A stretch of DNA of 64,000 bases, from positions 317,056 to 381,055 of the forward strand of contig JAFYXV010000002.1 in NCBI GenBank assembly GCA_017557885.1, given 5' to 3'. The notes under the pieces were generated by a model that was not told the DNA's origin, searched no databases, and saw only the letters and a program-made list of their open reading frames with translations. Numbering within the stretch: position 1 is the stretch's first letter; every line of letters starts with the position of its first letter. Origin of the DNA: a bacterium (GTDB lineage Bacteria > Auribacterota > UBA3054). The position numbers and the translations under genes were made by a program. This document shows, piece after piece, positions 1-64,000 of this stretch.

Positions 1-406
1 TTCCCAAACAGACGTCCAGGTCTTCCGCAAAATCAGCGGCCTCCGCAATAGTCTCCCGCAGCGATTCCAAGGGCCTTTCCCCGGGCTTGAAGCCCACCCT
101 CAGGCTGACCAGTTCCGAACCGACGGCGTGGGAGAAGCAGATGGCTTTCTTAAGATAACTCTTCTCCGCCTCCGGCTCCTTGTCGAAAAGCGTCAGGCCG
201 TAAAGGCACATCACCTTCACGTGATGATGCCTGGCCTCCTTCAAAAAGGAGATCTCCCCCGGGGCCAGGATGCCCATATGGAAAGGCGAGGCCGGAGTAA
301 GGGAGATGGCGAGGCCCTGCAAATGACTTTCCGCGGCTTTGTGAACCGCGGCGCCAAGGTCGTCCCTGAGCGGGATCAGAAGGTCTGTGCTGCAGGCTAA
401 TTTCAT
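1..406 (-). CDS. Sugar phosphate isomerase/epimerase-like TIM-barrel protein (partial)
   Basis: Reading leftward from the ATG at 406, the frame stays open to the window edge, giving about 135 N-terminal residues with the C-terminal part missing. It begins MKLACSTDLLIPLRDD and continues with alternating strand/helix segments (HKAAESHLQGLAISLT, HHVKVMCLYGLTLF, LVSLRVGFKPGE). This pattern resembles the xylose-isomerase-like TIM-barrel (AP_endonuc_2) superfamily, whose members isomerise or epimerise sugars or act on abasic DNA. The substrate cannot be told from this fragment. The start lies 9 bases after the purA stop, with a purine-rich AAAGGAAAAA ribosome-binding site, so it is probably cotranscribed with purA. 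The family call is by eye only. Confidence 0.55.
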   Translation of the reverse strand, partial: MKLACSTDLLIPLRDDLGAAVHKAAESHLQGLAISLTPASPFHMGILAPGEISFLKEARHHHVKVMCLYGLTLFDKEPEAEKSYLKKAICFSHAVGSELVSLRVGFKPGERPLESLRETIAEAADFAEDLDVCLG

Positions 407-415
407 TTTTTCCTT

Positions 416-1918
<1,503 letters not shown>

Positions 1919-1964
1919 TTATTTTTTTTAATATTTTTAAGCGCTGGAAAACGCTTGGTCTTCC

Positions 1965-2537
1965 TTACAAAGTTTTCTCCAGTTTGAGGTAGTCGGGATA
2001 GCTGTGCCCGCCCACCGTGGGCTTAAGCTGCAGCATGAGGTTCGTTTTTTTGGAAGTCTCCCTGCCGGAGAGCTTGCAGTAAAGCGTCCAGAGGTCCTCC
2101 AGGGTGCCGCCGTTCAAGACCTTCGAGGGATCGATGTTGGCCTGTATGGTGGCCTTGGTCTTGCTGTTGGGATCGATCTTTATGGTGTCCGTGTTGACGC
2201 CTGTCAGAAGCTCCTTGCCTTCCAATAAAAGCTTCCAGTCCATTTTTTCCACGGAAGCGGAGCCGGAGTTGGGATTGTCGATGTCCACCAGGGCGTTGAA
2301 GGTCAGTTTGGCGCTCTTGTCCCTGAGGGCGGTCAGGATATTGATGGTGTCGGTGAGGGAAAGCGAGGAAGGATTGGCCAGTTTGTCAAGCTTCACCCCG
2401 GCGTAGCTGAAGCTGTCCAGCCCGGCGAAGGCGAAATTGCACTCCGTCACGGTCTTCAGGGAACTGAAGACCGCGCACCCTCCCAGAAGCAAAAGGGAAA
2501 AACACAGCGCGGCGAGCGCCATGGGTCTGGTTTTCAT
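1965..2537 (-). CDS. LEA type 2-like lipoprotein
   Basis: A 190-residue lipoprotein. A hydrophobic signal sequence ends in the lipobox LLGGC, so Cys21 would be lipidated by Lgt. The mature part contains ALVDIDNPNSGSASVEKMDW followed by a second half with strands around GKELLTG and KATIQANID. This is the pattern of the LEA_2 (water stress and hypersensitive response) beta-sandwich, in which a DNPN-like motif is typical. Bacterial members are usually envelope lipoproteins of unknown role; the stress link is by homology only. The ribosome-binding site sits inside the palindrome TTAAGGTCTCCTTAA (2537-2551) abutting the ATG, so it could be masked by local folding. purA follows after 64 bases. Confidence 0.7.
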   Translation of the reverse strand: MKTRPMALAALCFSLLLLGGCAVFSSLKTVTECNFAFAGLDSFSYAGVKLDKLANPSSLSLTDTINILTALRDKSAKLTFNALVDIDNPNSGSASVEKMDWKLLLEGKELLTGVNTDTIKIDPNSKTKATIQANIDPSKVLNGGTLEDLWTLYCKLSGRETSKKTNLMLQLKPTVGGHSYPDYLKLEKTL

Positions 2538-2659
2538 TAAGGTCTCCTTAATTAATGCGTAATATAAGTCTATCCATATGTTATTTTACCATAAGCCGCG
2601 CCATTCTGAAAAGCCTGCTTCAGACGCTCTCCGGCTCCTGACCGGCGCTTTCCCTCCGC

Positions 2660-2688
2660 TTGACTGGAAAATTCAAAGTTTGTAGAAT
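2660..2688 (+). promoter_or_regulatory. Sigma70-type promoter for the small lipoprotein and tRNA-Gly
   Basis: TTGACT at 2660-2665 and TAGAAT at 2683-2688 are separated by 17 bases, 46 bases upstream of the lipoprotein ATG. No terminator is visible between that gene and tRNA-Gly, so one transcript probably carries both. Confidence 0.65.
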
Positions 2689-2734
2689 ATTCGTGATGTT
2701 TTTCCACCTATTAACCAATTTTAAGGAGAAAAGT

Positions 2735-2848
2735 ATGAGATATCTGCTTATCGTTCTCGTCGCCCTCTTGGCCCTTTCCGCTTGCAAAAAAGAGCCGACC
2801 CCCGGCCAGAAACTTGACAAAGCCCTCGACGCCATCCAGGGCAAATAA
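2735..2848 (+). CDS. Small entericidin-like lipoprotein
   Basis: A 37-residue ORF begins MRYLLIVLVALLALSACKKE. Its signal peptide has the lipobox LSAC, and the mature peptide of about 21 residues (CKKEPTPGQKLDKALDAIQGK region) is charged and probably helical. A strong AAGGAG ribosome-binding site at 2723-2728 selects this ATG rather than the upstream in-frame ATG. Size and layout resemble entericidin-type or other minimal lipoproteins, but the sequence does not identify a function. The gene lies 17 bases upstream of tRNA-Gly and shares its promoter. Confidence 0.7.
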   Translation: MRYLLIVLVALLALSACKKEPTPGQKLDKALDAIQGK

Positions 2849-2865
2849 TTTGTCTTAAAAGTTTC

Positions 2866-2940
2866 GCGGGCGTAATTCAGCGGTAGAATGTCAGCTTCCC
2901 AAGCTGAACGTCGTGGGTTCGATCCCCATCGCCCGCTCCA
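2866..2940 (+). tRNA. tRNA-Gly (anticodon CCC)
   Basis: The cloverleaf folds with acceptor stem GCGGGCG/CGCCCGC, anticodon stem TCAGC/GCTGA and loop TTCCCAA, putting anticodon CCC at 2898-2900 (reads GGG). The T-arm contains GGTTCGATCC. Discriminator T and an encoded CCA end at 2940. It appears cotranscribed with the small lipoprotein upstream. Confidence 0.95.
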
Positions 2941-2971
2941 AAAAAAGACGCGCTTCATGCGCGTCTTTTTT
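2941..2971 (+). terminator. Rho-independent terminator after tRNA-Gly
   Basis: A 7-bp stem GACGCGC/GCGCGTC (2947-2953, 2959-2965) with loop TTCAT is followed by a T run. An A run on the 5' side also makes it usable on the other strand. Confidence 0.9.
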
Positions 2972-2979
2972 GTTATAAT
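2971..2979 (+). promoter_or_regulatory. Extended -10 promoter for the secreted repeat protein
   Basis: TGTTATAAT provides a TGn extension and a perfect TATAAT at 2974-2979. No good -35 hexamer is present because the terminator stem occupies that place. It is 41 bases before the ATG at 3020. Confidence 0.5.
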
Positions 2980-3019
2980 GGGCTGAAATATCCCGTTCAC
3001 CTTAAGCAGGAGAACCAAC

Positions 3020-4219
3020 ATGAAAAAAATCATCGCCATTCTTGTTTTGCTCAGCGTAAGCCTCGCTCTTGCTGACGACATCCAGACCTTCAAAGGCAAA
3101 TTCTCCAAAAACCGCCAGGAAGAAGTCGCCTGCGTCGTCACCGTGATCCCCGGCACAGACGGCAGCACCTTCCAGGTAGTGACAGCGGAAGCCGAACCCC
3201 AGACCTATTCTTTCAAAGGCGCGGTCTCCTTCGGCAGCTTCATCGCCCAGGACAAAGACGGCAAGACCGCCCTCGTCGGAAAGATCGGCAAGGGCAATTT
3301 TCGCGCTTCTATCGTTGACAAAGACGAGAACGCCCTGGCCTGGATCAGGACTGGCGAAGGCGGACACAAGAGGCCGGAAGCTCCTGCCGCTCCCGCCGCC
3401 CCGGCCGCTCCGGCGACCGAAGTCACGCCTGCCCAGACGCAGCAGACTCAGCCTGCGGCAACTGCCGAGCCCGTCGCTTCCGTCGAGCAGCAGATCTATA
3501 AAGGTCAGTACGTTGACGACGACGGCGAAGTGAAAAGCCTGACCCTGACCGTTGACTTCACCAACAAAACCACCGGGGCCGCCCGCTTCACCTTAACGAA
3601 GACCGAAGCCGACGGCGACACCGACGTTGACATCTACGACGGCACCATGAAAGACGGTTCTTTCTCCGGCAAGGAAGTTCACGGCGGCATCGATCTTACC
3701 CCCGATTCTATCAAGGGCACGGTATTGAACGGCGCTCTGCAGGGCGCCAAATATGACGACGGCTTATTAAAAGAAGCGACCTTCAGCGGAAAGCTGCAGG
3801 GCAGCCAGCCAACCGCCCAGAAAGTAGTCGATCAGATCGAAGCGGTGAAAGAAGTCGTCAGCGATCCCAATGTTTCGCTTTCCCAAGTCATCCAAAAGGC
3901 CGTCACCGCTTTGCAGAGCGGCGACTACACCTACATCGGCAAATACGTTGACGACGACGGCGAAGTGGAAACACTGACCGCCAAAGTTTCTATCGCCCAG
4001 AACGGCGAAGCGACCTTCACATTAACGAAGACAGAAGCCGACGGCGACAGCGACACGGACTATTACAAAGGCACGGTACAAGGCACCGGCTTCACCGCCA
4101 GCGAGCCCGGGGACAGCACTCCCGACGTCATCAAAGGAACTATCACGCCCAAAAGCCTGAAAGGCATTTTCCTTGACGACGGCCGCAAACAGGAAGGCTC
4201 TTTCGAAGCCACCAGGTGA
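3020..4219 (+). CDS. Secreted protein with two copies of an acidic beta-repeat domain
   Basis: A 399-residue exported protein; signal peptide MKKIIAILVLLSVSLALA is followed by DD. Residues about 20-113 form an N-terminal domain. An Ala/Pro/Thr/Gln-rich linker follows (about 115-155). Two homologous modules come next, each starting YVDDDGEV and containing FTLTKTEADGD then a DGT or KGT strand and a PD(S/V)IKGT motif (roughly residues 163-250 and 308-398). They probably arose by internal duplication. The DDDGE and EADGDTD segments suggest calcium binding, but this is inference. No known family was recognised. It is monocistronic, between a terminator and an extended -10 promoter upstream and a bidirectional terminator downstream. 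The ATG is preceded by AGGAGA. Confidence 0.75.
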   Translation: MKKIIAILVLLSVSLALADDIQTFKGKFSKNRQEEVACVVTVIPGTDGSTFQVVTAEAEPQTYSFKGAVSFGSFIAQDKDGKTALVGKIGKGNFRASIVDKDENALAWIRTGEGGHKRPEAPAAPAAPAAPATEVTPAQTQQTQPAATAEPVASVEQQIYKGQYVDDDGEVKSLTLTVDFTNKTTGAARFTLTKTEADGDTDVDIYDGTMKDGSFSGKEVHGGIDLTPDSIKGTVLNGALQGAKYDDGLLKEATFSGKLQGSQPTAQKVVDQIEAVKEVVSDPNVSLSQVIQKAVTALQSGDYTYIGKYVDDDGEVETLTAKVSIAQNGEATFTLTKTEADGDSDTDYYKGTVQGTGFTASEPGDSTPDVIKGTITPKSLKGIFLDDGRKQEGSFEATR

Positions 4220-4240
4220 TTTTTCGGACGATCACGAAAC

Positions 4241-4277
4241 AAAAAAGCCCTTGCTCGAAAAAAGCAAGGGCTTTTTT
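4241..4277. terminator. Bidirectional terminator between convergent genes
   Basis: A 15-bp inverted repeat (arms 4241-4255 and 4263-4277) has an AAAAAAGCCC start and GGGCTTTTTT end and a 7-base loop. It serves both the secreted protein (plus) and xylulokinase (minus). Confidence 0.9.
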
Positions 4278-4279
4278 GT

Positions 4280-5740
4280 TTAAGGCCGGCTCAAGCCTTT
4301 CACTGCCGGGTAGAGCTTTTTGAAGAAAGCGTAGCCGGCGGCGTATTTGGCTGCGAGTTCCGGTTCGAAAGGAACCGTCTCTTTTATTTTGACGATCTCT
4401 TTTGTAGCGGAAGCAAGGTCTTTGTATTTGCCGCAGGCGACCGCGGCAAGGATCGCGGCGCCCAAGCCCGGGCCTTCCTCGCTTTCCGGGATCTCAAGCT
4501 CCAGTTTTAAAACGTTGGCGAAGATCGTGCGCCATAAGGGGCTCCTGGCTCCCCCGCCGCAGAGCGTGGCTTTTTCAATTCTGAGGCCCATTCCTCTGGC
4601 CACTTCCAGAGAATCTCTTAATCCGTAGGCCACGCCTTCCAGAACGCTCTGGTACATCTCGCTTCTTGTGGTGCCAAGATTCATGCCGTAGAACATGGCC
4701 CGGACTTTAGGATCGTTGTGCGGGCTTCTCTCCCCCATGAGATACGGCAGGAAGAAAACCTTGTTCTCGCCCAAATTCTTTATTTCCGCCTGCTCCCTGG
4801 CGTAGTCCTTTTCCTTAAGGATCTCGTCCATGAACCATTTGTTGCAGCTGGCGGCACTCAGCATGCAGCCCATCAGATGGAAATTGCCGTCCGCGTGAGC
4901 GAAGGCGTGCAGACTGTTTTTCTCGTCCACCAAAAACTTGTCGCTGGTGATGAAGATGGTGCCGGAAGTGCCGATGGAAATATTGCACCTGGCGTTCCCA
5001 ATGGCGCCGGTGCCTACGGCGGCCGCGGCGTTGTCGCCGGCGCCCGCGGCGACTATTGCCTCACCCTTTATGCCCAGCTCCGCTTTGACCTCATCTGACA
5101 CTTTGCCCACCGCCTCATAGCTTTCATGGAGCGTCGGCAGTTGTTCGGATTTGACGCCGCAGATATCAAGCATTTCCTCCGACCACTTTTTGTTTTTGAC
5201 GTCCAGTAAAAGCATTCCGGAAGCGTCGGAATAATCGGTGGTGAAAGCGCCTGTCAGTTTGTAAACAAGATAATCCTTGGGCAGCATTATCTTTCTGATC
5301 TTTTTGAAATTCTCCGGTTCGTTATTTTTCACCCAGAGAATTTTCGGAGCGGTGAAGCCGGCGAAAGCGATATTGCCGGTGTAATCTGAAAGCTTTTCCT
5401 TGCCTATAACGTTGTTGAGATATTCCGTTTCAGTTTCGGTGCGGCCGTCGTTCCAGAGAATGGCGGGACGGATGACTTCGTCATGCTCGTCCAGGATGAC
5501 GAGCCCGTGCATTTGCCCGGCGACCGCAACGGCGTCCACCGTTGGGTCATTGTGGGCCCTGAGAAGCTTAATTAGCCCTGTTTTGGTTTGGCTAAGCCAA
5601 AGATCAGGGTCCTGCTCCGACCAGCCCTCTTTGGGGAAGCTAAGCGGATATTCTTCGCTCTGCGTCCCGACAACGCGGCCCGCTTCGTCCATAAGGAGCA
5701 GTTTGACCGCGGAAGTGCCCAGATCTATGCCTACGAACAT
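4280..5740 (-). CDS. xylB: Xylulokinase (FGGY family)
   Basis: ATP-dependent phosphorylation of D-xylulose, or a related ketose, to the 5-phosphate feeding the pentose phosphate pathway. The 486 residues match the family length. The N-terminal ATPase motif GIDLGTS is at residues 4-10. GQMHGLV, the catalytic-Asp region AGAGDNAAAAVG near residue 235, and FLPYLMGERSPHNDP, VLEGVAYGLRDS and LCGGGARSP are all FGGY/xylulokinase blocks. It lies 9 bases downstream of the isomerase gene on the same strand, so isomerase and kinase form a two-step sugar entry route. Because the neighbour is a fucose/arabinose-type isomerase rather than XylA, the true substrate could be ribulose or another ketopentose. 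Confidence 0.9.
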   Translation of the reverse strand: MFVGIDLGTSAVKLLLMDEAGRVVGTQSEEYPLSFPKEGWSEQDPDLWLSQTKTGLIKLLRAHNDPTVDAVAVAGQMHGLVILDEHDEVIRPAILWNDGRTETETEYLNNVIGKEKLSDYTGNIAFAGFTAPKILWVKNNEPENFKKIRKIMLPKDYLVYKLTGAFTTDYSDASGMLLLDVKNKKWSEEMLDICGVKSEQLPTLHESYEAVGKVSDEVKAELGIKGEAIVAAGAGDNAAAAVGTGAIGNARCNISIGTSGTIFITSDKFLVDEKNSLHAFAHADGNFHLMGCMLSAASCNKWFMDEILKEKDYAREQAEIKNLGENKVFFLPYLMGERSPHNDPKVRAMFYGMNLGTTRSEMYQSVLEGVAYGLRDSLEVARGMGLRIEKATLCGGGARSPLWRTIFANVLKLELEIPESEEGPGLGAAILAAVACGKYKDLASATKEIVKIKETVPFEPELAAKYAAGYAFFKKLYPAVKGLSRP

Positions 5741-5749
5741 GGCTTTTCT

Positions 5750-7234
5750 TTAGAAGGGATTCTCCGCGGGATAGCGGTCGCCCTTCCCGCGGTTGAAGTA
5801 GATCTCCTCCGGTTCGACGCCGAGAAGCTTGAAGACTTCGAAGAGCGCTTTGCCGTTGTGGGAGAAAGTGACGGCGGTGTGATGCGGGAAATTCTTTTCC
5901 AAAAGCACGTGGCGGTAGAAGCGGCCCATCTCCGGAACGGCTATGACGCCGATGGCGCCGAAGGAGCGTGTTCTGACGTTCAGTATCTCGCCCTGGGCGA
6001 CGTAGGCTCTGAGCTTGGCGTCCGCTGTGCTCTGCAGCCTGAAGATAGTCGCCTGCCCCGGAGCAAGGTCGCCTTCCAAGGTGCCGTTGGTGACTTCCGC
6101 GGGCAGGCTTCTGGCCATGATCTTCTGGTTTCTCATCTCGCAGAAAGCCAACTTGGTCGACGCGGTGTTGCCGCAGTGGAAGCCCATGAAGAGATCGCTT
6201 TTCTGGTAGGGGTATTTTCCCTTGATCTCTTCCCCGTACATGTCAGCGGGAACGGTATTGTTGATGTCCAGAAGCGTGACGGTGTCGCGGCTGACCACTG
6301 TTCCCAGATATTCGCTCAGGGCGCCGTAGATATCGACTTCGCAGGCGGCGGGGATGCCCATCTGGGCCAGGCGGCTGTTGACATAGCAGGGCACGAAGCC
6401 GAACTGGGTCTGGAAAGCCGGCCAGCATTTGCCGGCCACGACGGTGTATTTGCGCATGCCCTTGTGCGCTTCCAGCCAGTCTGTGAGCGTCAGTTCGTAC
6501 TGCGCAAGATTATTGAGCACTTCCGGCTTTTTGTTGCCGCCTCCCAGTTCCTTGGCCATTTCTTCGGCGACAGTCGGTATTCGCTTGTCGCCCGCGTGTT
6601 TCTTATAGGCTTCGAAAAGATCAAGTTCGGAATTCTCCTCCAGTTCCACGCCCAGATCGTAGAGGCGCTTTATCGGCGCGTTGCAGGCCAGGAAATCCTG
6701 CGGCCGCGGTCCAAAGGAAATGATCTTCAGATTTTTGAGGGCGGTCAGAGCGTTGGCGATGGTTTGGAATTCGCCGATCATTTCCGCGCATTCTTCGGCG
6801 TCTCCGACAGGATATTCCGGAATGTAAGCTTTGAGATTCCGGAGAGCGAGATTGTAGCTGGCGTTCAGCATGCCGCAATAGGCGTCGCCTCTGTCGTCAA
6901 GCAGCTTGTCTCTGCCTTCCTCCGCGGCGGCGATCATCATGGACGGCCCCTCAAAATATTTCACAAGCAGCGTTTCGGAAGTCTCCGGGCCGAAGTTGCC
7001 CAGGAACACCGCCAGCGCTTCGACCTGGTTTTGTTTGAGATCCTCCAGCGCGGCTCTGGCGTCCAGCTCGTTTTCCACGATGATCGGGCACTCGTAGATG
7101 ACGCCGTATTTCTCTTCGTACGCCTTAACGATCTTTATTCGCCTGCTTTCCGAAAGGCTTTTGGGAAAGCAGTCTCTGGAAACGGCCACGATGCCGACTT
7201 TGAGGTTGGGAATATTGTCGGTCAAATTGCGCAT
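5750..7234 (-). CDS. L-fucose/L-arabinose isomerase family protein
   Basis: A 494-residue aldose-ketose isomerase of the FucI/AraA superfamily, expected to be Mn-dependent and cytoplasmic. The N-terminal half has a Rossmann-like arrangement (VGIVAVSRDCF, VEALAVFLGNFGPET). The C-terminal half has plausible metal ligands in the order Glu (ACEVDIYGA), Asp (TLLDINNT) and His (GFHCGNTAS), matching the Glu-Asp-His order known for FucI. Its length is close to AraA. The coupling with a xylulokinase-type kinase suggests conversion of a pentose such as D- or L-arabinose, or of fucose, but the substrate cannot be assigned. The ATG is only 65 bases after the stop of the GspK-like gene, with that gene's terminator in between. 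Confidence 0.8.
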   Translation of the reverse strand: MRNLTDNIPNLKVGIVAVSRDCFPKSLSESRRIKIVKAYEEKYGVIYECPIIVENELDARAALEDLKQNQVEALAVFLGNFGPETSETLLVKYFEGPSMMIAAAEEGRDKLLDDRGDAYCGMLNASYNLALRNLKAYIPEYPVGDAEECAEMIGEFQTIANALTALKNLKIISFGPRPQDFLACNAPIKRLYDLGVELEENSELDLFEAYKKHAGDKRIPTVAEEMAKELGGGNKKPEVLNNLAQYELTLTDWLEAHKGMRKYTVVAGKCWPAFQTQFGFVPCYVNSRLAQMGIPAACEVDIYGALSEYLGTVVSRDTVTLLDINNTVPADMYGEEIKGKYPYQKSDLFMGFHCGNTASTKLAFCEMRNQKIMARSLPAEVTNGTLEGDLAPGQATIFRLQSTADAKLRAYVAQGEILNVRTRSFGAIGVIAVPEMGRFYRHVLLEKNFPHHTAVTFSHNGKALFEVFKLLGVEPEEIYFNRGKGDRYPAENPF

Positions 7235-7243
7235 GTGTTTTTC

Positions 7244-7284
7244 CTCAGAAAAAACAAAGGAGCCGGTTGGGCCGACTCCTTTAT
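7244..7284 (-). terminator. Terminator of the GspK-like gene
   Basis: On the minus strand an 11-bp stem, AAAGGAGTCGG/CCGGCTCCTTT with one G-T pair, is followed by GTTTTTT. It separates the large pseudopilin gene from the isomerase. Confidence 0.75.
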
Positions 7285-7299
7285 AATTTTAAGTTTTTA

Positions 7300-10200
7300 T
7301 TACTGCTGCCTGGAAAGGAAGCGGAAGCTGGATTCGCCTATTTCGCCGTCCATCAGGGCCTGGCGGTCAACCACCACGTCCTGGGAGGTGTAGGAGGTCA
7401 CGTAGTCTCCCTTCTTCTCGTTGTATTCGCCGTCCTTGTCCACGTCGTTCAGGGACTCGGCCAGGATGCGGACTCTGAACTGGTCGCTTCTGGTGGTGAT
7501 GAGGGCGCAGAGCTTGCCGTAGCGCTCCACGCTCATGCCCCTGACGGAGAGGATGTCGGTGATGTTCTTGTAGGGTTTAAGCTTGGTCTTGCCGTTCTGG
7601 GCTATGCCCTTGTAAATGTCGTCGGCCAGTTTCGGCGTCACGCCGGGCAGGGAGGCCAGCACTCTGGGCGAGGCGGTGTTGATGTTGATCTGTCCCTGGG
7701 CGGAGCAGGGCGTAAGGTAAGCGTAGTCGAACCAGGCGAAGCCCGAGCAGTCTGAGTCGTGCAGTCCGGAAGGCGTCAGGCGGAGCTTGATGCCGCCCTT
7801 GGCGGAAATATGCTCGGGGCCGATCATGCCGCAGAAGAAGCCGTCGGATTTGTTGTACTGCAGATGACGGGGAATGGGGATCTGATAAGGATCGTTCTGG
7901 TCTTTGTCCTTGATGTTGGTCCTGGGGAATTCCTCGTAGTCCTTGGTGTCGTAATTGAAGACCTCGACCTTGATCTTGGCGTTGTGGTTCTCTTCCAGGA
8001 ACTCCGTGGTCTTGATGGAGTCGTTCAGGCCGAAGATGTAAAGTCCGTAGGGCTGTTTGGTGAGACCTTTCTCCACCCATTCCCATTCGCCCTTGTCCTG
8101 GGGCTGCCTGGTGTAGTACATGGCGGAGCCGTAGCCCGGGCCCACGTTGAACTTGTCGCCCTTGTGCACTCTCAGAGTGTCCTGGGCGCCCACGGAATAG
8201 CCGTCCGGCGTGATGGTGGAAGCGGTGCTGTTCTTTATGACGAAGACCTGGTCTTTCTGTTTGCCGCTGCTGATCCTGAGCTTCTGGCCGTCCCAGATGG
8301 AAGGCTCCCAGTTGCTTTCCGTGGCCTGCAGCCTGCCGGCGTCAGATTTGGCCACCGTGCCGAAGGCCGGACGCCAGCCGCTCAAATGAGCGCCTTCCTC
8401 CTCCGCGTCCATTCTGACGCCGTAGGTGGTGAAACTCTTGGCGATGGCCTGCATGTAACGGTTGGCTTCCTGGATCTTGCTGCTGGTGCCGATGTTTTCC
8501 CAGTCGCCGCTTCGCCTGACGCGGCGCAGTTCGCCCACCGTGGCGTAGGGGGCGTTCTTCACGTAGGCGCGGCTCTCCTCCCTGTTCCTGAGGTTGTGGT
8601 TCTCAGCGTCTTTCAGAGTGCCGCCGATGGTGGGCTTGCTGGTCTTCACCCAGGTGTAGTGGGTGGGGTCGTCCTTCTGGGTGGAGAAGGTCAGCTCGTT
8701 GGGCTTCAGAGTGCCATATTCGACGGTACGGGCGGCGATCTGGCTGTATTCGTTCTTCATGGTCATGGAAAGGAAGCCGCCCTCCCTGGGGATGCCCAGG
8801 AACATGGCGTCGTCGCCGCTCTTGGCGCCGTCCGTGGTCCAGCTGATGCCGGGCTGGGCCTGGATCCAGTTGCTGCCGCTGTGGTGGACGGATTTCCTGA
8901 TGCCCGTCACGCCGTTGCGGCCGCTCTCGGTGCGTTTGCTGTGGATCTCGATGATCTCGTATTTCATCTGGTCATGCTTCCAGTTCGCGCCGGAGAACCA
9001 GAGTTTGTCGCCGCTCACGCGGGAGATCTTGTAACGCACGCCCCACAATATGTCGGGCAGTTCGTAGCAAGGATACGATTCCTTGACGTTGTCGCCCCAG
9101 GTTCCGTTCTTGCTGGCGCCGAAGGTGTAGTCGAAGACCGCCTTGTTGTTGGTCAGGTAAAAATAGCCGTTGGCCGGAATGACCGGGTTGGGGTCGTCGT
9201 AGAGATTGCCGATCCTGGAATTGAAATGCGGAGCGTGCTCCAGAATGGCGATCTGGTCGGCGTAGTCGCCGGTGTTGATGACCACGCGCCAGTTGCGCAG
9301 ACTGATGTCCTTGTCGCTGATGTTGATCAATTCCACAATGTCCGGGCGCTGGATGTAAACAACGTCGAAGTCGTTTTTCGTGTTGGCCAAAATGGAGGAG
9401 GACGTGTTGGCGCCCTTAAGCCCCGTGTTCTTCGCCGTGGAGACCAATAGCGGCACCAAGCCGTCGATGGCCCGCACCGCGTCGCCGTCCTTGTAGGGAT
9501 AGCGTTTCATCCAGACTCTGTCCTCGCCGCCGGGCAGTTTCATCTCGCTGCCCTTCAGGTCGTCCTTGGTCAATTCCACCATCCTGGTCTCGGAATATTT
9601 GTTAGCTTCACCGTCCAGATCCATGTACTCGTTGAAGCCCTTCCACTGCACGGTGTAGGATTTTCCCATAACTTTCGACATAGTGGAGTCGCCGCTGGTG
9701 CCGAATGATCCGGAGAAGTTCTGCTCGCCGATGAAGGCATAGTAATAGAGATCCTTGGGAGGATTGATGTCCTTGTTGATCTGCGTCGGGAAGGCCCAGA
9801 TATCCTGGGCTCTGGGGACGATGGAGATGACCGCGGCGTGCCTGCTCTCCCAGGCCCAGCCGGTGTAGATGCTGGCGAAGAGCAGATCGTTGGTAAAGTG
9901 CTCCGCTTTGCACAGCGTTCCGCCGCAGCCCACGTGGATGCTGTCGCCGGTGTTGTCGATGATGGGATAGTAGCCGAGCTTTTCGTTGTTGCTGTTAGCG
10001 ACAATAAGCGTCGCGCCCTTCAGAAGGTTTTTCGGAATGCCTCCCCACTTTCTCTGCATAAGACGCTTGAAGTTGCGCCACATGGTGTTGTTGTACGCTC
10101 TCTTGGGCGAATCGCCTATCTTGACGTGGTAGCCGCTGCCGTAACTTTCCTTTTTGCCAAAGTAAATCACGGAGCCGCCGCCGGCGGGCGCTTTGCTGTT

Positions 10201-11430
10201 GATGGGGAAAGCGTAGGTCACGCTTCCGTTGCCGCTGTAATTATAATGCGCGGAGAAGATGTGGGCGCTGTCCGTGGGATCGCTTCCCAGGATACGGTCC
10301 GCCTCGAAACTGAAGGAGCCGTCGTTGGCCATGATCTCGTTGAAGTTCACCGCTTCCACGCCGTACTCGTTGCCCACGGTGGTAAGCACGTGGTTCTCGT
10401 CGCGGAAGTCTATGACGTTGGCCACCAGGCTCTGCAGAGCGATCGTGGAGGGCTCGAACTTGTATTCGGAATTTGCTCTTCTGAAGATCCTTCTGATCTG
10501 TTCGCGCTCGGCCACGTTGATGTTGACTCTGTTGTAGATCTTGTCGCTGGAATCCACGAACATGTCCCTGGTCTGGGTGTAAGTCGTGCCGAGGTGGCGG
10601 AGCCATTCCGTGGCGGAGTTGCGCTGGCCGGGCAGGCACAGGTCGATGACGTCCTGCATGGAGGAGAAAGCCATGTCGTCCCAGCGGGGACGGGCGGGCA
10701 TGAATTCCTCCGGTTCGTCCAATCCTTCGCCGGCTTCGTCAACCTGATGATTGGCGTTGTTGTCGATCTTGTCGCTGGCGAAAAGCGGCAGGTTGTAGTT
10801 GTCGTCCACATTGGCCTGGCCGGGTTTTTCATCGCGCCCGTAACGATATTTCACGATCTTCTGGGCCGCTTCTTTCGAGACTGGCAGGCCGCGGCCGTCC
10901 CTGGGCTGTCCGTCCGAGAGCATCACTTCCCTGGTGGAGAAGCCTTCGTTCTGTTCGGCGGCGCTGGTGGCGGAAGCGATGTTGACGTTGATCTTCGAGG
11001 CTTCGTCTTCCACAGAGATGGCGTAGCGTCCCTGGATGTTGCCCTGATTGTCTCTCACGTAGAACCAGCGGGAGGGAGGAACCGCGGGGATGTCTTTGGC
11101 GGGAGAATGGGCAAGGGCTTCGGAAATGTTGACAGCGTTCTCGGAATGAGGCTGCGCGATGAATTCGCTGAACCATGGTTCGTCATAGGAATCCCAACCG
11201 GGGGAAGAATACACGTCCTGACGCAAAACGCTCAAAGCATGCTCCAGCGCGGATTGCGCCAAAAGATCAGACTGCGATTTCGCAAGCGTCGTCACGCTTG
11301 TCTGACTTTCCATAGACATGAAAGCCGAAAAAGTGGCGGCCAGCAAAGACAGCACCGTCAGCACTGTCAGCACCGCCAGCAGCGCTACGCCTTTCGGTCT
11401 TTCATGGTTGAAATTTCTGCGAATTATCAT
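7300..11430 (-). CDS. Giant GspK-like minor pseudopilin with lamin-tail domain
   Basis: A 1376-residue protein. The N-terminus has a short basic leader then the hydrophobic helix GVALLAVLTVLTVLSLLAAT and ends in MESQTS, as in PilX/GspK pseudopilins that cap type II secretion or type IV pilus fibres. INVAEREQIRRIFRRAN and LVANVIDFRDENH follow the GspK core plan. Near residue 730, PDIVELINISDKDISLRNWRV matches a lamin-tail domain (Ig-like, extracellular). The C-terminal QININTASPRVLASLPGVT plus ITDILSVRGMS are paired helix-hairpin-helix motifs diagnostic of GspK. Usual GspK length is 300-350, so about 1000 residues are inserted. The ribosome-binding site GGAGG is at 11437-11441. No other secretion genes are in the window. 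Confidence 0.8.
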   Translation of the reverse strand: MIIRRNFNHERPKGVALLAVLTVLTVLSLLAATFSAFMSMESQTSVTTLAKSQSDLLAQSALEHALSVLRQDVYSSPGWDSYDEPWFSEFIAQPHSENAVNISEALAHSPAKDIPAVPPSRWFYVRDNQGNIQGRYAISVEDEASKINVNIASATSAAEQNEGFSTREVMLSDGQPRDGRGLPVSKEAAQKIVKYRYGRDEKPGQANVDDNYNLPLFASDKIDNNANHQVDEAGEGLDEPEEFMPARPRWDDMAFSSMQDVIDLCLPGQRNSATEWLRHLGTTYTQTRDMFVDSSDKIYNRVNINVAEREQIRRIFRRANSEYKFEPSTIALQSLVANVIDFRDENHVLTTVGNEYGVEAVNFNEIMANDGSFSFEADRILGSDPTDSAHIFSAHYNYSGNGSVTYAFPINSKAPAGGGSVIYFGKKESYGSGYHVKIGDSPKRAYNNTMWRNFKRLMQRKWGGIPKNLLKGATLIVANSNNEKLGYYPIIDNTGDSIHVGCGGTLCKAEHFTNDLLFASIYTGWAWESRHAAVISIVPRAQDIWAFPTQINKDINPPKDLYYYAFIGEQNFSGSFGTSGDSTMSKVMGKSYTVQWKGFNEYMDLDGEANKYSETRMVELTKDDLKGSEMKLPGGEDRVWMKRYPYKDGDAVRAIDGLVPLLVSTAKNTGLKGANTSSSILANTKNDFDVVYIQRPDIVELINISDKDISLRNWRVVINTGDYADQIAILEHAPHFNSRIGNLYDDPNPVIPANGYFYLTNNKAVFDYTFGASKNGTWGDNVKESYPCYELPDILWGVRYKISRVSGDKLWFSGANWKHDQMKYEIIEIHSKRTESGRNGVTGIRKSVHHSGSNWIQAQPGISWTTDGAKSGDDAMFLGIPREGGFLSMTMKNEYSQIAARTVEYGTLKPNELTFSTQKDDPTHYTWVKTSKPTIGGTLKDAENHNLRNREESRAYVKNAPYATVGELRRVRRSGDWENIGTSSKIQEANRYMQAIAKSFTTYGVRMDAEEEGAHLSGWRPAFGTVAKSDAGRLQATESNWEPSIWDGQKLRISSGKQKDQVFVIKNSTASTITPDGYSVGAQDTLRVHKGDKFNVGPGYGSAMYYTRQPQDKGEWEWVEKGLTKQPYGLYIFGLNDSIKTTEFLEENHNAKIKVEVFNYDTKDYEEFPRTNIKDKDQNDPYQIPIPRHLQYNKSDGFFCGMIGPEHISAKGGIKLRLTPSGLHDSDCSGFAWFDYAYLTPCSAQGQININTASPRVLASLPGVTPKLADDIYKGIAQNGKTKLKPYKNITDILSVRGMSVERYGKLCALITTRSDQFRVRILAESLNDVDKDGEYNEKKGDYVTSYTSQDVVVDRQALMDGEIGESSFRFLSRQQ

Positions 11431-11601
11431 TAATTTCCTCCAATATACGTATCATCTGTTTATTTTAACAAAAACACCCCTTTTTTTCTTATCGTAACAA
11501 TCCGGCAATCCTTATTAGGGCGCAAATGCTTTATATTTCGCAACAAAGCCAAGAGCGTCCCTCCCCTTCCTACGAGATTAAAGGGGTTGGCGAAATGGAT
11601 A

Positions 11602-11631
11602 TTGACATAAAGCCTTGATTTTAAGTATAAT
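11602..11631 (+). promoter_or_regulatory. Near-consensus sigma70 promoter of the HU gene
   Basis: TTGACA at 11602-11607 and TATAAT at 11626-11631, both perfect, are 18 bases apart. The start would be near 11638, giving a leader of about 100 bases that contains GCCGCGCCGAAAGTTTGGCG, a small hairpin. The rest of the 308-base gap (11442-11600) shows no recognised element. Confidence 0.85.
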
Positions 11632-11738
11632 TACAGCGATATAAAAATTTCAATATCTTTTTTGCGTGCCGCGCCGAAAGTTTGGCGCGGAGCCACACAA
11701 AAAATCAAACAACCAAAAAAATCTGTAGGAGATTTATT

Positions 11739-12029
11739 ATGGCTACCAAAAAAACCGGAAACCTCAACAAAGGTCAGCTCGTAGAAACCGTCGCCGCTGA
11801 AGCTGGCGTCACCAAGAAACAGGCTGCCGCCGCCGTCGCCTCCGTGCTCGGCGCTGTCCAGAAAACCCTGAAGAAGGGCGGCAAAGTCGCCATCGTCGGT
11901 TTCGGCACCTTCGGCACCGCGAAGCGCAAAGCTCGCAAGGGCATCAACCCCAAGACCAAACAGCAGATCAAGATCGCGGCCAAGACCGTGGTCAAGTTCA
12001 AAGCCAGCTCCGCTTTGCTCGGCAAGTAA
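11739..12029 (+). CDS. hup: HU/IHF-family nucleoid DNA-binding protein
   Basis: A 96-residue basic protein that bends DNA as a dimer. The family signature GFGTFGTAKRKARKGINP, the beta-arm, is near residues 53-70, and the terminal strand KTVVKFKASSAL matches HU. The N-terminal region has an unusual Lys/Thr/Asn extension (MATKKTGNLNKGQLVE) before the first helix. The ATG at 11739 is chosen because TAGGAGA lies 6-12 bases upstream; an in-frame upstream ATG lacks such a site. The consensus promoter and the following strong terminator predict an abundant single-gene transcript. Confidence 0.93.
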   Translation: MATKKTGNLNKGQLVETVAAEAGVTKKQAAAAVASVLGAVQKTLKKGGKVAIVGFGTFGTAKRKARKGINPKTKQQIKIAAKTVVKFKASSALLGK

Positions 12030-12051
12030 TTTGTCTCTTGGTAAAAAAAGT

Positions 12052-12082
12052 GCTGCGGACGTTTTGTCCGCAGCCTTTTTTT
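12052..12082 (+). terminator. Terminator after HU
   Basis: A 9-bp stem GCTGCGGAC/GTCCGCAGC with loop GTTTT is followed by seven T. Confidence 0.92.
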
Positions 12083-12126
12083 AATATGCTAATCCGCAAG
12101 CCTTTTTTAATCCGGAGAAATTTAAT

Positions 12127-12513
12127 ATGCAAATTCGTCATCTTTTAGGATCTCTATTAGCTTTGATCATTTTATGCGGCTGCGCCACCCAATCCCTTAG
12201 CAAAGACGATCTCGCTTCCACTAAAAAATATTTCACCGGCACTCTGATCGACAAGCAGATCATGGAAATGGACAGAGTGGAGAAAGGCTTTTTCAGCGAC
12301 AAAACTGTCAAGGCCACTTATCTCAGGCTGACCGTCATGAACGACGCGGGCAAGAGCCGCTATTTTTACAATCTGACCGAGAACGAAAGCGACGCCCGCA
12401 CTCTCCGCACTTATTATTACAGCCTGCTGAAGGGCGACAAGGTCCAGCTTGACCTGGGCTTCATAGACGCCAATCAGCCGGAGGAAGAATTTGAAGGCGT
12501 CATAAAACTTTAA
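12127..12513 (+). CDS. Small lipoprotein of unknown function
   Basis: 128 residues. The signal sequence MQIRHLLGSLLALIILCGC ends in lipobox LCGC, with predicted lipidation at Cys19. The mature part is mixed alpha/beta and charged; the middle segment KATYLRLTVMNDAGKSRYFY looks like a beta-hairpin, and the end GDKVQLDLGFIDA like an OB-type strand pair. No family was recognised. The gene stands alone between the HU terminator and its own terminator, with no clear promoter other than an AT-rich spacer. Confidence 0.65.
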   Translation: MQIRHLLGSLLALIILCGCATQSLSKDDLASTKKYFTGTLIDKQIMEMDRVEKGFFSDKTVKATYLRLTVMNDAGKSRYFYNLTENESDARTLRTYYYSLLKGDKVQLDLGFIDANQPEEEFEGVIKL

Positions 12514-12543
12514 GGCTCAGACGCGCCTTAGGGTTCCGCGCCC

Positions 12544-12577
12544 AAAAACGGCTCTCTTATTTGAGGGCCGTTTTTTT
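12544..12577 (+). terminator. Terminator after the small lipoprotein
   Basis: AAACGGC (12546-12552) pairs with GCCGTTT (12567-12573), with partial pairing inside the loop and a T-rich tail. Confidence 0.75.
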
Positions 12578-12600
12578 ATTTTTCCCTGGCGCAAAAAAAT

Positions 12601-12628
12601 AAAAAAGCGGAAGGCCGGAGCCTTCCGC
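12601..12628 (-). terminator. Terminator of the nrdDG operon
   Basis: On the minus strand GCGGAAGGC/GCCTTCCGC with a 4-base loop (12607-12628) is followed by a T-rich tail running to about 12592. Confidence 0.9.
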
Positions 12629-12664
12629 TAAAACATACCAAAACACACACACCCAAAAGATCTT

Positions 12665-13171
12665 TTATTTTCCAGGCTCGTCCAGCCTTCCCGCGATCGC
12701 GCCGCCCTCAAGCTTCAGGATGCGCTGGTTGCGGCTGCCCCGGAATTTCAGTTCCAGGCTTTTTTCCGCCAGAAGGAAAGGCCCGTCCACCAGAACGTCG
12801 ATGGTCTTCAAAAGCCTTTCCCAATCTTTCCTTCCCTCTTCCACGCCTTTTTGAAGTTCTTCATAAGTGTAGCCGGTGAAAGCCCAGACGTTCTTGCCGC
12901 CCGCTTTCACGGCTTCGGAGATAACGGCGGCGGGCTCGGGCTGCAGAAAAGGCTCGCCTCCGGAAAGCGTCACGCCGTCCAGATAAGGATCCGCCATGAT
13001 CTTTTTTATTATCTCTTCCGTGTCCGCCTCTTTCCCGCCCATAGGATCATGCGTCTGGGGATTCTGGCAGCCGGGGCAGGCCCGGAGGCAGCCTTGGAAA
13101 AAGACCACCGCCCGAAAGCCCGTCCCGTCCGTTATGGATTCGGAGAGATAATCTGCCAAACGAAACTTCAT
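12665..13171 (-). CDS. nrdG: Anaerobic ribonucleotide reductase activating protein
   Basis: A radical SAM enzyme that installs the glycyl radical on NrdD. The 168 residues match the family size. The cluster-binding CX3CX2C is Cys28, Cys32 and Cys35 in GCLRACPGC. The SAM-binding GVTLSGGEPFLQP follows near residue 70. The N-terminal LADYLSESITDGTGFRAVVF is typical of NrdG. It starts 6 bases after the nrdD stop, so the two are translated from one message. The terminator at 12601-12628 follows. Confidence 0.95.
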   Translation of the reverse strand: MKFRLADYLSESITDGTGFRAVVFFQGCLRACPGCQNPQTHDPMGGKEADTEEIIKKIMADPYLDGVTLSGGEPFLQPEPAAVISEAVKAGGKNVWAFTGYTYEELQKGVEEGRKDWERLLKTIDVLVDGPFLLAEKSLELKFRGSRNQRILKLEGGAIAGRLDEPGK

Positions 13172-13177
13172 TTTTTA

Positions 13178-15493
13178 TCAGACGTTGTGTTTGACGCGCT
13201 CTTCAACTTCCGCGCGCTTGGCGTTGTTGAAGCGTTCCAGGGTTCCCACCAGGTAACCGGTGATCCTTCTGATCCTCTGGAAATTGCCCTTGCCGTCTTC
13301 CTCGCTGCGTCCGCAGTGCGGGCACTTGTCGCCTATGATGCCGTTGAAGCCGCAGACCGGGTCTCTGTCAACCGCGTGGTTGACGCTGCCGTAGCCCACG
13401 CCGTAGTCGTGCATCATGCGAATGATCTTCTCGAAGGCTTCCAGGTTCTGGCTGGGATCGCCGTCTAGTTCGACGTAAGTGATATGGCCGGCGTTGGTGA
13501 GATTGTGGTAAGGAGCTTCCAGCCTGATCTTGTCGCGGGCGCTGATGGGGAAATAAACGGGAATGTGGAAGCTGTTGGTGTAGAACTCGTGGTCCGTGAT
13601 GCCGGGCATGACGCCGAAGCGCTTGCGGTCCATTTTGACGAAGCGGCCGCTCAAACCTTCAGCCGGCGTGGCCAAAAGCGAGAAGTTCAAGCCCGTGTCT
13701 TTGCTGGCCTGGTCCATTCTGTCGCGCATATGCCCTATGATCTCCAAGCCCAGGTTCTGGGCTTTCACGGATTCGCCGTGATGCTCGCCGATCAGGCTCT
13801 TCAAAGTTTCCGCCAGACCGATGAAGCCGCAGGAGAGCGTGCCGTGCTTTAAAACTTCGCCCACTTCGTCGTCGGGGCCGAGTTTCTCGGAATCGAGCCA
13901 GACGCCCGCGCCCATCAGGAACGGGAAGTTCCTGACTTTCTTGTGGCTCTGGATGGCGAAGCGGGACAAGAGCTGGTCGATGACCAGATCGATCTTCCTG
14001 TCCAGCGACTGGAAGAACACGTCGATGTTGCCGTGGGCCAGTATGGCCAGCCTGGGCAGATTGATCGTCGTGAAGGAGAGGTTGCCGCGGCCGTTGGAAA
14101 TGGCCTTGGAGGGATCGTAAACGTTGCTTATGACACGCGTGCGGCAGCCCATGTAAGCGATCTCGGTCTCGGGATGTCCTTCCTTGTAGAAAGCCTTGTT
14201 GAAGGGCGCATCCTGGAAGGAGAAGTTCGGGAAGAGACGCTTGGCGCTGACGCGGCAGGCCAGCTTGAAGAGATCGTAGTTGGGCTCGCCTTCGTTGTAG
14301 TTGATGCCTTCCTTGACGCGGAAGATCTGGATGGGGAAGATGGGCGTTTCGCCGTTGCCCAAGCCGGCTTCCGTGGCCAGCAGCATGTTCCTCACCACCA
14401 TGCGGCCCTCCGCGGAAGTGTCCATGCCGTAGTTGACGGAGGAGAAGGGCGTCTGGGCGCCCGCGCGGGAGTGCATGGTGTTAAGGTTGTGGATCAAAGC
14501 TTCCACGGCCTGATAAGTTTCCTTGTCGGTCTCGCTGTAAGCTTTTTCCGCGGCGAATCTCTGGGCCTTCACGACCTCGCCTTCCGCCAGGCCGGCGGCG
14601 CAGAGCATTTCCTTTTCTTTCTCAGCGTAGGCTTCGCCCTTTTCGATGGAGGCCATCAAGCCGGCGGCCTTCAGCTCTTCCTCCACCTTCGTGGCGGCTT
14701 CCAGCTTGTCCTTGGAATCCAAAAGCTCTATATAGGTGAGGATGTTCTTGCGGTACTGCTTGGCGTAGGTCTTCCTGACGCCGGGAGCCAGGCCGTAGTC
14801 GAAGTTCACGATGGACTGTCCGCCGTGCTGGTCGTTCTGGTTCGCCTGGATGGCGATGCAGGCCAGAGCGGAATAGCTGGCGATGGAATTGGGTTCCCTC
14901 AAAACGCCGTGGCCGGTGGTGAAGCCGCCCTTGAAGAGCTTAAGAAGATCAATCTGGCAGCAGGTGGTGGTCAGGGTGTAGAAGTCCATGTCGTGGATGT
15001 GAATGTCGCCTTCCCGGTGCGCCTTGGCGTGCTCCGGCTTCAGGATGAACATTTCATAGAACTGCTTGGCGCCTTCGCTTCCGTACTTCAGCATGGAGCC
15101 CATGGCGGTGTTGCCGTCGATGTTGGCGTTCTCTCTTTTGATGTCGCTGTCGATGGCATCCTTGAAAGTAATGTCTTCATATATCTTCATCAGCCTAGTG
15201 TTCATCTGACGCACTCTGCTGCGGTTCGCTCTGTAAAGAATGTAAGCTTTGGCGGTCCTTACGTGACCGGCGTCGATCAAGACCTGTTCCACAACGTCCT
15301 GGATGCTTTCCACATCCGGCACGTCCTGGATGGTCTCTTCCACGCGGCGGGAAACTTCATGAGCCAGTTCCGCGGCAGCCTTTTCGTCCTGGGGGAAGCC
15401 GGTGGCGGCAAAGGCTTTTTTGATCGCCTCGGCGATCTTGCTTTCATCGAAGGGAACTCGGCGTCCGTCGCGTTTGATAATTTCCGTGATCAT
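13178..15493 (-). CDS. nrdD: Anaerobic ribonucleoside-triphosphate reductase (class III)
   Basis: Reduces NTPs to dNTPs under anoxia with a glycyl radical, using formate as reductant in the best-known enzymes. 771 residues. The N-terminal ATP-cone (IIKRDGRRVPFDESKIAEAI) provides allosteric activity control. The active-site region has TCCQIDLLKLF and GCRTRVISN. A C-terminal Cys-rich zinc site holds CGFNGIIGDKCPHCG. The glycyl radical motif RRITGYLVG places the radical at Gly746. It is upstream of nrdG with 6 bases between. NrdR-like boxes lie in the upstream region. The presence of class III RNR supports an anaerobic lifestyle. Confidence 0.96.
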   Translation of the reverse strand: MITEIIKRDGRRVPFDESKIAEAIKKAFAATGFPQDEKAAAELAHEVSRRVEETIQDVPDVESIQDVVEQVLIDAGHVRTAKAYILYRANRSRVRQMNTRLMKIYEDITFKDAIDSDIKRENANIDGNTAMGSMLKYGSEGAKQFYEMFILKPEHAKAHREGDIHIHDMDFYTLTTTCCQIDLLKLFKGGFTTGHGVLREPNSIASYSALACIAIQANQNDQHGGQSIVNFDYGLAPGVRKTYAKQYRKNILTYIELLDSKDKLEAATKVEEELKAAGLMASIEKGEAYAEKEKEMLCAAGLAEGEVVKAQRFAAEKAYSETDKETYQAVEALIHNLNTMHSRAGAQTPFSSVNYGMDTSAEGRMVVRNMLLATEAGLGNGETPIFPIQIFRVKEGINYNEGEPNYDLFKLACRVSAKRLFPNFSFQDAPFNKAFYKEGHPETEIAYMGCRTRVISNVYDPSKAISNGRGNLSFTTINLPRLAILAHGNIDVFFQSLDRKIDLVIDQLLSRFAIQSHKKVRNFPFLMGAGVWLDSEKLGPDDEVGEVLKHGTLSCGFIGLAETLKSLIGEHHGESVKAQNLGLEIIGHMRDRMDQASKDTGLNFSLLATPAEGLSGRFVKMDRKRFGVMPGITDHEFYTNSFHIPVYFPISARDKIRLEAPYHNLTNAGHITYVELDGDPSQNLEAFEKIIRMMHDYGVGYGSVNHAVDRDPVCGFNGIIGDKCPHCGRSEEDGKGNFQRIRRITGYLVGTLERFNNAKRAEVEERVKHNV

Positions 15494-15608
15494 AAGTTTG
15501 GGTCCTCTTTTTGGGGTCGTTGGTGTTGGGTTTAATATTTTTTAGGAATGATTCCTATTACTTATCTTTTAAAGGGTTCGCGAGGCTTTCGCTTTTTTCG
15601 CTCACCGC

Positions 15609-15657
15609 CACAAGATATTGTGTTTCGCCTTTCGCAAAACCCACAATATTGATTGTG
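15609..15657 (-). promoter_or_regulatory. Pair of NrdR-like boxes upstream of nrdDG
   Basis: CACAAGATATTGTGTT (15609-15624) and CACAATATTGATTGTG (15642-15657) are imperfect palindromes resembling the NrdR box (ACACNATATNNNGTGT type). Their centres are 33 bases apart, about three helical turns, as NrdR pairs usually are. They lie 116-164 bases upstream of the nrdD ATG. No clear -10/-35 could be picked. The rest of the 397-base gap (15494-15890) holds a GC-rich inverted segment near 15705-15750 and one DnaA-box match. Confidence 0.55.
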
Positions 15658-15757
15658 GGCCTCCATTGTATTACATTCATTCCTGAAAGTCAATAGCCCC
15701 TATCAAGGGCCCTTTTCAAGGGCGGATCGCGCCCTTCCGAAGGCCCTTTCCCATGAG

Positions 15758-15766
15758 TTATCCACA
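15758..15766 (+). promoter_or_regulatory. Single perfect DnaA box
   Basis: TTATCCACA matches the DnaA consensus exactly. DnaA regulates some nrd operons in other bacteria, but a single 9-mer can occur by chance. There is no cluster of boxes and no adjacent AT-rich unwinding element, so this is not an origin. Confidence 0.25.
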
Positions 15767-15890
15767 ACCTCCGGACCGGCTTTAATTTCCCCCGCCGGAC
15801 TCCTTCCAGGATGACCAAGCCGTTAATGGTTTTTAATAAAATCCCGGTCACTTTTGATAAAATCAAAATCAAATTATAAGGAGCTTATAA

Positions 15891-17405
15891 ATGAAAGAGC
15901 AAAAAGAACCCAAAAAGATCGCCGCCCTTCTTCAGGAAACGGCCGAAAAATGGCCCGCCACTCCTTACATGTATTTCGGGGAGGACACCGTAACTTACAA
16001 GGAGACCTTCACAATGGTCTGCGAGCTGGCCGATAAATTAAAGGAATTCGGCGATCTCAGGGGCCGCTTCGTTCTTCTCTCCCTGCCCAACTGCCCGGCC
16101 TTCGTCATCGCCTACCACGCCATTCTGCGCCTGGGCGCCAAGGTCCTGCCGGTCAACCACCGCCTGGCCAGGGAAGAGCTGGAATACATCATTAAGGACG
16201 CCTGCGTTCCTCTTTCCATCCACGCAGAGGGAAAAGGCGAAGCCATCAACGGCACGGAAGCGGGAACGATCTCTTTCGGCAAATATTCCGTGGGAGTTAA
16301 AAAGACCGATCCCTCCCTCTTGTCTCAAGCTCCCTTCTTCCCGCCGGACCTTTCGGAAGTGGCGGTGTGCATCTACACTTCCGGCACCACCGGGCACCCC
16401 AAGGGCGCGCTTTTGACCGACACCCAGCTCCTGGCGAACGCCAGGATGTGCCACAAAGGCCTTGACTGCCATGAGACCGGCGAAGTGATGGTGACCGTCC
16501 TGCCCCTTTTCCACGCCTACGCCGGCACCGCCTGCCTTCTGATGACTCTCTCCTGCCACTCCACCATGCTGATCATAGAAAATTTCCAGCCCCTGAAAGT
16601 TTTGGAGGAAATGCAAAAACGGGATGCCACCGTTTTCCTGGGCGTTCCCGCCATGTACGGCGTTCTCGCCAACGTGGAGGATCCCCCGAAGATCCCCTCC
16701 TGGCGCATCTGCGTCAGCGGCGGCGCGCCTTTGCCCGCGGTGGTGGGCGAAAACTTCCTGGCCAAATACGGTCTTACCATCGCGGAGGGCGACGGCCCCA
16801 CGGAATGCGGCCCCGCCACCGCCTTCAACCCTGTGCACGGCCCCGTGAAAGTCGGCACCATCGGCTTCCCCCTGGAGGGCGTTGAGATGAAGATCATGAG
16901 CGACGACAAAAAGGAACTGCCGGTTGGCTGCATCGGCGAGATCGCGGTGAAGAGCCCCTCCAACTTCCTGGCCTACCTCAACCAGCCGGAGGAGACCGCC
17001 AAAACTCTGGTTGACGGCTGGGTCTATACCGGAGACCTGGGATACGTGGACGCGGACGGCTACTTCGCCATCAAAGACCGCAAGAAAGACATGCTGCTGG
17101 TGGGCGGCCTCAACGTCTATCCCAGGGAGATAGAAGAATACCTTATGCGCCACCCCGCCATAAGGGAGGTCGCGGTTATAGGCAAGAAAGACGAACTGCG
17201 CGGCGAATCGCCCGTGGCCTTCGTGGCCCTGAAGGAAGGGCAGACGCTGACTGAGCTTGAGATGCGGCAATTCCTGAGGGACAAGCTGGCGCCCTACAAG
17301 ATCCCGAAAGAGTTGATCATATTGGACGCCCTGCCCAGGAACCCCACCGGCAAGATCTACAAGCTGGCTTTGAAGACCGGCTACGAGGACGGAGCCTACA
17401 AGTAG
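15891..17405 (+). CDS. Acyl-CoA synthetase (AMP-forming, long-chain type)
   Basis: Activates a carboxylic acid, most likely a fatty acid, to its CoA thioester through an acyl-AMP intermediate. 504 residues, typical for the ANL family. The phosphate-binding loop CIYTSGTTGHPKGALLT is near residues 160-176. VSGGAPLP, GDGPTEC (A5-type motif) and WVYTGDLGYVDADGYF (A7/A8) are present. The hinge DRKKDMLLVGGLNVYP and the C-terminal catalytic lysine in NPTGKIYKLALK complete it. AAGGAG at 15878-15883 sets the ATG. The next gene is tRNA-Arg, whose promoter starts 1 base after the stop. fabF follows, so the area has a fatty-acid theme, but each unit has its own promoter. Confidence 0.85.
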   Translation: MKEQKEPKKIAALLQETAEKWPATPYMYFGEDTVTYKETFTMVCELADKLKEFGDLRGRFVLLSLPNCPAFVIAYHAILRLGAKVLPVNHRLAREELEYIIKDACVPLSIHAEGKGEAINGTEAGTISFGKYSVGVKKTDPSLLSQAPFFPPDLSEVAVCIYTSGTTGHPKGALLTDTQLLANARMCHKGLDCHETGEVMVTVLPLFHAYAGTACLLMTLSCHSTMLIIENFQPLKVLEEMQKRDATVFLGVPAMYGVLANVEDPPKIPSWRICVSGGAPLPAVVGENFLAKYGLTIAEGDGPTECGPATAFNPVHGPVKVGTIGFPLEGVEMKIMSDDKKELPVGCIGEIAVKSPSNFLAYLNQPEETAKTLVDGWVYTGDLGYVDADGYFAIKDRKKDMLLVGGLNVYPREIEEYLMRHPAIREVAVIGKKDELRGESPVAFVALKEGQTLTELEMRQFLRDKLAPYKIPKELIILDALPRNPTGKIYKLALKTGYEDGAYK

Positions 17406-17406
17406 T

Positions 17407-17435
17407 TTGACTTTAAAAGGGGTATAAGATACAAT
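17407..17435 (+). promoter_or_regulatory. tRNA-Arg promoter
   Basis: TTGACT at 17407-17412 and TACAAT at 17430-17435 with a 17-base spacer, directly after the acyl-CoA synthetase stop. The start would be about 12 bases before the mature tRNA. Confidence 0.75.
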
Positions 17436-17454
17436 TTACCCCATATTTTTAAGC

Positions 17455-17531
<77 letters not shown>

Positions 17532-17542
17532 CTATTTGAAAG

Positions 17543-17572
17543 GGGGAGCGCAAAAACAACGCTCCCCTTTTT
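17543..17572 (+). terminator. Terminator after tRNA-Arg
   Basis: An 8-bp stem GGGGAGCG/CGCTCCCC (17543-17550, 17560-17567) with a 9-base loop, then six T. Confidence 0.9.
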
Positions 17573-17611
17573 TGCGAAGAGAAAAACTCGGAAGGAAAGC
17601 TTGCTTCGGGC

Positions 17612-17641
17612 TTGAATTATCCCGGGGCATTAAGTTATAAT
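17612..17641 (+). promoter_or_regulatory. fabF promoter predicting a leaderless mRNA
   Basis: TTGAAT at 17612-17617 and a perfect TATAAT at 17636-17641 are 18 bases apart. The -10 element ends 9 bases before the fabF ATG (17651), so transcription should begin at or within 1-3 bases of the start codon. No Shine-Dalgarno sequence lies between. Confidence 0.65.
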
Positions 17642-17650
17642 ATTTATACT

Positions 17651-18904
17651 ATGACAGATGAACAAAGAATTGTAGTTACAGGCCTCGGCGCCGTCGCCCC
17701 CACGGGCTACGGTGTCGCCGAGAACTGGGATAGCGTTATAAACGGCCGCTCCGGCATCGGCCCTATCACGCTTTTCGACTCCACCGAAAACAAAGTCCAC
17801 ATCGCCGGGGAATGCCATTACGACCCCACTCCCGGCGGATTCAACGAAAGGGACGCCGCCCGCTACGACCGCTCGGTCCTCCACGCCGTCAACGCCGGCA
17901 TGGAAGCCGTCAGGGACAGCGGCCTAGATTTCGCCAGCAGAGGCGACAACCACGACGTCTGCATAATAATGGGATCCGGCATCGGCGGCATCGACAATAT
18001 CCAGAAGACCTGTCAGGTCATGCTGGAAAAAGGCCCGGGCCGCGTCACGCCTTTCCTGGTCCCCTCCGGCACGGCGGACGTGGGCGCCCACACCATAGCC
18101 ATGCGCTACGGCATCCACGGCTTCACCTGCGGCGTGGCCACCGCCTGCGCCTCCGGCAACGACGCCATCTCCACCGCTTTTCTGAGACTAAGGGCCGGCT
18201 TTGAAAAGATCGCCATCTGCGGCGGTTCCGAAGCCCCCGTCTGCAAGCTTTCCATCGCCACCTTCGCCAACATGCGCGCCCTCTCAAGCTGGGACGGCGA
18301 AGGCGATCCCACCAGAGTGAGCCGCCCCTTCGACCGCAACAGATCCGGCTTCGTCATTTCCGAAGGCGCCGGCGTCATAGTCCTCGAGACCTTGGCCCAT
18401 GCCAAAGCTAGAGGCGCCAGGATCTACTGCGAATTGGGCGGCGTCGGACAGTCCACGGACGCCTACCACGTCACCGCCCCCGAGCCCACCGGCTCCTTCG
18501 TTTCCTTAGCCATGCGCCAGGCCATCGAAAGAGCCGAAGTTGATCCCAACACCGTAGATTACATCAACGCCCACGGCACCTCTACCCATCACAACGACGT
18601 GATGGAGACCAACGCCATCAAGACCGTCTTCGGCGAGCACGCCAGAGAGCTCTGCGTATCTTCCACGAAATCCATGACCGGGCACTGCGTGGCGGGCTGC
18701 GGCGGCATCGAGGCCGTCTTCTGCGTGAAAGCCATCGAGACCGGCATCGTCCCCCCCACCATCAACTACGAGGAGCCGGATCCGGAGTGCGACCTGGACT
18801 ACGTGCCCAACAAAGCCAGGGAATTAAAGATCCGCGCGGCCATGTCCGACACCTTCGGCTTCGGCGGCCACAACGCCGTCCTTCTCTTCAAACGCTTTGA
18901 GTAA
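17651..18904 (+). CDS. fabF: Beta-ketoacyl-ACP synthase II
   Basis: Condenses acyl-ACP with malonyl-ACP in fatty-acid elongation. 417 residues from the ATG at 17651, the usual FabF length. The nucleophile is Cys166 in GVATACASGND. Catalytic histidines are in INAHGTSTHHND and SMTGHCVAGCGG, with the conserved Lys in STKSM. The C-terminal DTFGFGGHNAVLLF is the KAS signature end. Homology starts at MTDEQRIVVTGLGAVAPTG, and a longer in-frame reading upstream would cross the promoter, so this ATG is preferred despite lacking a ribosome-binding site. The NUDIX-HemW gene overlaps its last 8 bases. Confidence 0.95.
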   Translation: MTDEQRIVVTGLGAVAPTGYGVAENWDSVINGRSGIGPITLFDSTENKVHIAGECHYDPTPGGFNERDAARYDRSVLHAVNAGMEAVRDSGLDFASRGDNHDVCIIMGSGIGGIDNIQKTCQVMLEKGPGRVTPFLVPSGTADVGAHTIAMRYGIHGFTCGVATACASGNDAISTAFLRLRAGFEKIAICGGSEAPVCKLSIATFANMRALSSWDGEGDPTRVSRPFDRNRSGFVISEGAGVIVLETLAHAKARGARIYCELGGVGQSTDAYHVTAPEPTGSFVSLAMRQAIERAEVDPNTVDYINAHGTSTHHNDVMETNAIKTVFGEHARELCVSSTKSMTGHCVAGCGGIEAVFCVKAIETGIVPPTINYEEPDPECDLDYVPNKARELKIRAAMSDTFGFGGHNAVLLFKRFE

Positions 18905-20381
18905 TCCTCCCCTGGAAGTCTCAGCCGCCGTCATAGAAAATCGCGGCAGGATCCTTTTAGCCCTGAGAAAAGACCAGAAGGGCGATCTGCTTGGCTGGGA
19001 ATTCCCCGGCGGCAAAAGAAAACCCAGCGAGACTTTCTCCGCTTGTGCCGCAAGGGAAATAAAAGAGGAATTGAACGCCGACATCATCCCCACCGGCATC
19101 GTCTATGACAAGACCACCAACATAAGATTGGTGGGCGTCAGCGCCAAACTCAAAGGCTCGGATCCCATCCCCTTGGAACACGCAAAACTCGCCTGGGTGA
19201 AAAGGCAGGATCTATTAAGCTACGATCTCCTGCCCAACGATGTTTTCCTTGCCAAAGCCCTGATGGAAAACATCTCCCTTCCCAGGACCGCTCCTCCCCA
19301 AAAACTTTCGCTCTACATCCACGTCCCCTTCTGCCTGAGGAAATGCCGCTACTGCGCCTTCATGAGCCATCCACCGAAAGATGACGAAATAGCTCTCTAC
19401 GTCAAATCTCTCATCGCTCAAATAAAGACGCTCCTCCCCCTCATGCCCTACCGGGAATTATCCAGCGTCTATTTCGGCGGAGGAACGCCCTCCCTCCTTC
19501 CCGGCGATGCCCTTCTGAGAGTCTGTGAGGCCGCAAAAGAGGCCATACGCTGGCCCGATGATATCGAATGTACCCTGGAGGCGAACCCCGCCGCATTTAA
19601 AGGAGAGGACCTTGATTTTTGGAAAGCCGCCGGCGTAAACAGAATAAGCCTGGGCGTCCAGTCGCTCAATGACAGCGAGCTCCAATACCTGGGCCGCCTG
19701 CACAATGCCAAGCAAGCGAAAGAAGCCTACCAAACGCTCAGGAAAAACGGCTTCAAGAACATTTCTCTTGATCTCATGTACGGCCTGCCGCACCAAACCA
19801 TCTCCTCCTGGCAAAAAAGCGTAAAAGAACTCCTCTCCTGGCAGCCCGAACACATCTCCTTCTACGCCCTTTCGGTAGAAAAAGGCACGCCTCTCCAAAA
19901 GGAGAATCCGACGCTCCCAAGCGATGCCGCGACCATGAAAGAATACTGGCTGGCCAGAAAACTTCTCAAGGAAAAAGGCTACGAGATGTACGAGATCTCC
20001 AACGCCGCCAGACCGGGCTTTTATTCCCACCACAACTCCGCTTACTGGGACACCGAAAAACACTATCTTGGCCTAGGCCCCGGCGCCCACAGCTACTGCC
20101 GCTTCCCCTATCAGAACACAGCAAGGCGCGCCCACATGGACCAAGCCTGGAAATTGATCACCACTAAACCGCTCAACAGGATCCAAAAGCTAGGCGAAAG
20201 AATTTACCTGGGCCTCAGAAAAAGCGAGGGCGTCTTATTGACGCCCCAGGATGAAGAATTATTTCAAAAACAGATAGAAGATCTCGCAGAGCGCAAACTG
20301 GTGACCTACAAAAACCGCACTCTGAAACTCACCCGCCGCGGCACGGAGCTCGCCAACATCGTGATGGCGGAGTTCGTGTGA
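18897..20381 (+). CDS. hemW: NUDIX hydrolase-HemW fusion protein
   Basis: 494 residues. Residues 1-125 are a MutT-type NUDIX domain: the NUDIX box at 39-61 (GKRKPSE followed by REIKEELNA) keeps all metal-binding residues, and WEFPGG precedes it. Residues about 135-494 are a HemW-type radical SAM protein. CX3CX2C is Cys146, Cys150 and Cys153, followed by AF, the HemW pattern rather than the extra Cys of HemN. SVYFGGGTPSLLP, LGVQSLND, DLMYGLPHQT and YEISNAARPG follow. HemW proteins bind heme and are thought to act in heme delivery; NUDIX enzymes hydrolyse nucleoside diphosphate derivatives. The first codon is TTG, overlapping fabF by 8 bases, which suggests translational coupling. No sign of a frameshift between the domains. 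Confidence 0.85.
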   Translation: MSNPPLEVSAAVIENRGRILLALRKDQKGDLLGWEFPGGKRKPSETFSACAAREIKEELNADIIPTGIVYDKTTNIRLVGVSAKLKGSDPIPLEHAKLAWVKRQDLLSYDLLPNDVFLAKALMENISLPRTAPPQKLSLYIHVPFCLRKCRYCAFMSHPPKDDEIALYVKSLIAQIKTLLPLMPYRELSSVYFGGGTPSLLPGDALLRVCEAAKEAIRWPDDIECTLEANPAAFKGEDLDFWKAAGVNRISLGVQSLNDSELQYLGRLHNAKQAKEAYQTLRKNGFKNISLDLMYGLPHQTISSWQKSVKELLSWQPEHISFYALSVEKGTPLQKENPTLPSDAATMKEYWLARKLLKEKGYEMYEISNAARPGFYSHHNSAYWDTEKHYLGLGPGAHSYCRFPYQNTARRAHMDQAWKLITTKPLNRIQKLGERIYLGLRKSEGVLLTPQDEELFQKQIEDLAERKLVTYKNRTLKLTRRGTELANIVMAEFV

Positions 20382-20383
20382 GG

Positions 20384-20411
20384 AAAAGACGGCTTTGCAG
20401 TCAGTCTTTTT
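20384..20411. terminator. Possible bidirectional terminator
   Basis: AAAAGAC (20384-20390) pairs with GTCTTTT (20404-20410), with further partial pairing inside. It lies at the convergence of the HemW fusion and the DUF3006 gene and overlaps the stop of the latter. Confidence 0.45.
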
Positions 20412-20610
20412 CCCTGAGCTCTTTTTCCAGCTCCGCGATCTCCCGGGCCAGCTTGGAATTTTTGCGCTTCTCTTTTCTTATGAGCGAGATCTGAAGGTAG
20501 TCCCCTTCCTTCGCGTCGGGGGCGACGGCTATGGGAAGATTGACGGTTTTCATGTTGGGCAGTTCCGCCACGATGATGTCTTCTTCGATCCTGTCGATTA
20601 TTAAACGCAT
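20401..20610 (-). CDS. DUF3006 domain-containing protein
   Basis: 69 residues beginning MRLIIDRIEEDIIVAELPNMKTVNLPIAV and ending in a charged helix (RKEKRKNSKLAREIAELEKEL). This is the full DUF3006 pattern: a short beta-barrel-like start (IDRxEExxxVxEL) and a coiled C-terminus. Function of the family is unknown. AGGAGAG precedes the ATG. It lies 14 bases downstream of the Fic gene and is probably cotranscribed with it. Confidence 0.75.
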   Translation of the reverse strand: MRLIIDRIEEDIIVAELPNMKTVNLPIAVAPDAKEGDYLQISLIRKEKRKNSKLAREIAELEKELREKD

Positions 20611-20624
20611 AGTCGCTCTCCTGT

Positions 20625-21176
20625 TTATTTTGGTTCGTAGCCTTCGTAGTAGTAAGAACGTTCCAAGCCTTTGAATATGATCTCCCTGTCGGCCGTATCG
20701 GGAATAAATGCTTTTTCCAAAAGCGTTTTCAGCTCAAGATCGTTGACGGGGCTTCTTTCCATGGCGGAAAGATACTGGTCTTTTTCTATGCGGCTCCAAT
20801 CCACGACTTTTTTCAGACGCTTCCTTAAGATCATGTCGAGCCAGATGCGCGTCGCCCTGCCGTTGCCTTCCATAAAGGGATGCGCAATGTTCATTTCAAC
20901 ATATTTTTTTATGATGGCTTCGAAACTATTTTCCGGCATTTTTTCTATGACCGGGAGGATCTGGGGAAGATAAAGGGCGTTCGCGAAACGGAAATTCCCC
21001 TTGGAAATATTGAGTTCCCTGATTTTACCGGCAAAATCGTAAAGTCCTTTGAAAAGCGCGGAATGGATAGCGCAAAGGCCGGCGACTGTCCCGGTCTCAA
21101 AGCCGTAAACTTCGCCTGTCTCGAATATTTTTTTAGCCTTTTCAAGGCTGGCTGAGTCTATTTCTCTTTGCGTCAT
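20625..21176 (-). CDS. fic: Class III-type Fic protein (AMP transferase)
   Basis: 183 residues. The catalytic motif [12 protein letters not shown] starts at His99 and is complete, including the second Arg. Fic enzymes with this motif transfer AMP from ATP to a target hydroxyl. Near the C-terminus SYYYEG (Ser174, Glu178, Gly179) fits the inhibitory helix motif (S/T)xxxE(G/N), here at the C-terminal end as in class III Fic proteins such as Neisseria NmFic (191 residues), which AMPylates type II topoisomerases. So it is probably a self-inhibited single-domain enzyme that needs no separate antitoxin. DUF3006 follows after 14 bases; no FicA-like antitoxin is seen. Confidence 0.88.
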
Positions 21177-21195
21177 AAAGGCCTTTTTTTAGGCT

Positions 21196-21204
21196 TATAT
21201 TATA
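21196..21204 (-). promoter_or_regulatory. Extended -10 promoter of fic
   Basis: On the minus strand TGGTATAAT gives a TGn extension and a perfect TATAAT (21199-21204), about 22 bases before the fic ATG. The -35 region is weak. Confidence 0.5.
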
Positions 21205-21223
21205 CCATTTCGGTCCGATCTTT

Positions 21224-22024
21224 TCAGGCTTTGGCGCGGAGTTCGGAAATGATAATCTTAATGAGGAAGACTAGCCCTGTGAGAAGGACGATGGTGGCTC
21301 CGGAGGGATAGTCGAACCTAAATGATATGAGAAGGCCCGCGGTTATGAGTGCGGCGCTGATAAGAGAGGACCCCAGCATGACTATGTGCAGTCTGTTGGT
21401 GTGATTGAGCATCATGGTGGGAGGAAGCGCCATCAGGGCGATCACCATGATAAGTCCCACCACGCGCATTACGCAGATGACGGTGAGGGCGATGAGGGAA
21501 AGCAAAAGCAGATAGAAGAAATCCGTGGGCAGTCCCCTCAACGTGGCGTATTCCTCGTCGAAGCAGACGATGCGGAGAGGCTTGTAGAAAAGCGCGGTGA
21601 TGAGAATGATGATCGCGTCAAGAATAACGACGTTCAGGATGTCGTAGGGAGAAATGAGCAGTATGTTTCCGAAGAGGTAGCTCATCAGATCGCTCTGGTA
21701 GCCGGGAGAGAGGGCGGCCAGGAGAACGCCCAGGGCCATGCCGATGGACCAGAGCGCCGCGATGATGGGCTCCTCGTAGCGCTTGACTCTTCTGCTGACG
21801 ATGCCCAGGATAAGGGCGGCCAGCTGTCCACTGATGAAGATGCCCCAGACGGGAGCGATGTTAAAGAAAAGCGCGACGCCGACGCCGCCCAAGACGGCGT
21901 GGGCGATGCCGCCGGTGATGAAGGTCAGTCTTCTTACGACCACCAGGCTTCCCACGACGCCGCAGGCTACGGAAATGAGAAGGCCGGCCAGAAGGGCTTT
22001 CAGGAGGAAGGGATCGATCTGCAT
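21224..22024 (-). CDS. znuB: Zinc/manganese ABC transporter permease
   Basis: 266 residues with about eight hydrophobic segments and the ABC-3 family features: GSLVVVRRLTFITGGIAHA near residues 25-43 and the coupling-region ALMALPPTMML near 200. It forms the inner-membrane channel of a ZnuABC-type uptake system. The ATG shares its A with the stop of the ATPase gene (1-base overlap at 22024), so the two are coupled. It is the last gene of the znuA-znuC-znuB series. Confidence 0.9.
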   Translation of the reverse strand: MQIDPFLLKALLAGLLISVACGVVGSLVVVRRLTFITGGIAHAVLGGVGVALFFNIAPVWGIFISGQLAALILGIVSRRVKRYEEPIIAALWSIGMALGVLLAALSPGYQSDLMSYLFGNILLISPYDILNVVILDAIIILITALFYKPLRIVCFDEEYATLRGLPTDFFYLLLLSLIALTVICVMRVVGLIMVIALMALPPTMMLNHTNRLHIVMLGSSLISAALITAGLLISFRFDYPSGATIVLLTGLVFLIKIIISELRAKA

Positions 22025-22776
22025 TATTCCTCCTCTCCGTGGCAGTGGTGGCAGTGGTTCACGAGATGGACGTGTCCGCCGTAAAGGGACTCTATGACTT
22101 CCGGAGTCAGCTTCGAGCCGTCGTGCTGATAGAGTTTTTCATTCAGGCAAAGGATCGACGTGACGCTGGAAGTGACGAAACCGATGTCGTGGGAAACGAT
22201 GATGATGGTGTGGTCCTTGTTGAGCTCCTGGAAGAGGCCGTAGAGGCTTACGCCCACGGCGGGATCCACGTTGGCGGTGGGCTCGTCCAGAAGCAGTATC
22301 TCGGGGCTCGAAACAAGGGCTCTCGCTATAAGGGCGCGCTGCAGTTCTCCGCCGGAGAGTTCCCCTACGGCCCTGGTCTGGTAACCGTCCAGATAAACGC
22401 TTTTCAAAGCCTCGGCGATCTTCTCTTTGGCTTCCTTTTTGCTCATGGGCAGGAAGCCCCGGCGGTTCAGAAGCCCGGCTTCAATCAGCGCCGCCACGTT
22501 TATGGGGAACTGTCTGTCAACGTTGAAATACTGGGGAACGTAGCCGATGCGGGAGCGGGTTTCCTCCGGGTCTTTGCCGAAAAGTGTGATCTTCCCCTTC
22601 TGGGGTTTCAGAAGGCCCAAAACAAGCTTAAGCAGTGTGGTCTTGCCGCCGCCGTTGGGGCCCACGATGCCGACGTATTCTCCCCTCTTTATCGAGAAAG
22701 AAACGTCGTTTAAGACCAGGTGCGGCCCGTAGCCGAAGGTGACGCCCTCGAATCTCATGATCGTGTCGGCGCTCAT
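22024..22776 (-). CDS. znuC: Zinc/manganese ABC transporter ATPase
   Basis: About 250 residues from the ATG at 22776 (MSADTIMRFEGVTFGYG). Walker A is GPNGGGKTTLLKL, the ABC signature LSGGELQRALIARAL, Walker B LLLDEPTANVD, and the switch His is in IIIVSHD. The C-terminus has the His-rich HVHLVNHCHHCHGEEE, usual for zinc importers. A longer in-frame reading upstream runs through znuA in another frame and has no family similarity, so the start with the 4-base ATGA overlap with the znuA stop is chosen. Confidence 0.92.
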   Translation of the reverse strand: MSADTIMRFEGVTFGYGPHLVLNDVSFSIKRGEYVGIVGPNGGGKTTLLKLVLGLLKPQKGKITLFGKDPEETRSRIGYVPQYFNVDRQFPINVAALIEAGLLNRRGFLPMSKKEAKEKIAEALKSVYLDGYQTRAVGELSGGELQRALIARALVSSPEILLLDEPTANVDPAVGVSLYGLFQELNKDHTIIIVSHDIGFVTSSVTSILCLNEKLYQHDGSKLTPEVIESLYGGHVHLVNHCHHCHGEEE

Positions 22777-23669
22777 TCTTCCCCTCTGATGTTTTTGACG
22801 AGCGCTCTCAGTTCGCCGTAGTAGTTGGTGGAAAGGGCGTCTCTTTTTATGATCTTCAAGCCTGCGCTTGCGGCGATGTGGGAGGCCAGTCTTTCGTTGA
22901 GGCCTGGCTGGATGATGAGACAATTCAGCTTTTCTTCGCCTGCTTTCCTGAGAGATTCCGCGAGGCTTTTGGGCGTCGGTTCGGAGCCTTCCTTTTCCAC
23001 GGCGATCTCGGTGAGACCGTAGTCCTGGGCGAAACAGGAATAGGCCGGGTGGAAGACGAGGAAGGTTTTGGGGCTGTCCGAAAAAGTCTCTTTCAGCTCT
23101 TCGTCAAAAGCTTGCAGTTCCTTTTCAATTTCGCCCTTCCTTTTTTCTATCTCCGCCTTTTTCTCGGGATAGAGCTCTTCGATTTTTTCCGCCATCGATC
23201 CTACCATCTGCAGCATCAGTTTTGGCGACAGCCAGATATGCGGGTCGTGATAGTGTCCGTGAGGCTCTTCACGGTCATGGTCATGGTCGTGGTCGTGATC
23301 CTCTTCCTTGTAAACGGCGTGGAAAAGGTCGAGGACCTTGGGGCCCTTGCCTTTGGCGGTCCTTTTAACGAGCTCCTGCTCGAAAGGCAGGCCGGTCATG
23401 ATGAAAAGCTTCGAATTGTAATAGCCCGCGCCTTTTCTGGGAGAAGGCTCGTAGGAATGGGGGTTGGCGCCGGAGGGCATGAAGCTTTCGCACTTGACCT
23501 CCGGTCCGGCTAATCTCTGGGCGAAGGGCAAAAGAGGCGGGATGGAGACGTAAATGTCAACCTTCTCCTCACACTTGGGGGCGCAGGAGGCCGCAAGAAG
23601 CGCCGCAAGGCCCAGCAAGGCCGGTTTCGCGGCTTTCGCGAGTAAGTTTATGTCTGACGCTCTAAGCAT
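22773..23669 (-). CDS. znuA: Zinc/manganese ABC transporter substrate-binding lipoprotein
   Basis: 298 residues. The signal sequence ends in lipobox AASC (Cys29). The fold shows VSIPPLLPFAQRLAG and the metal-ligand His in GANPHSYEPSP. A His/Asp-rich loop at residues 125-144 is typical of zinc-specific ZnuA proteins and absent from most manganese homologues. A second ligand region is DPHIWLSPK, and a third is FLVFHPAYSCFAQDYGL. Together with znuC and znuB it forms a complete importer. Its start lies inside the last 8 bases of truB, an unusual coupling of metal uptake with tRNA modification that reflects operon packing. Confidence 0.92.
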   Translation of the reverse strand: MLRASDINLLAKAAKPALLGLAALLAASCAPKCEEKVDIYVSIPPLLPFAQRLAGPEVKCESFMPSGANPHSYEPSPRKGAGYYNSKLFIMTGLPFEQELVKRTAKGKGPKVLDLFHAVYKEEDHDHDHDHDREEPHGHYHDPHIWLSPKLMLQMVGSMAEKIEELYPEKKAEIEKRKGEIEKELQAFDEELKETFSDSPKTFLVFHPAYSCFAQDYGLTEIAVEKEGSEPTPKSLAESLRKAGEEKLNCLIIQPGLNERLASHIAASAGLKIIKRDALSTNYYGELRALVKNIRGEE

Positions 23670-24399
23670 TGCTATTTAAGGCCGTGGTTACTTTTTCCAG
23701 ATTCTTCTCCGCTTCCGCCCTGAGCTTTTCCAAATCCCAGCTTAAGATCTCGTCGAGGCTTTTGGCTTCCTCTATGGCGAGAAAACTGCCTTTCGTTCTT
23801 CTCAGTTCGGTTAAGGCCGCGCCGCAGCCAAGTTTTTGCCCGATGTCGTGGGCCAGGGTCCTGACATACGTTCCCTTGGAGCAGACGCAGCGAAATTTTG
23901 CGACGCTTCCAACGAGTGCGAGGAGTTCCAGCTCGTAGATGGTGACGGGTCGCTTTTCCCTTTCGACTTCCTGCCCTTTCCTGGCGATGTCGTAGAGCTT
24001 TTTCCCCTTCACCTTGACAGCCGAGAACATCGGCGGAAGCTGCTCTATATCTCCTCTGAATTCGGGAAGGATCTTAAGGAGCGTTTCCCTTCCGAAGTCT
24101 TCCGGCAAGGGGCTTTCCTTCACCACTTCTCCTGTTATGTCCTGGGTGTTGGTCGTGATCCCGAAGCGCACCGTCATCTCGTAGGTCTTTTGGGAGGCCA
24201 TCAGGGCGTCTGAGAGCTTGGTGCTCCTGCCGCAGAGGACCGCCAGAAGTCCTGTCGCCATCGGGTCCAGCGTTCCGGAATGTCCGATCTTTTTTATCCT
24301 GAAAGCGCCCCTTAATTTGGCAATGACGTCGTGGGAAGTCCAGTCCTTGGGTTTGTCAACGGGAAGGATCCCCTGCACATCGTTCTGCTCCCGGGCCAT
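23662..24399 (-). CDS. truB: tRNA pseudouridine-55 synthase
   Basis: 245 residues. Isomerises U55 in the T-loop of tRNAs. The start GILPVDKPKDWTSHDVIAKL and the catalytic Asp in GHSGTLDPMATGLL (near residue 45) are TruB signatures. KTYEMTVRFG and the late GTYVRTLAHDIG block follow. The C-terminal PUA domain of longer TruB proteins is shortened. Its ATG overlaps the pssA stop by 1 base. Confidence 0.94.
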   Translation of the reverse strand: MAREQNDVQGILPVDKPKDWTSHDVIAKLRGAFRIKKIGHSGTLDPMATGLLAVLCGRSTKLSDALMASQKTYEMTVRFGITTNTQDITGEVVKESPLPEDFGRETLLKILPEFRGDIEQLPPMFSAVKVKGKKLYDIARKGQEVEREKRPVTIYELELLALVGSVAKFRCVCSKGTYVRTLAHDIGQKLGCGAALTELRRTKGSFLAIEEAKSLDEILSWDLEKLRAEAEKNLEKVTTALNSNA

Positions 24400-25229
24400 T
24401 ATTCCTCTCCGCCCTCCTGCTCATTTGCCCTGGGTTTCGGCGGGAAAAGCGCCCGGCGGGCGGCCTGCAGGAGTCCGTACACCAGATATCCCACGAAGAT
24501 GAAGGGCAGGACAAGGCCGGGGCGGTACAGCAAGGCCACCAGAAGGAAGACGATCAGGACCAAATAAACGAAGGGGTGCCTTTGCCAGACGATCTGCTTG
24601 GCGGGGGCCGGGAAGCGCACGGTGGCCACCATCAGAAGGCCCAATCCCACCATCGCAAAGGGCGTCAGGAAATTGTGCCCCAGGCTCAGGATGTAGTTGG
24701 CGTCGGGATCAAGGTAGCCGTGGGAGATCAAAAGAAGATACGAAATAATGACGCCCGCCGCCTCCGGAGTGGGTATGCCGGAGAAGGTCTTGCCCTCGTC
24801 CTCTATCTGGGCGTTGAAGCGGGCCAGTCTCAGGGCGGCGCAGCAGGTATAGACCATACAGCAGGGAATGGCCAGTTTCTTAACGGGATCCGGAATGCCC
24901 TGCAGGACGAAAACGTACATCAGAACGGAGGGAGCCACGCCGAAGGTGACCAGATCCGCCAGGGAATCCAGCTCCATGCCGAAGCGGCTGGAGGTCTTGG
25001 TGAGACGCGCCACGAAACCGTCGAAGACGTCGAAGATCATGCCCAGGAAAACGCACATGGCGGCCTTGGTAAGGCGCTTGGGGCTCAGATCGTTCGCGGC
25101 CAGGGCGGCCAGGGAAAGCATGATAGCGTTGACGCCCATGACCAGGTTGCTGGCGGTGACAAGGTTCGGCAGAATGTGTATTTTGCCCTTGACCTTGTCC
25201 TTGACTTTGTTTTTCAGATTGTTTTTCAA
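24399..25229 (-). CDS. pssA: CDP-diacylglycerol-serine O-phosphatidyltransferase
   Basis: 276 residues. Makes phosphatidylserine from CDP-diacylglycerol and serine in the membrane. The CDP-alcohol phosphotransferase motif is complete: DVFDGFVARL then FGMELDSLADLVTFG, i.e. DGxxAR-x8-GxxxD-xxxD. Several transmembrane helices follow (VYTCCAALRLARF is the next conserved block of PssA). The basic N-terminus (KNNLKNKVKDKVKGK) should be cytoplasmic. A 55-base gap separates it from lnt upstream. Confidence 0.9.
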   Translation of the reverse strand: MKNNLKNKVKDKVKGKIHILPNLVTASNLVMGVNAIMLSLAALAANDLSPKRLTKAAMCVFLGMIFDVFDGFVARLTKTSSRFGMELDSLADLVTFGVAPSVLMYVFVLQGIPDPVKKLAIPCCMVYTCCAALRLARFNAQIEDEGKTFSGIPTPEAAGVIISYLLLISHGYLDPDANYILSLGHNFLTPFAMVGLGLLMVATVRFPAPAKQIVWQRHPFVYLVLIVFLLVALLYRPGLVLPFIFVGYLVYGLLQAARRALFPPKPRANEQEGGEE

Positions 25230-25284
25230 AACAGACGCTCCAAATAAAAACTCTAAATAAAACTAACTGAAAATCTGTGATTTA

Positions 25285-26826
25285 TTATTTTACCATATCA
25301 CCCTGGCGAAGAGGGGGAATGGCGAAAACCAAAAGCGCCAGGATCCCCAGGATCACAACGCCTTTGTCGCCACAGGAGGTGTAGAAAGTTCTCCGCTGCG
25401 GAAAGACCGCCGCCTCGCAATCGAAAGTTCCGCCCACCATGACGCTCTTGCCGTCTATCGCGAAGCGGCCCTTTTCCCGGCCAAGGCGGTCCACCAGCGC
25501 CGTGACGCCGGTGTTGGAGGAGCGCAGAAGCTCTCTTCTGTTCTCCACCGCCCTGAAGCGGGCCAGAGCGGCGTGCTGGTAAGGTCCCGGAGAGTTAAAG
25601 AACCAACCGTCGTTGGTGATGTTGACAAGCAGCTCGGCGCCCTCCTCCGCGGCCTCCCTGGCCAAAGAGGGAAAGACGTCCTCAAAGCAAACGAGGGCGC
25701 CCAGCTTGATTAGCTCCTTGTCTTTTCTGAAATTTAAAACGTGGGAGCGCGTTCCGGGGGAATAGCTGCTGGCGATGGGCGTCAAAAGTTTTAAAAAGGG
25801 CAGGAAGCGCGCCAGGGGAACGTATTCCCCGAAGATGACCAGATGCTTCTTGTAGTAGCGTTCCCTGGGCATCATGGGAGCGTTGTCCAGAAGAGCCGCG
25901 GCGTTGAAGAACTCGATCTTCCCCTGGTCGTTCTTCTCCGCCCAGGTCAGGCCGCACAAAAGTGGCGTCTTTACTTCCTGACGGAAAGCGCGCAGTTTGT
26001 TGACCGCGGTGTTGGCATAATCGTTGTAAATTCCGGGAACGCCGGTCTCGGGCCAAAGGATGAGATCCGCTCTTTGCGAGGCTTCCTTGGTGGCCGCGAG
26101 ATAATCCTCAAGAGTCTGCTCGTCCCTTGCGGGGTCGTGCTTAAGATCCGGAGGAATGTTCAGCTGGATCATGGAGGCGCGGAAGGTTTTTTGAGGCTCT
26201 TCCCTATCCAGAGCGCATATCCTGAAAAAGCCGTAGGCGGCGATAAAAAGCCAAAGCAGAGCGGAGACTGCGAGGGGAACGTATCTGGTTTTCCTCCCGG
26301 ATACGACCAGCTCCGCTATGGCGCCGGAAATGAAGGCCAGGGCGAAGCTCAAAAAATGCGGGCCCAAAATATCCGCGATCTGGATTAAGACCGGACGGTC
26401 GTAAAGGGCGTAGCCCAGCAAAAGCCAGGGAAAGCCAGTGAAAAGGTACGAGACCGTCATCTCGAAGAAAAGATAGCCGAGAGCCAAAGCCAGAGCCATG
26501 GAAAAGCCTTTTCTCACAAGGAACATGGCGCCCAGGGTGAAAAGCGCGAAAAGGAAGGCGATGAAAGCGCACAAGGCCAGCATGCCGGCGCAGGTGACGT
26601 ATCCGATCCACCAAATACAGCCCACGTACCAAACGAAGCCCAGAAGGAAAGCCGCCAGGGCTTCGCCTTTCCACTCGTCCCTGAAGGAGCGCTCGCGCCT
26701 TTTCAAAAGCGCGCACCAAAAAGGCGCGAAGGCGATCGGCGAGAGGAAAAACAGATCGAACTTCGGGAAAGCCAGGATCAAAAAAAGCGCGCTGATCAGT
26801 GCGGATATCGGCAGTACGAAAATCAT
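25285..26826 (-). CDS. lnt: Apolipoprotein N-acyltransferase
   Basis: 513 residues from ATG 26826. Adds the third acyl chain to the N-terminal Cys of lipoproteins in the inner membrane. The N-terminal third has 6-7 membrane helices. The periplasmic nitrilase domain has the triad Glu (WPETGVPG), Lys (YYKKHLVIFGEYVP) and Cys (LVCFEDVFPSL). NITNDGWFFNSPGPYQH is a family block. A final membrane helix closes the protein. The start overlaps the lgt stop as ATGA (26823-26826). The lgt-lnt pairing fits the many lipoproteins encoded in the window. Confidence 0.94.
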   Translation of the reverse strand: MIFVLPISALISALFLILAFPKFDLFFLSPIAFAPFWCALLKRRERSFRDEWKGEALAAFLLGFVWYVGCIWWIGYVTCAGMLALCAFIAFLFALFTLGAMFLVRKGFSMALALALGYLFFEMTVSYLFTGFPWLLLGYALYDRPVLIQIADILGPHFLSFALAFISGAIAELVVSGRKTRYVPLAVSALLWLFIAAYGFFRICALDREEPQKTFRASMIQLNIPPDLKHDPARDEQTLEDYLAATKEASQRADLILWPETGVPGIYNDYANTAVNKLRAFRQEVKTPLLCGLTWAEKNDQGKIEFFNAAALLDNAPMMPRERYYKKHLVIFGEYVPLARFLPFLKLLTPIASSYSPGTRSHVLNFRKDKELIKLGALVCFEDVFPSLAREAAEEGAELLVNITNDGWFFNSPGPYQHAALARFRAVENRRELLRSSNTGVTALVDRLGREKGRFAIDGKSVMVGGTFDCEAAVFPQRRTFYTSCGDKGVVILGILALLVFAIPPLRQGDMVK

Positions 26827-27626
26827 TTTTCCTCTCTTTTGACGACTGGCTGCCTGGTGCTCCAATAAAGGATGGCCGCGCCGGCCAGCAGAGTCAGCAC
26901 GCTGTAGATCTGGCCTTTAGTCAGGCCGCAGAAACCCGCCAGGACTTTGTCCTCGGCCCGGAAGGGCTCAGTCAGTATGCGCAGTATCCCATAGGATATT
27001 CCGAAGACGCCGCTCAAAAAACCGTTGCGCCTGGGTTCCCGGGAGAAAAACCACATGATGAGAAGCAGCACCACGCCGTCGGTGAAAGCCTGGTAGAGCT
27101 GGACCGGATGCCTGGGAAGATCATCCACCTGCGGAAAGATGACGGCCCAGGGAACGTCCGTCACTTTGCCGTGCAGTTCCCCGTTGATGAAATTGGCCAG
27201 CCTGCCGAGGCCGAGGCCCGCGGTGCAAACAAGCGCGGTGTTGTCGAGAAGGTGCATGAAGGGGATCTTGATCTTGCGGGAGTAAAGGTAAAGGCCTGCG
27301 GCCGCCCCCAGCATGCCGCCGTGAAAACTCATGCCGCCTTCCCAGACTTTAATGATGTCCAGGGGATGGGTGAGAAAATAAGGCGCGTTGTACAAAAAGC
27401 AGTTGCCGAGCCTTCCGCCGATCAGTATCCCCAGGAAACCGTAGAAAGCCATGTCCTGGATGTTTTCTTTTTTGGGCAGCGCGAAAAGTCCCTTCTCCTG
27501 TCTTTTTCCCAGCCACCAGATGGCAATGAACAATCCCAGGACATACATCACGCCGTACCAGCGGATGGCCAGCGGTCCCAGGTTAATGAGCACGGGATCA
27601 AGATCGTGGACCCAGTAAGTCGTCAT
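26823..27626 (-). CDS. lgt: Prolipoprotein diacylglyceryl transferase
   Basis: 267 residues, seven membrane helices. Transfers diacylglycerol to the lipobox Cys, the first step of lipoprotein maturation. The Lgt signature GRLANFINGELHG is near residues 143-155, and SFHGGMLG and HPVQLYQA are further conserved blocks. It starts 4 bases after the stop of the response regulator gene and overlaps lnt by 4 bases. Confidence 0.95.
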   Translation of the reverse strand: MTTYWVHDLDPVLINLGPLAIRWYGVMYVLGLFIAIWWLGKRQEKGLFALPKKENIQDMAFYGFLGILIGGRLGNCFLYNAPYFLTHPLDIIKVWEGGMSFHGGMLGAAAGLYLYSRKIKIPFMHLLDNTALVCTAGLGLGRLANFINGELHGKVTDVPWAVIFPQVDDLPRHPVQLYQAFTDGVVLLLIMWFFSREPRRNGFLSGVFGISYGILRILTEPFRAEDKVLAGFCGLTKGQIYSVLTLLAGAAILYWSTRQPVVKREEK

Positions 27627-27630
27627 AATT

Positions 27631-29013
27631 TCATCCTTCTATCTGATATTCCTCAACCTTGCGGTAGATGGTCTTCAATCCGATGCCCAGCTCCTTGGCG
27701 GCCGCGGCCTTGTTGCCGTTGTGGCGCTTCAGGGCCGCCTCGATGGCTTTCTTCTCCATTTCTTTCAAGGAGAGCGGGGCTTCAAAATCAGGCGCGGGCT
27801 CCGGTGCGGTCTTGGCCCGGACGGAAGAGGGATCTCCCGCGGCGGCGCGGATCTCCTCCGGCAGGCAATCCAGGCCTATCTCCTCCGAGGGGAAAGCCAG
27901 CAGCGTGGCGTATTCCACAGCGTTCTTCAGCTGGCGGACATTGCCGGGCCAATCGTATTCCCGGAGCGCGGAAAGCGCTTCCTTCGAGAAGCCCGGAAGT
28001 TTCTTGGACATGTTTTCCGAGGATCTTATAAGGAAATGCTCCGCCAGCAGGATCACGTCGCCCTTCCTTTCCCTGAGAGGGGGAAGCTCGATGGAAAAAA
28101 CGCCGATCCTGTAGTAGAGGTCCGAGCGGAACAAGCCTTTTTCCATCCGCTCCTTGATGTCCGCGTTGGTGGCGCAAAGGATCCTGGCGTCGGCCTTGAT
28201 AGTCTGGGAGCCCCCCAGCCTGGTGAACTCGCCGTCCTGCAAAACTCTGAGAAGCTTGGCCTGAAGATTCGGCTTCATCTCGGCGATCTCGTCCATGAAG
28301 AGCGTGCCTCCGTCCGCCTGCTCGAACTTTCCCCTGCGCTGCCCCTCCGCTCCGGTGAAAGCGCCTTTCTCGTGTCCGAAAAGCTCGCTCTCCAATAAAT
28401 TTTCCGGAATGGCCGCGCAGTTGAGTTTGATAAAGGGCGCGTTGGCCCTGGGGCTGAGGGACTGGATGGCGGAAACCACCAGCTCTTTGCCGGTGCCGCT
28501 TTCTCCGGTCACCAAAACCGTGGTGTCGCTTGAGGCCACCTGGCGGATCTTGGCGAAGACTTCCTTCATGGCCGCCGACTCGCCTATGATGTTTCCGAAG
28601 GCGGAGCGCTCCAATCGCTCCTTGAGATCCCTGTTCTCCCGTTTCAGCGCCCCGTGCTGCAAAGCTTTTTCCACCAGGGCGAAAAGGCGCTGCCAGTCGA
28701 TGGGTTTCTCAACGAAGGAAAAGGCGCCCTTTTCCATGGCCAGGACCGCGTTGGAGACAGTGCCGTAGGCCGTCATCAAAATAATGGGGACTTCGTGGGC
28801 GAGCTTCTCCACCAGCTCCATGCCGTCCAAGCCCGGCATCTTTAGGTCCGTCAAAAGCAGATCGGGCTTCTTCTCCCGGGCCAGCTTCAAAGCCTCCAGG
28901 CCGTCGGAGGCTTCCAGGACCGCGAAGCCCCGGTCGCCGAATTCCTCCGCCAGAGTCTCCCGGACGATGTCTTCGTCCTCCGCTATCAGAATGAGATATT
29001 TTTTCTTATTCAT
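27631..29013 (-). CDS. NtrC-family sigma54-dependent response regulator
   Basis: 460 residues in the standard three-part plan. The receiver domain spans 1-120 with phospho-acceptor Asp56 (LLTDLKMPGLDG), acidic pocket EDED and conserved Lys in FVEKP. The AAA+ domain has Walker A GESGTGKE, the sigma54-contact motif GAFTGA, and Walker B GGTLFMDEIAEM. A Fis-type helix-turn-helix ends the protein (NKAAAAKELGIGLKTIYRKV). It is the partner of the kinase that overlaps it by 8 bases upstream. Targets are unknown, and no -24/-12 promoter was identified in the window by eye. The adjacent lgt-lnt genes suggest an envelope role, by inference. Confidence 0.93.
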   Translation of the reverse strand: MNKKKYLILIAEDEDIVRETLAEEFGDRGFAVLEASDGLEALKLAREKKPDLLLTDLKMPGLDGMELVEKLAHEVPIILMTAYGTVSNAVLAMEKGAFSFVEKPIDWQRLFALVEKALQHGALKRENRDLKERLERSAFGNIIGESAAMKEVFAKIRQVASSDTTVLVTGESGTGKELVVSAIQSLSPRANAPFIKLNCAAIPENLLESELFGHEKGAFTGAEGQRRGKFEQADGGTLFMDEIAEMKPNLQAKLLRVLQDGEFTRLGGSQTIKADARILCATNADIKERMEKGLFRSDLYYRIGVFSIELPPLRERKGDVILLAEHFLIRSSENMSKKLPGFSKEALSALREYDWPGNVRQLKNAVEYATLLAFPSEEIGLDCLPEEIRAAAGDPSSVRAKTAPEPAPDFEAPLSLKEMEKKAIEAALKRHNGNKAAAAKELGIGLKTIYRKVEEYQIEG

Positions 29014-30331
29014 TTTCGTCCTTCTGCTTCAAGGGAAAGCGCAAAACAAAAAGGCAGCCTTCCGGCGTGTCCGCAAGCTCCAGGCGGCCGCCGTGCTCCA
29101 GGGCGGCTTTTTTCGCCACCGCCAGCCCCAATCCGACGCCGCTCTTCTTGGTGGTGTAAAAGGCCTCGAAGATCTTTTCCCTTTTGTCCTGCGGGATGCC
29201 CGGGCCGTTGTCCCTGACGCTCAGGAGTATCTCGCCGCCTTTCTGCAGGGCCGAGAGCTCCACCTTTGCGCCCGGCGCGCCTTTCACAGCCTCCAGGGCG
29301 TTCCACATCAAATTGGTGAGAGCGTGGCGCAGGCTGCTCTCGCAGGCCCTCACGCTGCGCAAATTCTCGCCCGCCGAGAAGACGACCTCCACGCCGTCTT
29401 TCCCGCCGGCCTCCTGGAAAAACTGGCCCAGCTCGTTGACAAGGGCCGTGAGGTTCATTTCCTTCAGGGTGAAATTCGACTGCCCGGCGTAATTCAAAAA
29501 GGCCGCCAGCATCTCCCCGGAAGCCGCGGCTTCCTTCTCGATCCTTTCCAGCTTCCTCAGCTGGCTCTCCCGGGCCCCGCTTTCCTTGAGGCTCTCATAG
29601 AGAAGCTGGGAATTCAATGTGATGCCGTTCAGGGAATTTTTGACCTCGTGGGCCAAGCCGGCGCTCACCGCCGCCAGCTCCTGCTTTCTCAGGTCGTTTT
29701 CCCGCTTGAGCAGATTTTCCCTGGCGCTTTTGGAATTGCGCAAGATCTTGAAGATGCAGAAGAGAAAAAGCAGAAGATCCGCGCAAAGCGTTAGGAAGAT
29801 ATGGCTCCTTTTGACCAGGCCGATCCTCAGGGGCCAGATGTGCTCCTTCCGGGGCTTCAGGCTGATGGTCAGCGCGCCCCAGATCTGATCGTAATTCGCC
29901 AGCGGAGCCGTTATCATGATCCTGGTCTGATCCCCGCTGCCGGCGATCTTCTGGTAGTTCTCGCCCTTCAGGGCCCCGCTTTGGCTGAGGGTGAGGGGAA
30001 CGGTCTCGCCCAGCATGTTCTCGTCGCTGTGCAAAATGACCAGCCCGCTCAGGGAAACGACTTCCACGAAGGTTATCCCCTGCCGCTGAAGGCTGGCGCC
30101 GTTTATCTCCATCTCCTGCTGCAGAAGCCCCAGTTCTCCCCTGGTGGTCATCTCGTGCTGGCAGGCTTTGACCCAGGTGGCGGCGGTGGCGGCGTAGCTG
30201 GCGTTCAATTCCCTGGCCACCGCGGTGAGGAAAACAAAGCTCAGCAGCACTCCGGCCAGAAAAGCCAAAAGCCCTGAGAGCCCCAGGTAGAAGACGGTCT
30301 TCCAATATAAATTTTTCCCTTCCGCTGTCAT
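29006..30331 (-). CDS. Membrane sensor histidine kinase
   Basis: 441 residues. Transmembrane helix about 14-37, an extracytoplasmic sensor of about 135 residues, and a second helix about 176-197. Then the HisKA domain with His228 (GLAHEVKNSLNGI) and the ATPase domain with N box (HALTNLMWNALEAV), DNGPGIP, and G2-like SGVGLGLAVAKK. It fits the NtrB/ZraS-like partner class for NtrC regulators. The last 8 bases overlap the regulator gene, so they are coupled. The sensor domain contains no recognised ligand motif. Confidence 0.92.
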   Translation of the reverse strand: MTAEGKNLYWKTVFYLGLSGLLAFLAGVLLSFVFLTAVARELNASYAATAATWVKACQHEMTTRGELGLLQQEMEINGASLQRQGITFVEVVSLSGLVILHSDENMLGETVPLTLSQSGALKGENYQKIAGSGDQTRIMITAPLANYDQIWGALTISLKPRKEHIWPLRIGLVKRSHIFLTLCADLLLFLFCIFKILRNSKSARENLLKRENDLRKQELAAVSAGLAHEVKNSLNGITLNSQLLYESLKESGARESQLRKLERIEKEAAASGEMLAAFLNYAGQSNFTLKEMNLTALVNELGQFFQEAGGKDGVEVVFSAGENLRSVRACESSLRHALTNLMWNALEAVKGAPGAKVELSALQKGGEILLSVRDNGPGIPQDKREKIFEAFYTTKKSGVGLGLAVAKKAALEHGGRLELADTPEGCLFVLRFPLKQKDENE

Positions 30332-30340
30332 GATTTAAAA

Positions 30341-30982
30341 TCAGGGTATCACGAAGAAAAAGATGCTCAAATACTGGCAGATCGCGCCCACGAGGACGAA
30401 GACATGCCAGACGGCGTGCAGGTAGGGCCTGTCGTCGAAAACATAAAAGAGAGCGCCCAGAGTGTAGGCCACACCTCCCGCCACCAGAAAAATAATTCCG
30501 CCCATGGGCAGGCGGTCGAACATGGGCTTGGCGGCGATGACGATTATCCAGCCCATCAGGATGTAAAGGACCGTGGACATCAGCGGCCAGCGGTTGATGA
30601 AAAAGATCTTCTGAACGATGCCCAGAATGGCCAATCCCCAGACGACGCCGAAGATCGACCAGCCCCACTCCGGAGGCAGGACCGCCAGGGTAAAAGGCGT
30701 GTAGGTGCCCGCTATGACCAGATAGATGGCGCAGTGGTCGAAAACTCTCAAAGTCTTCTTGGCCGCGCCTTCCGGCAGGGAGTGGTAAACGGTGGACATC
30801 AAAAACATCAGCCACAAGGTCGCCCCGTAAATGGAGCAGCTGACGATATGCCGCGCCGTGCCGTGGCAGGAGGAAAACACCACGAGAAGGACCAATCCGG
30901 CGATGGCCAGAAGGGAGCCGACGGCGTGGGTGGCGACGTTGGCGATGACCTCTCCTTTGCTAGCCTTCCTGGAGGTGCTCAT
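30341..30982 (-). CDS. Hemolysin III family membrane protein
   Basis: 213 residues with seven hydrophobic helices, the PAQR/HlyIII layout. Conserved histidines and motifs are STVYHSLPE, FDHCAIYLVIAGTYTPF and the C-terminal HAVWHVFVLVGA, which in related receptors bind zinc. Bacterial members are annotated as hemolysin III or TrhA, but most have a membrane-homeostasis role rather than haemolysis. It lies 9 bases upstream of the kinase, and its start abuts the stop of the preceding membrane protein gene. Confidence 0.88.
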   Translation of the reverse strand: MSTSRKASKGEVIANVATHAVGSLLAIAGLVLLVVFSSCHGTARHIVSCSIYGATLWLMFLMSTVYHSLPEGAAKKTLRVFDHCAIYLVIAGTYTPFTLAVLPPEWGWSIFGVVWGLAILGIVQKIFFINRWPLMSTVLYILMGWIIVIAAKPMFDRLPMGGIIFLVAGGVAYTLGALFYVFDDRPYLHAVWHVFVLVGAICQYLSIFFFVIP

Positions 30983-32359
30983 TCACGCCTCCTTGGGGGC
31001 GTTCCTGGAGACGCGCAGACTTTTTTTCGCGCCCCTCGTGAAGACATACGCCCGCGCCATCACTGCCAGGGCGCACAAAAGCAGGAAAAAGAGCATGCCG
31101 AAATGGAAGAACCGCCAGGGCCACTTGGCCCATTCCGGGCTCCGGCCGCCGTAGCGTCTGAGATCCAGATAATATTCGGGAGCGTTGGGCTGCCTTTCCA
31201 GGCGGTAGCAGACGTCGCCGTCGTAGGCCGCGAAAAGCGAGCTGCCGTCGGTGAAAGTCCAGGAAGCGAAGGCGCAGCTGCCGGTGCCGACGATTTCCGG
31301 AGGACCGAGATGCCTGGTCAGCTCCATAAAAGAGCTCTCCTCCAGAGAGACGCTGCCCAGAGCCGAGACCCGGCATTTCTCCCTGGGGCGGGTGTAAGCC
31401 TCGCCTTTAACTAAAGAATCCAAAAAGCAGGAGGAAAGGCTGCATTTGCCCGCAAGGGGCAGCGTGTTCCAGGCCGCGCCTTCCCTTATTACGATGCGCA
31501 TTTGCCCCTTGGAAAAGATCCGGCCGCCGCCGAATCTCAAAAGCGTGCCGGCGCTCAAGGGCGGCGTCATCACTTCCAGCGTCTCCACCAGGTCGCTCTC
31601 CGGCGTGGCGAAAGTCAAAGCGGGATTCTGTTTCTCCGCGGAAGCGGAAAGCGCGCCGAAAAGAAAAACCGCCAGGACCGCCGCAAGATTATCCCTGACG
31701 AAGCGGTAAAGGGAGCCGCTGTGCCAAAGCCAGACCAGCGAGATCACTATCAGGGAGAAGAAGAAAGCGTAGAGCCCGGAAAGAAGCTGGGTATAGCGTC
31801 CCAAAAAAGCGTTGCGGGCGCCGACTTCCTTGGCCGTCAGCCAAAGGGAACCCTCGAATTCCGCGCCAGGGCTCCTGACGCCGATCTCCCAGTCGTAAGT
31901 CTGTCCCGGCAAAACGCCCTTCTGCCCCTCCGCCAGAAAAAAGGGCCCCTTGGTCACGTCGATCTTCTTAAGCTCCTCCTCGTTCTCCAGAATGAAGGTG
32001 AAGGTCAGCCCCAAGGCCGGCTCGAAACCGAAGGCCTTTACCGTCGCCGCATCCTTGAAAGCCACCAAGCGCTCCAGGCAGAGCTCCTGGGTGCCGGGCT
32101 CCGTGACTCTGACCCAAAGCTCACCTTCCTTGGGAATGCCGGAGGGCGCAGCCATGGCCAGCGTCAGGCCCCAGGGAACGGAAAAAGCGGCGGTGACGTT
32201 GGTGGTGAATTCTTCCTTCAGCGAGAAATTGCCCAAAAAGATCCCCGACTCCTGAGTGCAGGCGGACACGCCGCCCTTGGGGGAGAAAGCGCGCCGCAGG
32301 GGGAAGAAAAGCCCCAGGGTCAAAGCGGCGACAGCGAGTATAAATAAAAGTTTGTTCAT
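30983..32359 (-). CDS. Membrane protein of unknown function
   Basis: 458 residues. The N-terminal hydrophobic segment (LLFILAVAALTLGLFFPL) is followed by an exported beta-rich domain (about 25-190), a central pair of membrane segments (about 198-245), a second exported domain of about 160 residues with several cysteines, and a C-terminal helix (FHFGMLFFLLLCALAVMARAY) with a basic tail. No family was recognised. It opens the run that continues with hemolysin III, the two-component system, lgt and lnt, with no gap. A TATAAT (minus strand, 32370-32375) lies about 11-16 bases before its ATG. Confidence 0.6.
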   Translation of the reverse strand: MNKLLFILAVAALTLGLFFPLRRAFSPKGGVSACTQESGIFLGNFSLKEEFTTNVTAAFSVPWGLTLAMAAPSGIPKEGELWVRVTEPGTQELCLERLVAFKDAATVKAFGFEPALGLTFTFILENEEELKKIDVTKGPFFLAEGQKGVLPGQTYDWEIGVRSPGAEFEGSLWLTAKEVGARNAFLGRYTQLLSGLYAFFFSLIVISLVWLWHSGSLYRFVRDNLAAVLAVFLFGALSASAEKQNPALTFATPESDLVETLEVMTPPLSAGTLLRFGGGRIFSKGQMRIVIREGAAWNTLPLAGKCSLSSCFLDSLVKGEAYTRPREKCRVSALGSVSLEESSFMELTRHLGPPEIVGTGSCAFASWTFTDGSSLFAAYDGDVCYRLERQPNAPEYYLDLRRYGGRSPEWAKWPWRFFHFGMLFFLLLCALAVMARAYVFTRGAKKSLRVSRNAPKEA

Positions 32360-32446
32360 ATCTTTTTATTATACTGTTTTTTACCCCGAACCGCTCCTTA
32401 AAGCCCACCCCGGCCCGCGAAGGTCCCCGCCGCCCCCTTTGAAAGC

Positions 32447-32481
32447 AAAAAAATAAGCCCTCCAAAAAAGAGGGCTTATTT
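32447..32481 (-). terminator. Terminator after tRNA-Asp
   Basis: A 12-bp perfect stem AAATAAGCCCTC/GAGGGCTTATTT (32451-32462, 32470-32481) is followed on the minus strand by a T run. Confidence 0.93.
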
Positions 32482-32488
32482 AAATGAG

Positions 32489-32565
32489 TGGCGCGAGAGA
32501 CGAGACTTGAACTCGCAACCTCCGCCGTGACAGGGCGGCGCTCTAACCAGTTGAGCTACTCCCGC
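32489..32565 (-). tRNA. tRNA-Asp (anticodon GTC)
   Basis: On the minus strand: acceptor GCGGGAG/CTCTCGC with one G-U pair, D-arm GCTCAACTGGTTAGAGC, anticodon stem CCGCC/GGCGG with loop CTGTCAC (anticodon GTC) and T-arm GCGAGTTCAAGTCTCGT. Discriminator G and an encoded CCA. Confidence 0.96.
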
Positions 32566-32587
32566 GCTTTCTCAGTGTGTGGAGAAG

Positions 32588-32616
32588 ATTATAGTGATTT
32601 GACTTTTAAAAGTCAA
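32588..32616 (-). promoter_or_regulatory. tRNA-Asp promoter
   Basis: On the minus strand TTGACT (32611-32616) and TATAAT (32588-32593) are exactly 17 bases apart, 22 bases before the tRNA 5' end. Confidence 0.88.
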
Positions 32617-32651
32617 GGCTATCTTCCCCTGAAAAGACGGCCGAAAGAGGC

Positions 32652-34421
32652 TTACTTGTCTTTGCGCTGAATGACGGCGTTCAGGTCGATGCCGGAAGTG
32701 AAGGGCTCCTTGGGTTCGTTGCTGACAGGAGCTTCTTCCTCGGCGGGCTTCTCTTCCGGTTCGGGGGCCGGAGCGGTCTCGCGCTCGTATTCCTTCAGGC
32801 TGACGGCGATCTTGCGGTCAGTCGGGTCGATCCTGACGATCTTGCCGGTGACTTCCTGTCCGACCTGGACCACTTCCTTCACGTTCTGGACCTGATTCTG
32901 GCTCAGCTCGGAAATGTGGATGAGGCCTTCGATGTCGTTGTCAAGCTGAATGAAGGCGCCGAAAGTCGTAAGGTTCGTGATCTTGCCGGTGACGGTGTCG
33001 CCTTCGCGATAATGATCGTAGATGTGATCCCAGGGATCTTCCGTGAGCTGCTTCAGGCCCAGGGCGATCTTGCGGTCTTCCGTGTTGATGTTCAGAACCA
33101 CCGCTTCCACGGTCTCGCCCTTCTTCAAAACTTCGGAAGGATGATTGATCTTGCGGGTCCAGGACATATCGGAGACATGGATGAGGCCGTCGATGCCGTC
33201 TTCCAGTTCCACAAAGGCGCCGTAAACGGTGAGGTTGCGGACCACGCCTTTGATCTTGCCGCCGATGGGATAACGCTCGTTGATGGTTTCCCAGGGGTTG
33301 CTATGCGTCTGGCGGAGGCCCAGGGAGATCTTCTGATCGTCGGTGTCGATGGAGAGAACGGCCGCTTTGACGACGTCGCCCACCTGGACGAATTCAGAGG
33401 GATGATTGACCTTGCGGGTCCAACTGAACTCGGAGATATGGATGAGGCCTTCCAGGCCTTCTTCCAATTCCACGAAAGCGCCGTAGGGCAGCAGATTGAC
33501 GACTTTGCCTTCCACCACGGTGCCGGCGGGATACTTCTTGTCCACATCCAGCCAGGGGTTCGGGGTCATCTGCTTGATGCCCAGGGAAACGCGTTCCTTC
33601 TCATAGTCGATGCCGATGATCATGACGTCGATCTCTTTGCCGACTTCCAGGATCTCGGAAGGATGATTGATGCGGCCCCAGCGCATATCGGTGAGGTGCA
33701 AGAGACCGTCGATGCCGGAAAGATCCACGAAAGCGCCGAAGTCGGTGATGTTCTTGACAACGCCTTTCCTGACGTCGCCGACCTTGACCTGATCCAGGAA
33801 GGTGCGGCGCTTGAGGGAGCGCTCTTCGTCCAGAAGCTCGCGGCGGGAGACCACCACGTTCTTGCGTTCGTAGTTGACTTTGATGACCTTGACTTCCAGT
33901 TCCTGGCCGATGTAGTCGTCGATGTTCTTGGTGTTCTGGAGAGAGAGCTGGCTGGCGGGCAGGAAAGCTTCGATGCCGATGTCCACCATAAGGCCGCCTT
34001 TGACTTTCCTTCTGACGATGCCTTTGACGGGTTTGCCGTCTTTGCAGGCTTCCAGAGTTTCGTCCCAGGAGCGCTGACGGTCAGCCTCGGCCTTGGAAAG
34101 GCGGATGTTGCCGTGTTCGTCTTCTTTGCTGACCAGGAATACGTCTACCGTATCGCCGATGGCCAGATCCGGTGTATCTTCAAACTCTTCGCGGGGCAGA
34201 ACGCCCTCGGATTTATAACCGACGTTGACGATGACGTGGGTCGGGGTGATGTTCACCACTCTGCCCTGGATGATGGTGTTTTCCGTAACGGAACGGAAAG
34301 TGCCGTCATACATGGAGCTCATGCTGTCGTCGGAGACGTTTTCGTAGTTGGATTCCTTAATACCGTACTGAGCCAGATCGATCTTAAGGTCTTCCATTTC
34401 TTCAAAGGGATTTTGATTCAT
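32652..34421 (-). CDS. rpsA: 30S ribosomal protein S1
   Basis: 589 residues with six S1 OB-fold repeats, the full E. coli-like arrangement. Repeats 3-6 are the most regular, each with a GAFV(D/E)L or GAFIQL core, then GL(I/L)H and a SWTRKINHPSE-like element. It delivers mRNA to the 30S subunit. The acidic, Pro/Glu-rich tail (residues about 545-580) is poorly conserved. It has its own promoter about 67-95 bases upstream, after the nhaC terminator. Confidence 0.95.
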   Translation of the reverse strand: MNQNPFEEMEDLKIDLAQYGIKESNYENVSDDSMSSMYDGTFRSVTENTIIQGRVVNITPTHVIVNVGYKSEGVLPREEFEDTPDLAIGDTVDVFLVSKEDEHGNIRLSKAEADRQRSWDETLEACKDGKPVKGIVRRKVKGGLMVDIGIEAFLPASQLSLQNTKNIDDYIGQELEVKVIKVNYERKNVVVSRRELLDEERSLKRRTFLDQVKVGDVRKGVVKNITDFGAFVDLSGIDGLLHLTDMRWGRINHPSEILEVGKEIDVMIIGIDYEKERVSLGIKQMTPNPWLDVDKKYPAGTVVEGKVVNLLPYGAFVELEEGLEGLIHISEFSWTRKVNHPSEFVQVGDVVKAAVLSIDTDDQKISLGLRQTHSNPWETINERYPIGGKIKGVVRNLTVYGAFVELEDGIDGLIHVSDMSWTRKINHPSEVLKKGETVEAVVLNINTEDRKIALGLKQLTEDPWDHIYDHYREGDTVTGKITNLTTFGAFIQLDNDIEGLIHISELSQNQVQNVKEVVQVGQEVTGKIVRIDPTDRKIAVSLKEYERETAPAPEPEEKPAEEEAPVSNEPKEPFTSGIDLNAVIQRKDK

Positions 34422-34487
34422 AGTTTTTGGGGGTTGTGTTGTTAAGTTAATTCATGGACATATTTCCACTAGTTAAGTCAGGTAGAT

Positions 34488-34516
34488 AGGATACCATAAG
34501 CGAACTTAAAACTCAA
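34488..34516 (-). promoter_or_regulatory. rpsA promoter
   Basis: On the minus strand TTGAGT (34511-34516) and TATCCT (34488-34493) with a 17-base spacer. The -35 overlaps the T-rich tail of the nhaC terminator. The leader is about 60 bases. Confidence 0.65.
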
Positions 34517-34540
34517 GGGGGAGGAAAAACTCCCTCCCCC
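34509..34540 (-). terminator. Terminator of the antiporter gene
   Basis: On the minus strand GGGGGAG pairs with CTCCCCC (arms 34534-34540 and 34517-34523), followed by TTGAGTTTT. Confidence 0.75.
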
Positions 34541-34583
34541 TGGCGAAAAAGCAAGGCCGGCGCCGGCCCTGATCCGGCGGCGG

Positions 34584-35894
34584 CTATTCCGCAGAAACCT
34601 TTGACCGCCATCGGGAAACAACGATCCCGATGAAAGCCGCGGCGGCCAGCAGGACAGGATAATAAACGCAGCTTATGAGGCCGAGGCCGCTGAACTCGCA
34701 GCCGGCGCTCCTGGCTATGCCCGTGGCGATAAGGATCTGCGCACCGTAGGGTATTACCCCCTGCACGAAACAGCCGGCGATGTCGATTATGCCCGCCAGC
34801 CTTACGGGATCCGCCTTGAATTTTTTCCCCAGCTCCCTGACCACCGGACCGGCGATGACGATGGCAACGGTGTTGTTGGCGGTGAAGAGATTAACAAGAC
34901 CCGTCAGGAAAAACGCGCCAAGCTCGCAGCTCTTTGGTCCCCTGACTTTTCCCGCTATGGCGTGGGTTAGCCACTCTATGCCGCCGGCTTCCCTGACAAG
35001 ATTGAAGAGTCCGCCGGACAAAAGCGCGATGGTCAGCGTTTCGCTCATGCCGAGCGTCCCCTTGCCCGCCGTTTCCAGCGCGCCCAAAAAATCCAAAGGC
35101 CCGAAGACCGCGCCTAAGAATCCGGAAGCCGCCGTTCCTATGAGAAGCACGACCACCACGTTCACGCCCACAAGCGCCAGCAGCAAAACCAAAACATAAG
35201 GCAGGACAAGCACGAAATCCTTGAATGCCACCGCGGCCTCCGAGGCGACCGCAGTCGCCGCCGTCTGCTGCGAGCCCGCCACAAGGTAAATGAAAAGCGC
35301 CGCAAAGGCCGCCGGGATAGCCACCGCCGCGTTGGCGACGAACTTGTCCCGCATGTTGACGCCCTGAGTTCTGGTGGCGGCGATCGTCGTATCCGAGATC
35401 ATGGAGAGGTTGTCGCCGAACATCGCGCCGGAGACGATGGCGCCCGCCAAAAGCGCAGGAGACAAGCCCAGGGGCTCGGCGAACGCCATGGCGATGGGCG
35501 CCACCGCCGCGATGGTTCCGCAGCTTGTCCCCACCGCCAGGGAGATCAAAGCCGAGACAAGAAAGAGCCCGGCCACCATGAAATTGTCGGGAATGATCCA
35601 CCTGGCTATGACCACGGCGGAATCCACCGCGCCGCTTCCCTTAGCCACCGCCGCGAAAGCCCCCGCCAGAATGAAGATGAGGCACATCAGCATGATGTCC
35701 GGCTCTCCCATGCCCTTGGCCAGAGACTCTATCTTTTCCGAAAATTTCTTATCTCTTTGCAAAAAAAGCGCCGAGGCGATAGCCACCAAAAAAGCCACCG
35801 TCATGGGGATCCGGTAGAAATCCCGGGCGACCACGCCCAGCGTCACGTAAAAAATCGCGAAGACCGCGAAAGGTATCAGGGCAAAAGCGTTCAT
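34584..35894 (-). CDS. nhaC: NhaC-type Na+/H+ antiporter
   Basis: 436 residues, about 11-12 membrane helices. Family blocks are SLAVGTSCGTIAAVAPIA, the functional GAIVSGAMFGDNLSMISDTT (paired with TRTQG) and LFTANNTVAIVIAGPV. Members of the NhaC superfamily exchange Na+ for H+, or organic substrates such as malate and lactate, so the exact cargo is open. The ATG overlaps the stop of the preceding PEP-CTERM gene by 4 bases (35891-35894), implying coupled translation of two functionally unrelated membrane/surface proteins. Confidence 0.85.
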   Translation of the reverse strand: MNAFALIPFAVFAIFYVTLGVVARDFYRIPMTVAFLVAIASALFLQRDKKFSEKIESLAKGMGEPDIMLMCLIFILAGAFAAVAKGSGAVDSAVVIARWIIPDNFMVAGLFLVSALISLAVGTSCGTIAAVAPIAMAFAEPLGLSPALLAGAIVSGAMFGDNLSMISDTTIAATRTQGVNMRDKFVANAAVAIPAAFAALFIYLVAGSQQTAATAVASEAAVAFKDFVLVLPYVLVLLLALVGVNVVVVLLIGTAASGFLGAVFGPLDFLGALETAGKGTLGMSETLTIALLSGGLFNLVREAGGIEWLTHAIAGKVRGPKSCELGAFFLTGLVNLFTANNTVAIVIAGPVVRELGKKFKADPVRLAGIIDIAGCFVQGVIPYGAQILIATGIARSAGCEFSGLGLISCVYYPVLLAAAAFIGIVVSRWRSKVSAE

Positions 35895-38830
35895 TGTGCC
35901 ATGCGTCTCCTAATTCCAGTGAAAAGCAAAAGAGTCAGAAGCGTCAGCAACCCCCCCGGCTCCGGCACAACTCTCCAATTGAAACGGTTGCTCAGGACCG
36001 TTTCGCCGAGCTGCGTGGTCAAAAGGAATTCCGTGTCACCGGCGGCCGCCGCTTCATCCGGCACCGCCAGCTCCAAGACGGTTTCCGTAATGCTTCCGCC
36101 GCCCGCTAGCGCGGCCGTCCCTTCGCTTCCGTAAGCGACTTCGCCAAGCGATTGCAGTTTTACGAAAGCTTCTCCGCCCTCGCCGTAACTGACATACTTC
36201 AGATCGATCTTTTCCGTTTCGCCCAATCTAAACTCCTCCGATTCGGGAAGCGCGCTGACAAGCGCAAATGTCTCGTCGTTCTCTACCAGGTCGAAAATGT
36301 GCCAGTCCAATCTTTCAAAAGCCTGGGCGTAGGGCTTAAGCTTATATTCCTCCGTGGACACTCTCCTTTGTCCGATTCCGTCGAAAGTCAGAAGCATGCC
36401 CAAGGAAGCGCCCACGGCACACCGGAAGCAGTTCGTCGCCTCCTCCTCCGGCCAGCAGGTGTAGCCCCTGATGTTTCCGAGGTTGCAGGGAATCTTTATC
36501 TCAGCTATGATGCCGTTTCCGGACAAGGCTTTCTTGACCTTCGCCCCCGTCGGCGTCAGTCCGCTCTTCCAAGCGCCCATGCCCCTGGCGTCGTCAGCCG
36601 TGCTGATTAGCCTGTTGGCGTACTGGTTAAAGATCTTGAAACGGAAAGTGTCGCCGCCGAACCAGGGCCCGCTCCAGGCGGAGCCGTCCAATTCTATGGT
36701 TATTCCGCAAAGCTGGTCGGTTTCGAAAGCCAGATAAAGCCCATCTTCACGCCAGCCGGCGTAAGCCGTCACATGGAAATTGGTAACGCCCTTATTGCAG
36801 AGCGTTCCCCTTCCCCAGTAATTCCACTCCCCTTCTTTGATGACGCCGTCAAACTCAGGCTCAACGAGAAGCCGCGGGATCTTTTTGTTGTAGCCTACTA
36901 TGGGATACGGATCGTCGCCGTCCTCTATCCCGTCGCCGTCCGTGTCGGGATCAGTGGCGTCGCTGGGGAAATAAAGCCCGGCCAGATATTCATTGAGATC
37001 GCTCAGGCCATCGCCGTCCGTGTCGCTTTCCGCGGGATTGGAATTCATCCTGACTTCATCATTCGGCAGCAGGAAGTCATCGTCCCCCAACCCGTCGCAG
37101 TCGCTGTCGCGGTAGTAATAGCGGCCGTTCCAGGGGATCTTCATGCCGAAATAATTCGTGAAGGGCCGCATGGCGTTGCCGCACCAGGAAAGATCCTCGC
37201 CGCCCGTCGCCCAGCCGTAAATGGAGCCGTCCGGATGACTGCTGGCATATTCTCTATGGCCGCTGTTGTGATACATCTGGTCGATGGAGTGCATCATCTC
37301 ATGCACCGTCACGAAAGTCGTGCCGTCGCCGCCCCAGTTGCCCACTTGCGAGCACATGATCTCACCCATGCCGGTGTAATAAGCGGATCCGCCGCCCCAG
37401 TTGCCGCCGCAGTGGCTCCAGCCGTTGCCGTAGGTGAAGACGAAGATGTCGTACTCTTCATTCCAGATGCCCAACGTTCTCCTCAAGTCCCTGGCCATGA
37501 TCCTGCCGCCCAGCTCCAATTCCCCGTATTCGTTGGTGTAGTTCCTGAAGAAATCCGGCGCCGGCGGAATGATATTCCTGTAAACGGAATCGTACAAAAG
37601 CAGAAGCTGCGCGTTGGAATTGCGGTAGTAAAAATCCTTGACCTGCGGATAATAAATGTTTGTGTAATTGGCTGGCGGCGTGTTGTTGCCCGCTCCCGTA
37701 TAGGCCGTCATCAAAACGTCCAGGCAGGGCACTTCGCCGTAAACGATAGGCAGACTGTCCTGCGCAAAGAAACCCTTTACCGCGAAGACAGAATTCGTGT
37801 CACCTGAAGTCTTGGAAAATTCGAAAGTCAAAGAGCCAAGCCCGCCCTCCGAAACATAAACATCCGTAAAATTGTTGTCCTCGCCGTTGCAGCCGAACTT
37901 CACCAATCTTCCGTTCTTCAAAAATCCCAAGGAGAAAACGTTCTCTTCACCGAAACCCATAACTTCAGCGAGACGCTCATCTCCTTTGAACAGTCCTCCG
38001 CCTTCCTTTATTTCAAGCGTAAAGGGTCCGACGCTCAACGCGCCCTGGGATCCTTGAGAAACAGTCCTGAAAGTCACTTCCAAGCCTTCCTCAGCCGCGC
38101 CGCCGTCAACGCTGAAGGAAGCTCCTTCGCCTTCTTCGTTTTCTTCCAAAATAACGCTGTGCTTTTCAGCTTCTTCCCTGAACTTCACGTTGTCGAGATA
38201 AAATCTTGAAAGACCGTTTTCAACTTTAAACTCAAGATCTCCTGATCCCAAATCAGAAGCCAGCGCGAATCCCGCCAGTTCCACATCCTTATACGGCGTC
38301 TTGATTTTCAGCAGCCGATCATGAGTTAAAAGCAATTCCAGATGCTGCCACTTGCGGTGAAAGAGCGCCTGTACGCCCGGCAGTTCCCGCCAAGCGGGAG
38401 CATCGCCAAAATACGAGCCGTAAACTTCCAAAACGATCGCATTAGCTCCGATCTGCCTCAAACGCAGCAAGGGCGCATCCCCCAAACTCACCACCACGCT
38501 CTTCTCCGATAGATCCTCAGGCAAAGTCGCGTAAAAATCAAAAACGATCCTTTGTTCGTTATCCGAATCGAAAACCACCGTGCGGGAAAGCGACGATTCC
38601 CCTGCCATCTCAACTGAGCGCTTGCCATATTTGAACCAGGCCGCCACGTTTATGCTGTTCGTCGTATCGACGACCTGCGTCTCGCTGACCAGAACGCTAT
38701 CCGTGGCGCTCCAGCCGTCCTTCCCATTCAAAGCGCCGGTACCAATAGCCTCAAAATTAAAATACGCCGCCTCGCCGAAGGCGCCCAGCGCCCCCAAAAC
38801 CAGCGTCATAAATAAGAAAAACTTCTTCAT
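35891..38830 (-). CDS. PEP-CTERM surface protein with HEXXH metallopeptidase-like domain
   Basis: 979 residues from ATG 38830 (MKKFFLFMTLVLGALGAFGEA, signal peptide). The first 220 residues look like a concanavalin-type beta-sandwich. HEMMHSIDQMYH at about residue 510 is an HEXXH zinc site in a region rich in Trp, Gly and Tyr. About 570-640 holds thrombospondin type 3-like calcium repeats (ESDTDGDGLSDLNEY, DPDTDGDGIEDGDDP). Next comes a CBM9-like domain (EPEFDGVIKEGEW). The C-terminus VVPEPGGLLTLLTLLLFTG plus IRRR is a PEP-CTERM sorting signal, read by exosortase in EPS-making bacteria; no exosortase gene is in the window. The substrate is unknown. Confidence 0.82.
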   Translation of the reverse strand: MKKFFLFMTLVLGALGAFGEAAYFNFEAIGTGALNGKDGWSATDSVLVSETQVVDTTNSINVAAWFKYGKRSVEMAGESSLSRTVVFDSDNEQRIVFDFYATLPEDLSEKSVVVSLGDAPLLRLRQIGANAIVLEVYGSYFGDAPAWRELPGVQALFHRKWQHLELLLTHDRLLKIKTPYKDVELAGFALASDLGSGDLEFKVENGLSRFYLDNVKFREEAEKHSVILEENEEGEGASFSVDGGAAEEGLEVTFRTVSQGSQGALSVGPFTLEIKEGGGLFKGDERLAEVMGFGEENVFSLGFLKNGRLVKFGCNGEDNNFTDVYVSEGGLGSLTFEFSKTSGDTNSVFAVKGFFAQDSLPIVYGEVPCLDVLMTAYTGAGNNTPPANYTNIYYPQVKDFYYRNSNAQLLLLYDSVYRNIIPPAPDFFRNYTNEYGELELGGRIMARDLRRTLGIWNEEYDIFVFTYGNGWSHCGGNWGGGSAYYTGMGEIMCSQVGNWGGDGTTFVTVHEMMHSIDQMYHNSGHREYASSHPDGSIYGWATGGEDLSWCGNAMRPFTNYFGMKIPWNGRYYYRDSDCDGLGDDDFLLPNDEVRMNSNPAESDTDGDGLSDLNEYLAGLYFPSDATDPDTDGDGIEDGDDPYPIVGYNKKIPRLLVEPEFDGVIKEGEWNYWGRGTLCNKGVTNFHVTAYAGWREDGLYLAFETDQLCGITIELDGSAWSGPWFGGDTFRFKIFNQYANRLISTADDARGMGAWKSGLTPTGAKVKKALSGNGIIAEIKIPCNLGNIRGYTCWPEEEATNCFRCAVGASLGMLLTFDGIGQRRVSTEEYKLKPYAQAFERLDWHIFDLVENDETFALVSALPESEEFRLGETEKIDLKYVSYGEGGEAFVKLQSLGEVAYGSEGTAALAGGGSITETVLELAVPDEAAAAGDTEFLLTTQLGETVLSNRFNWRVVPEPGGLLTLLTLLLFTGIRRRMAQ

Positions 38831-38874
38831 CGAACCCACGTTATCATTTAGATATTCTTCAATAACCAATATTC

Positions 38875-38880
38875 ATTATA
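38875..38880 (-). promoter_or_regulatory. Possible -10 element for the HEXXH protein
   Basis: TATAAT on the minus strand immediately downstream of the terminator T run; no -35 match. It would give a leader of about 38 bases. Confidence 0.35.
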
Positions 38881-38882
38881 AC

Positions 38883-38914
38883 AAAAAAAGAGCGCCGTTT
38901 CGGCGCTCTTTTTA
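38883..38914. terminator. Terminator hairpin (second of two)
   Basis: A 9-bp stem AGAGCGCCG/CGGCGCTCT with a 3-base loop is flanked by A and T runs, so it works in both directions. Confidence 0.88.
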
Positions 38915-38935
38915 CTCTTTTTATTGGTTTGTCAG

Positions 38936-38972
38936 AAAAAGCAATGTGCAAATTTTGCACATTGCTTTTCAT
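38936..38972 (-). terminator. Terminator of the SUMF1 gene (first of two)
   Basis: A 13-bp perfect stem AAAAGCAATGTGC/GCACATTGCTTTT (38937-38949, 38957-38969) is followed on the minus strand by TTTTTC. It lies 5 bases after the stop codon. Confidence 0.88.
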
Positions 38973-38976
38973 TATT

Positions 38977-41649
38977 TTAAGGAACTAGCACCACACGTAT
39001 GCCGTAGATGAAGTTAGCGAATCCGGGGTAGCCTTGGCTCTTGAAGGCGTCGCGGCGATAAGCGGAGCGGCAGCAGTAGGCATAATCTTGAAAACTCCCG
39101 CCCCGGAGAACCCGGTATTCTCCAGTTTCTCCGCCTTTCGGATCGATGGCGTCTCCCTCATATGAACTAAACCAATCCAGACACCACTCGTACACGTTGC
39201 CATGCATGTCGTAGAGTCCCCAGGCGTTGGGAAGATAAGAGCCAACAGTGGTGTGCTGTTTATATCCGCCTTTGCCGTCAAAATAATCGCGGCTATAACG
39301 GCCTACTTCCGACATTTCTTGACACTCAAACCTATTTGAAAGATCTTTGCCGCTGTTCAAAGCCGTGGCCGTGCCCGCCCTGCAGGCATACTCCCATTGG
39401 GCTTCCGTAGGAAGGTCGAAAATGTTTCCGGCTTTTTTTCTCAGCTGTCCTATGAAACTCCGCTCGTCAACTCCGTTGTTTTTGGGCCAGGCGGAGCCTT
39501 TATTTGCTCCCCTGAGCATCTCATAGGAAAAGTGTTCCGCCGGCCTCATGTCGCCTTTGTAATAGGAAAGATCTTCACCCATAATATTTTCACACTGCCT
39601 CTGCGTCACCTCGAAAACACCGATGTAATAGGCTTTGGTAAGCGTTACCTGATGCTGCGTTTCAGCGTTTTCCCTGCCCAATTCATCTTCTGGGCTGCCC
39701 ATTGTGAAGGTTCCCGGCTCGATCCTCCTGAGCCATAATTCCTCCGTGCGGCATTTGTCGTCTGTCGTATCCGGTCCTTCCGACGAGACGCGCATCTCGT
39801 TGCTCGTTGTGTCCAAAACAAGATAATTGGCCTGTTCCGTCACATCCTCATATTCGACTCTCAATTCCACTTCATCCATCACGTTGGTGTAAGCATCACC
39901 CGGGATCCAGGTCAGCTTATGCATGCCGATTCCCTCCACTATTCCGCTGGCACCGTCATATTCAAGCTTGCCCATCTCCTCCAGCAGTTTTTCCTCACCG
40001 TTTTTCAACTTTCCATAAAACTTGGTTTGGAAAATTGGCAGAGTGTTTTCCGTCCCGGATTCAATTTCATATTCTAACTCCTTTTGAATTCGAATGTCCG
40101 GCCCGGGAAGCGCATTTTGAATTAAAGCCGCACGGAAACCGCCGGCTCTGCTGACGTCCTTGTGGCCGCCGCCGAAGCGGCTAGCGGAGCGGCAATTGTC
40201 AGCATTGTTGTACCAGTATCCGCCCCGGATAGCATGGTATGCTCTCCAACTCGGGCCATGCGGATCCGTCACAGGATCCTTGCCAAGATCTATCTGAAAC
40301 CAGTCCAGACACCACTCGTACACATTGCCGTGCATATCGTAGATCCCCCAGGCGTTGGGAAGATAGGAACCGACTGCGGCATGATAGTTATTGGATCCGC
40401 CGTTGTAGCAATAGCGCCCAACTTCCGCCATTTCTTCGCACTCCCGCCTATCCGAAAGATCTTTGCCGCTGTTCAAAGCCGTGGTCGTGCCTGCCCTGCA
40501 GGCGTATTCCCACTGCGCTTCCGTGGGAAGATCAAAAAGGAAACCTATCTTAGCGCGAAGTTTGCCGAAAAAGGAATCATCATCCACTTCGTAACTGTCC
40601 GGCCAGTCTGCGCCCTTGTCACCTCCCCGGAGCATGTCATAGGAAACGAGTTCCACCGGCATCAAGTCGCCTTTGAATCCGGATGGGTTTTTACCATAAA
40701 TAAGCTCGAATTGCTTTTGCGTCACTTCAAACACACCGATGTAATAGGCTTTGGTAAGCGTAACTTCGTGCTGCGTTTCAGAGCCAGTTCCGCTTGATCT
40801 GCCTAATTCATTTGTAGGGCTGCCCATGGTGAAGGTTCCTGGCTCGATCTTTCGCAAAACAAGTTTCGTAGTCTTGTACTCTTCCGTCCAGCCGCCTTCC
40901 GGCGCGTCTTCTAGATAACTAACGGCATTACCTTCGGCCAAAAGATCGATGACCATATACAATTTGTTTGTGACCAAAAAAGGATCTTCATACAAGTTGT
41001 CGCTTACGACAGCGGGAGAAATAGCATCGGGAGAAAATTTATACGCTATGTTGGCCTTGCCTTTGGAATTGACGCTGAATTTCACCTGCAAGTCTTGCTC
41101 TTTGGCAGAATATTTGAAGTTTTCGCCTTTCTTTTCAGGAATGAAAGCATAGGCGCCTACGCTTTCTGAACCGTTTTCATTGCAAAGGGTGTCAAATAGC
41201 GTAACCTTTTTTGTTTCAAACTCGGCAATATCTTCCGTTCTCAAAGTTCCGGAAGATCTCAAATCGGCTTTCGTTGGCTTAATTGTTTCATCGCCTACCG
41301 TAAAAGCAAAATTCTCGGTGACGTCCTTTTCCGTCCAGGAAAACTTTCCGTTTTTCAACTTTGCGGAAATCTTCTGATTGCCCGTCTTTTTCCCATAGCC
41401 TTTCTCGTTTTTATCCAGCAGCGTCGGCACACACAGATAATTGGCGAGATCGTTTCGAACGGAGAAGTTCGCTCCTTCAGATAGCGCCTTCATAGCCGCA
41501 TCGCTTAACGTCCCGCTTAATTTAAGCGTAGTAGAGCCTTTCACATAACCGCAGACATTTGCGACTTCCTGCGTAACGACGGTGCCGGCTGACAACGCCC
41601 CTACCGTAAGGAAAAGCATGGCAACAGTCAGGAGAACAGCACTTCTCAT
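38977..41649 (-). CDS. Secreted protein with two SUMF1 (FGE-like) domains
   Basis: 890 residues from ATG 41649 (signal MRSAVLLTVAMLFLTVGALSAG). The N-terminal 230 residues are a beta-rich domain of unknown family. Two SUMF1 domains follow (about 262-510 and 640-888), each with PGTFTMGSP, FEVTQ(K/R)Q, FDLPTEAQWEYACRAGT, YDMHGNVYEWCLDW and RGG(Y/S). They are separated by a linker of about 120 residues. The Cys pair that makes formylglycine in true FGEs (CxxxxC just after RGGS) is absent from both; only the downstream CRSA cysteine remains. So they are probably binding or structural C-type-lectin-like modules. It follows the DUF3791 gene by 27 bases. Confidence 0.82.
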   Translation of the reverse strand: MRSAVLLTVAMLFLTVGALSAGTVVTQEVANVCGYVKGSTTLKLSGTLSDAAMKALSEGANFSVRNDLANYLCVPTLLDKNEKGYGKKTGNQKISAKLKNGKFSWTEKDVTENFAFTVGDETIKPTKADLRSSGTLRTEDIAEFETKKVTLFDTLCNENGSESVGAYAFIPEKKGENFKYSAKEQDLQVKFSVNSKGKANIAYKFSPDAISPAVVSDNLYEDPFLVTNKLYMVIDLLAEGNAVSYLEDAPEGGWTEEYKTTKLVLRKIEPGTFTMGSPTNELGRSSGTGSETQHEVTLTKAYYIGVFEVTQKQFELIYGKNPSGFKGDLMPVELVSYDMLRGGDKGADWPDSYEVDDDSFFGKLRAKIGFLFDLPTEAQWEYACRAGTTTALNSGKDLSDRRECEEMAEVGRYCYNGGSNNYHAAVGSYLPNAWGIYDMHGNVYEWCLDWFQIDLGKDPVTDPHGPSWRAYHAIRGGYWYNNADNCRSASRFGGGHKDVSRAGGFRAALIQNALPGPDIRIQKELEYEIESGTENTLPIFQTKFYGKLKNGEEKLLEEMGKLEYDGASGIVEGIGMHKLTWIPGDAYTNVMDEVELRVEYEDVTEQANYLVLDTTSNEMRVSSEGPDTTDDKCRTEELWLRRIEPGTFTMGSPEDELGRENAETQHQVTLTKAYYIGVFEVTQRQCENIMGEDLSYYKGDMRPAEHFSYEMLRGANKGSAWPKNNGVDERSFIGQLRKKAGNIFDLPTEAQWEYACRAGTATALNSGKDLSNRFECQEMSEVGRYSRDYFDGKGGYKQHTTVGSYLPNAWGLYDMHGNVYEWCLDWFSSYEGDAIDPKGGETGEYRVLRGGSFQDYAYCCRSAYRRDAFKSQGYPGFANFIYGIRVVLVP

Positions 41650-41676
41650 GGATTTTCCCCGATAAATCAATGATTA

Positions 41677-41889
41677 TTAAAGGTTGCGGCTGTATTCTTC
41701 AACAAGATCTTCCGCAAGGTATTCGTCGCTCATGCAGTGAAGATCGGAGGCGCCTTTGTGAAGAAGCATGCTTTCTTTGGAATGATAAAAGAAATCAAGG
41801 GCGGTGGGAAGAGAGATATTCGCTTTCCGGGCGAAAAGCGCGATAACTCTGGCGAACTTTCTCTGCAGTAAGATCGGATGGGCTAACAT
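41677..41889 (-). CDS. DUF3791 domain-containing small protein (first copy)
   Basis: 70 residues, mostly helical: RKFARVIALFARKANISLPTALDFFYHSK then LLHKGASDLHCMSDEYLAEDLVEEY. This is the DUF3791 pattern of a helical N-terminus (F..IE.yA...g.S..e....f...g) and a C-terminal YLAEDL(V/I).EY motif. Function unknown. Its first 7 bases overlap the end of the DUF3990 gene, and a second DUF3791 gene lies on the other side of DUF3990. As a small protein coupled to a putative ADP-ribosyltransferase it could be an antitoxin or a specificity partner (inference). Confidence 0.75.
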   Translation of the reverse strand: MLAHPILLQRKFARVIALFARKANISLPTALDFFYHSKESMLLHKGASDLHCMSDEYLAEDLVEEYSRNL

Positions 41890-42359
41890 ATGGTCTCGCT
41901 CCCGATATAATGCAGATATTTTTCTATGACTTCCTGATGGCGAATAGCCAGCTGCATGTTAGGCTGCTGAAGTTTCAAACGCTCTATCGCCACGCTTCTG
42001 TCTATCAATCCGTCAAGGTAGAGTTCGACAGTGTCAAAGACCTTATCGTTTGCAATGCCGCCCATGACAATGTCAAAATCAGAGGTGTCCTGCACTTTGC
42101 GGCATTTCACAACAAAGTCCAGCCATTCGTCGGAGTAAGCATCAAAGGCCAAAACCTTGCATTTTTGAAACACTTCGTCATCCAGTTCATATTTTGATAT
42201 GACGGCGTGTTCGTCAGTCTGAACAAACCGTTCACACCATTTCTTGGCCTGCTCTATGAGAGAAGTCGTGTAGAAACCCGGCCCAAAATCCACATTCCTA
42301 CGGGAATGAAGGATGTCCGGCTTGGGCACAGCAATATTTGAGGCATGATAAAGGATCAT
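41883..42359 (-). CDS. DUF3990 protein, putative ADP-ribosyltransferase
   Basis: 158 residues. It begins MILYHASNIAVPKPDI with His5, then DFGPGFYTTS with Tyr30. This order (YHxS, then GxGFYxT, then a helix EQAKKW) resembles the NAD-binding core of ADP-ribosyltransferases of the His-Tyr-Glu type. A later FDIVMGGIANDKVFDTVELY segment is characteristic of DUF3990 and could supply the third catalytic residue. The rest is mixed alpha/beta. The catalytic role is an inference from motif order; no substrate is known. Both neighbours are DUF3791 genes, overlapping by 4 and 7 bases, so the three are strictly coupled. Confidence 0.75.
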   Translation of the reverse strand: MILYHASNIAVPKPDILHSRRNVDFGPGFYTTSLIEQAKKWCERFVQTDEHAVISKYELDDEVFQKCKVLAFDAYSDEWLDFVVKCRKVQDTSDFDIVMGGIANDKVFDTVELYLDGLIDRSVAIERLKLQQPNMQLAIRHQEVIEKYLHYIGSETIC

Positions 42360-42607
42360 TTCAGAACGCCTCTTTTTTTCATCAGTTCAAGGAGGTCCGT
42401 CATGATGTATTCCTTATCTTGCGTGTGCAAAACATCATAGCAGGGAACTATGTAGGAATACAACAGGTCGCTGTCAACGGTCAGCATAGCGTAAACCCGG
42501 GAGGGATCCAACCCAAGCTTTATGGCGAGATTTTCAATGCAAAAAACCGCAAACGCCAACGCGTCTTGAGACAACTCAAGATTATCTTTGACAGATCCGT
42601 TCTGCAT
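42356..42607 (-). CDS. DUF3791 domain-containing small protein (second copy)
   Basis: 83 residues from ATG 42607 (MQNGSVKDNLELSQDALAFAVFCIENLAIKLG). AAGGA lies 8 bases before it, which selects this start over the long in-frame extension that merely reads through the neighbouring SUMF1 gene in another frame. The core FCIENLAIKLGLDPSRVYAM and the end SYIVPCYDVLHTQDKEYIMTDLLELM match DUF3791. It differs strongly from the other DUF3791 copy, so the pair is not a recent duplication. The stop overlaps the DUF3990 start by 4 bases, and the SUMF1 gene ends 13 bases upstream. Confidence 0.75.
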   Translation of the reverse strand: MQNGSVKDNLELSQDALAFAVFCIENLAIKLGLDPSRVYAMLTVDSDLLYSYIVPCYDVLHTQDKEYIMTDLLELMKKRGVLK

Positions 42608-42620
42608 GAGATTTTCCTTT

Positions 42621-44324
42621 TTACTGAGCGAGGAAGACTCGGAAGCCGTAGCCGCTGTAGTCGCCGAAATTGGGATTGGCGTAGTCGCGGGCTGCGGAGC
42701 GGCAGTCGGCAGCGGGGCTGTAGCAGCCTCCCCCTCGGAGAGCGCGGTAGGTGGCGGTTTCCGGGCCGGCGGGATCAGTTGCCGAATCGGTGCCCAGGTT
42801 CGCCTGGTACCAGTCGAGACACCATTCCCAGACGTTGCCGTGCATATCGAAAAGGCCCCAGTTGTTGGGAATGAACAAGCCGACGGGCGCATGGCCGGAA
42901 AGAACTTCGCCAGTTTCAGGGTTGCCTCCGCCGTTGTACCAGAAACGGCCGAGAGTCGCCAGATCGGGGTCGTTCTTCGTATCAGTAAGATCCATCCCGT
43001 AGTTCAAAGCCGTGGTTTCCCCTGCCCTGCAGGCGAATTCCCACATGGCTTCCGTGGGAAGATCGAATTTATATCTCGTTTTGGCTCTCAGGATGCCGAA
43101 GAAGGAATCCTCGTCAACTTTGTTGTCGCTGGGCCAGTTGGCGCCTTTTTCTGCGCCGCGGAGCATATTGTAAGAGACTTTCTCCACCGGGTACTTGTCA
43201 GACTGTAAGAAAGAGGGATTCGCTCCGGTGACCAGTTCAAATTGTTTCTGGGTGACTTCAAAAACGCCGGCGTAGAAAGCTTTGGTCAAAACCACTTCGT
43301 GCTGGACTTCGTTATCATCTCTGCCCAGTTCAGAATCGGGGCTGCCGATATTGAAAGTTCCGGAGTCGATCTTCTTAAGAACCATCTTAGTGGTCTTGTA
43401 CTCTTCTGACCAGCCGCCCTGGGGAACGGAATCGAGGGTGCTGACGGGGAAGCTCTGGGCGTCCGGGCCGCCGGAAAGGTCTATGACAAGGTATTCGCCG
43501 TTAATGGGAGGCACTGCCTGCTCCGTTGCTGTCACTTTCACCTTGAAGTTTTCGCTGTACTGGGAATAGAAGGTCTCGTCCGGCACCCAGAAGGTTTTGT
43601 GAGCTCCGGCACCAGAGACTGTTCCGTCGAAGCCCTCCTCCAGGAGCGTGCCTTTTTCCGCCAGGTCGAAGGTGGTTTCACCGTTGTCGAAAGAGCCGCT
43701 GAAAGATATGTCGAAGACCGGACCTTCGTTTTCGGAAGCGAGGGAGTAGTTGATGATGACCAGCCTGTCGAAGGGCCACATCTGAAGAACGCTGACGTCG
43801 CTGACGATGCCGTCGGCTTTGGCGCTGAAAGCAGCCAGCGAAAGAACGGCTAAGATCGCCATGAGGCTCTTAGCGCGTTTCCTGAGGAAAAGCGCGCCAA
43901 GAAAAGTCAGCGCCAAAAAGGCCATAGGCTCCGGCAGGATCGTGACCGCGCGGGTGTACACTTTCTCCTCGGAATCGCTCGTTATCGTCTCCGTAAGAAG
44001 ATACGTGTCGTCGGTCGGGAAATCTTTATAATCTTCGCCGGTGTAATCCCAGGCGACCGTTCCTTCCAGGGCGGTCCCGGACTGATCGGCAAAAACGCTG
44101 GCCGTAACGTTCGGATCTTCCTTGTCCTGCGCGATGATCGTAACAGACTTGGGTTCTCCCTTCGCCAGAGCGCTGCTGTAAGACATCTGATCTGTGGGCA
44201 GAAGCAGGATGGGGTCTTCCGTGATGGGATCGCCGTTGAAACGGGCTCCTTCGGACCAGGCTTCGTCGCAGAAAGCGGAAACGCTTAAAAGCGCCGCCAT
44301 GCTGAATAGAATAACTTTTTTCAT
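42621..44324 (-). CDS. PEP-CTERM-like module fused to a secreted SUMF1 protein
   Basis: 567 residues from ATG 44324 (GGAG ribosome-binding site at a good distance). Residues 1-19 are a signal peptide. Residues 20-125 are a small exported domain. ILPEPMAFLALTFLGALFLRKR (130-150) is a complete PEP-CTERM signal. It is followed at once by a second signal-peptide-like stretch, Met155-AILAVLSLAAFSAKADG. Then come a beta domain (about 175-300) and a SUMF1 domain (about 310-567) with SGTFNIGSP, FEVTQKQFELV, FDLPTEAMWEFACRAGE, DMHGNVWEWCLDW and a final GYGFRVFLAQ. It reads like two genes joined in frame. An internal start at Met155 (43862) is possible, with weak AAGAG upstream. Confidence 0.78.
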   Translation of the reverse strand: MKKVILFSMAALLSVSAFCDEAWSEGARFNGDPITEDPILLLPTDQMSYSSALAKGEPKSVTIIAQDKEDPNVTASVFADQSGTALEGTVAWDYTGEDYKDFPTDDTYLLTETITSDSEEKVYTRAVTILPEPMAFLALTFLGALFLRKRAKSLMAILAVLSLAAFSAKADGIVSDVSVLQMWPFDRLVIINYSLASENEGPVFDISFSGSFDNGETTFDLAEKGTLLEEGFDGTVSGAGAHKTFWVPDETFYSQYSENFKVKVTATEQAVPPINGEYLVIDLSGGPDAQSFPVSTLDSVPQGGWSEEYKTTKMVLKKIDSGTFNIGSPDSELGRDDNEVQHEVVLTKAFYAGVFEVTQKQFELVTGANPSFLQSDKYPVEKVSYNMLRGAEKGANWPSDNKVDEDSFFGILRAKTRYKFDLPTEAMWEFACRAGETTALNYGMDLTDTKNDPDLATLGRFWYNGGGNPETGEVLSGHAPVGLFIPNNWGLFDMHGNVWEWCLDWYQANLGTDSATDPAGPETATYRALRGGGCYSPAADCRSAARDYANPNFGDYSGYGFRVFLAQ

Positions 44325-44399
44325 ATTTGATCTCCGGAGAAACTGAGATTGATTACTCATCTATATAATTTTATCAAAATCAACAATCTTTTTTTCGCT

Positions 44400-45188
44400 T
44401 TATTGCTCCGTTTCGCTTTGCGGAAGCTTGTGTCCGGAAAGAAGCGCGGCCGCGAACTTCCACAAATACCAGGGATTGTATTTGAAATAGCGGACGAAAA
44501 GACGCCTGGGCTCCATCAAAAGGCGGTAGAACCACTCCATGCCGATCTTCTGGAGGAAGGCGGGCGCCTGGGAGGTCTTGCCGGCGTAAAAAGCGAAGGC
44601 CGCGCCCACGGCCGCCATGATGGGGACTTTCAGTTTCGGGGCGATCTCGTCTATGAAGACCTCCTGCTTGGGAGCGCCAAGGCAAACCCAGACGATGTCG
44701 GCTTGGGAGCTGTTGATCTGGCTGATCAGCTCTGTTTGCTCTTCTTCTGTGAGAGGTCTGAAAGGCGGAATGTATGTGCCGACCACGTTGAGATCCGGGA
44801 TCTCTTTTTTGGCTTTGTTAAGGAGGGCGTCCACAGTTTCCTGCGTGCTGCCGTAGAAGAAGTGTTTGATCTCTCCAGGGCGGTGGTTGAGGGCTGTTTC
44901 AAAGAAGGTCGGACCGTAAACCCGATCCTCCATGGGGATCTTGCCGAGCTTTCTGATGGCCCAGACCAGGGGCATGCCGTCGGTGACGGAAAGGGCTTTG
45001 GGATGGTTCACGGCCTTTTTCAATTTCTCGTTCTCTAAGGTCATCATGACCACGTGGACGTTGCAGAAATTGTAGCGGTAAGGCTCGGCGGGCTTCTTTG
45101 CTATTATCTCGTCGGTGATTCTAAGAAGCTCGGCGTAGGTGGTGACGGTAAGCTCGGCGCCGAAAAGATTGGCTCTTTTTATTTTCAT
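44400..45188 (-). CDS. WecG/TagA/CpsF-family glycosyltransferase
   Basis: 262 residues. GT26 enzymes add an N-acetylmannosamine(uronate)-type sugar to a lipid-linked acceptor in exopolysaccharide, teichoic acid or ECA synthesis. Conserved blocks are TVTTYAELL, TDGMPLVWAIRKLG with VYGPTFF, and WVCLGAPKQEVFI; then AVGAAFAFYAG and GMEWFYRLLMEPRRLF. The ATG overlaps the end of the preceding glycosyltransferase gene by 4 bases. The three-transferase block probably builds part of an exopolysaccharide, which fits the PEP-CTERM proteins since exosortase systems are usually linked to EPS loci. Confidence 0.9.
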   Translation of the reverse strand: MKIKRANLFGAELTVTTYAELLRITDEIIAKKPAEPYRYNFCNVHVVMMTLENEKLKKAVNHPKALSVTDGMPLVWAIRKLGKIPMEDRVYGPTFFETALNHRPGEIKHFFYGSTQETVDALLNKAKKEIPDLNVVGTYIPPFRPLTEEEQTELISQINSSQADIVWVCLGAPKQEVFIDEIAPKLKVPIMAAVGAAFAFYAGKTSQAPAFLQKIGMEWFYRLLMEPRRLFVRYFKYNPWYLWKFAAALLSGHKLPQSETEQ

Positions 45189-46321
45189 GCTTTGAGCTTC
45201 TCCTCCATCAAAGCTTCAGCCTGCCTGAAACCCTCGGCCATCTTGTCGTAGGTCCAGCCGGCGATCTTAGTTTTGGCGTTTTTGGAAAGCGTAGTTCTGA
45301 GTTCCTTATCTTCAACGAGTTTCTCGATGGCTTTGGCTAATTTTATGGGATCTCTTTCCGGGACGATGAAGCCTGTCTTGCCGTCTTCCACCAGGCCGCC
45401 CGCGGCGGCGCCCACGGAATCCGTGGCTATAACCACGCAGCCCTGGTTCATGCATTCGTTGACCACGAGGCCCCAGGGTTCCTTGAAGGTCTTGGTGGTG
45501 ACGGAGGGCACGGCGACGATATCTGAGATCGCGTAATAAGCGTAGAGCTTGTCGTTGGGAACGTAGTCTCCGAATTGGACCGGAAGCTTGTTTTCCCTGG
45601 CAAAATTTTCGTATTTCTCTTTTTCCGGGCCGTGGCCCAAAATGATTGTCCGGGGAGGATCCTTCAGGAGCGTCAGGGCTTTCAGAAGATCGTTCACGCC
45701 CTTCTCTTCGCAAATACGGCCTATGAAAAGCAGCGTGGTCTTGTTTTGGGAAAGCTGGAATTTTTCCCTAAGTTCAGCAATTTCGTCAGCATCCGGCGTT
45801 TTCGCGTAGAGCTCGTTGTCGGCGGTGTTCTGGGCGATGAAGATCCGGTCTTCCTTCATGCCGCGGGAAACGAGGTAGGCTTTGATGTGAGTGCCGTAAA
45901 CGATGGCGAAGTCGGCGTGGCGGTAGATGAAGTCTGTCAGGGGCCTGGTGGCGGTGTGGAAGGGCGTTCTGGGATGATACCAGAGGCCGGTCCAGATGCC
46001 GAAGGGAATGCCCCTCAATCTGGCGATGATGTAGCCGAGGAAAATGAAGGCGGCGCCGTTGAAGCCCTGAATGATCCCCTGCGTGTCTTTGGAAAAGAGG
46101 ACTTTTACGTAGCGCCAGAGTATGGTCAGTTTGTTGGCGCCGTCGTCAGCAAGATAGATGTTTTCTGCTTTTTTCTCGCCCTGGGCGTTGCTGGACTCCC
46201 AGTATTTTTCAGTGCCGGCGGAATAAAAAAGGATCTTTAATTTCAGTTCGTCATTCAGGATCTTGTAGAGCTTGATCCTGTAAAAGGGGCAGAAGTTGGT
46301 GACGAGCAGAAAATTTTTCAT
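45185..46321 (-). CDS. Glycosyltransferase family 4-like protein
   Basis: 378 residues with a GT-B fold. N-terminal domain: MKNFLLVTNFCPFYRIKLY. The C-terminal donor domain has LLFIGRICEEKGVNDLLKAL, then ILGHGPEKEKYE and the acidic EPWGLVVNECMNQG motif (family E-x7-E), then DGKTGFIVP. Retaining transferases of this group add a hexose or derivative to a growing glycan on the cytoplasmic face of the membrane. Donor and acceptor cannot be read from sequence. It overlaps both neighbours by 4 bases. Confidence 0.88.
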   Translation of the reverse strand: MKNFLLVTNFCPFYRIKLYKILNDELKLKILFYSAGTEKYWESSNAQGEKKAENIYLADDGANKLTILWRYVKVLFSKDTQGIIQGFNGAAFIFLGYIIARLRGIPFGIWTGLWYHPRTPFHTATRPLTDFIYRHADFAIVYGTHIKAYLVSRGMKEDRIFIAQNTADNELYAKTPDADEIAELREKFQLSQNKTTLLFIGRICEEKGVNDLLKALTLLKDPPRTIILGHGPEKEKYENFARENKLPVQFGDYVPNDKLYAYYAISDIVAVPSVTTKTFKEPWGLVVNECMNQGCVVIATDSVGAAAGGLVEDGKTGFIVPERDPIKLAKAIEKLVEDKELRTTLSKNAKTKIAGWTYDKMAEGFRQAEALMEEKLKA

Positions 46322-47526
46322 AGCTCGTCGTCCAGCATGCAGGATAGAAGCAGAGGATTCTCGCCTTTCTTCTTGGCTATGACGTACTCGTAGATCTCTT
46401 TCAGGTGGGCCAGGTTCGCTTCCTTGGAAAATTCTTTCTCGCCGTAGGAGGCCACGTGATCCCGCATGGCCTTGATCTCTTCCTTGGCGGCGTAGAGGCT
46501 CGAGATGCGCTCCCTGAGCTCCTCCACGTTGCCGGGAGTGAAGAGCCAGCCTACGTCGGGAGGCAGCAGGGCCGGCAGGCCGCCGATCCTGGAAGCCAAA
46601 ACGGGTGTCCCCAGCCTCAGGGAGTCGATGACGGTCACGGGGCAGTTCTCATAGCACTCCGAAGGGAAGACCGTGACGAGAGCCCGGGCCATGTAATAAT
46701 TGCACACGTCCGGCGGCTGGTATCCCAGGAAAGTCACGTTGGGATTGGGATTCTCCTTCATATAAGCCGCCACCTGGTCGTCCAGCGGGCCGTTGCCGAT
46801 CATCTTGACGGGAATGTTCAGCCCGAGGACGGCTTTCAGCATGGTCATGACGCCCTTTTCCTGGGAGAAGCGGCCCACGAAAAGGAAATAATCCTCGCAG
46901 CGGGCTTCCGGATCCGGCGAAGCGTCGGAACTGTTGGGCTTGGCGCAGACCGTGGCGTAGCCGGCGCGGCGGTAGAGCCTGGCGGAAAACTTGTTCAGGG
47001 CGATGATGCAGTCGATCTTCTTGAAGGTGCCGAGAAAATAATGGAAGCGCAGTATGAGCGCGTACCAGAGGGTATAAAGCCTGCTGTCCCTGAGGCAGCG
47101 GCGGGATACGCACTTCAGCATGGTCTGGCCGAATTTTCGCTCGCAGGGCTTGCCGTGGCAGAAAAGCAGTCCGTTGGGACAGAAGAAGCGGAAGTTGTGC
47201 ACGGTCTCGACGACCGGCACGCCCTTCACATAAAAGACGATGTATATGGTGGGAGAAAGAAGCGGGAAAACGTTGTGGACATGGGCCACGTCGGGTTTTT
47301 CCCTGTCGATGATGTCGCTCAGTTCATGGGCGGTCTTCCAGTTGTAAAAGCCGCCCAGGAAGGCGCAGAGTTTTTTCCAGGGGCTGTAGTCGGCGATGAG
47401 AGCGCTGTCCCTCAGAAAAGGGATCACGGTGTGCCCTGCCTGGCGAAGCATCTCCATCTCTTTCTGAGCAACGGAATCTTCGCCGCCTCTCTGGGAATAG
47501 AAGTTATGACAGAAAAGTATTTTCAA
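46318..47526 (-). CDS. Glycosyltransferase family 4 protein
   Basis: 402 residues, GT-B fold. N-terminal KILFCHNFYSQRGGEDSV is a typical GT4 start with a glycine-rich acceptor loop. The middle region has ETVHNFRFFCPNGLLFC and several cysteines. The C-terminal half has LFVGRFSQEKGVMTMLKAV, VKMIGNGPL, VFPSECYENCPVTVIDSL and GWLFTPG. Likely acts with the two transferases downstream in exopolysaccharide assembly. A lipoprotein gene ends 1 base upstream of its ATG. Confidence 0.88.
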   Translation of the reverse strand: MKILFCHNFYSQRGGEDSVAQKEMEMLRQAGHTVIPFLRDSALIADYSPWKKLCAFLGGFYNWKTAHELSDIIDREKPDVAHVHNVFPLLSPTIYIVFYVKGVPVVETVHNFRFFCPNGLLFCHGKPCERKFGQTMLKCVSRRCLRDSRLYTLWYALILRFHYFLGTFKKIDCIIALNKFSARLYRRAGYATVCAKPNSSDASPDPEARCEDYFLFVGRFSQEKGVMTMLKAVLGLNIPVKMIGNGPLDDQVAAYMKENPNPNVTFLGYQPPDVCNYYMARALVTVFPSECYENCPVTVIDSLRLGTPVLASRIGGLPALLPPDVGWLFTPGNVEELRERISSLYAAKEEIKAMRDHVASYGEKEFSKEANLAHLKEIYEYVIAKKKGENPLLLSCMLDDEL

Positions 47527-47527
47527 A

Positions 47528-48250
47528 TTATAACTCGTCGGTCATTTCCAAACCTTCGATGGAGGTGGGAAGATCCCCCACGTCCGGGCTCATCTGCACG
47601 ATGATGTCGCGCCTGGCCTGGACCAAAACTTTTTTGACGGCGTCGTTCAAAAGCTGCATGCAGTAAGCGTCGCCGGCTTCCAGGTAATTCTTGTCCTTGC
47701 CTTCTTTGACCGCTTCAAAATCCTGCATGGCGTGACGAATGACAAAAGAGTCGCGGAATTCGTATTTGCGGGCCATGACGCGTTTTTCCTGCAGCGTGTC
47801 CACCATGTCCACCCTGACGGCGACTCTCACGGTGTAGCGCATTCTCTTCCAAAGCTTGTCGTCGCTCACCGGGGATTCGGGAACGCCCATGACGTACGCG
47901 TGGTAAATCTCGCCAGCCACTCTGACGGATCTTTCCTGGCCGGGGGTGTAGTTGGCGGAATCCACCACGTCCAATCCGGCGTTGGAAAGCTCAAGCTGCA
48001 GAAGCCTGGTGAGGCTTACGTAAAGCGGTTCCTCCAGAACGCCGTCCTCGCTGTAGAAGGCGCCGTCCAGAGGATCAGCTGGCCCCACTCTTTCCTGGGA
48101 GGGGCGGCGGTCTATAAGGTCTCTCACCGTGACGGTGACTTTGTTCCTGAGATCCAGGTTGCCCGGAGGATCCAGCACGTAAGTGACGGCGTATTTATCC
48201 GCGCAGGCGCATAAAAAGAGAGCCGCTAAGATGATGATGAGATTGCGCAT
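47528..48250 (-). CDS. Envelope lipoprotein of unknown function
   Basis: 240 residues, signal sequence with lipobox LCAC (Cys15 region). The mature N-terminus has a VTYVLDPPGNLDLRNKVTVTVRD strand pair, followed by YVSLTRLLQLELSNAGLDVV and alternating strands (RVAGEIYHAYVMG, RYTVRVAVRVDMVDT). This resembles outer-membrane lipoproteins that compute a helper-type beta fold (YajG- or LpoB-like), but no firm assignment is possible. It lies 6 bases downstream of metK and 1 base upstream of the glycosyltransferase gene, so it may belong to polysaccharide export. Confidence 0.6.
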   Translation of the reverse strand: MRNLIIILAALFLCACADKYAVTYVLDPPGNLDLRNKVTVTVRDLIDRRPSQERVGPADPLDGAFYSEDGVLEEPLYVSLTRLLQLELSNAGLDVVDSANYTPGQERSVRVAGEIYHAYVMGVPESPVSDDKLWKRMRYTVRVAVRVDMVDTLQEKRVMARKYEFRDSFVIRHAMQDFEAVKEGKDKNYLEAGDAYCMQLLNDAVKKVLVQARRDIIVQMSPDVGDLPTSIEGLEMTDEL

Positions 48251-48256
48251 GCTGCC

Positions 48257-49450
48257 TCACTTCAGGTTGGCCTTTTTGCGAAGAGTCTCCGCCATGTCGG
48301 TCTTTTCCCAGGTGTAGCCCTGGTTCTCGATGCCGAAATGTCCGTATTTGGCGGTCTTCAGGTAAATGGGGCGCAGAAGGTCTAATTTTGCGATGATGGC
48401 GGAGGGCCTGAGGTCGAAGGTCTCTTTTATGATCTTCTCTATCGCCCTGTCGCTGATTTTTCCGGTGCCGAAGGTGTTGACGTTCAGGGAAAGCGGATCG
48501 GCTTTGCCGATGGCGTAGGAAACCTGGACTTCGCACTGTTTGGCAAGTCCCGCTTTCACCACGTTCTTGGCCACGTAGCGCATCATGTAGGCGGCGCTGC
48601 GGTCAACTTTGCTGGGGTCTTTGCCGGAGAAGGCTCCGCCGCCGTGGCGGCCCATGCCGCCGTAGGTGTCAACGATGATCTTGCGGCCGGTCAGGCCCGC
48701 GTCGCCGTGCGGCCCGCCTATCACGAAGCGGCCGGTTGGGTTGATGTGGACGATGGTGTTTTTGTCCAGCATCTTCGGGGGGATGACTTTCTCGATGACT
48801 TCTTTCTGAAGAGTCTTTACGATCTCAGATCTTTTCACCTTGGCGTCGTGCTGGGTGGAGATGACGATGGTGTGGACTCTCAAGGGCTTCCCGTCCTGGG
48901 AATATTCGATGGTGACCTGGGATTTGCAGTCGGGCCTGAGCCAGGCGATTTTGCCCTTCTGCCTCAGTTCCGTAAGTTTGTTGATAAGAGCCCTGGCGTA
49001 GGTTATGGGCATGGGCATCAGCTGCGGCGTTTCCGTGGTGGCGTAGCCGAACATCATGCCCTGGTCGCCGGCGCCCTGCTCTCTGTGCAAGCCCTTGTCA
49101 TGGGAGACGCCCATGTCGATGTCGGGGGACTGTCTGTTCAGACAGGCCATGACCGCGCAGCCTTTTCCGTCGAAGCAGAGGGCCGGGTCGTCGTAGCCGA
49201 TGTCGTTGATGGTCTTGCGGGCTATTTCCTGGAAATTCAGATTGGCTTTGGTGGTAATTTCCCCCGAGATGACGACCAGTCCGGTGGCGGCCATGGTCTC
49301 GCAGGCTACGCGGCTTCCCTTATCCTGGCGCAGCGCTTCGTCTAGAATAGCGTCGGATATCTGATCGCAGACCTTGTCGGGGTGACCCATTGAAACACAT
49401 TCGGAAGTGAAAAGATAATTCCCTTCCCGGCTCGTTGCTTCCTTAGCCAT
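48257..49450 (-). CDS. metK: S-adenosylmethionine synthetase
   Basis: 397 residues. Makes SAM from methionine and ATP, supplying among others the three radical SAM enzymes encoded here. Motifs: [20 protein letters not shown] at the start, [16 protein letters not shown] (methionine-adenosine loop), [17 protein letters not shown] and [16 protein letters not shown] (phosphate-binding). AGGAGA lies before the ATG. A TATAAT (minus strand, 49501-49506) lies in the 75-base gap after dnaB; no SAM riboswitch fits in that short space. Confidence 0.96.
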
Positions 49451-49525
49451 AATAATCTCCTAGCTTTTGGATTGCTTAATAAAAAAATACTTTCTTAATT
49501 ATTATAGCCTTTTTGCCCCGGATTT

Positions 49526-50902
49526 TTATTTTTCGGCCACTCCGTCCGTGAAACGGGCGTATTCCGGATTGAAGATCATCTTGATCGTGCCTGTGGGGCC
49601 GTTGCGCTGCTTGGCTATGATCACTTCCGCATCGTCAACGGAAGCTTCTTTGTTGTAATAATTTGGACGGTAGAGCATCATGACCATGTCGGCGTCCTGC
49701 TCTATGGATCCGGATTCTCTCAGGTGCGAGAGCTGCGGGCGGTTGCCTTTTTCAGAGCCCTGCTCCGCCTGGCGGTTGAGCTGGGAAAGCGCGATGACGG
49801 GAACTTTCAGTTCCACGGCCAGGGATTTCAGGGAACGGGAAATGTAGCTGATCTCCTGAACTCTGTTGTCCTTGAACTGCTTGTCGCTGCCGGCGGAAAG
49901 AAGCTGGATGTAATCCACGAAAATGGCCGCGAAATTGGGGCACTTGGCCCTCAGGAGCTGGCAGCGGCTCTTGATGTCGATGGGCGTCAGGGACGGCGAG
50001 GAATCGATGAAGAGATCCAGCTCCTTGATGTTGCCGGCAGCCCTCACGATCTTGCTGTAATCCGCCGCGGTCATGTCGCCCCTTCTCAAGTTCTGGCCGC
50101 GCACTCCCGCCCGGGAGGACAGAAGGCGGCGCACCAGTTCGTCTGGGCCCATTTCCAGGGAGAAAAACGCCACCGCGGCTTTGTTCTTCTCGGCCACGTG
50201 CTCAGCCAGGTTCAGGGCCAGGGCGGTCTTGCCCATGGAGGGACGGGCGGCCAATATTATGAGCTCCCCGGGATGGAAGCCGGCGGTCATGGTGTTGATG
50301 TCCCTGAATCCGGTGTCCAGTCCCGTGACCGTAGCGCCCTTCTGGCGGGCCTTGGTCAGCTTCTCCAGCATCTCGATGTTGGGCAGCATAAGCTCCCCGA
50401 CCGAGAGGAAGCCCTTGTTGCGGTCTTTCAGAAGACCGACCATGTTCTGCTCCGCTTCCGAGATGATCTCCTTGGCGTTGCGGCCGCTGGTGTTGCATTC
50501 GCTGATCGCCTTGCGGCAGGTGACCACCAGTTCCCTCAAAAGAGCTTTGTCCTGAACGATGTCGGCGTAATACTCGATGTTCTCGGTGGTGGGCACGCAC
50601 TCCACCAGCGCGGCCAAATAGGCGGGCCCGCCTGCGTTCAGGTAGGCTTCATTGCCCTGGAGGGCGTCGTTGACGGTGACTACGTCAACCGCCTCCTTGC
50701 CGTCGAATTTCGAGCGAATGACGGAGAAGATCTCCCGGTGCGCAGGCTCGGTGAAGGAGTCGCGCGTCACGAAGCCGAAGGCTTTGGCGCGCGCCACTTC
50801 ATCAATGAGCATGCATCCCAGGACGCAGCGCTCCGCTTCAAGGTTTTTCGGAGGCTCGTAGTTCGTCAGGGACGCGGGTACTTCGCGTTCGGGAGAAGCC
50901 AT
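49526..50902 (-). CDS. dnaB: Replicative DNA helicase
   Basis: 458 residues. N-terminal DnaB domain starts NLEAERCVLGCMLIDE; a linker helix is near 150-180. The RecA-like C-terminal domain has Walker A ARPSMGKTALALNLA, Walker B AIFVDYIQLLS and SQLNRQAEQGSEKGNRP (H4 loop). The final HLRESGSIEQDADMVMMLYR is a DnaB hallmark. It moves 5'-3' on the lagging strand as a hexamer. No intein was found. It is the last gene of the ribosomal-protein cluster, 11 bases after rplI. Confidence 0.96.
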   Translation of the reverse strand: MASPEREVPASLTNYEPPKNLEAERCVLGCMLIDEVARAKAFGFVTRDSFTEPAHREIFSVIRSKFDGKEAVDVVTVNDALQGNEAYLNAGGPAYLAALVECVPTTENIEYYADIVQDKALLRELVVTCRKAISECNTSGRNAKEIISEAEQNMVGLLKDRNKGFLSVGELMLPNIEMLEKLTKARQKGATVTGLDTGFRDINTMTAGFHPGELIILAARPSMGKTALALNLAEHVAEKNKAAVAFFSLEMGPDELVRRLLSSRAGVRGQNLRRGDMTAADYSKIVRAAGNIKELDLFIDSSPSLTPIDIKSRCQLLRAKCPNFAAIFVDYIQLLSAGSDKQFKDNRVQEISYISRSLKSLAVELKVPVIALSQLNRQAEQGSEKGNRPQLSHLRESGSIEQDADMVMMLYRPNYYNKEASVDDAEVIIAKQRNGPTGTIKMIFNPEYARFTDGVAEK

Positions 50903-50913
50903 AAAAAGGAAAA

Positions 50914-51357
50914 TTATTCGCTAACGACGAAAACTTTCAGCTGAGCGCTGACTTCCGCATGCAGCTTGACTTCCACGGTGGTGAGGCCGAGCTGCTTGAT
51001 GGGAGTCTCGAGGAGGATCTTCTTGCTGTCGACGACGACGTTCTGGGCTTCCAGTTCGTCGGCGATGTCTTTGGCGGTGACGGAGCCGAAGAGCTTCTCG
51101 TCTTCACCGGCCTTGCGGGCCAGCTGAACGGTGATGTCTTCCAGTTTCTTGGCCATTTCCTGGCAGGCTTCCAGTTCCTTGGCTTCCTCGATGCGGCGGC
51201 GGCGGACTATGGCCTCGATCTGGTCTTTGGCGTCCTGGGTGGGTTTGTCAGCCAGCTTCTTGGGAAGCAGATAATTGCGGGCGTAACCTTCGGAAACGTT
51301 GACGATCTCGCCGGCTTTGCCGAGCTTGGGAATATCTACACGTAAAATCAGTTCCAT
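50914..51357 (-). CDS. rplI: 50S ribosomal protein L9
   Basis: 147 residues. The N-terminal rRNA-binding domain LILRVDIPKLGKAGEIVNVSEGYARNYLLP is the L9 signature. A long connecting helix and the C-terminal domain (FGSVTAKDIADEL, IKQLGLTTVEVKLHAEVSA) complete it. It sits between rpsR and dnaB as in many bacteria. Start preceded by AAGGAA. Confidence 0.96.
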   Translation of the reverse strand: MELILRVDIPKLGKAGEIVNVSEGYARNYLLPKKLADKPTQDAKDQIEAIVRRRRIEEAKELEACQEMAKKLEDITVQLARKAGEDEKLFGSVTAKDIADELEAQNVVVDSKKILLETPIKQLGLTTVEVKLHAEVSAQLKVFVVSE

Positions 51358-51375
51358 AATTCCTTCCTTAAAAAA

Positions 51376-51615
51376 TTAGTCTTCGTTGCGCACGTCGCCC
51401 ACGTAAGGGAGCAGCGCCATAAAGCGAGCCTGTTTAACAGCCTTGGCCAGTTTGCGCTGGCACTTGGCACAGTTGCCGGTGACGTAACGGGGCACGATGC
51501 GGCCGTAGTCGGTCAGAAAATCCTTCAAAGATTCGACGTCTTTGTAGTCGATGGTCTTCTTCTCCTGGCAAAATTTGCAGGGCAGTTTTTCAATTTTTCT
51601 TCTTTTTACAGTCAT
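51376..51615 (-). CDS. rpsR: 30S ribosomal protein S18
   Basis: 79 residues. The C-terminal rRNA-binding block [27 protein letters not shown] is diagnostic. The N-terminus keeps CKFC, and together with CAKC gives a possible zinc site, as in the C+ form of S18. The start carries a basic patch (TVKRRKIEK). It lies 18 bases upstream of rplI. Confidence 0.95.
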
Positions 51616-51654
51616 TGTTTTTGTCCGTATATGGATTTTAAGGTTAATTTTTTA

Positions 51655-52536
51655 TCAAAGGTCAAAAGCGCTTTTCCCTTCTTCCGTTTTTTCAACGGCG
51701 TCCTCTTTCTGAGGCGCGGCGAAAGCATCGTCTTTTTCCGGTTCGGCGTCCAGCGTTTCGATGGTCTGGACTTCGGATGTCACGGTGCTTTCCTCCCCGA
51801 CGGCTTCGGAATTTTCCGGCTCTTCGCCGGAGGCTTCGTTGATGACTTCGGAAACTTTCAGGGCCGGCTCGACGGCGTATTCCTTGCCGCTGAACTCGTA
51901 AGAGAGGCTCCTGTAGTTTTTGAGATATCCTCTGGAAGCCACTTTCCAGTTGAAGGCGCGCGTTTCGCCGGGCCACACGATGATGGTCTGGCCGTCGCTC
52001 TCCCAATCCTGGTTGTCGCCGGTTATGTTGCGATTGTCAAGCGCGGTCAATACCCGGCTGTAATCGCGTTCGTTCATGACCTGTCCGCTGGCCGCCACGA
52101 TCTCATTCTCGGAGGAGAACCCCCACTTGATGATATGGCCGTCTTTGACGCTCATATTGACGTCGGAACCGAACCAGGTCATGGGATTGAGGCCGGACTG
52201 CTCGAACCAGGAAAGAGGATTGGGGATCTCGCCTTGCTCCACCATGATCAGGCTGTCGTTTTCCACCAGGAAATAACGGCGGGCGTTTTTCATTCTGGGA
52301 GTAAGGGGCGTCCCGGGCTCTCTGTCCTCCGCCATTTCCTTGAGAGTCTCGACGTATCTCTCTCTCTTGGCGGCGTCGTTGGAGGGGCTGCCGAAGCCTT
52401 CGTAGCGCACGGTCACCTCGGCGGTGTCGCTATCCACGATAGCCAGCCGCCAGTCTTCCGTCTCGTAGGGCGGAATTGAGGCGCACCCCGCCAGAAGGAG
52501 CGTCAGGGCCCCGATTAAGCAAAGGACGTTGCGCAT
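51655..52536 (-). CDS. Lipoprotein of unknown function inside the rpsF-rpsR cluster
   Basis: 293 residues. Signal sequence MRNVLCLIGALTLLLAGC with lipobox LAGC (Cys18). The middle region (about 20-215) shows alternating strands such as WRLAIVDSDTAEVTVRYEGF, DVNMSVKDGHIIKWGFSSEN and TIIVWPGETRAFNWKVASRG. The C-terminal 80 residues are low-complexity Glu/Ser/Thr/Ala-rich and probably disordered. It is not recognised as any known family. It takes the position where ssb stands in the common rpsF-ssb-rpsR order, 10 bases after rpsF and 39 bases before rpsR. Constitutive expression with the ribosome cluster is expected. Confidence 0.65.
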   Translation of the reverse strand: MRNVLCLIGALTLLLAGCASIPPYETEDWRLAIVDSDTAEVTVRYEGFGSPSNDAAKRERYVETLKEMAEDREPGTPLTPRMKNARRYFLVENDSLIMVEQGEIPNPLSWFEQSGLNPMTWFGSDVNMSVKDGHIIKWGFSSENEIVAASGQVMNERDYSRVLTALDNRNITGDNQDWESDGQTIIVWPGETRAFNWKVASRGYLKNYRSLSYEFSGKEYAVEPALKVSEVINEASGEEPENSEAVGEESTVTSEVQTIETLDAEPEKDDAFAAPQKEDAVEKTEEGKSAFDL

Positions 52537-52546
52537 AATCTTCTAA

Positions 52547-52834
52547 TTATTTTTCGGTTGCCTGGATCAAATAACGGAGCACGTCGGCGTTCAGGGTGCA
52601 GCGTCTCTTGAAGCTGGTGATGCTCGCCGGGGGCATAGAGAAATTGATCAGATAGTAGAAGCCCTCGTTGCAATGAGCAATGGGGTAGCACAACACTTTC
52701 TGACCGATCTCCTCGGCCTTGTCGATCGTGCCGCCTTCTCTCTGGACATCTTTCTCAATCGTCTCAGTGACCTTAGCGAAGCGCTCGCTGGCCGCATCCG
52801 GATTGATGATGAACAAACATTCGTACTTATTCAC
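52547..52834 (-). CDS. rpsF: 30S ribosomal protein S6
   Basis: 95 residues, beta-alpha-beta-beta-alpha-beta fold typical of S6: MNKYECLFIINPDA, KDVQREGGTID, LCYPIAHCNEGFYYLINFSMPP and LNADVLRYLIQATE. It contacts S18 in the platform of the 30S subunit. It follows pth by 14 bases and precedes the lipoprotein gene. GGAGGTAAT lies before the ATG. Confidence 0.95.
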   Translation of the reverse strand: MNKYECLFIINPDAASERFAKVTETIEKDVQREGGTIDKAEEIGQKVLCYPIAHCNEGFYYLINFSMPPASITSFKRRCTLNADVLRYLIQATEK

Positions 52835-52848
52835 TGGATTACCTCCTG

Positions 52849-53430
52849 TTAGACGCGCGGCTCGGAGTTTTGAGGAGCGCGCCAGTTATTTATTTCATTT
52901 ATAGTTTTCGCTTCGTTTTCCCGGAGCTTTTCCGGAAGGTCGGAAAGGTAGTCGGTCATAGCCTTCACCGTATCCTGCTCTTCCTCGGGAAACTCCGACA
53001 GCACATAATCCGCCATGTTCAGGGGATCAGCGCCCACTCCCATCCGCAGCCGCGGCACATCCTCAGTTCCCATAACTTCCAGAATCGACCCGAGGCCGTG
53101 GTGGCCTCCGTCGCTGCCCGAGGCGCGGTAGCGCAGCTTCCCCAAGGGAAGGCTGCAGTCGTCCATGACAACTAGGATCTCTTCCGGTTTCACCAAGCGG
53201 TCTTTCGCCAGACTTCTGACGGCTTTCCCGCTCAGGTTCATGTAAGTTTTAGAAAGAACTAAAATTTGATCTTCCGCGTTTTGCGACCAGAGATAGTTTT
53301 TCCAAAAGTGCGTTTTCCACTCCGGGAAAGCTTTCCTTCTCATGGCCTCCACCGCCATACGGCCCAGGTTGTGCCTTGTCAGATAATAAGCCGGCAGAGG
53401 ATTCCCGAGTCCGACGATGGCGCGGATCAT
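52849..53430 (-). CDS. pth: Peptidyl-tRNA hydrolase
   Basis: 193 residues. Releases tRNA from peptidyl-tRNA dropped by ribosomes. IVGLGNPLPAYYLTRHNLG carries the catalytic His20 region; LSKTYMNLSGKAV and the Asp-containing VVMDDCSLPLGKLRYRASGSDGGHHGL follow, then RLRMGVG. It sits between rplY and rpsF (4 and 14 bases), the common L25-Pth pairing. Confidence 0.95.
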   Translation of the reverse strand: MIRAIVGLGNPLPAYYLTRHNLGRMAVEAMRRKAFPEWKTHFWKNYLWSQNAEDQILVLSKTYMNLSGKAVRSLAKDRLVKPEEILVVMDDCSLPLGKLRYRASGSDGGHHGLGSILEVMGTEDVPRLRMGVGADPLNMADYVLSEFPEEEQDTVKAMTDYLSDLPEKLRENEAKTINEINNWRAPQNSEPRV

Positions 53431-53434
53431 AAGA

Positions 53435-54106
53435 TCACTTCTTGCCTTTGGGCGCTTCGGCTTCCGCTTCCTCGTCCTTCTTGCGGGCGGTGATGACTTC
53501 GGGTTCCTCAGCGCCTTCGGCAGAAGCCTCAGAAGCAGCGGAATCCTCAGCGGCGGAGGAGCTGATAACGACCACCGCGGTCTCGGGGTCGGCCAGAACG
53601 GTCACGCCTTCCGGGACCTTGAGATCGGCCACGCGCAGAACTTCGTGAAGCTTAAGCGGCGTGACGTCCACGCGGATGTCGTCGGGGATGTTGCCGGCTT
53701 TGCACTGAACTTCGACTTCGCGGAGAGTGAGCTCCATGATGCCGCCGAAATTCTTGACGCCGTCGGCGTCGCCCAGGGTGATGATGGGCACGGAGACCGT
53801 TACGATCTCGTCCAGATCGACCACCACGAAATCCACATGCTGGATGTTGTGGGTGGCGCGATGACGCTGGATCTCTTTAATAAGCACGTTGACGACTTCG
53901 CCTTCGGCGTCCAGCGTCAGAATGGCATGCTCGCTGTGCATCTTCTTCATCAGCTGGGAGAAATCGTGCAGATTAAGGGTGATGTTGATGTGTTTGCCGT
54001 GTCCGTAAACGACCGCGGGGACTTCTCCCTGGGCGCGCATTCTGCGGGCCGTGGAGCTGCCGCCTGCCGTTCTGAGGGCGCAGGACATCTTCAGTTCATT
54101 TTCCAT
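53435..54106 (-). CDS. rplY: 50S ribosomal protein L25 (Ctc/TL5 long form)
   Basis: 223 residues. The N-terminal 5S rRNA-binding domain (LRTAGGSSTARRMRAQGEVPAVVYG) and the C-terminal TL5/Ctc beta domain (VSVPIITLGDADGVKNFGG, LTLREVEVQCKAGNIPDDIRVD) are both present. An acidic low-complexity tail (about 185-223, rich in Ser, Ala and Glu) ends the protein. It heads a seven-gene run ending at dnaB. A leader of about 190 bases with a terminator-like hairpin precedes it. Confidence 0.94.
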   Translation of the reverse strand: MENELKMSCALRTAGGSSTARRMRAQGEVPAVVYGHGKHINITLNLHDFSQLMKKMHSEHAILTLDAEGEVVNVLIKEIQRHRATHNIQHVDFVVVDLDEIVTVSVPIITLGDADGVKNFGGIMELTLREVEVQCKAGNIPDDIRVDVTPLKLHEVLRVADLKVPEGVTVLADPETAVVVISSSAAEDSAASEASAEGAEEPEVITARKKDEEAEAEAPKGKK

Positions 54107-54161
54107 GATGATTCCTTAATACGGTTAGTTTGTAGATTATATGTTGATTTTTTCAGACAAT

Positions 54162-54187
54162 AAAAAAAGTACGCCTTTTCGACGTAC
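54162..54187 (-). terminator. Terminator-like hairpin in the rplY leader
   Basis: On the minus strand GTACGTC/GGCGTAC (one G-U pair) with loop GAAAA is followed by seven T, 56 bases before the rplY ATG and downstream of the predicted promoter. Its position suggests attenuation of the rplY-dnaB run. Confidence 0.6.
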
Positions 54188-54301
54188 CGGGAGGATGGGA
54201 GGCCGGGGGCGAAAAATCCCCATGGCGTCCGCGCAGCGTCCCGGTTGACAAAAAGATTTGCCAGGCTGAAATTCAGCCGACGTGCGAATTTAGGTTCTAA
54301 T

Positions 54302-54330
54302 ATAATACGAAAAGCCCTCCCAAAATGCAA
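54302..54330 (-). promoter_or_regulatory. Promoter of the rplY-dnaB cluster
   Basis: On the minus strand TTGCAT (54325-54330) and TATTAT (54302-54307) with a 17-base spacer. The leader also contains the hairpin GGCTGAATTTCAGCC (54264-54278). The gap 54107-54372 has no other feature that could be supported. Confidence 0.55.
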
Positions 54331-54372
54331 GGGCAGGTCCGGGAGCCCCTTAGCGCCCCCTGAAGGCGCTTT

Positions 54373-55140
54373 TTATTTTTCCGTTTCCTGGGAAAGTGTC
54401 TTCGGCAGATCCGTCACGATAGCCTCCGCCTCGAAGACCTTGGCCAGATCAAAGTCCCGCCTTGCCCTGATGGTCCACAGAGCCAGCTTCAAGCCCTCAT
54501 GATGGACCTTGTCCGCGAAACGCCTGGTGGTGGTCGCCAGTTCCGCCGAGATCCAGGAGCAGCCGATCTCCTTGGCCGTGTCGATGTTTTTCTCGTCGCT
54601 GCCGCCGCACAACAGCCCGGTCTTGATCCCGCCCTCGGCCTCCTTCGTCAGCTTCAGGGCCTCCGGACAGAAGGAGATGACCAGAAGATCGTCCCCGGTG
54701 AACCCCGCTTCCTTAAGCTCCTTCACCATGACCTCCACCAGCTTTTTCAGCCTTCCCAGAGTGGGGGGCGCCTTAACTTCCAGCTGCATGGCGATCCCCT
54801 TGTCTTTCAGGAAAGCCAAAATTTCCCCAAGCGTAGGCAGAGGGTTCCCCTCTTTTGTCTTGTATTTCCTAATCTCCTCCAGCGTCATCTCCTCGACGTT
54901 CACCTCGGCGCCGCACCGCCTTTGCAAGCTTCCGTCGTGGGTGACGACGAGTTGATCGTCCTTGGTGATGTGGATGTCGGTCTCGAAAGCCTTGAGGCCC
55001 AGGGAGGCGCATTCCTCCAAAGCCGCAAGCGTGTTTTCATCCCTTTCCATGGCCCCCATGCGGTGGGCCACGATGAGAGGATCGGCGAATGTCAAATTGG
55101 AGAACATAAAAAGCAAAAGCAAAAGCGATATTTTTTTCAT
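54373..55140 (-). CDS. Secreted glycerophosphodiester phosphodiesterase
   Basis: 255 residues with signal peptide MKKISLLLLLFMFSNLTFA. GDPD-type TIM barrel: catalytic His in IVAHRMGAMERDENT, metal ligands in FETDIHITKDDQLVVTHD (Glu, Asp, and the second catalytic His). VEEMTLEEIRKYK and MQLEVKAPP are further GlpQ/UgpQ blocks. Hydrolyses glycerophosphodiesters from phospholipids to glycerol-3-phosphate and an alcohol, here probably in the periplasm. It follows the secreted protein gene by 62 bases with a terminator between. Confidence 0.9.
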   Translation of the reverse strand: MKKISLLLLLFMFSNLTFADPLIVAHRMGAMERDENTLAALEECASLGLKAFETDIHITKDDQLVVTHDGSLQRRCGAEVNVEEMTLEEIRKYKTKEGNPLPTLGEILAFLKDKGIAMQLEVKAPPTLGRLKKLVEVMVKELKEAGFTGDDLLVISFCPEALKLTKEAEGGIKTGLLCGGSDEKNIDTAKEIGCSWISAELATTTRRFADKVHHEGLKLALWTIRARRDFDLAKVFEAEAIVTDLPKTLSQETEK

Positions 55141-55142
55141 GG

Positions 55143-55183
55143 CAAAAAGAAAAGCGATCTCCGAAAACCGGAAACCGCTTTTG
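55143..55183 (-). terminator. Terminator after the 242-residue secreted protein gene
   Basis: On the minus strand AAAAGCG and CGCTTTT pair, with an inner TTTCCG/CGGAGA helix, followed by CTTTTTG. Confidence 0.65.
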
Positions 55184-55202
55184 GTTAGTGAAAGATCAAA
55201 AA

Positions 55203-55931
55203 TCAGGGATGGGCCACCTCGGGAGGCAGTATGGCCATTCCGGTGCGGTTAATGAGGCTTATGAATTCCTTTTCAAGATAATAAACGGCCCGCACCGAGT
55301 ACTCGTTGGGAGTGTGCCAGCCGTAGATGTTCATCTTCGTCTGGCTCTCCACGAACTCCACCACCACGTAGAGGCCGTCGGCTATTTTGAAAAAGGAGTG
55401 GTCCTTGGCCTGCAGAGGGATCATGGAATACTTGCGGGAGTACATGTTGAGAAGGTAGTTCTTCTGATCCACCGTGCAGCCGCTGAAAATGTGCTCCATG
55501 GCCAGAAGCTTGTCGTCCTGGTCGAAATAAAACCTTCTGGCCGTCAGGATGTTCCTGTTGGTGCTGCCGCTCATGCTGTCCACAGCCGCCACCATGTAGG
55601 CCTTCGCCTTATAAGGATACTCCGGAGGCTCGAATTCCAGCGCCTTGCTCATAACGTTGGTGACGTCGGCGTAAGGCATGGTAAGATGTATCCCGGCCCA
55701 GACGTAGCCCTTGATGGTCTCCAGTTTCTGGGCTTCCTTGAGCTGCTCCGCCGTAAGTTCGGTCTCCGCCGTCTCCGCCGTCCCGGCGGGCTCCACGGCC
55801 CCCGCGTCAACCACTCCGGTGGTGACTATGGTCATCTCCCCCATGTCTTTGGGCTGCTCATTTTCCGCGGCGCAAAGGCAAAGGGCGAAGGCAAAAGCGA
55901 AAACAAAAGTTAAGCCAAGCGATGATCTCAT
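55203..55931 (-). CDS. Secreted protein of unknown function
   Basis: 242 residues from ATG 55931, with a GAGG ribosome-binding site 9 bases upstream. The signal peptide MRSSLGLTFVFAFAFALCLCA is followed by a Thr/Ala/Glu-rich linker (to about residue 60) and then a compact domain of about 180 residues: GYVWAGIHLTMPYADVTNVM, ARRFYFDQDDKLLAMEHIFSG, DGLYVVVEFVESQ and SVRAVYYLEKEFISLIN. The pattern of a short helix (MPYADVTNVMSKAL) and a strand sequence with F-D-QDDKLL is similar to small SmpA/BamE-like periplasmic domains, but this is a weak visual likeness. Possibly lipid-anchored at LCLC. It lies 26 bases downstream of the PEP-CTERM gene. Confidence 0.6.
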   Translation of the reverse strand: MRSSLGLTFVFAFAFALCLCAAENEQPKDMGEMTIVTTGVVDAGAVEPAGTAETAETELTAEQLKEAQKLETIKGYVWAGIHLTMPYADVTNVMSKALEFEPPEYPYKAKAYMVAAVDSMSGSTNRNILTARRFYFDQDDKLLAMEHIFSGCTVDQKNYLLNMYSRKYSMIPLQAKDHSFFKIADGLYVVVEFVESQTKMNIYGWHTPNEYSVRAVYYLEKEFISLINRTGMAILPPEVAHP

Positions 55932-55957
55932 AAATTTATCCTCATTTTTCTTCAATA

Positions 55958-58630
55958 TTACCACTTTCTGAGAAAGAGAGCAACGCCAATAAGGAGCAGC
56001 GCCAGCAGCGCAGGCTCAGGAACAGTGGCGTCATAGACCGCGATATCGTCCACGAAAATGTCGGCGTAAACTTCCTCTTCAAGGTTGCCGCTGGAGCAGA
56101 TGGAGAGAGCCGTGACAGCCTCGCCTTCCCTGTTGTTCTCAAAATAGATCTGTAGCGGCTCGACGTTGGTCACGCAATCTCCGAAGGTGATGTCCGTGGT
56201 CTGCCACTTTTCGTAGCCCATGTCCAGCGTGTAAGAGAAATCGAACCATTCGTCCAGGGGCGCCGGCGGCAGCTCCAGTTCCTCATAGCCCTTCACGTAG
56301 AGCCAGGCGCAGTTAGACTCCTTATCGCGCCAGATCCAGAATTCCTGCAGCGGCTTGTGACCGAACTGCTTGACGTAAAGGATGGCTTCGTGAGGCCCCT
56401 CGCCGGTGACATAGAGCCTGCAGGAGAACGTGAACTTCTGCTCCGCGGGAACAAAGACCGGCAAGAGCGTGCCGCTATATCCGCCGCAGTCGTAATAGCG
56501 CAGGGCGTACTGCCCGTCGATCTCCTCCACGAAGGCCCAGAGATTGGAGACGTTCTGTTCCGGATCCAGAGACCAGCCGTCCTGGCCGTTGATATTGCCA
56601 ACATGGAAATAAGGCTCCTCAAAATCCGCGGTGTAGTAGACGCCGCCTCTGGCGCAGGTCACCATGGTGGTGACGCAGCCTCCGGCCTCGCTCACGAACC
56701 TGACGAAATAACGGTGGTAGCCCGGCTCAGGTTCAGAAGTGATCGCCACGTTTACGGTGAAAGACTCCGCCAAAGTTCCCGTGAAAGGAGAGACAACCAG
56801 CGGGGCGTCGTCCAAAACTTCCGCCTCGAACTGACAGGCTTCCACGCCGGAGTTTTTCAAAACAATGTCGCAGGAATCAAACGTCTTCATGGAGACAAAA
56901 GAAGGACCGGTCATGTGCGGCTTGGCTTCGCGCTCCTCCTCGCAGATCAAAAGATTGTCGATGCAGACGCCGGAGACGTAATCGATCTGATCGGCGTTCT
57001 TCTGCACGCCGTCGGAACCAAAGTTCAGCGTATGCAGCGTCCGGAAAACTTTTCCGTTGTAAGTCTGCAGCGGCATATCGTCGCCGAATTCATAGCGATC
57101 CCCGTCCATTTCGATATAAGGCACCACCTGCTGGCGGAAGTCCATGGCGTACCTAAGATGATGCCACACGTCGCACTCGTACTGATTCGAGCCCAGACCG
57201 CCGGACAGATCGCTTCCCTGCGCCCTGGTGGCCTTGAACAGCGTGTCGCCCTCGCTCTTTCTAAAATTCAGGCTGAAGGGAATGTGCTTCCACAATTCGC
57301 CGGTCACGTCGAAGTTCGCCGCCTGGCTGTCGCTGGGCCAGTAGAAATCGAACTCCACCGCCACGATCAGATTGGAGGGCGTATCGACGGTGTATTCGTA
57401 GCCGTAGTAGCCGCCGGAGCAGATGATCCTGGCCAATTCCCCGTCTATGGCGAAGGGCATGTTGGTGACCACCATGCTGTTGTAAGCCATGCCGTTTCCG
57501 ATGCTGCCGTCAATAGTTCCGCTTCTGTCCGTGTACCAGCGGTCCTGGCCGCTTATTTCGCCTATTGTCATATACGGCCCGGAGAAATCCTCCTGATAGA
57601 AGACCAGCCCGGACTGCACGGACAGCGGGACCTCAATAACTCCGCCCATGCCGCCGTCCACTTTGATAGTGGTGCGGTAATAGAAGTCCACCATGTCGTC
57701 CCTTAGAAGCCTGAACTGGAGCTCCTTCTCCCCTTCCCCGTCGATGGAGCCTTCTCCGTTTACGGCTTCCACCCAGCCCGGGTCTCCCTCCATGCTGACC
57801 ACATAGCTGACCTTGTTGGTGCCGGTGTTGCGCACGGTGAAATAAAATTCCTTGGCGTCGCGGTCTATTTGCAGCGTCTTGGTGTAAGTCTCCAGCTTCG
57901 CCACCGGCGGCGCCGGCTTAGAGACCGCCTTCAAACAAATGTCGTCGATGTTGCCGTAAAGCTCGAAGGACATCCAGTTGGGGTCCTTCTTCTGCTGGCT
58001 CGAAAAGGCCATCGACACATTCGTGACCAAAGACCCCACCTGCCAGGAGATGATCTGGTATTTGGCCATATCGATAGTCACAGCGATGTCGTTGTATTCG
58101 TATTCATGCTCGTAGGGCAGGATATACCACTTGTTCGCGCCCGCCACCAGATCATAGCCGTACACCCGGAAACTCTCACCGTTCCAGTTCTTGGTCTCGA
58201 AGACCGACGGCGGCCCGTAAGAGTGGCTGGCGCCGTCGTCCACGCCCAGCTTATAGTAGCCGTCTATGCCGCCCGCCCCGGCCGTATCCTCAAAAGGCTG
58301 CAGTTTAAAAGACCAGACCAGATATTCCGTGTTCCTGTCCAGCTCCATGGTGCTCAGATCGAAATTCAGCCCCACGAAGTTTGAGCCGCCCTCCAGATGC
58401 AGGGCGCGGGAGCCGTCCGGACCTATGCCGTCAGTGACCTCGTTCTTGCTGGTGTCCGGATTGTACCTGGGATCCTTGTGCGTCCAGCCGTTCTGACCGA
58501 TGACCGAGCCCAATTCATATCCTTCGCCGGATTCGAACCCGATTTTCAAAAGTTCCCTTTCGTAAGCCGAAGCGCAAAGCGCGCCGAACGCCAGAAAAAC
58601 CGCCAGCGCCCTGAGAAGATTATTGTTCAT
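55958..58630 (-). CDS. Large PEP-CTERM surface protein with repeated beta-sandwich domains
   Basis: 890 residues. Signal peptide MNNNLLRALAVFLAFGALCASA. Three similar concanavalin/laminin-G-like segments each start with an aromatic FE or F(S/E)xPY pattern and an INGQDGW, ISGQDRW or IGQNGW motif (near residues 40, 355 and 685), showing internal triplication. Between them are Ig-like strands (VRNTGTNKVSYVVSMEGDPGW). The C-terminus TVPEPALLALLLIGVALFLRKW is a PEP-CTERM signal. Probably a surface or matrix protein with carbohydrate-facing domains; no enzyme motif was seen. AAAGACC precedes the ATG, a weak start. Confidence 0.78.
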   Translation of the reverse strand: MNNNLLRALAVFLAFGALCASAYERELLKIGFESGEGYELGSVIGQNGWTHKDPRYNPDTSKNEVTDGIGPDGSRALHLEGGSNFVGLNFDLSTMELDRNTEYLVWSFKLQPFEDTAGAGGIDGYYKLGVDDGASHSYGPPSVFETKNWNGESFRVYGYDLVAGANKWYILPYEHEYEYNDIAVTIDMAKYQIISWQVGSLVTNVSMAFSSQQKKDPNWMSFELYGNIDDICLKAVSKPAPPVAKLETYTKTLQIDRDAKEFYFTVRNTGTNKVSYVVSMEGDPGWVEAVNGEGSIDGEGEKELQFRLLRDDMVDFYYRTTIKVDGGMGGVIEVPLSVQSGLVFYQEDFSGPYMTIGEISGQDRWYTDRSGTIDGSIGNGMAYNSMVVTNMPFAIDGELARIICSGGYYGYEYTVDTPSNLIVAVEFDFYWPSDSQAANFDVTGELWKHIPFSLNFRKSEGDTLFKATRAQGSDLSGGLGSNQYECDVWHHLRYAMDFRQQVVPYIEMDGDRYEFGDDMPLQTYNGKVFRTLHTLNFGSDGVQKNADQIDYVSGVCIDNLLICEEEREAKPHMTGPSFVSMKTFDSCDIVLKNSGVEACQFEAEVLDDAPLVVSPFTGTLAESFTVNVAITSEPEPGYHRYFVRFVSEAGGCVTTMVTCARGGVYYTADFEEPYFHVGNINGQDGWSLDPEQNVSNLWAFVEEIDGQYALRYYDCGGYSGTLLPVFVPAEQKFTFSCRLYVTGEGPHEAILYVKQFGHKPLQEFWIWRDKESNCAWLYVKGYEELELPPAPLDEWFDFSYTLDMGYEKWQTTDITFGDCVTNVEPLQIYFENNREGEAVTALSICSSGNLEEEVYADIFVDDIAVYDATVPEPALLALLLIGVALFLRKW

Positions 58631-58994
58631 AAAAGACCTCGTCTGAAAGATTAAAAATACTTTCTAATTATAGCAAAACCCGCCCCCAAACTTAAGCGAA
58701 GAATAAAAACCTCATCCGTTCCCCGCCCCCAAAAACCAAAGTCCAAACATCCCCCAACAATCACCCCAACCGCCGCCGCGCCAAAAATCTCCACCACCAA
58801 AAACAAAAATCCTCAAATCAAATCCTCAAATCGCCAAGTTAAAATCCTCAAATCGCCAAACAGCTCTTTGAAACTCAAATCATTCCAATACGCCAAACTC
58901 TTCTGTCGTCAACTGTTAGCAAATAGCCCTTCCCTCCTCGACGCAACTTTTTTCAATTTCTGTCCGTTAGATTATAAAAGGAGGTAAAAATAAC
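58631..58994. repeat. Intergenic C/A-rich region with short direct repeats
   Basis: The 364-base gap between two divergent genes has a strong strand bias: the plus strand is C and A rich with almost no G from 58676 to 58860. A core ATCCTCAAATC occurs at about 58809, 58822 and 58844, with AAATCCTCAAATCGCCAA twice. The last 15 bases carry the GGAGG ribosome-binding site of the next gene. No gene or clear promoter was seen. Confidence 0.5.
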
Positions 58995-60800
58995 ATGACA
59001 GAAAAAGAACTAGAGCTCCTTATTAAGGAACGTGAAATGCAGCGGATCGAATTCAAAGCGTCTTTCGGCATCGAGGCAATTGAAACAGCCTGCGCATTCG
59101 CCAACGCCGCGGGAGGGTACATTATCCTCGGCTTGGATGACAACGGCGACATTTCCAACCTGCCGCTAAGGGATGAAGCTCTCCGCGACTATGAAAACCG
59201 CATCGCCACCTCGACCGAGCCATCAGTTGCAGTAGATGCCGAAAAAGTCCCCTTCCGCGGCGAATACGTCATTGCCCTTAAGGTCGTCGAAAACCCTCTG
59301 AAACCGGTCTCCTTCAAGGGCCGTTCCTACATCCGCAAAGGCAGCGTCAACCACAAAATGACGCCCGCCGAGATCTCAGAGTGCCATCTGAGATCCACCG
59401 GCTCCAGTATGGACGCGGTAACAGTCACAAGAGGCACAAAAGAAGACCTAGATATGGATAAAGTCGCCGACTACATGAAAAAAGCCAACAGCGAAAAACG
59501 GCGCAATTTTGATTTAAACGACGACCCCTGGCTCATCCTGCAAAAACTTGAATGGGTAAGATCCGAAACCGAGATTACCCGAGCCGCCTACCTTCTCTTC
59601 GCCAAAGATCCCCAGATCAAATTCCCACAAGCAATAATCCATATCGGCGCATTCAAAGATGACGGGTTTGTTCTTGACGGCGAGGATATATCGGGCAATA
59701 TCCAAGATCAAGTGGAAAAATCCCTATCCTTCATCAAAAGAAATATACGCCGCTGTATCGTAATTACTGGCAAAGCCGAACACGACCGCTATTGGGAATA
59801 TCCTATGGAAGCCCTCAGAGAAACTATAACCAACGCCATTTGCCACAGAGACTACGGCTCCCCTCACACCATACAGATTCAAATAATAGATAATCGCATT
59901 ATAATATGTAGCCCTGGAGAGCTTCCGTTTGACATGTCTATTGACAAGCTTTTAAATAAATTTCACCCCTCCCGTCCCAGAAACAAAATCATAGCCCAGG
60001 CCTTCTACGACATGCACCTCACAGAATTCTACGGCAGCGGCATCAGGCGCATAAGAAAAGAATGCGAAATAAACGGAAATGCTTTTCCCACTTTATCAAA
60101 TGAGGCGGGATCTTTTACAACAACATACTTCTCGCGCCAAAAAGAGGGGTCAGATACGATAAATTCGAGCGATGATACGATAAATTCGGGCAATGATACG
60201 ATAAACGATGACTCAGATACGATAAAAGGGGGCTCAGATACGATAAATCCTGGCGATGATACGATAAATCCTGGCGATGATACGATAAATTCGAGCGATG
60301 ATACGATAAATTCGAGCGATGATACGATAAATTCGAGCGATGATACGATAAATTTGAGCGATGATACGATAAATTTGAGCGATGATACGATAAATCCGAG
60401 CGATGATACGATAAATCCGAGCGATGATACGATAAATTTGAGCGATGATACGATAAATTTGAGCGATGATACGATAAATCCGAGCGATGATACGATAAAT
60501 CCGAGCGATGATACGATAAATCCGAGCGATGATACGATAAATTTGAGCGATGATACGATAAATCCTGGCGATGATACGATAAATCAAATAGATTATAATT
60601 TGAAACAACAATTGCTCAAAATAATTAATCAAAAAGAAGGAATAAAACGTGATGTATTAGCAGTGGAAGTTAAAAAATCTATCCCAACTGTTGCCAGATT
60701 ATTAGCAGATTTAGAAAAAGAAGGAATAATAATTTATCGTGGCAGCAAGAAAACCGGCGGCTACTACCCAATTGAAATACAAGACTCAAATAACAAATGA
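58995..60800 (+). CDS. AlbA_2/HATPase regulator with a heptad-repeat linker
   Basis: 601 residues. Residues 1-130 are an AlbA_2 (Schlafen-like) domain (REMQRIEFKASFG, AFANAAGGYIILGLDDNG, RSYIRKGSVNHKM). About 200-385 is the RecG-like/HATPase_c_4 region (YPMEALRETITNAICHRDYG, IICSPGELPFDMS, IAQAFYDMHLTEFYGSGIRRI). About 387-530 is a linker of 21 heptads of type SDDTINx. About 535-601 is a winged-helix domain (KRDVLAVEVKKSIPTVARLL, EGIIIYRGSKKTGGYYP). GGAGG is at 58980-58984. Proteins of this plan are annotated as ATP-binding transcriptional regulators or RecG-related; function is not known. Codon use is AT-rich compared with the core genes. Confidence 0.82.
   Translation: MTEKELELLIKEREMQRIEFKASFGIEAIETACAFANAAGGYIILGLDDNGDISNLPLRDEALRDYENRIATSTEPSVAVDAEKVPFRGEYVIALKVVENPLKPVSFKGRSYIRKGSVNHKMTPAEISECHLRSTGSSMDAVTVTRGTKEDLDMDKVADYMKKANSEKRRNFDLNDDPWLILQKLEWVRSETEITRAAYLLFAKDPQIKFPQAIIHIGAFKDDGFVLDGEDISGNIQDQVEKSLSFIKRNIRRCIVITGKAEHDRYWEYPMEALRETITNAICHRDYGSPHTIQIQIIDNRIIICSPGELPFDMSIDKLLNKFHPSRPRNKIIAQAFYDMHLTEFYGSGIRRIRKECEINGNAFPTLSNEAGSFTTTYFSRQKEGSDTINSSDDTINSGNDTINDDSDTIKGGSDTINPGDDTINPGDDTINSSDDTINSSDDTINSSDDTINLSDDTINLSDDTINPSDDTINPSDDTINLSDDTINLSDDTINPSDDTINPSDDTINPSDDTINLSDDTINPGDDTINQIDYNLKQQLLKIINQKEGIKRDVLAVEVKKSIPTVARLLADLEKEGIIIYRGSKKTGGYYPIEIQDSNNK
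60153..60584 (+). repeat. 21-bp tandem repeat, 21 copies, in frame
   Basis: The core GATACGATAAAT recurs at exactly 21-base steps from 60153 to 60573. Each unit adds the heptad DTIN plus three variable residues. Third-position variants form blocks: SS x3, LS x2, PS x2, LS x2, PS x3, LS, PG. The LS-LS-PS-PS block is repeated, an 84-bp higher-order unit, so the array grew by unequal exchange or slippage. Copy changes keep the frame. Confidence 0.95.
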
Positions 60801-61042
60801 GTTTCTAAATGGCGGAATAAATGGCGGAATAAATTAAGACCATGAGCCATTAAATGAGCCATTAAACTCTTGTAATAACACGATAAAACCGGGTTCGGGC
60901 ACGATAAAACCGGGTTCAGGCACGACAAAACCGAGTTCAGGCACGATAAAACCTGGTTCAGGCACGATAAAACAAAGCAGTGACCCGATAAATTCCGAAA
61001 GTGACCCGATAAATTCTAAAAGTGACCCGATAAATCATCCAT
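60801..61042 (+). pseudogene. Decayed relative of the heptad array
   Basis: A 302-base gene-free gap. From 60880 an ACGATAAA-like core recurs at exactly 21-base steps eight times (60880, 60901, 60922, 60943, 60964, 60985, 61006, 61027). The reading frame is shifted by one base from the upstream gene and would give TIKPGSG and DPINxxS heptads. Upstream in the same frame are NGGINGGIN, then a stop, then EPLNEPLN. So it looks like a broken linker of a paralogous gene. No intact flanking domain remains. Confidence 0.6.
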
Positions 61043-61043
61043 C

Positions 61044-61074
61044 AAAAAGCCCTGTGCCGCAAAGCACGGGGCTT
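61044..61074 (-). terminator. Terminator of the YhhQ-type gene
   Basis: On the minus strand AAGCCCCGTGC and GCACAGGGCTT form an interrupted stem with a T run after it. Confidence 0.7.
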
Positions 61075-61102
61075 ACTTCGCCCTATCGCACACTAACGCA
61101 GA

Positions 61103-61846
61103 TTATGCCGCGGTGGAGGCCTGAGCGGCCGCAGCCGCCTGCTTCTGCTTCTTCTCCTGATCCCTGTCGTGTATGTACCTTGCCGCGTAAACAAACGGCG
61201 TGTCAAGCAAGGACGTTATGATGAAGATAATATAGCTCGAAACAATAAACGACCAGACCGTCTTAAGATCAAACGTTCCGTAAAAAGCCAGCAGCGTAAA
61301 CAAAACATTGTTTATGAACTGGCTGATCAAAGTCGAGAAGTTGTTCCTGAACCATAAGAATCTCCTCTTGTCCCCGCAGAGCCTTTCCGTAAGATTCCAC
61401 CACATGTGATAGAGCCAAACGTCCGTCAGCTGGCTCACCGCATAGACCGTAAGGGAAGCCATGATCACCCTGGGGGAATTTCTGAATATCGTCTGGAAGG
61501 CCGCCATGCAGTGATCCGTCTCGTCCGGCGTAAACAAAAGCCACACTTGGCTCACCACCAAAAAGAACACCGTCGAGAATATCCCGATATACACCGCCTT
61601 GTTAGCCGCCTTCTTCCCCTCGCACTCCGACAGTATGTCCGTAATCAGAAACGTCACCGCGAAAGGTATGTTCCCCAACGTCTGCGTCCACCCGAAGGCC
61701 TTTATCACCAGCAGCACCTCGATATTCGCAACGATCGTCGCAATGGGTGTCAGCGCAAAAAGCCCGCTCTTCCCGAAGAGCTTATAAGCCAGCAGCGCCG
61801 ACCCGTAAATAAACAAAAGCGTAAAAATCAAAAGCAGTTCGTTCAT
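61103..61846 (-). CDS. yhhQ: Queuosine precursor transporter (YhhQ/VUT family)
   Basis: 247 residues, about six membrane helices. Conserved elements are VANIEVLLVIKAFGW, PFAVTFLITDILSECEGKKAA (family hallmark: an acidic TDxxxE in a helix) and DVWLYHMWWNLTERL. The second half, FLWFRNNFSTLISQFINNVLF, also matches. E. coli YhhQ imports queuine or preQ0/preQ1 for tRNA queuosine synthesis. The C-terminus has an extra Gln/Lys then Ala-rich tail of about 25 residues. It overlaps the radical SAM gene upstream by 4 bases. Confidence 0.9.
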   Translation of the reverse strand: MNELLLIFTLLFIYGSALLAYKLFGKSGLFALTPIATIVANIEVLLVIKAFGWTQTLGNIPFAVTFLITDILSECEGKKAANKAVYIGIFSTVFFLVVSQVWLLFTPDETDHCMAAFQTIFRNSPRVIMASLTVYAVSQLTDVWLYHMWWNLTERLCGDKRRFLWFRNNFSTLISQFINNVLFTLLAFYGTFDLKTVWSFIVSSYIIFIITSLLDTPFVYAARYIHDRDQEKKQKQAAAAAQASTAA

Positions 61847-62544
61847 TCCGGCGTCCCCACGGTAAAATCAGTATTGTGTATAAGGATGTCCACCCGGTCG
61901 TCCTTAACATACGCAGGATAGATCTCTTTCATAAACTCAGCGATAACTTCCTTATCAGGCTTAATAGGAGTCGTATTGTCGCACATTACGTTCAGCGTTA
62001 TCCGCTTGAAATACCTGAGCCCCAATTCCACATCCCTCAAAATCATATCAACAGTCTGCCCCTTGACTCCCACCAAAAAATTCGCTTCCTCAAAATACCT
62101 CGCCACTTCTTCCGGAGTAACGCCCGGCATTCCCTTCTTCAAATACCCTTCCCTAAGATTCTCGTCAAAAGTTTCCAATCCTACCCGCATCCTCACTTCG
62201 ATCCCAGAAAAAAACGAACGAAGCCCGGCAATTTTATCCCTCACGAGATAATGCGCCTCGAAATGCAGCACCCTTATCCCTTTTTCCCTAGCGGTCTCCC
62301 TAATAAGCGAAAGCGTCCTTTCTCCCAATTCATGAAAAGACCCGCTGTTTATAACTTCCAGGTTCCCATACACTCCGGTCACCTGCTTCAAGACCGACTT
62401 GTTCAGCTCATAATTCTCATCATCATCCGAACACGCGTCCAGATGATAATCGCAAAAGGCGCACTTCTTATAAAAGCACCCAGTTCCCCTAAGAAGCACT
62501 ATCTCCCTAGGGTCTTTTTCAGAAATGATCCCATACCTAAGCAC
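61843..62544 (-). CDS. Radical SAM protein, putative queuine lyase (QueL-like)
   Basis: 233 residues. The cluster motif is Cys23-X4-Cys28-X2-Cys31 (GCFYKKCAFCDYH), not the usual CX3CX2C. The barrel continues with LEVINSGSFHELG, VLHFEAHYLVRDKI, MRVGLETFDENLREGYLKKGM and ITLNVMCDNTTPIKPD. It is translationally coupled by a 4-base overlap to a queuosine-precursor transporter. A described salvage route in pathogens uses YhhQ with QueK and the radical SAM queuine lyase QueL to recover preQ1 from queuine; the pairing here points that way. The name is an inference from context, since no QueK or Tgt is in the window. Confidence 0.55.
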   Translation of the reverse strand: MLRYGIISEKDPREIVLLRGTGCFYKKCAFCDYHLDACSDDDENYELNKSVLKQVTGVYGNLEVINSGSFHELGERTLSLIRETAREKGIRVLHFEAHYLVRDKIAGLRSFFSGIEVRMRVGLETFDENLREGYLKKGMPGVTPEEVARYFEEANFLVGVKGQTVDMILRDVELGLRYFKRITLNVMCDNTTPIKPDKEVIAEFMKEIYPAYVKDDRVDILIHNTDFTVGTPE

Positions 62545-62629
62545 AGGTTTATGTCTCCGTAGTTTTGTTTTAGGTTACCCAAGGCAGGATGGTTTCGAAC
62601 TGCCAAATCCCATTATATCAAATCCAAAC

Positions 62630-62745
62630 TGGCTCATGTTTTACCCATAAAACCCCTAAAAGTGGCTCATGTTTTACCCATCAAACTCCCAAAAGTGGCT
62701 CATGTTTTACCCCTCTAGCCCCTAAAAGTGGCTCATGTTTTACCC
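62630..62745 (+). repeat. 33-bp direct repeats, four copies
   Basis: TGGCTCATGTTTTACCC begins at 62630, 62663, 62696 and 62729, exactly 33 bases apart. The 17-base core is invariant; the 16-base spacer varies around a shared CTAAAAG or CCAAAAG end. It resembles the repeated TGGCTCA/TTTTAC motifs near IS21-family ends, but no istA or istB gene is present. The wider gene-free gap (62545-63414) contains this and the two repeat families listed next, and is otherwise AT-rich without an ORF. Confidence 0.7.
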
Positions 62746-62919
62746 GCCATATTGCTTTTCGCTAAGCTATTTGCTGTGACATCAATAACTTAGGAAATAT
62801 ATGCGAAAGCATTTTTTTTATTCACCAAACCCGCTTACAATTCTTCCAGCATCAGGAAGTCTTTTAGTTTAATGTGTCGTACTGTGGAAGTGGAATAGTC
62901 GATATCGTCTGTCGTTCTA

Positions 62920-63040
62920 CTGAACCTTTTTGCGAAAATCAGTAAAAAGGTTCACTAGCACTGAACCTTTTTTCAAAATTCAACAAAACATTTCAGTACT
63001 ACTGAAAACTTTTACCAAAACCGCAAAAACTTTTCAGTAG
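62920..63040 (+). repeat. Three 41-bp tandem units, each a hairpin
   Basis: CTGAAC-like starts recur at 62920, 62961 and 63002, exactly 41 bases apart. Unit 1 has a 10-bp stem GAACCTTTTT/AAAAAGGTTC, unit 3 a 10-bp stem CTACTGAAAA/TTTTCAGTAG, and unit 2 a weaker ACTGAA/TTCAGT stem. So the repeat is both direct and inverted. Confidence 0.7.
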
Positions 63041-63247
63041 CATGATCCCCTTTAGGCACAGCCTTTCTCTAAAATAGCACTTGTCAATTATTATCAATCC
63101 CTAATTACACAACTTTCGTGTTTTAAATTATTTATCAGAAAAATCACTTGTCAATTGCCATTGATATAATACGCATAACAACGTATTTATAAACCGCTTA
63201 AGCCATTAAACATTTTTAAACGTGCTTCCGATGAATGATATCTTACC

Positions 63248-63378
63248 AGCAAGTTAGCGGCAAGTTACCAGCAAATTACCAGCAAGTTAAATCTAAAATA
63301 CAACTATGCTAATAGCAATAACTTAAAATTTTAGACCGCTTTTTAAATCCCACTCCAGCAAGTTACCGGCAAATTAAA
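63248..63378 (+). repeat. 11-bp direct repeats, iteron-like
   Basis: AGCAAGTTACC-type units start at 63248, 63259, 63270 and 63281 (11-base steps), and a second pair starts at 63357 and 63368. Variation is in one or two positions per unit (AAG/AAA, ACC/AAA). The 11-base period is about one helical turn. Confidence 0.65.
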
Positions 63379-63414
63379 TTCTCGGTGAAGCAATTATCAA
63401 AATCGTGTATGTTA

Positions 63415-64000
63415 TTACACCGGCATCGCCTGAATAACCTTCCCTTCAATAAGCTTTCCGTTCTTATGCTTGCTGCGCTTGATGCCGTCGCTTCCCCATG
63501 TTCCCCATTGTTTAAAAAAGAACGCCGCGCCTTGTTCTTCCGCTTGCCGCATTACGCTTAATACCCATTCCTCTTTCATAGGACGAGCCTGAGGGCCGCT
63601 CTCACCGCCGACTATTACCCAATCGATATTGGTCAGATCCAGTTCTCCCAGATCTTCAATCAGCGGTTCGCACGACAAGAACCTTATCGGCGCATCTAAT
63701 CCTCTAAGACAATCGATGCGCGACTTAGATGATTGCGCCTCCACAGTAACACCGAGCCAAGCGTTTTCAGGTATGTCACGCTCAAGAAAATATTCCTTCA
63801 TACGCTCTGCTCGCTTAGTAAGCAGCTGATAGCGATGCTGAGGAGTCTTACGAATAGTTTCCATCACTTTGTCAATAAAAGAAAACGGTACGTCTTGATG
63901 GAAAAGGTCGCTCATAGAGCAAACAAAAATAGTGTGCGGCTGTTTCCACTCCAACGGCTCATCAAGGCATTCTTCATGCAGAGCAACACGGAATCCGTTC
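63415..64000 (-). CDS. DUF5131 (phage Gp37/Gp68-like) protein, partial
   Basis: The frame runs open from the stop at 63415 to the window edge, giving about 195 C-terminal residues. An internal TTG could be read as a start at 63954, but similarity continues through it (NGFRVALHEECLDEPLEW), so the true start lies outside. Family blocks are IFVCSMSDLFHQDVP, RYQLLTKRAERM, WLGVTVEAQ, RFLSCEPLIEDL, VGGESGPQARPMKEEW and FFFKQWG. The family has an N-terminal three-Cys motif (not in the window), is found in phages and islands, and often stands next to TcmP (three-Cys-motif partner). Function unknown. Confidence 0.85.
   Translation of the reverse strand, partial: NGFRVALHEECLDEPLEWKQPHTIFVCSMSDLFHQDVPFSFIDKVMETIRKTPQHRYQLLTKRAERMKEYFLERDIPENAWLGVTVEAQSSKSRIDCLRGLDAPIRFLSCEPLIEDLGELDLTNIDWVIVGGESGPQARPMKEEWVLSVMRQAEEQGAAFFFKQWGTWGSDGIKRSKHKNGKLIEGKVIQAMPV

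Follow-up and report, generated by a model that had tools for sequence, protein, structure and literature searches.

The closest worked example among three-part ADP-ribosyltransferase (ART) systems is CmdTAC, an mRNA ART defense system whose toxin is set free by loss of the third component (PMC11618068). PrrC, which is silenced by an adjoining type I enzyme, provides a precedent for the nesting of a toxin in a restriction operon (PMC2610378). Among the protein families considered here, DUF3990 is included in the ART clan of Pfam (PMC7955679) and has been reported as the C-terminal domain of a Serratia Rhs effector (PMC4524185). A candidate defense system of the PADLOC catalogue, PDC-M13, was counted 3324 times in rumen genomes in a 2026 survey, which places it among the more frequent candidate systems of that environment (PMC13356809). 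No experimental or functional study of DUF3990/DUF3791 systems or of PDC-M13 was found in the searchable literature.

Organization of the DUF3791-DUF3990-DUF3791 locus

Here, we analyzed a three-gene locus in a bacterial DNA stretch of 64,000 nucleotides (hereafter the window), in whose coordinates the features are given. All three genes are located on the minus strand. The first gene, A (42356..42607), encodes a DUF3791 protein of 83 aa (PF12668, E=4.8e-19; PADLOC PDC-M13A, PDLC04434, E=2.7e-31), the second, B (41883..42359), a DUF3990 protein of 158 aa that is a predicted ART-fold toxin (PF13151, E=1e-47; PDC-M13B, PDLC04438, E=1.8e-61), and the third, C (41677..41889), a second DUF3791 protein of 70 aa (PDC-M13C, PDLC04442, E=8.5e-31), whose match to PF12668 (E=5e-6) is just above the Pfam threshold (26.9 bits, cut-off 25). 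The stop of A and the start of B share a 4-bp ATGA overlap (42356..42359, minus strand) that is kept in most relatives, and the end of B overlaps the start of C by 7 bp (41883..41889, minus strand), or by 4 bp in most relatives. A previous reading of this DNA from its letters and open reading frames (the sequence-only reading) had described three small genes overlapping by 4 and 7 bases, which is exactly what was observed, and both motifs that it had noted in the 158-residue central protein were found in B (YHAS at residues 4-7 and GFYTT at residues 28-32). The PADLOC models PDC-M13A, B and C match the adjacent and co-directional A, B and C; the trio is already catalogued as PDC-M13, a genomic candidate for a defense system.

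The listed open reading frame of A (178 aa) extends back into an upstream FGE-sulfatase gene. It is likely that A starts at the ATG at 42607, which is located 13 nt past the stop codon of the FGE-sulfatase gene and is preceded by AAGGA. This gap (42608..42620, minus strand), including the ribosome-binding-like AAGGA at 42615-42619, is identical in three sister species.

Trios in the order A-B-C and with ATGA-type overlaps are also found in Lachnospiraceae, Treponema, a Planctomycetaceae MAG and phage contigs, and this recurrence puts the association of the three genes far beyond chance. Pairwise distances of A, B and C were also correlated across 56 trios (rho 0.78-0.87, permutation p 0.001). 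Comparison of B with a sister species revealed an identity of 0.85 at third codon positions vs 0.96 at first and second positions; third positions thus vary more, in line with purifying selection on the protein.

Predicted fold and candidate active site of the DUF3990 protein

The sequence-only reading had proposed that B resembles ADP-ribosyltransferases and that structure prediction would be an appropriate check. An AlphaFold2 model of B built from 19 sequences had a pLDDT of 92.7 and a pTM of 0.85, and its top Foldseek matches in the PDB were ART-fold proteins, in agreement with that proposal. The best match was the RES toxin of the P. putida Xre-RES system (9r35, E=1.6e-4, probability 1.00), followed by ParT (6d0i) and MbcT (6fkg), and then by PARP10, other ART toxins and tankyrase. 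TM-scores to the RES toxins were only ~0.5, and the likeness between B and RES proteins is therefore at the level of the fold. Pfam scanning of B identified DUF3990 and a weak AAA_assoc match only, with no RES domain, and searches of PDB sequences with B or the B alignment gave no convincing relative.

In a diverse alignment of 103 B sequences, three residues were nearly invariant, namely H5 (99/102), Y30 (103/103) and Q136 (102/102), and D24, R87 and G100 were likewise conserved. In the AlphaFold2 model, H5 is located on the first strand (residues 2-7), Y30 on the second (29-32) and Q136 on the penultimate one (134-139). This strand order is the one expected for an H-Y-[EDQ] triad, which makes H5-Y30-Q136 a candidate triad. 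Thus, B is predicted from the model to be an ART-fold protein of the H-Y-[EDQ] group.

The two DUF3791 proteins as a homologous pair

The matches of A and C were limited to DUF3791/PDC-M13 and unrelated weak ones, and included neither a macrodomain nor SecB. HHalign detected homology between the profiles of A and C (P=5e-7). In 250 Lachnospiraceae genomes, the 30 best B loci had both an A-type and a C-type gene, ordered as either A-B-C or B-C-A; one of these 30 top-scoring loci carries a stop in B. Moreover, the two partners were observed as single proteins in both orders. A ~150-aa protein of PDC-M10 is an A-C fusion, whose first half is similar to A (P=2e-5) and whose second half is similar to C (P=1e-5) and is also matched by the PADLOC M13C models, and a C-A fusion is present at locus L220 and on the Bacteroides fragilis plasmid pBF9343. 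Single-chain fusions with the effector were found as well: at L255 and L261, DUF3791 (E=3e-10 and 6e-11) is fused N-terminally to DUF3990 (E=8e-48 and 1e-46), and the DUF3791 half is of the A type. AlphaFold2 prediction of the natural A-C tandem (PDC-M10B, three sequences) reached a pLDDT of only 36 and gave no usable model.

Because A and C are homologous, co-occur and are fused in both orders, these sequence relationships would be better explained by a paired inhibitor of B than by an inhibitor plus a delivery factor. On this point the sequence-only reading, which had suggested an inhibitor plus a specificity or delivery factor, is not supported by our data, although its description of one effector and two different DUF3791 partners as a coupled unit agrees with both the trio and its relatives.

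To what extent DUF3990 occurs without DUF3791 was surveyed in 40 DUF3990 genes hand-picked down the ranking (23 short-form and 17 long-form). Approximately 20 of the 23 short-form genes had both DUF3791 types adjacent or fused, whereas none of the 17 long-form genes (217-343 aa) had DUF3791. The pairing implied by the sequence-only reading therefore holds for the short form and fails for the long form.

Nine long forms were inspected and had an overlapping partner of ~213 aa, with a C-terminal HTH in the two partners scanned. An overlapping HTH partner is a standard antitoxin layout, and long-form DUF3990 looks like a separate, PDC-M42-like branch of toxin-antitoxin-like systems. A relationship between the ~213-aa partner and DUF3791 was considered and not supported (HHalign P 0.004-0.05). 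At L263-L276, a DUF3990 protein of 217-238 aa overlaps or abuts this partner, and the HTH in the two scanned is of the XRE type. Other architectures were also noticed. In sister-genome DUF3990 proteins (L029:690-1562 and L033:1333-2205), an apparent N-terminal XRE-type HTH, as read from the sequence, is fused to the ART domain, and at L009:2634-3536 a Fic domain is joined to the N-terminal part of DUF3990, immediately upstream of a complete PDC-M13 trio.

One-sided decay of the DUF3990 gene

Approximately 29 good C loci were collected from the 250 Lachnospiraceae genomes, 16 with an intact B and 13 with a broken or missing B; A was open too in 8 of the latter 13. The reverse situation, an intact B with a lost A or C, was not observed among the 30 top B loci. 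As the length of B is close to the combined length of A and C, this ratio of 8 to 0 is unlikely to result from target size alone (sign test ~0.008, with loci that are not fully independent). In several cases B had in-frame deletions that keep both overlaps (L131, ~residues 7-122; L134, 58-128; L135, 51-90; L140, 2-52), and at L142 B is absent and A and C overlap directly. Some of the B breaks could be assembly errors, which is unlikely for the in-frame ones. Decay restricted to B is the trace to be expected of a poison guarded by a protective pair, and is not proof of toxicity; the surviving A and C beside a dead B could also mean that they have a separate role. Together with the layout and the fusions, it fits both the toxin/antitoxin-like character that the sequence-only reading had ascribed to the locus and the arrangement of a type II toxin-antitoxin system, in which B would be the poison and its small neighbors would neutralize it by protein contact.

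Mobility and distribution

In the window, the neighbors of the trio are FGE-sulfatase and glycosyltransferase genes (Pfam), by which a defense-island setting was ruled out for this copy. The trio is present at the same site (41646..42624) in the sister genomes G004, G006 and G007. In G003, the same two flanking FGE-sulfatase genes are side by side with no trio between them (L240), and neither the trio nor the second FGE gene is present in G001, G002 and G005. Between G004 and G006, identity was 99.7% for the trio, 83% for the glycosyltransferase genes and 68% for the upstream FGE gene, and the trio was therefore recently exchanged between species. The FGE-sulfatase-domain genes that flank the trio (window 38977-44360) diverge fast between sister species (68% vs 83% for their neighbors). 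The idea that they are targets of a diversity-generating retroelement was rejected as improbable for the window genome, in which no reverse transcriptase was found.

Among 44 genomes of the window's phylum, DUF3990 is confined to this genus. The window genome itself contains two more complete DUF3990 triads (G000:C10:43421-43873 and G000:C11:31631-32092; L169 and L170), one in the order A-B-C and one in the order B-C-A. In Lachnospiraceae, 142 of the 250 species sampled had DUF3990, often in several copies. Plasmid copies were found in Bacteroides, Phocaeicola and Moraxella. On the conjugative plasmid pBF9343 (L227:5502-6615), DUF3990 and its C-A partner are located directly before a small gene that is followed by a zeta toxin gene.

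Scanning of viral contigs with single sequences gave no match, and the phage copies were found with an alignment query. At L189 and L192, the trio is within a cluster of phage structural (head-tail) genes. A third trio-bearing phage contig (L194) has an apparent retroelement reverse transcriptase and variable C-type-lectin-like proteins.

Restriction and BREX contexts in relatives

In several relatives the trio is associated with restriction or BREX genes. The clearest case is L016 (3032-7646; also L158, both views being one assembly), in which the trio is in frame inside the BREX gene pglX, between brxC and pglZ/brxL. The first PglX part corresponds to residues 1-850 of intact PglX and is continuous into A, and C is continuous into the second PglX part, aligned from residue 870. 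On a plasmid of Moraxella osloensis (L226:4454-7602), the order is hsdM-B-C-A-hsdS, joined by 4-bp overlaps. In addition, hsdS overlaps B at L166, and the trio is located between pglX and pglZ at L129. Most other loci have ordinary neighbors, and among the 82 flanking genes of relatives, defense genes were only scattered.

The same joint of pglX (850/870) is interrupted at L296, L297 and L298 by other, unrelated inserts, among them spare specificity segments as well as a 382-aa gene common to L297 and L298. The joint resembles a hot spot for recombination or insertion and, given these other inserts, may be just a tolerant insertion site. One reading is that the trio acts as a portable fuse and, when wired into other proteins, as a damage sensor, which would insert into a host gene and leave A and C on separate halves, so that the A-C pair would rejoin the split enzyme and hold the ART silent, and damage to BREX PglX or HsdM/HsdS would free the toxin. 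We consider this quite improbable, although it is compatible with one clear case (L016) and with two operon cases. A general role of the trio as a splitter of host genes was rejected, since most trios are free-standing.

Proposed mechanism and alternative explanations

We think it reasonably likely that the trio encodes a mobile ART toxin neutralized by the A and C DUF3791 pair, probably serving abortive anti-phage defense. Free B, as a putative toxin with NAD+ chemistry, would consume NAD+ or ADP-ribosylate a host component, and growth would stop. A and C together would bind and silence B, and the overlapping start and stop codons may couple translation of the three genes and keep their products in step. 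Loss or sequestration of the pair, presumably upon phage infection, would release B and lead to abortive defense. A defense role is likely on the ground that the trio is a catalogued candidate.

One alternative is that the trio is a selfish addiction module that has no defense role and persists by post-segregational killing and recombination. The scattered chromosomal contexts, the plasmid copies, the gain, loss and exchange within the genus and the frequent death of B would all suit such a module. On the other hand, PADLOC lists the trio as a defense candidate, several copies are in restriction or BREX operons, and those inside phage genomes fit a conflict with other phages; we therefore regard a purely selfish module as somewhat unlikely. 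A different division of labor, in which one DUF3791 protein is the antitoxin and infection is read out by the other as a chaperone or sensor, is suggested by CmdTAC, a three-gene ART system with an H-Y-[EDQ] toxin that is freed when the third component is lost (PMC11618068); the trio is likewise tripartite, with A and C diverged from one another. However, both are homologous DUF3791 proteins, neither of which matches SecB, and their fusion in either order suits a paired inhibitor better, which makes a toxin-antitoxin-chaperone arrangement unlikely.

The restriction and BREX contexts raise the further possibility that the trio senses the state of these enzymes and that B fires when they are inhibited, as PrrC does with EcoprrI (PMC2610378). 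The insertion inside pglX, the copy between pglX and pglZ, the hsdM-B-C-A-hsdS operon and the overlap with hsdS are in line with such a guard, but most copies, including that of the window, are not beside these systems, and the unrelated inserts at the pglX joint suggest a tolerant insertion point; a guard function is rather unlikely. Finally, the trio might be a housekeeping or regulatory ADP-ribosylation module with A and C as substrates or scaffold, given that B is a predicted toxin. The patchy and horizontally exchanged distribution, the one-sided loss of B, the toxins among its nearest structures and the presence of DUF3990 in an Rhs effector all argue against a non-toxin function, which appears very improbable. 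A mobile ART toxin held by a DUF3791 pair remains our preferred explanation. If it is true, these loci would represent a class of ART toxins with a two-paralogue antitoxin, some members of which are embedded in restriction or BREX operons. The comparison yields a proposed division of labor and the candidate catalytic residues H5, Y30 and Q136; it also provides natural fusions suited to structural studies and naturally occurring variants with a dead toxin.

Comparison with known systems

The trio and PDC-M13 have the same three families, order and sizes. PDC-M13 is a genomic candidate, to whose parts the present analysis assigns proposed roles, and PDC-M10 is built on this logic too, its A and C being fused. 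The closest solved folds to B belong to the RES-Xre systems (MbcTA, ParST and P. putida Xre-RES), in which a small ART toxin is also beside its inhibitor. However, the trio has neither a RES domain match nor an Xre/DUF2384 antitoxin, and has a DUF3791 pair and a candidate H-Y-Q triad instead. In DarTG an ART toxin is likewise combined with a cognate antitoxin, but DarG is a macrodomain hydrolase, whereas both A and C are small and helical, and no macrodomain was found in them. Similar to the Moraxella relative, PrrC is a toxin whose gene lies within a type I restriction operon (EcoprrI); unlike B, it is an ABC-ATPase anticodon nuclease, and only a minority of DUF3990 trios, not including the window copy, are linked to restriction-modification. 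CmdTAC shares with the trio both the three genes and an ART effector of the H-Y-[EDQ] group, and differs from it in its partners, as CmdC is SecB-like and CmdA is of a different make-up, whereas both partners in the trio are DUF3791 proteins.
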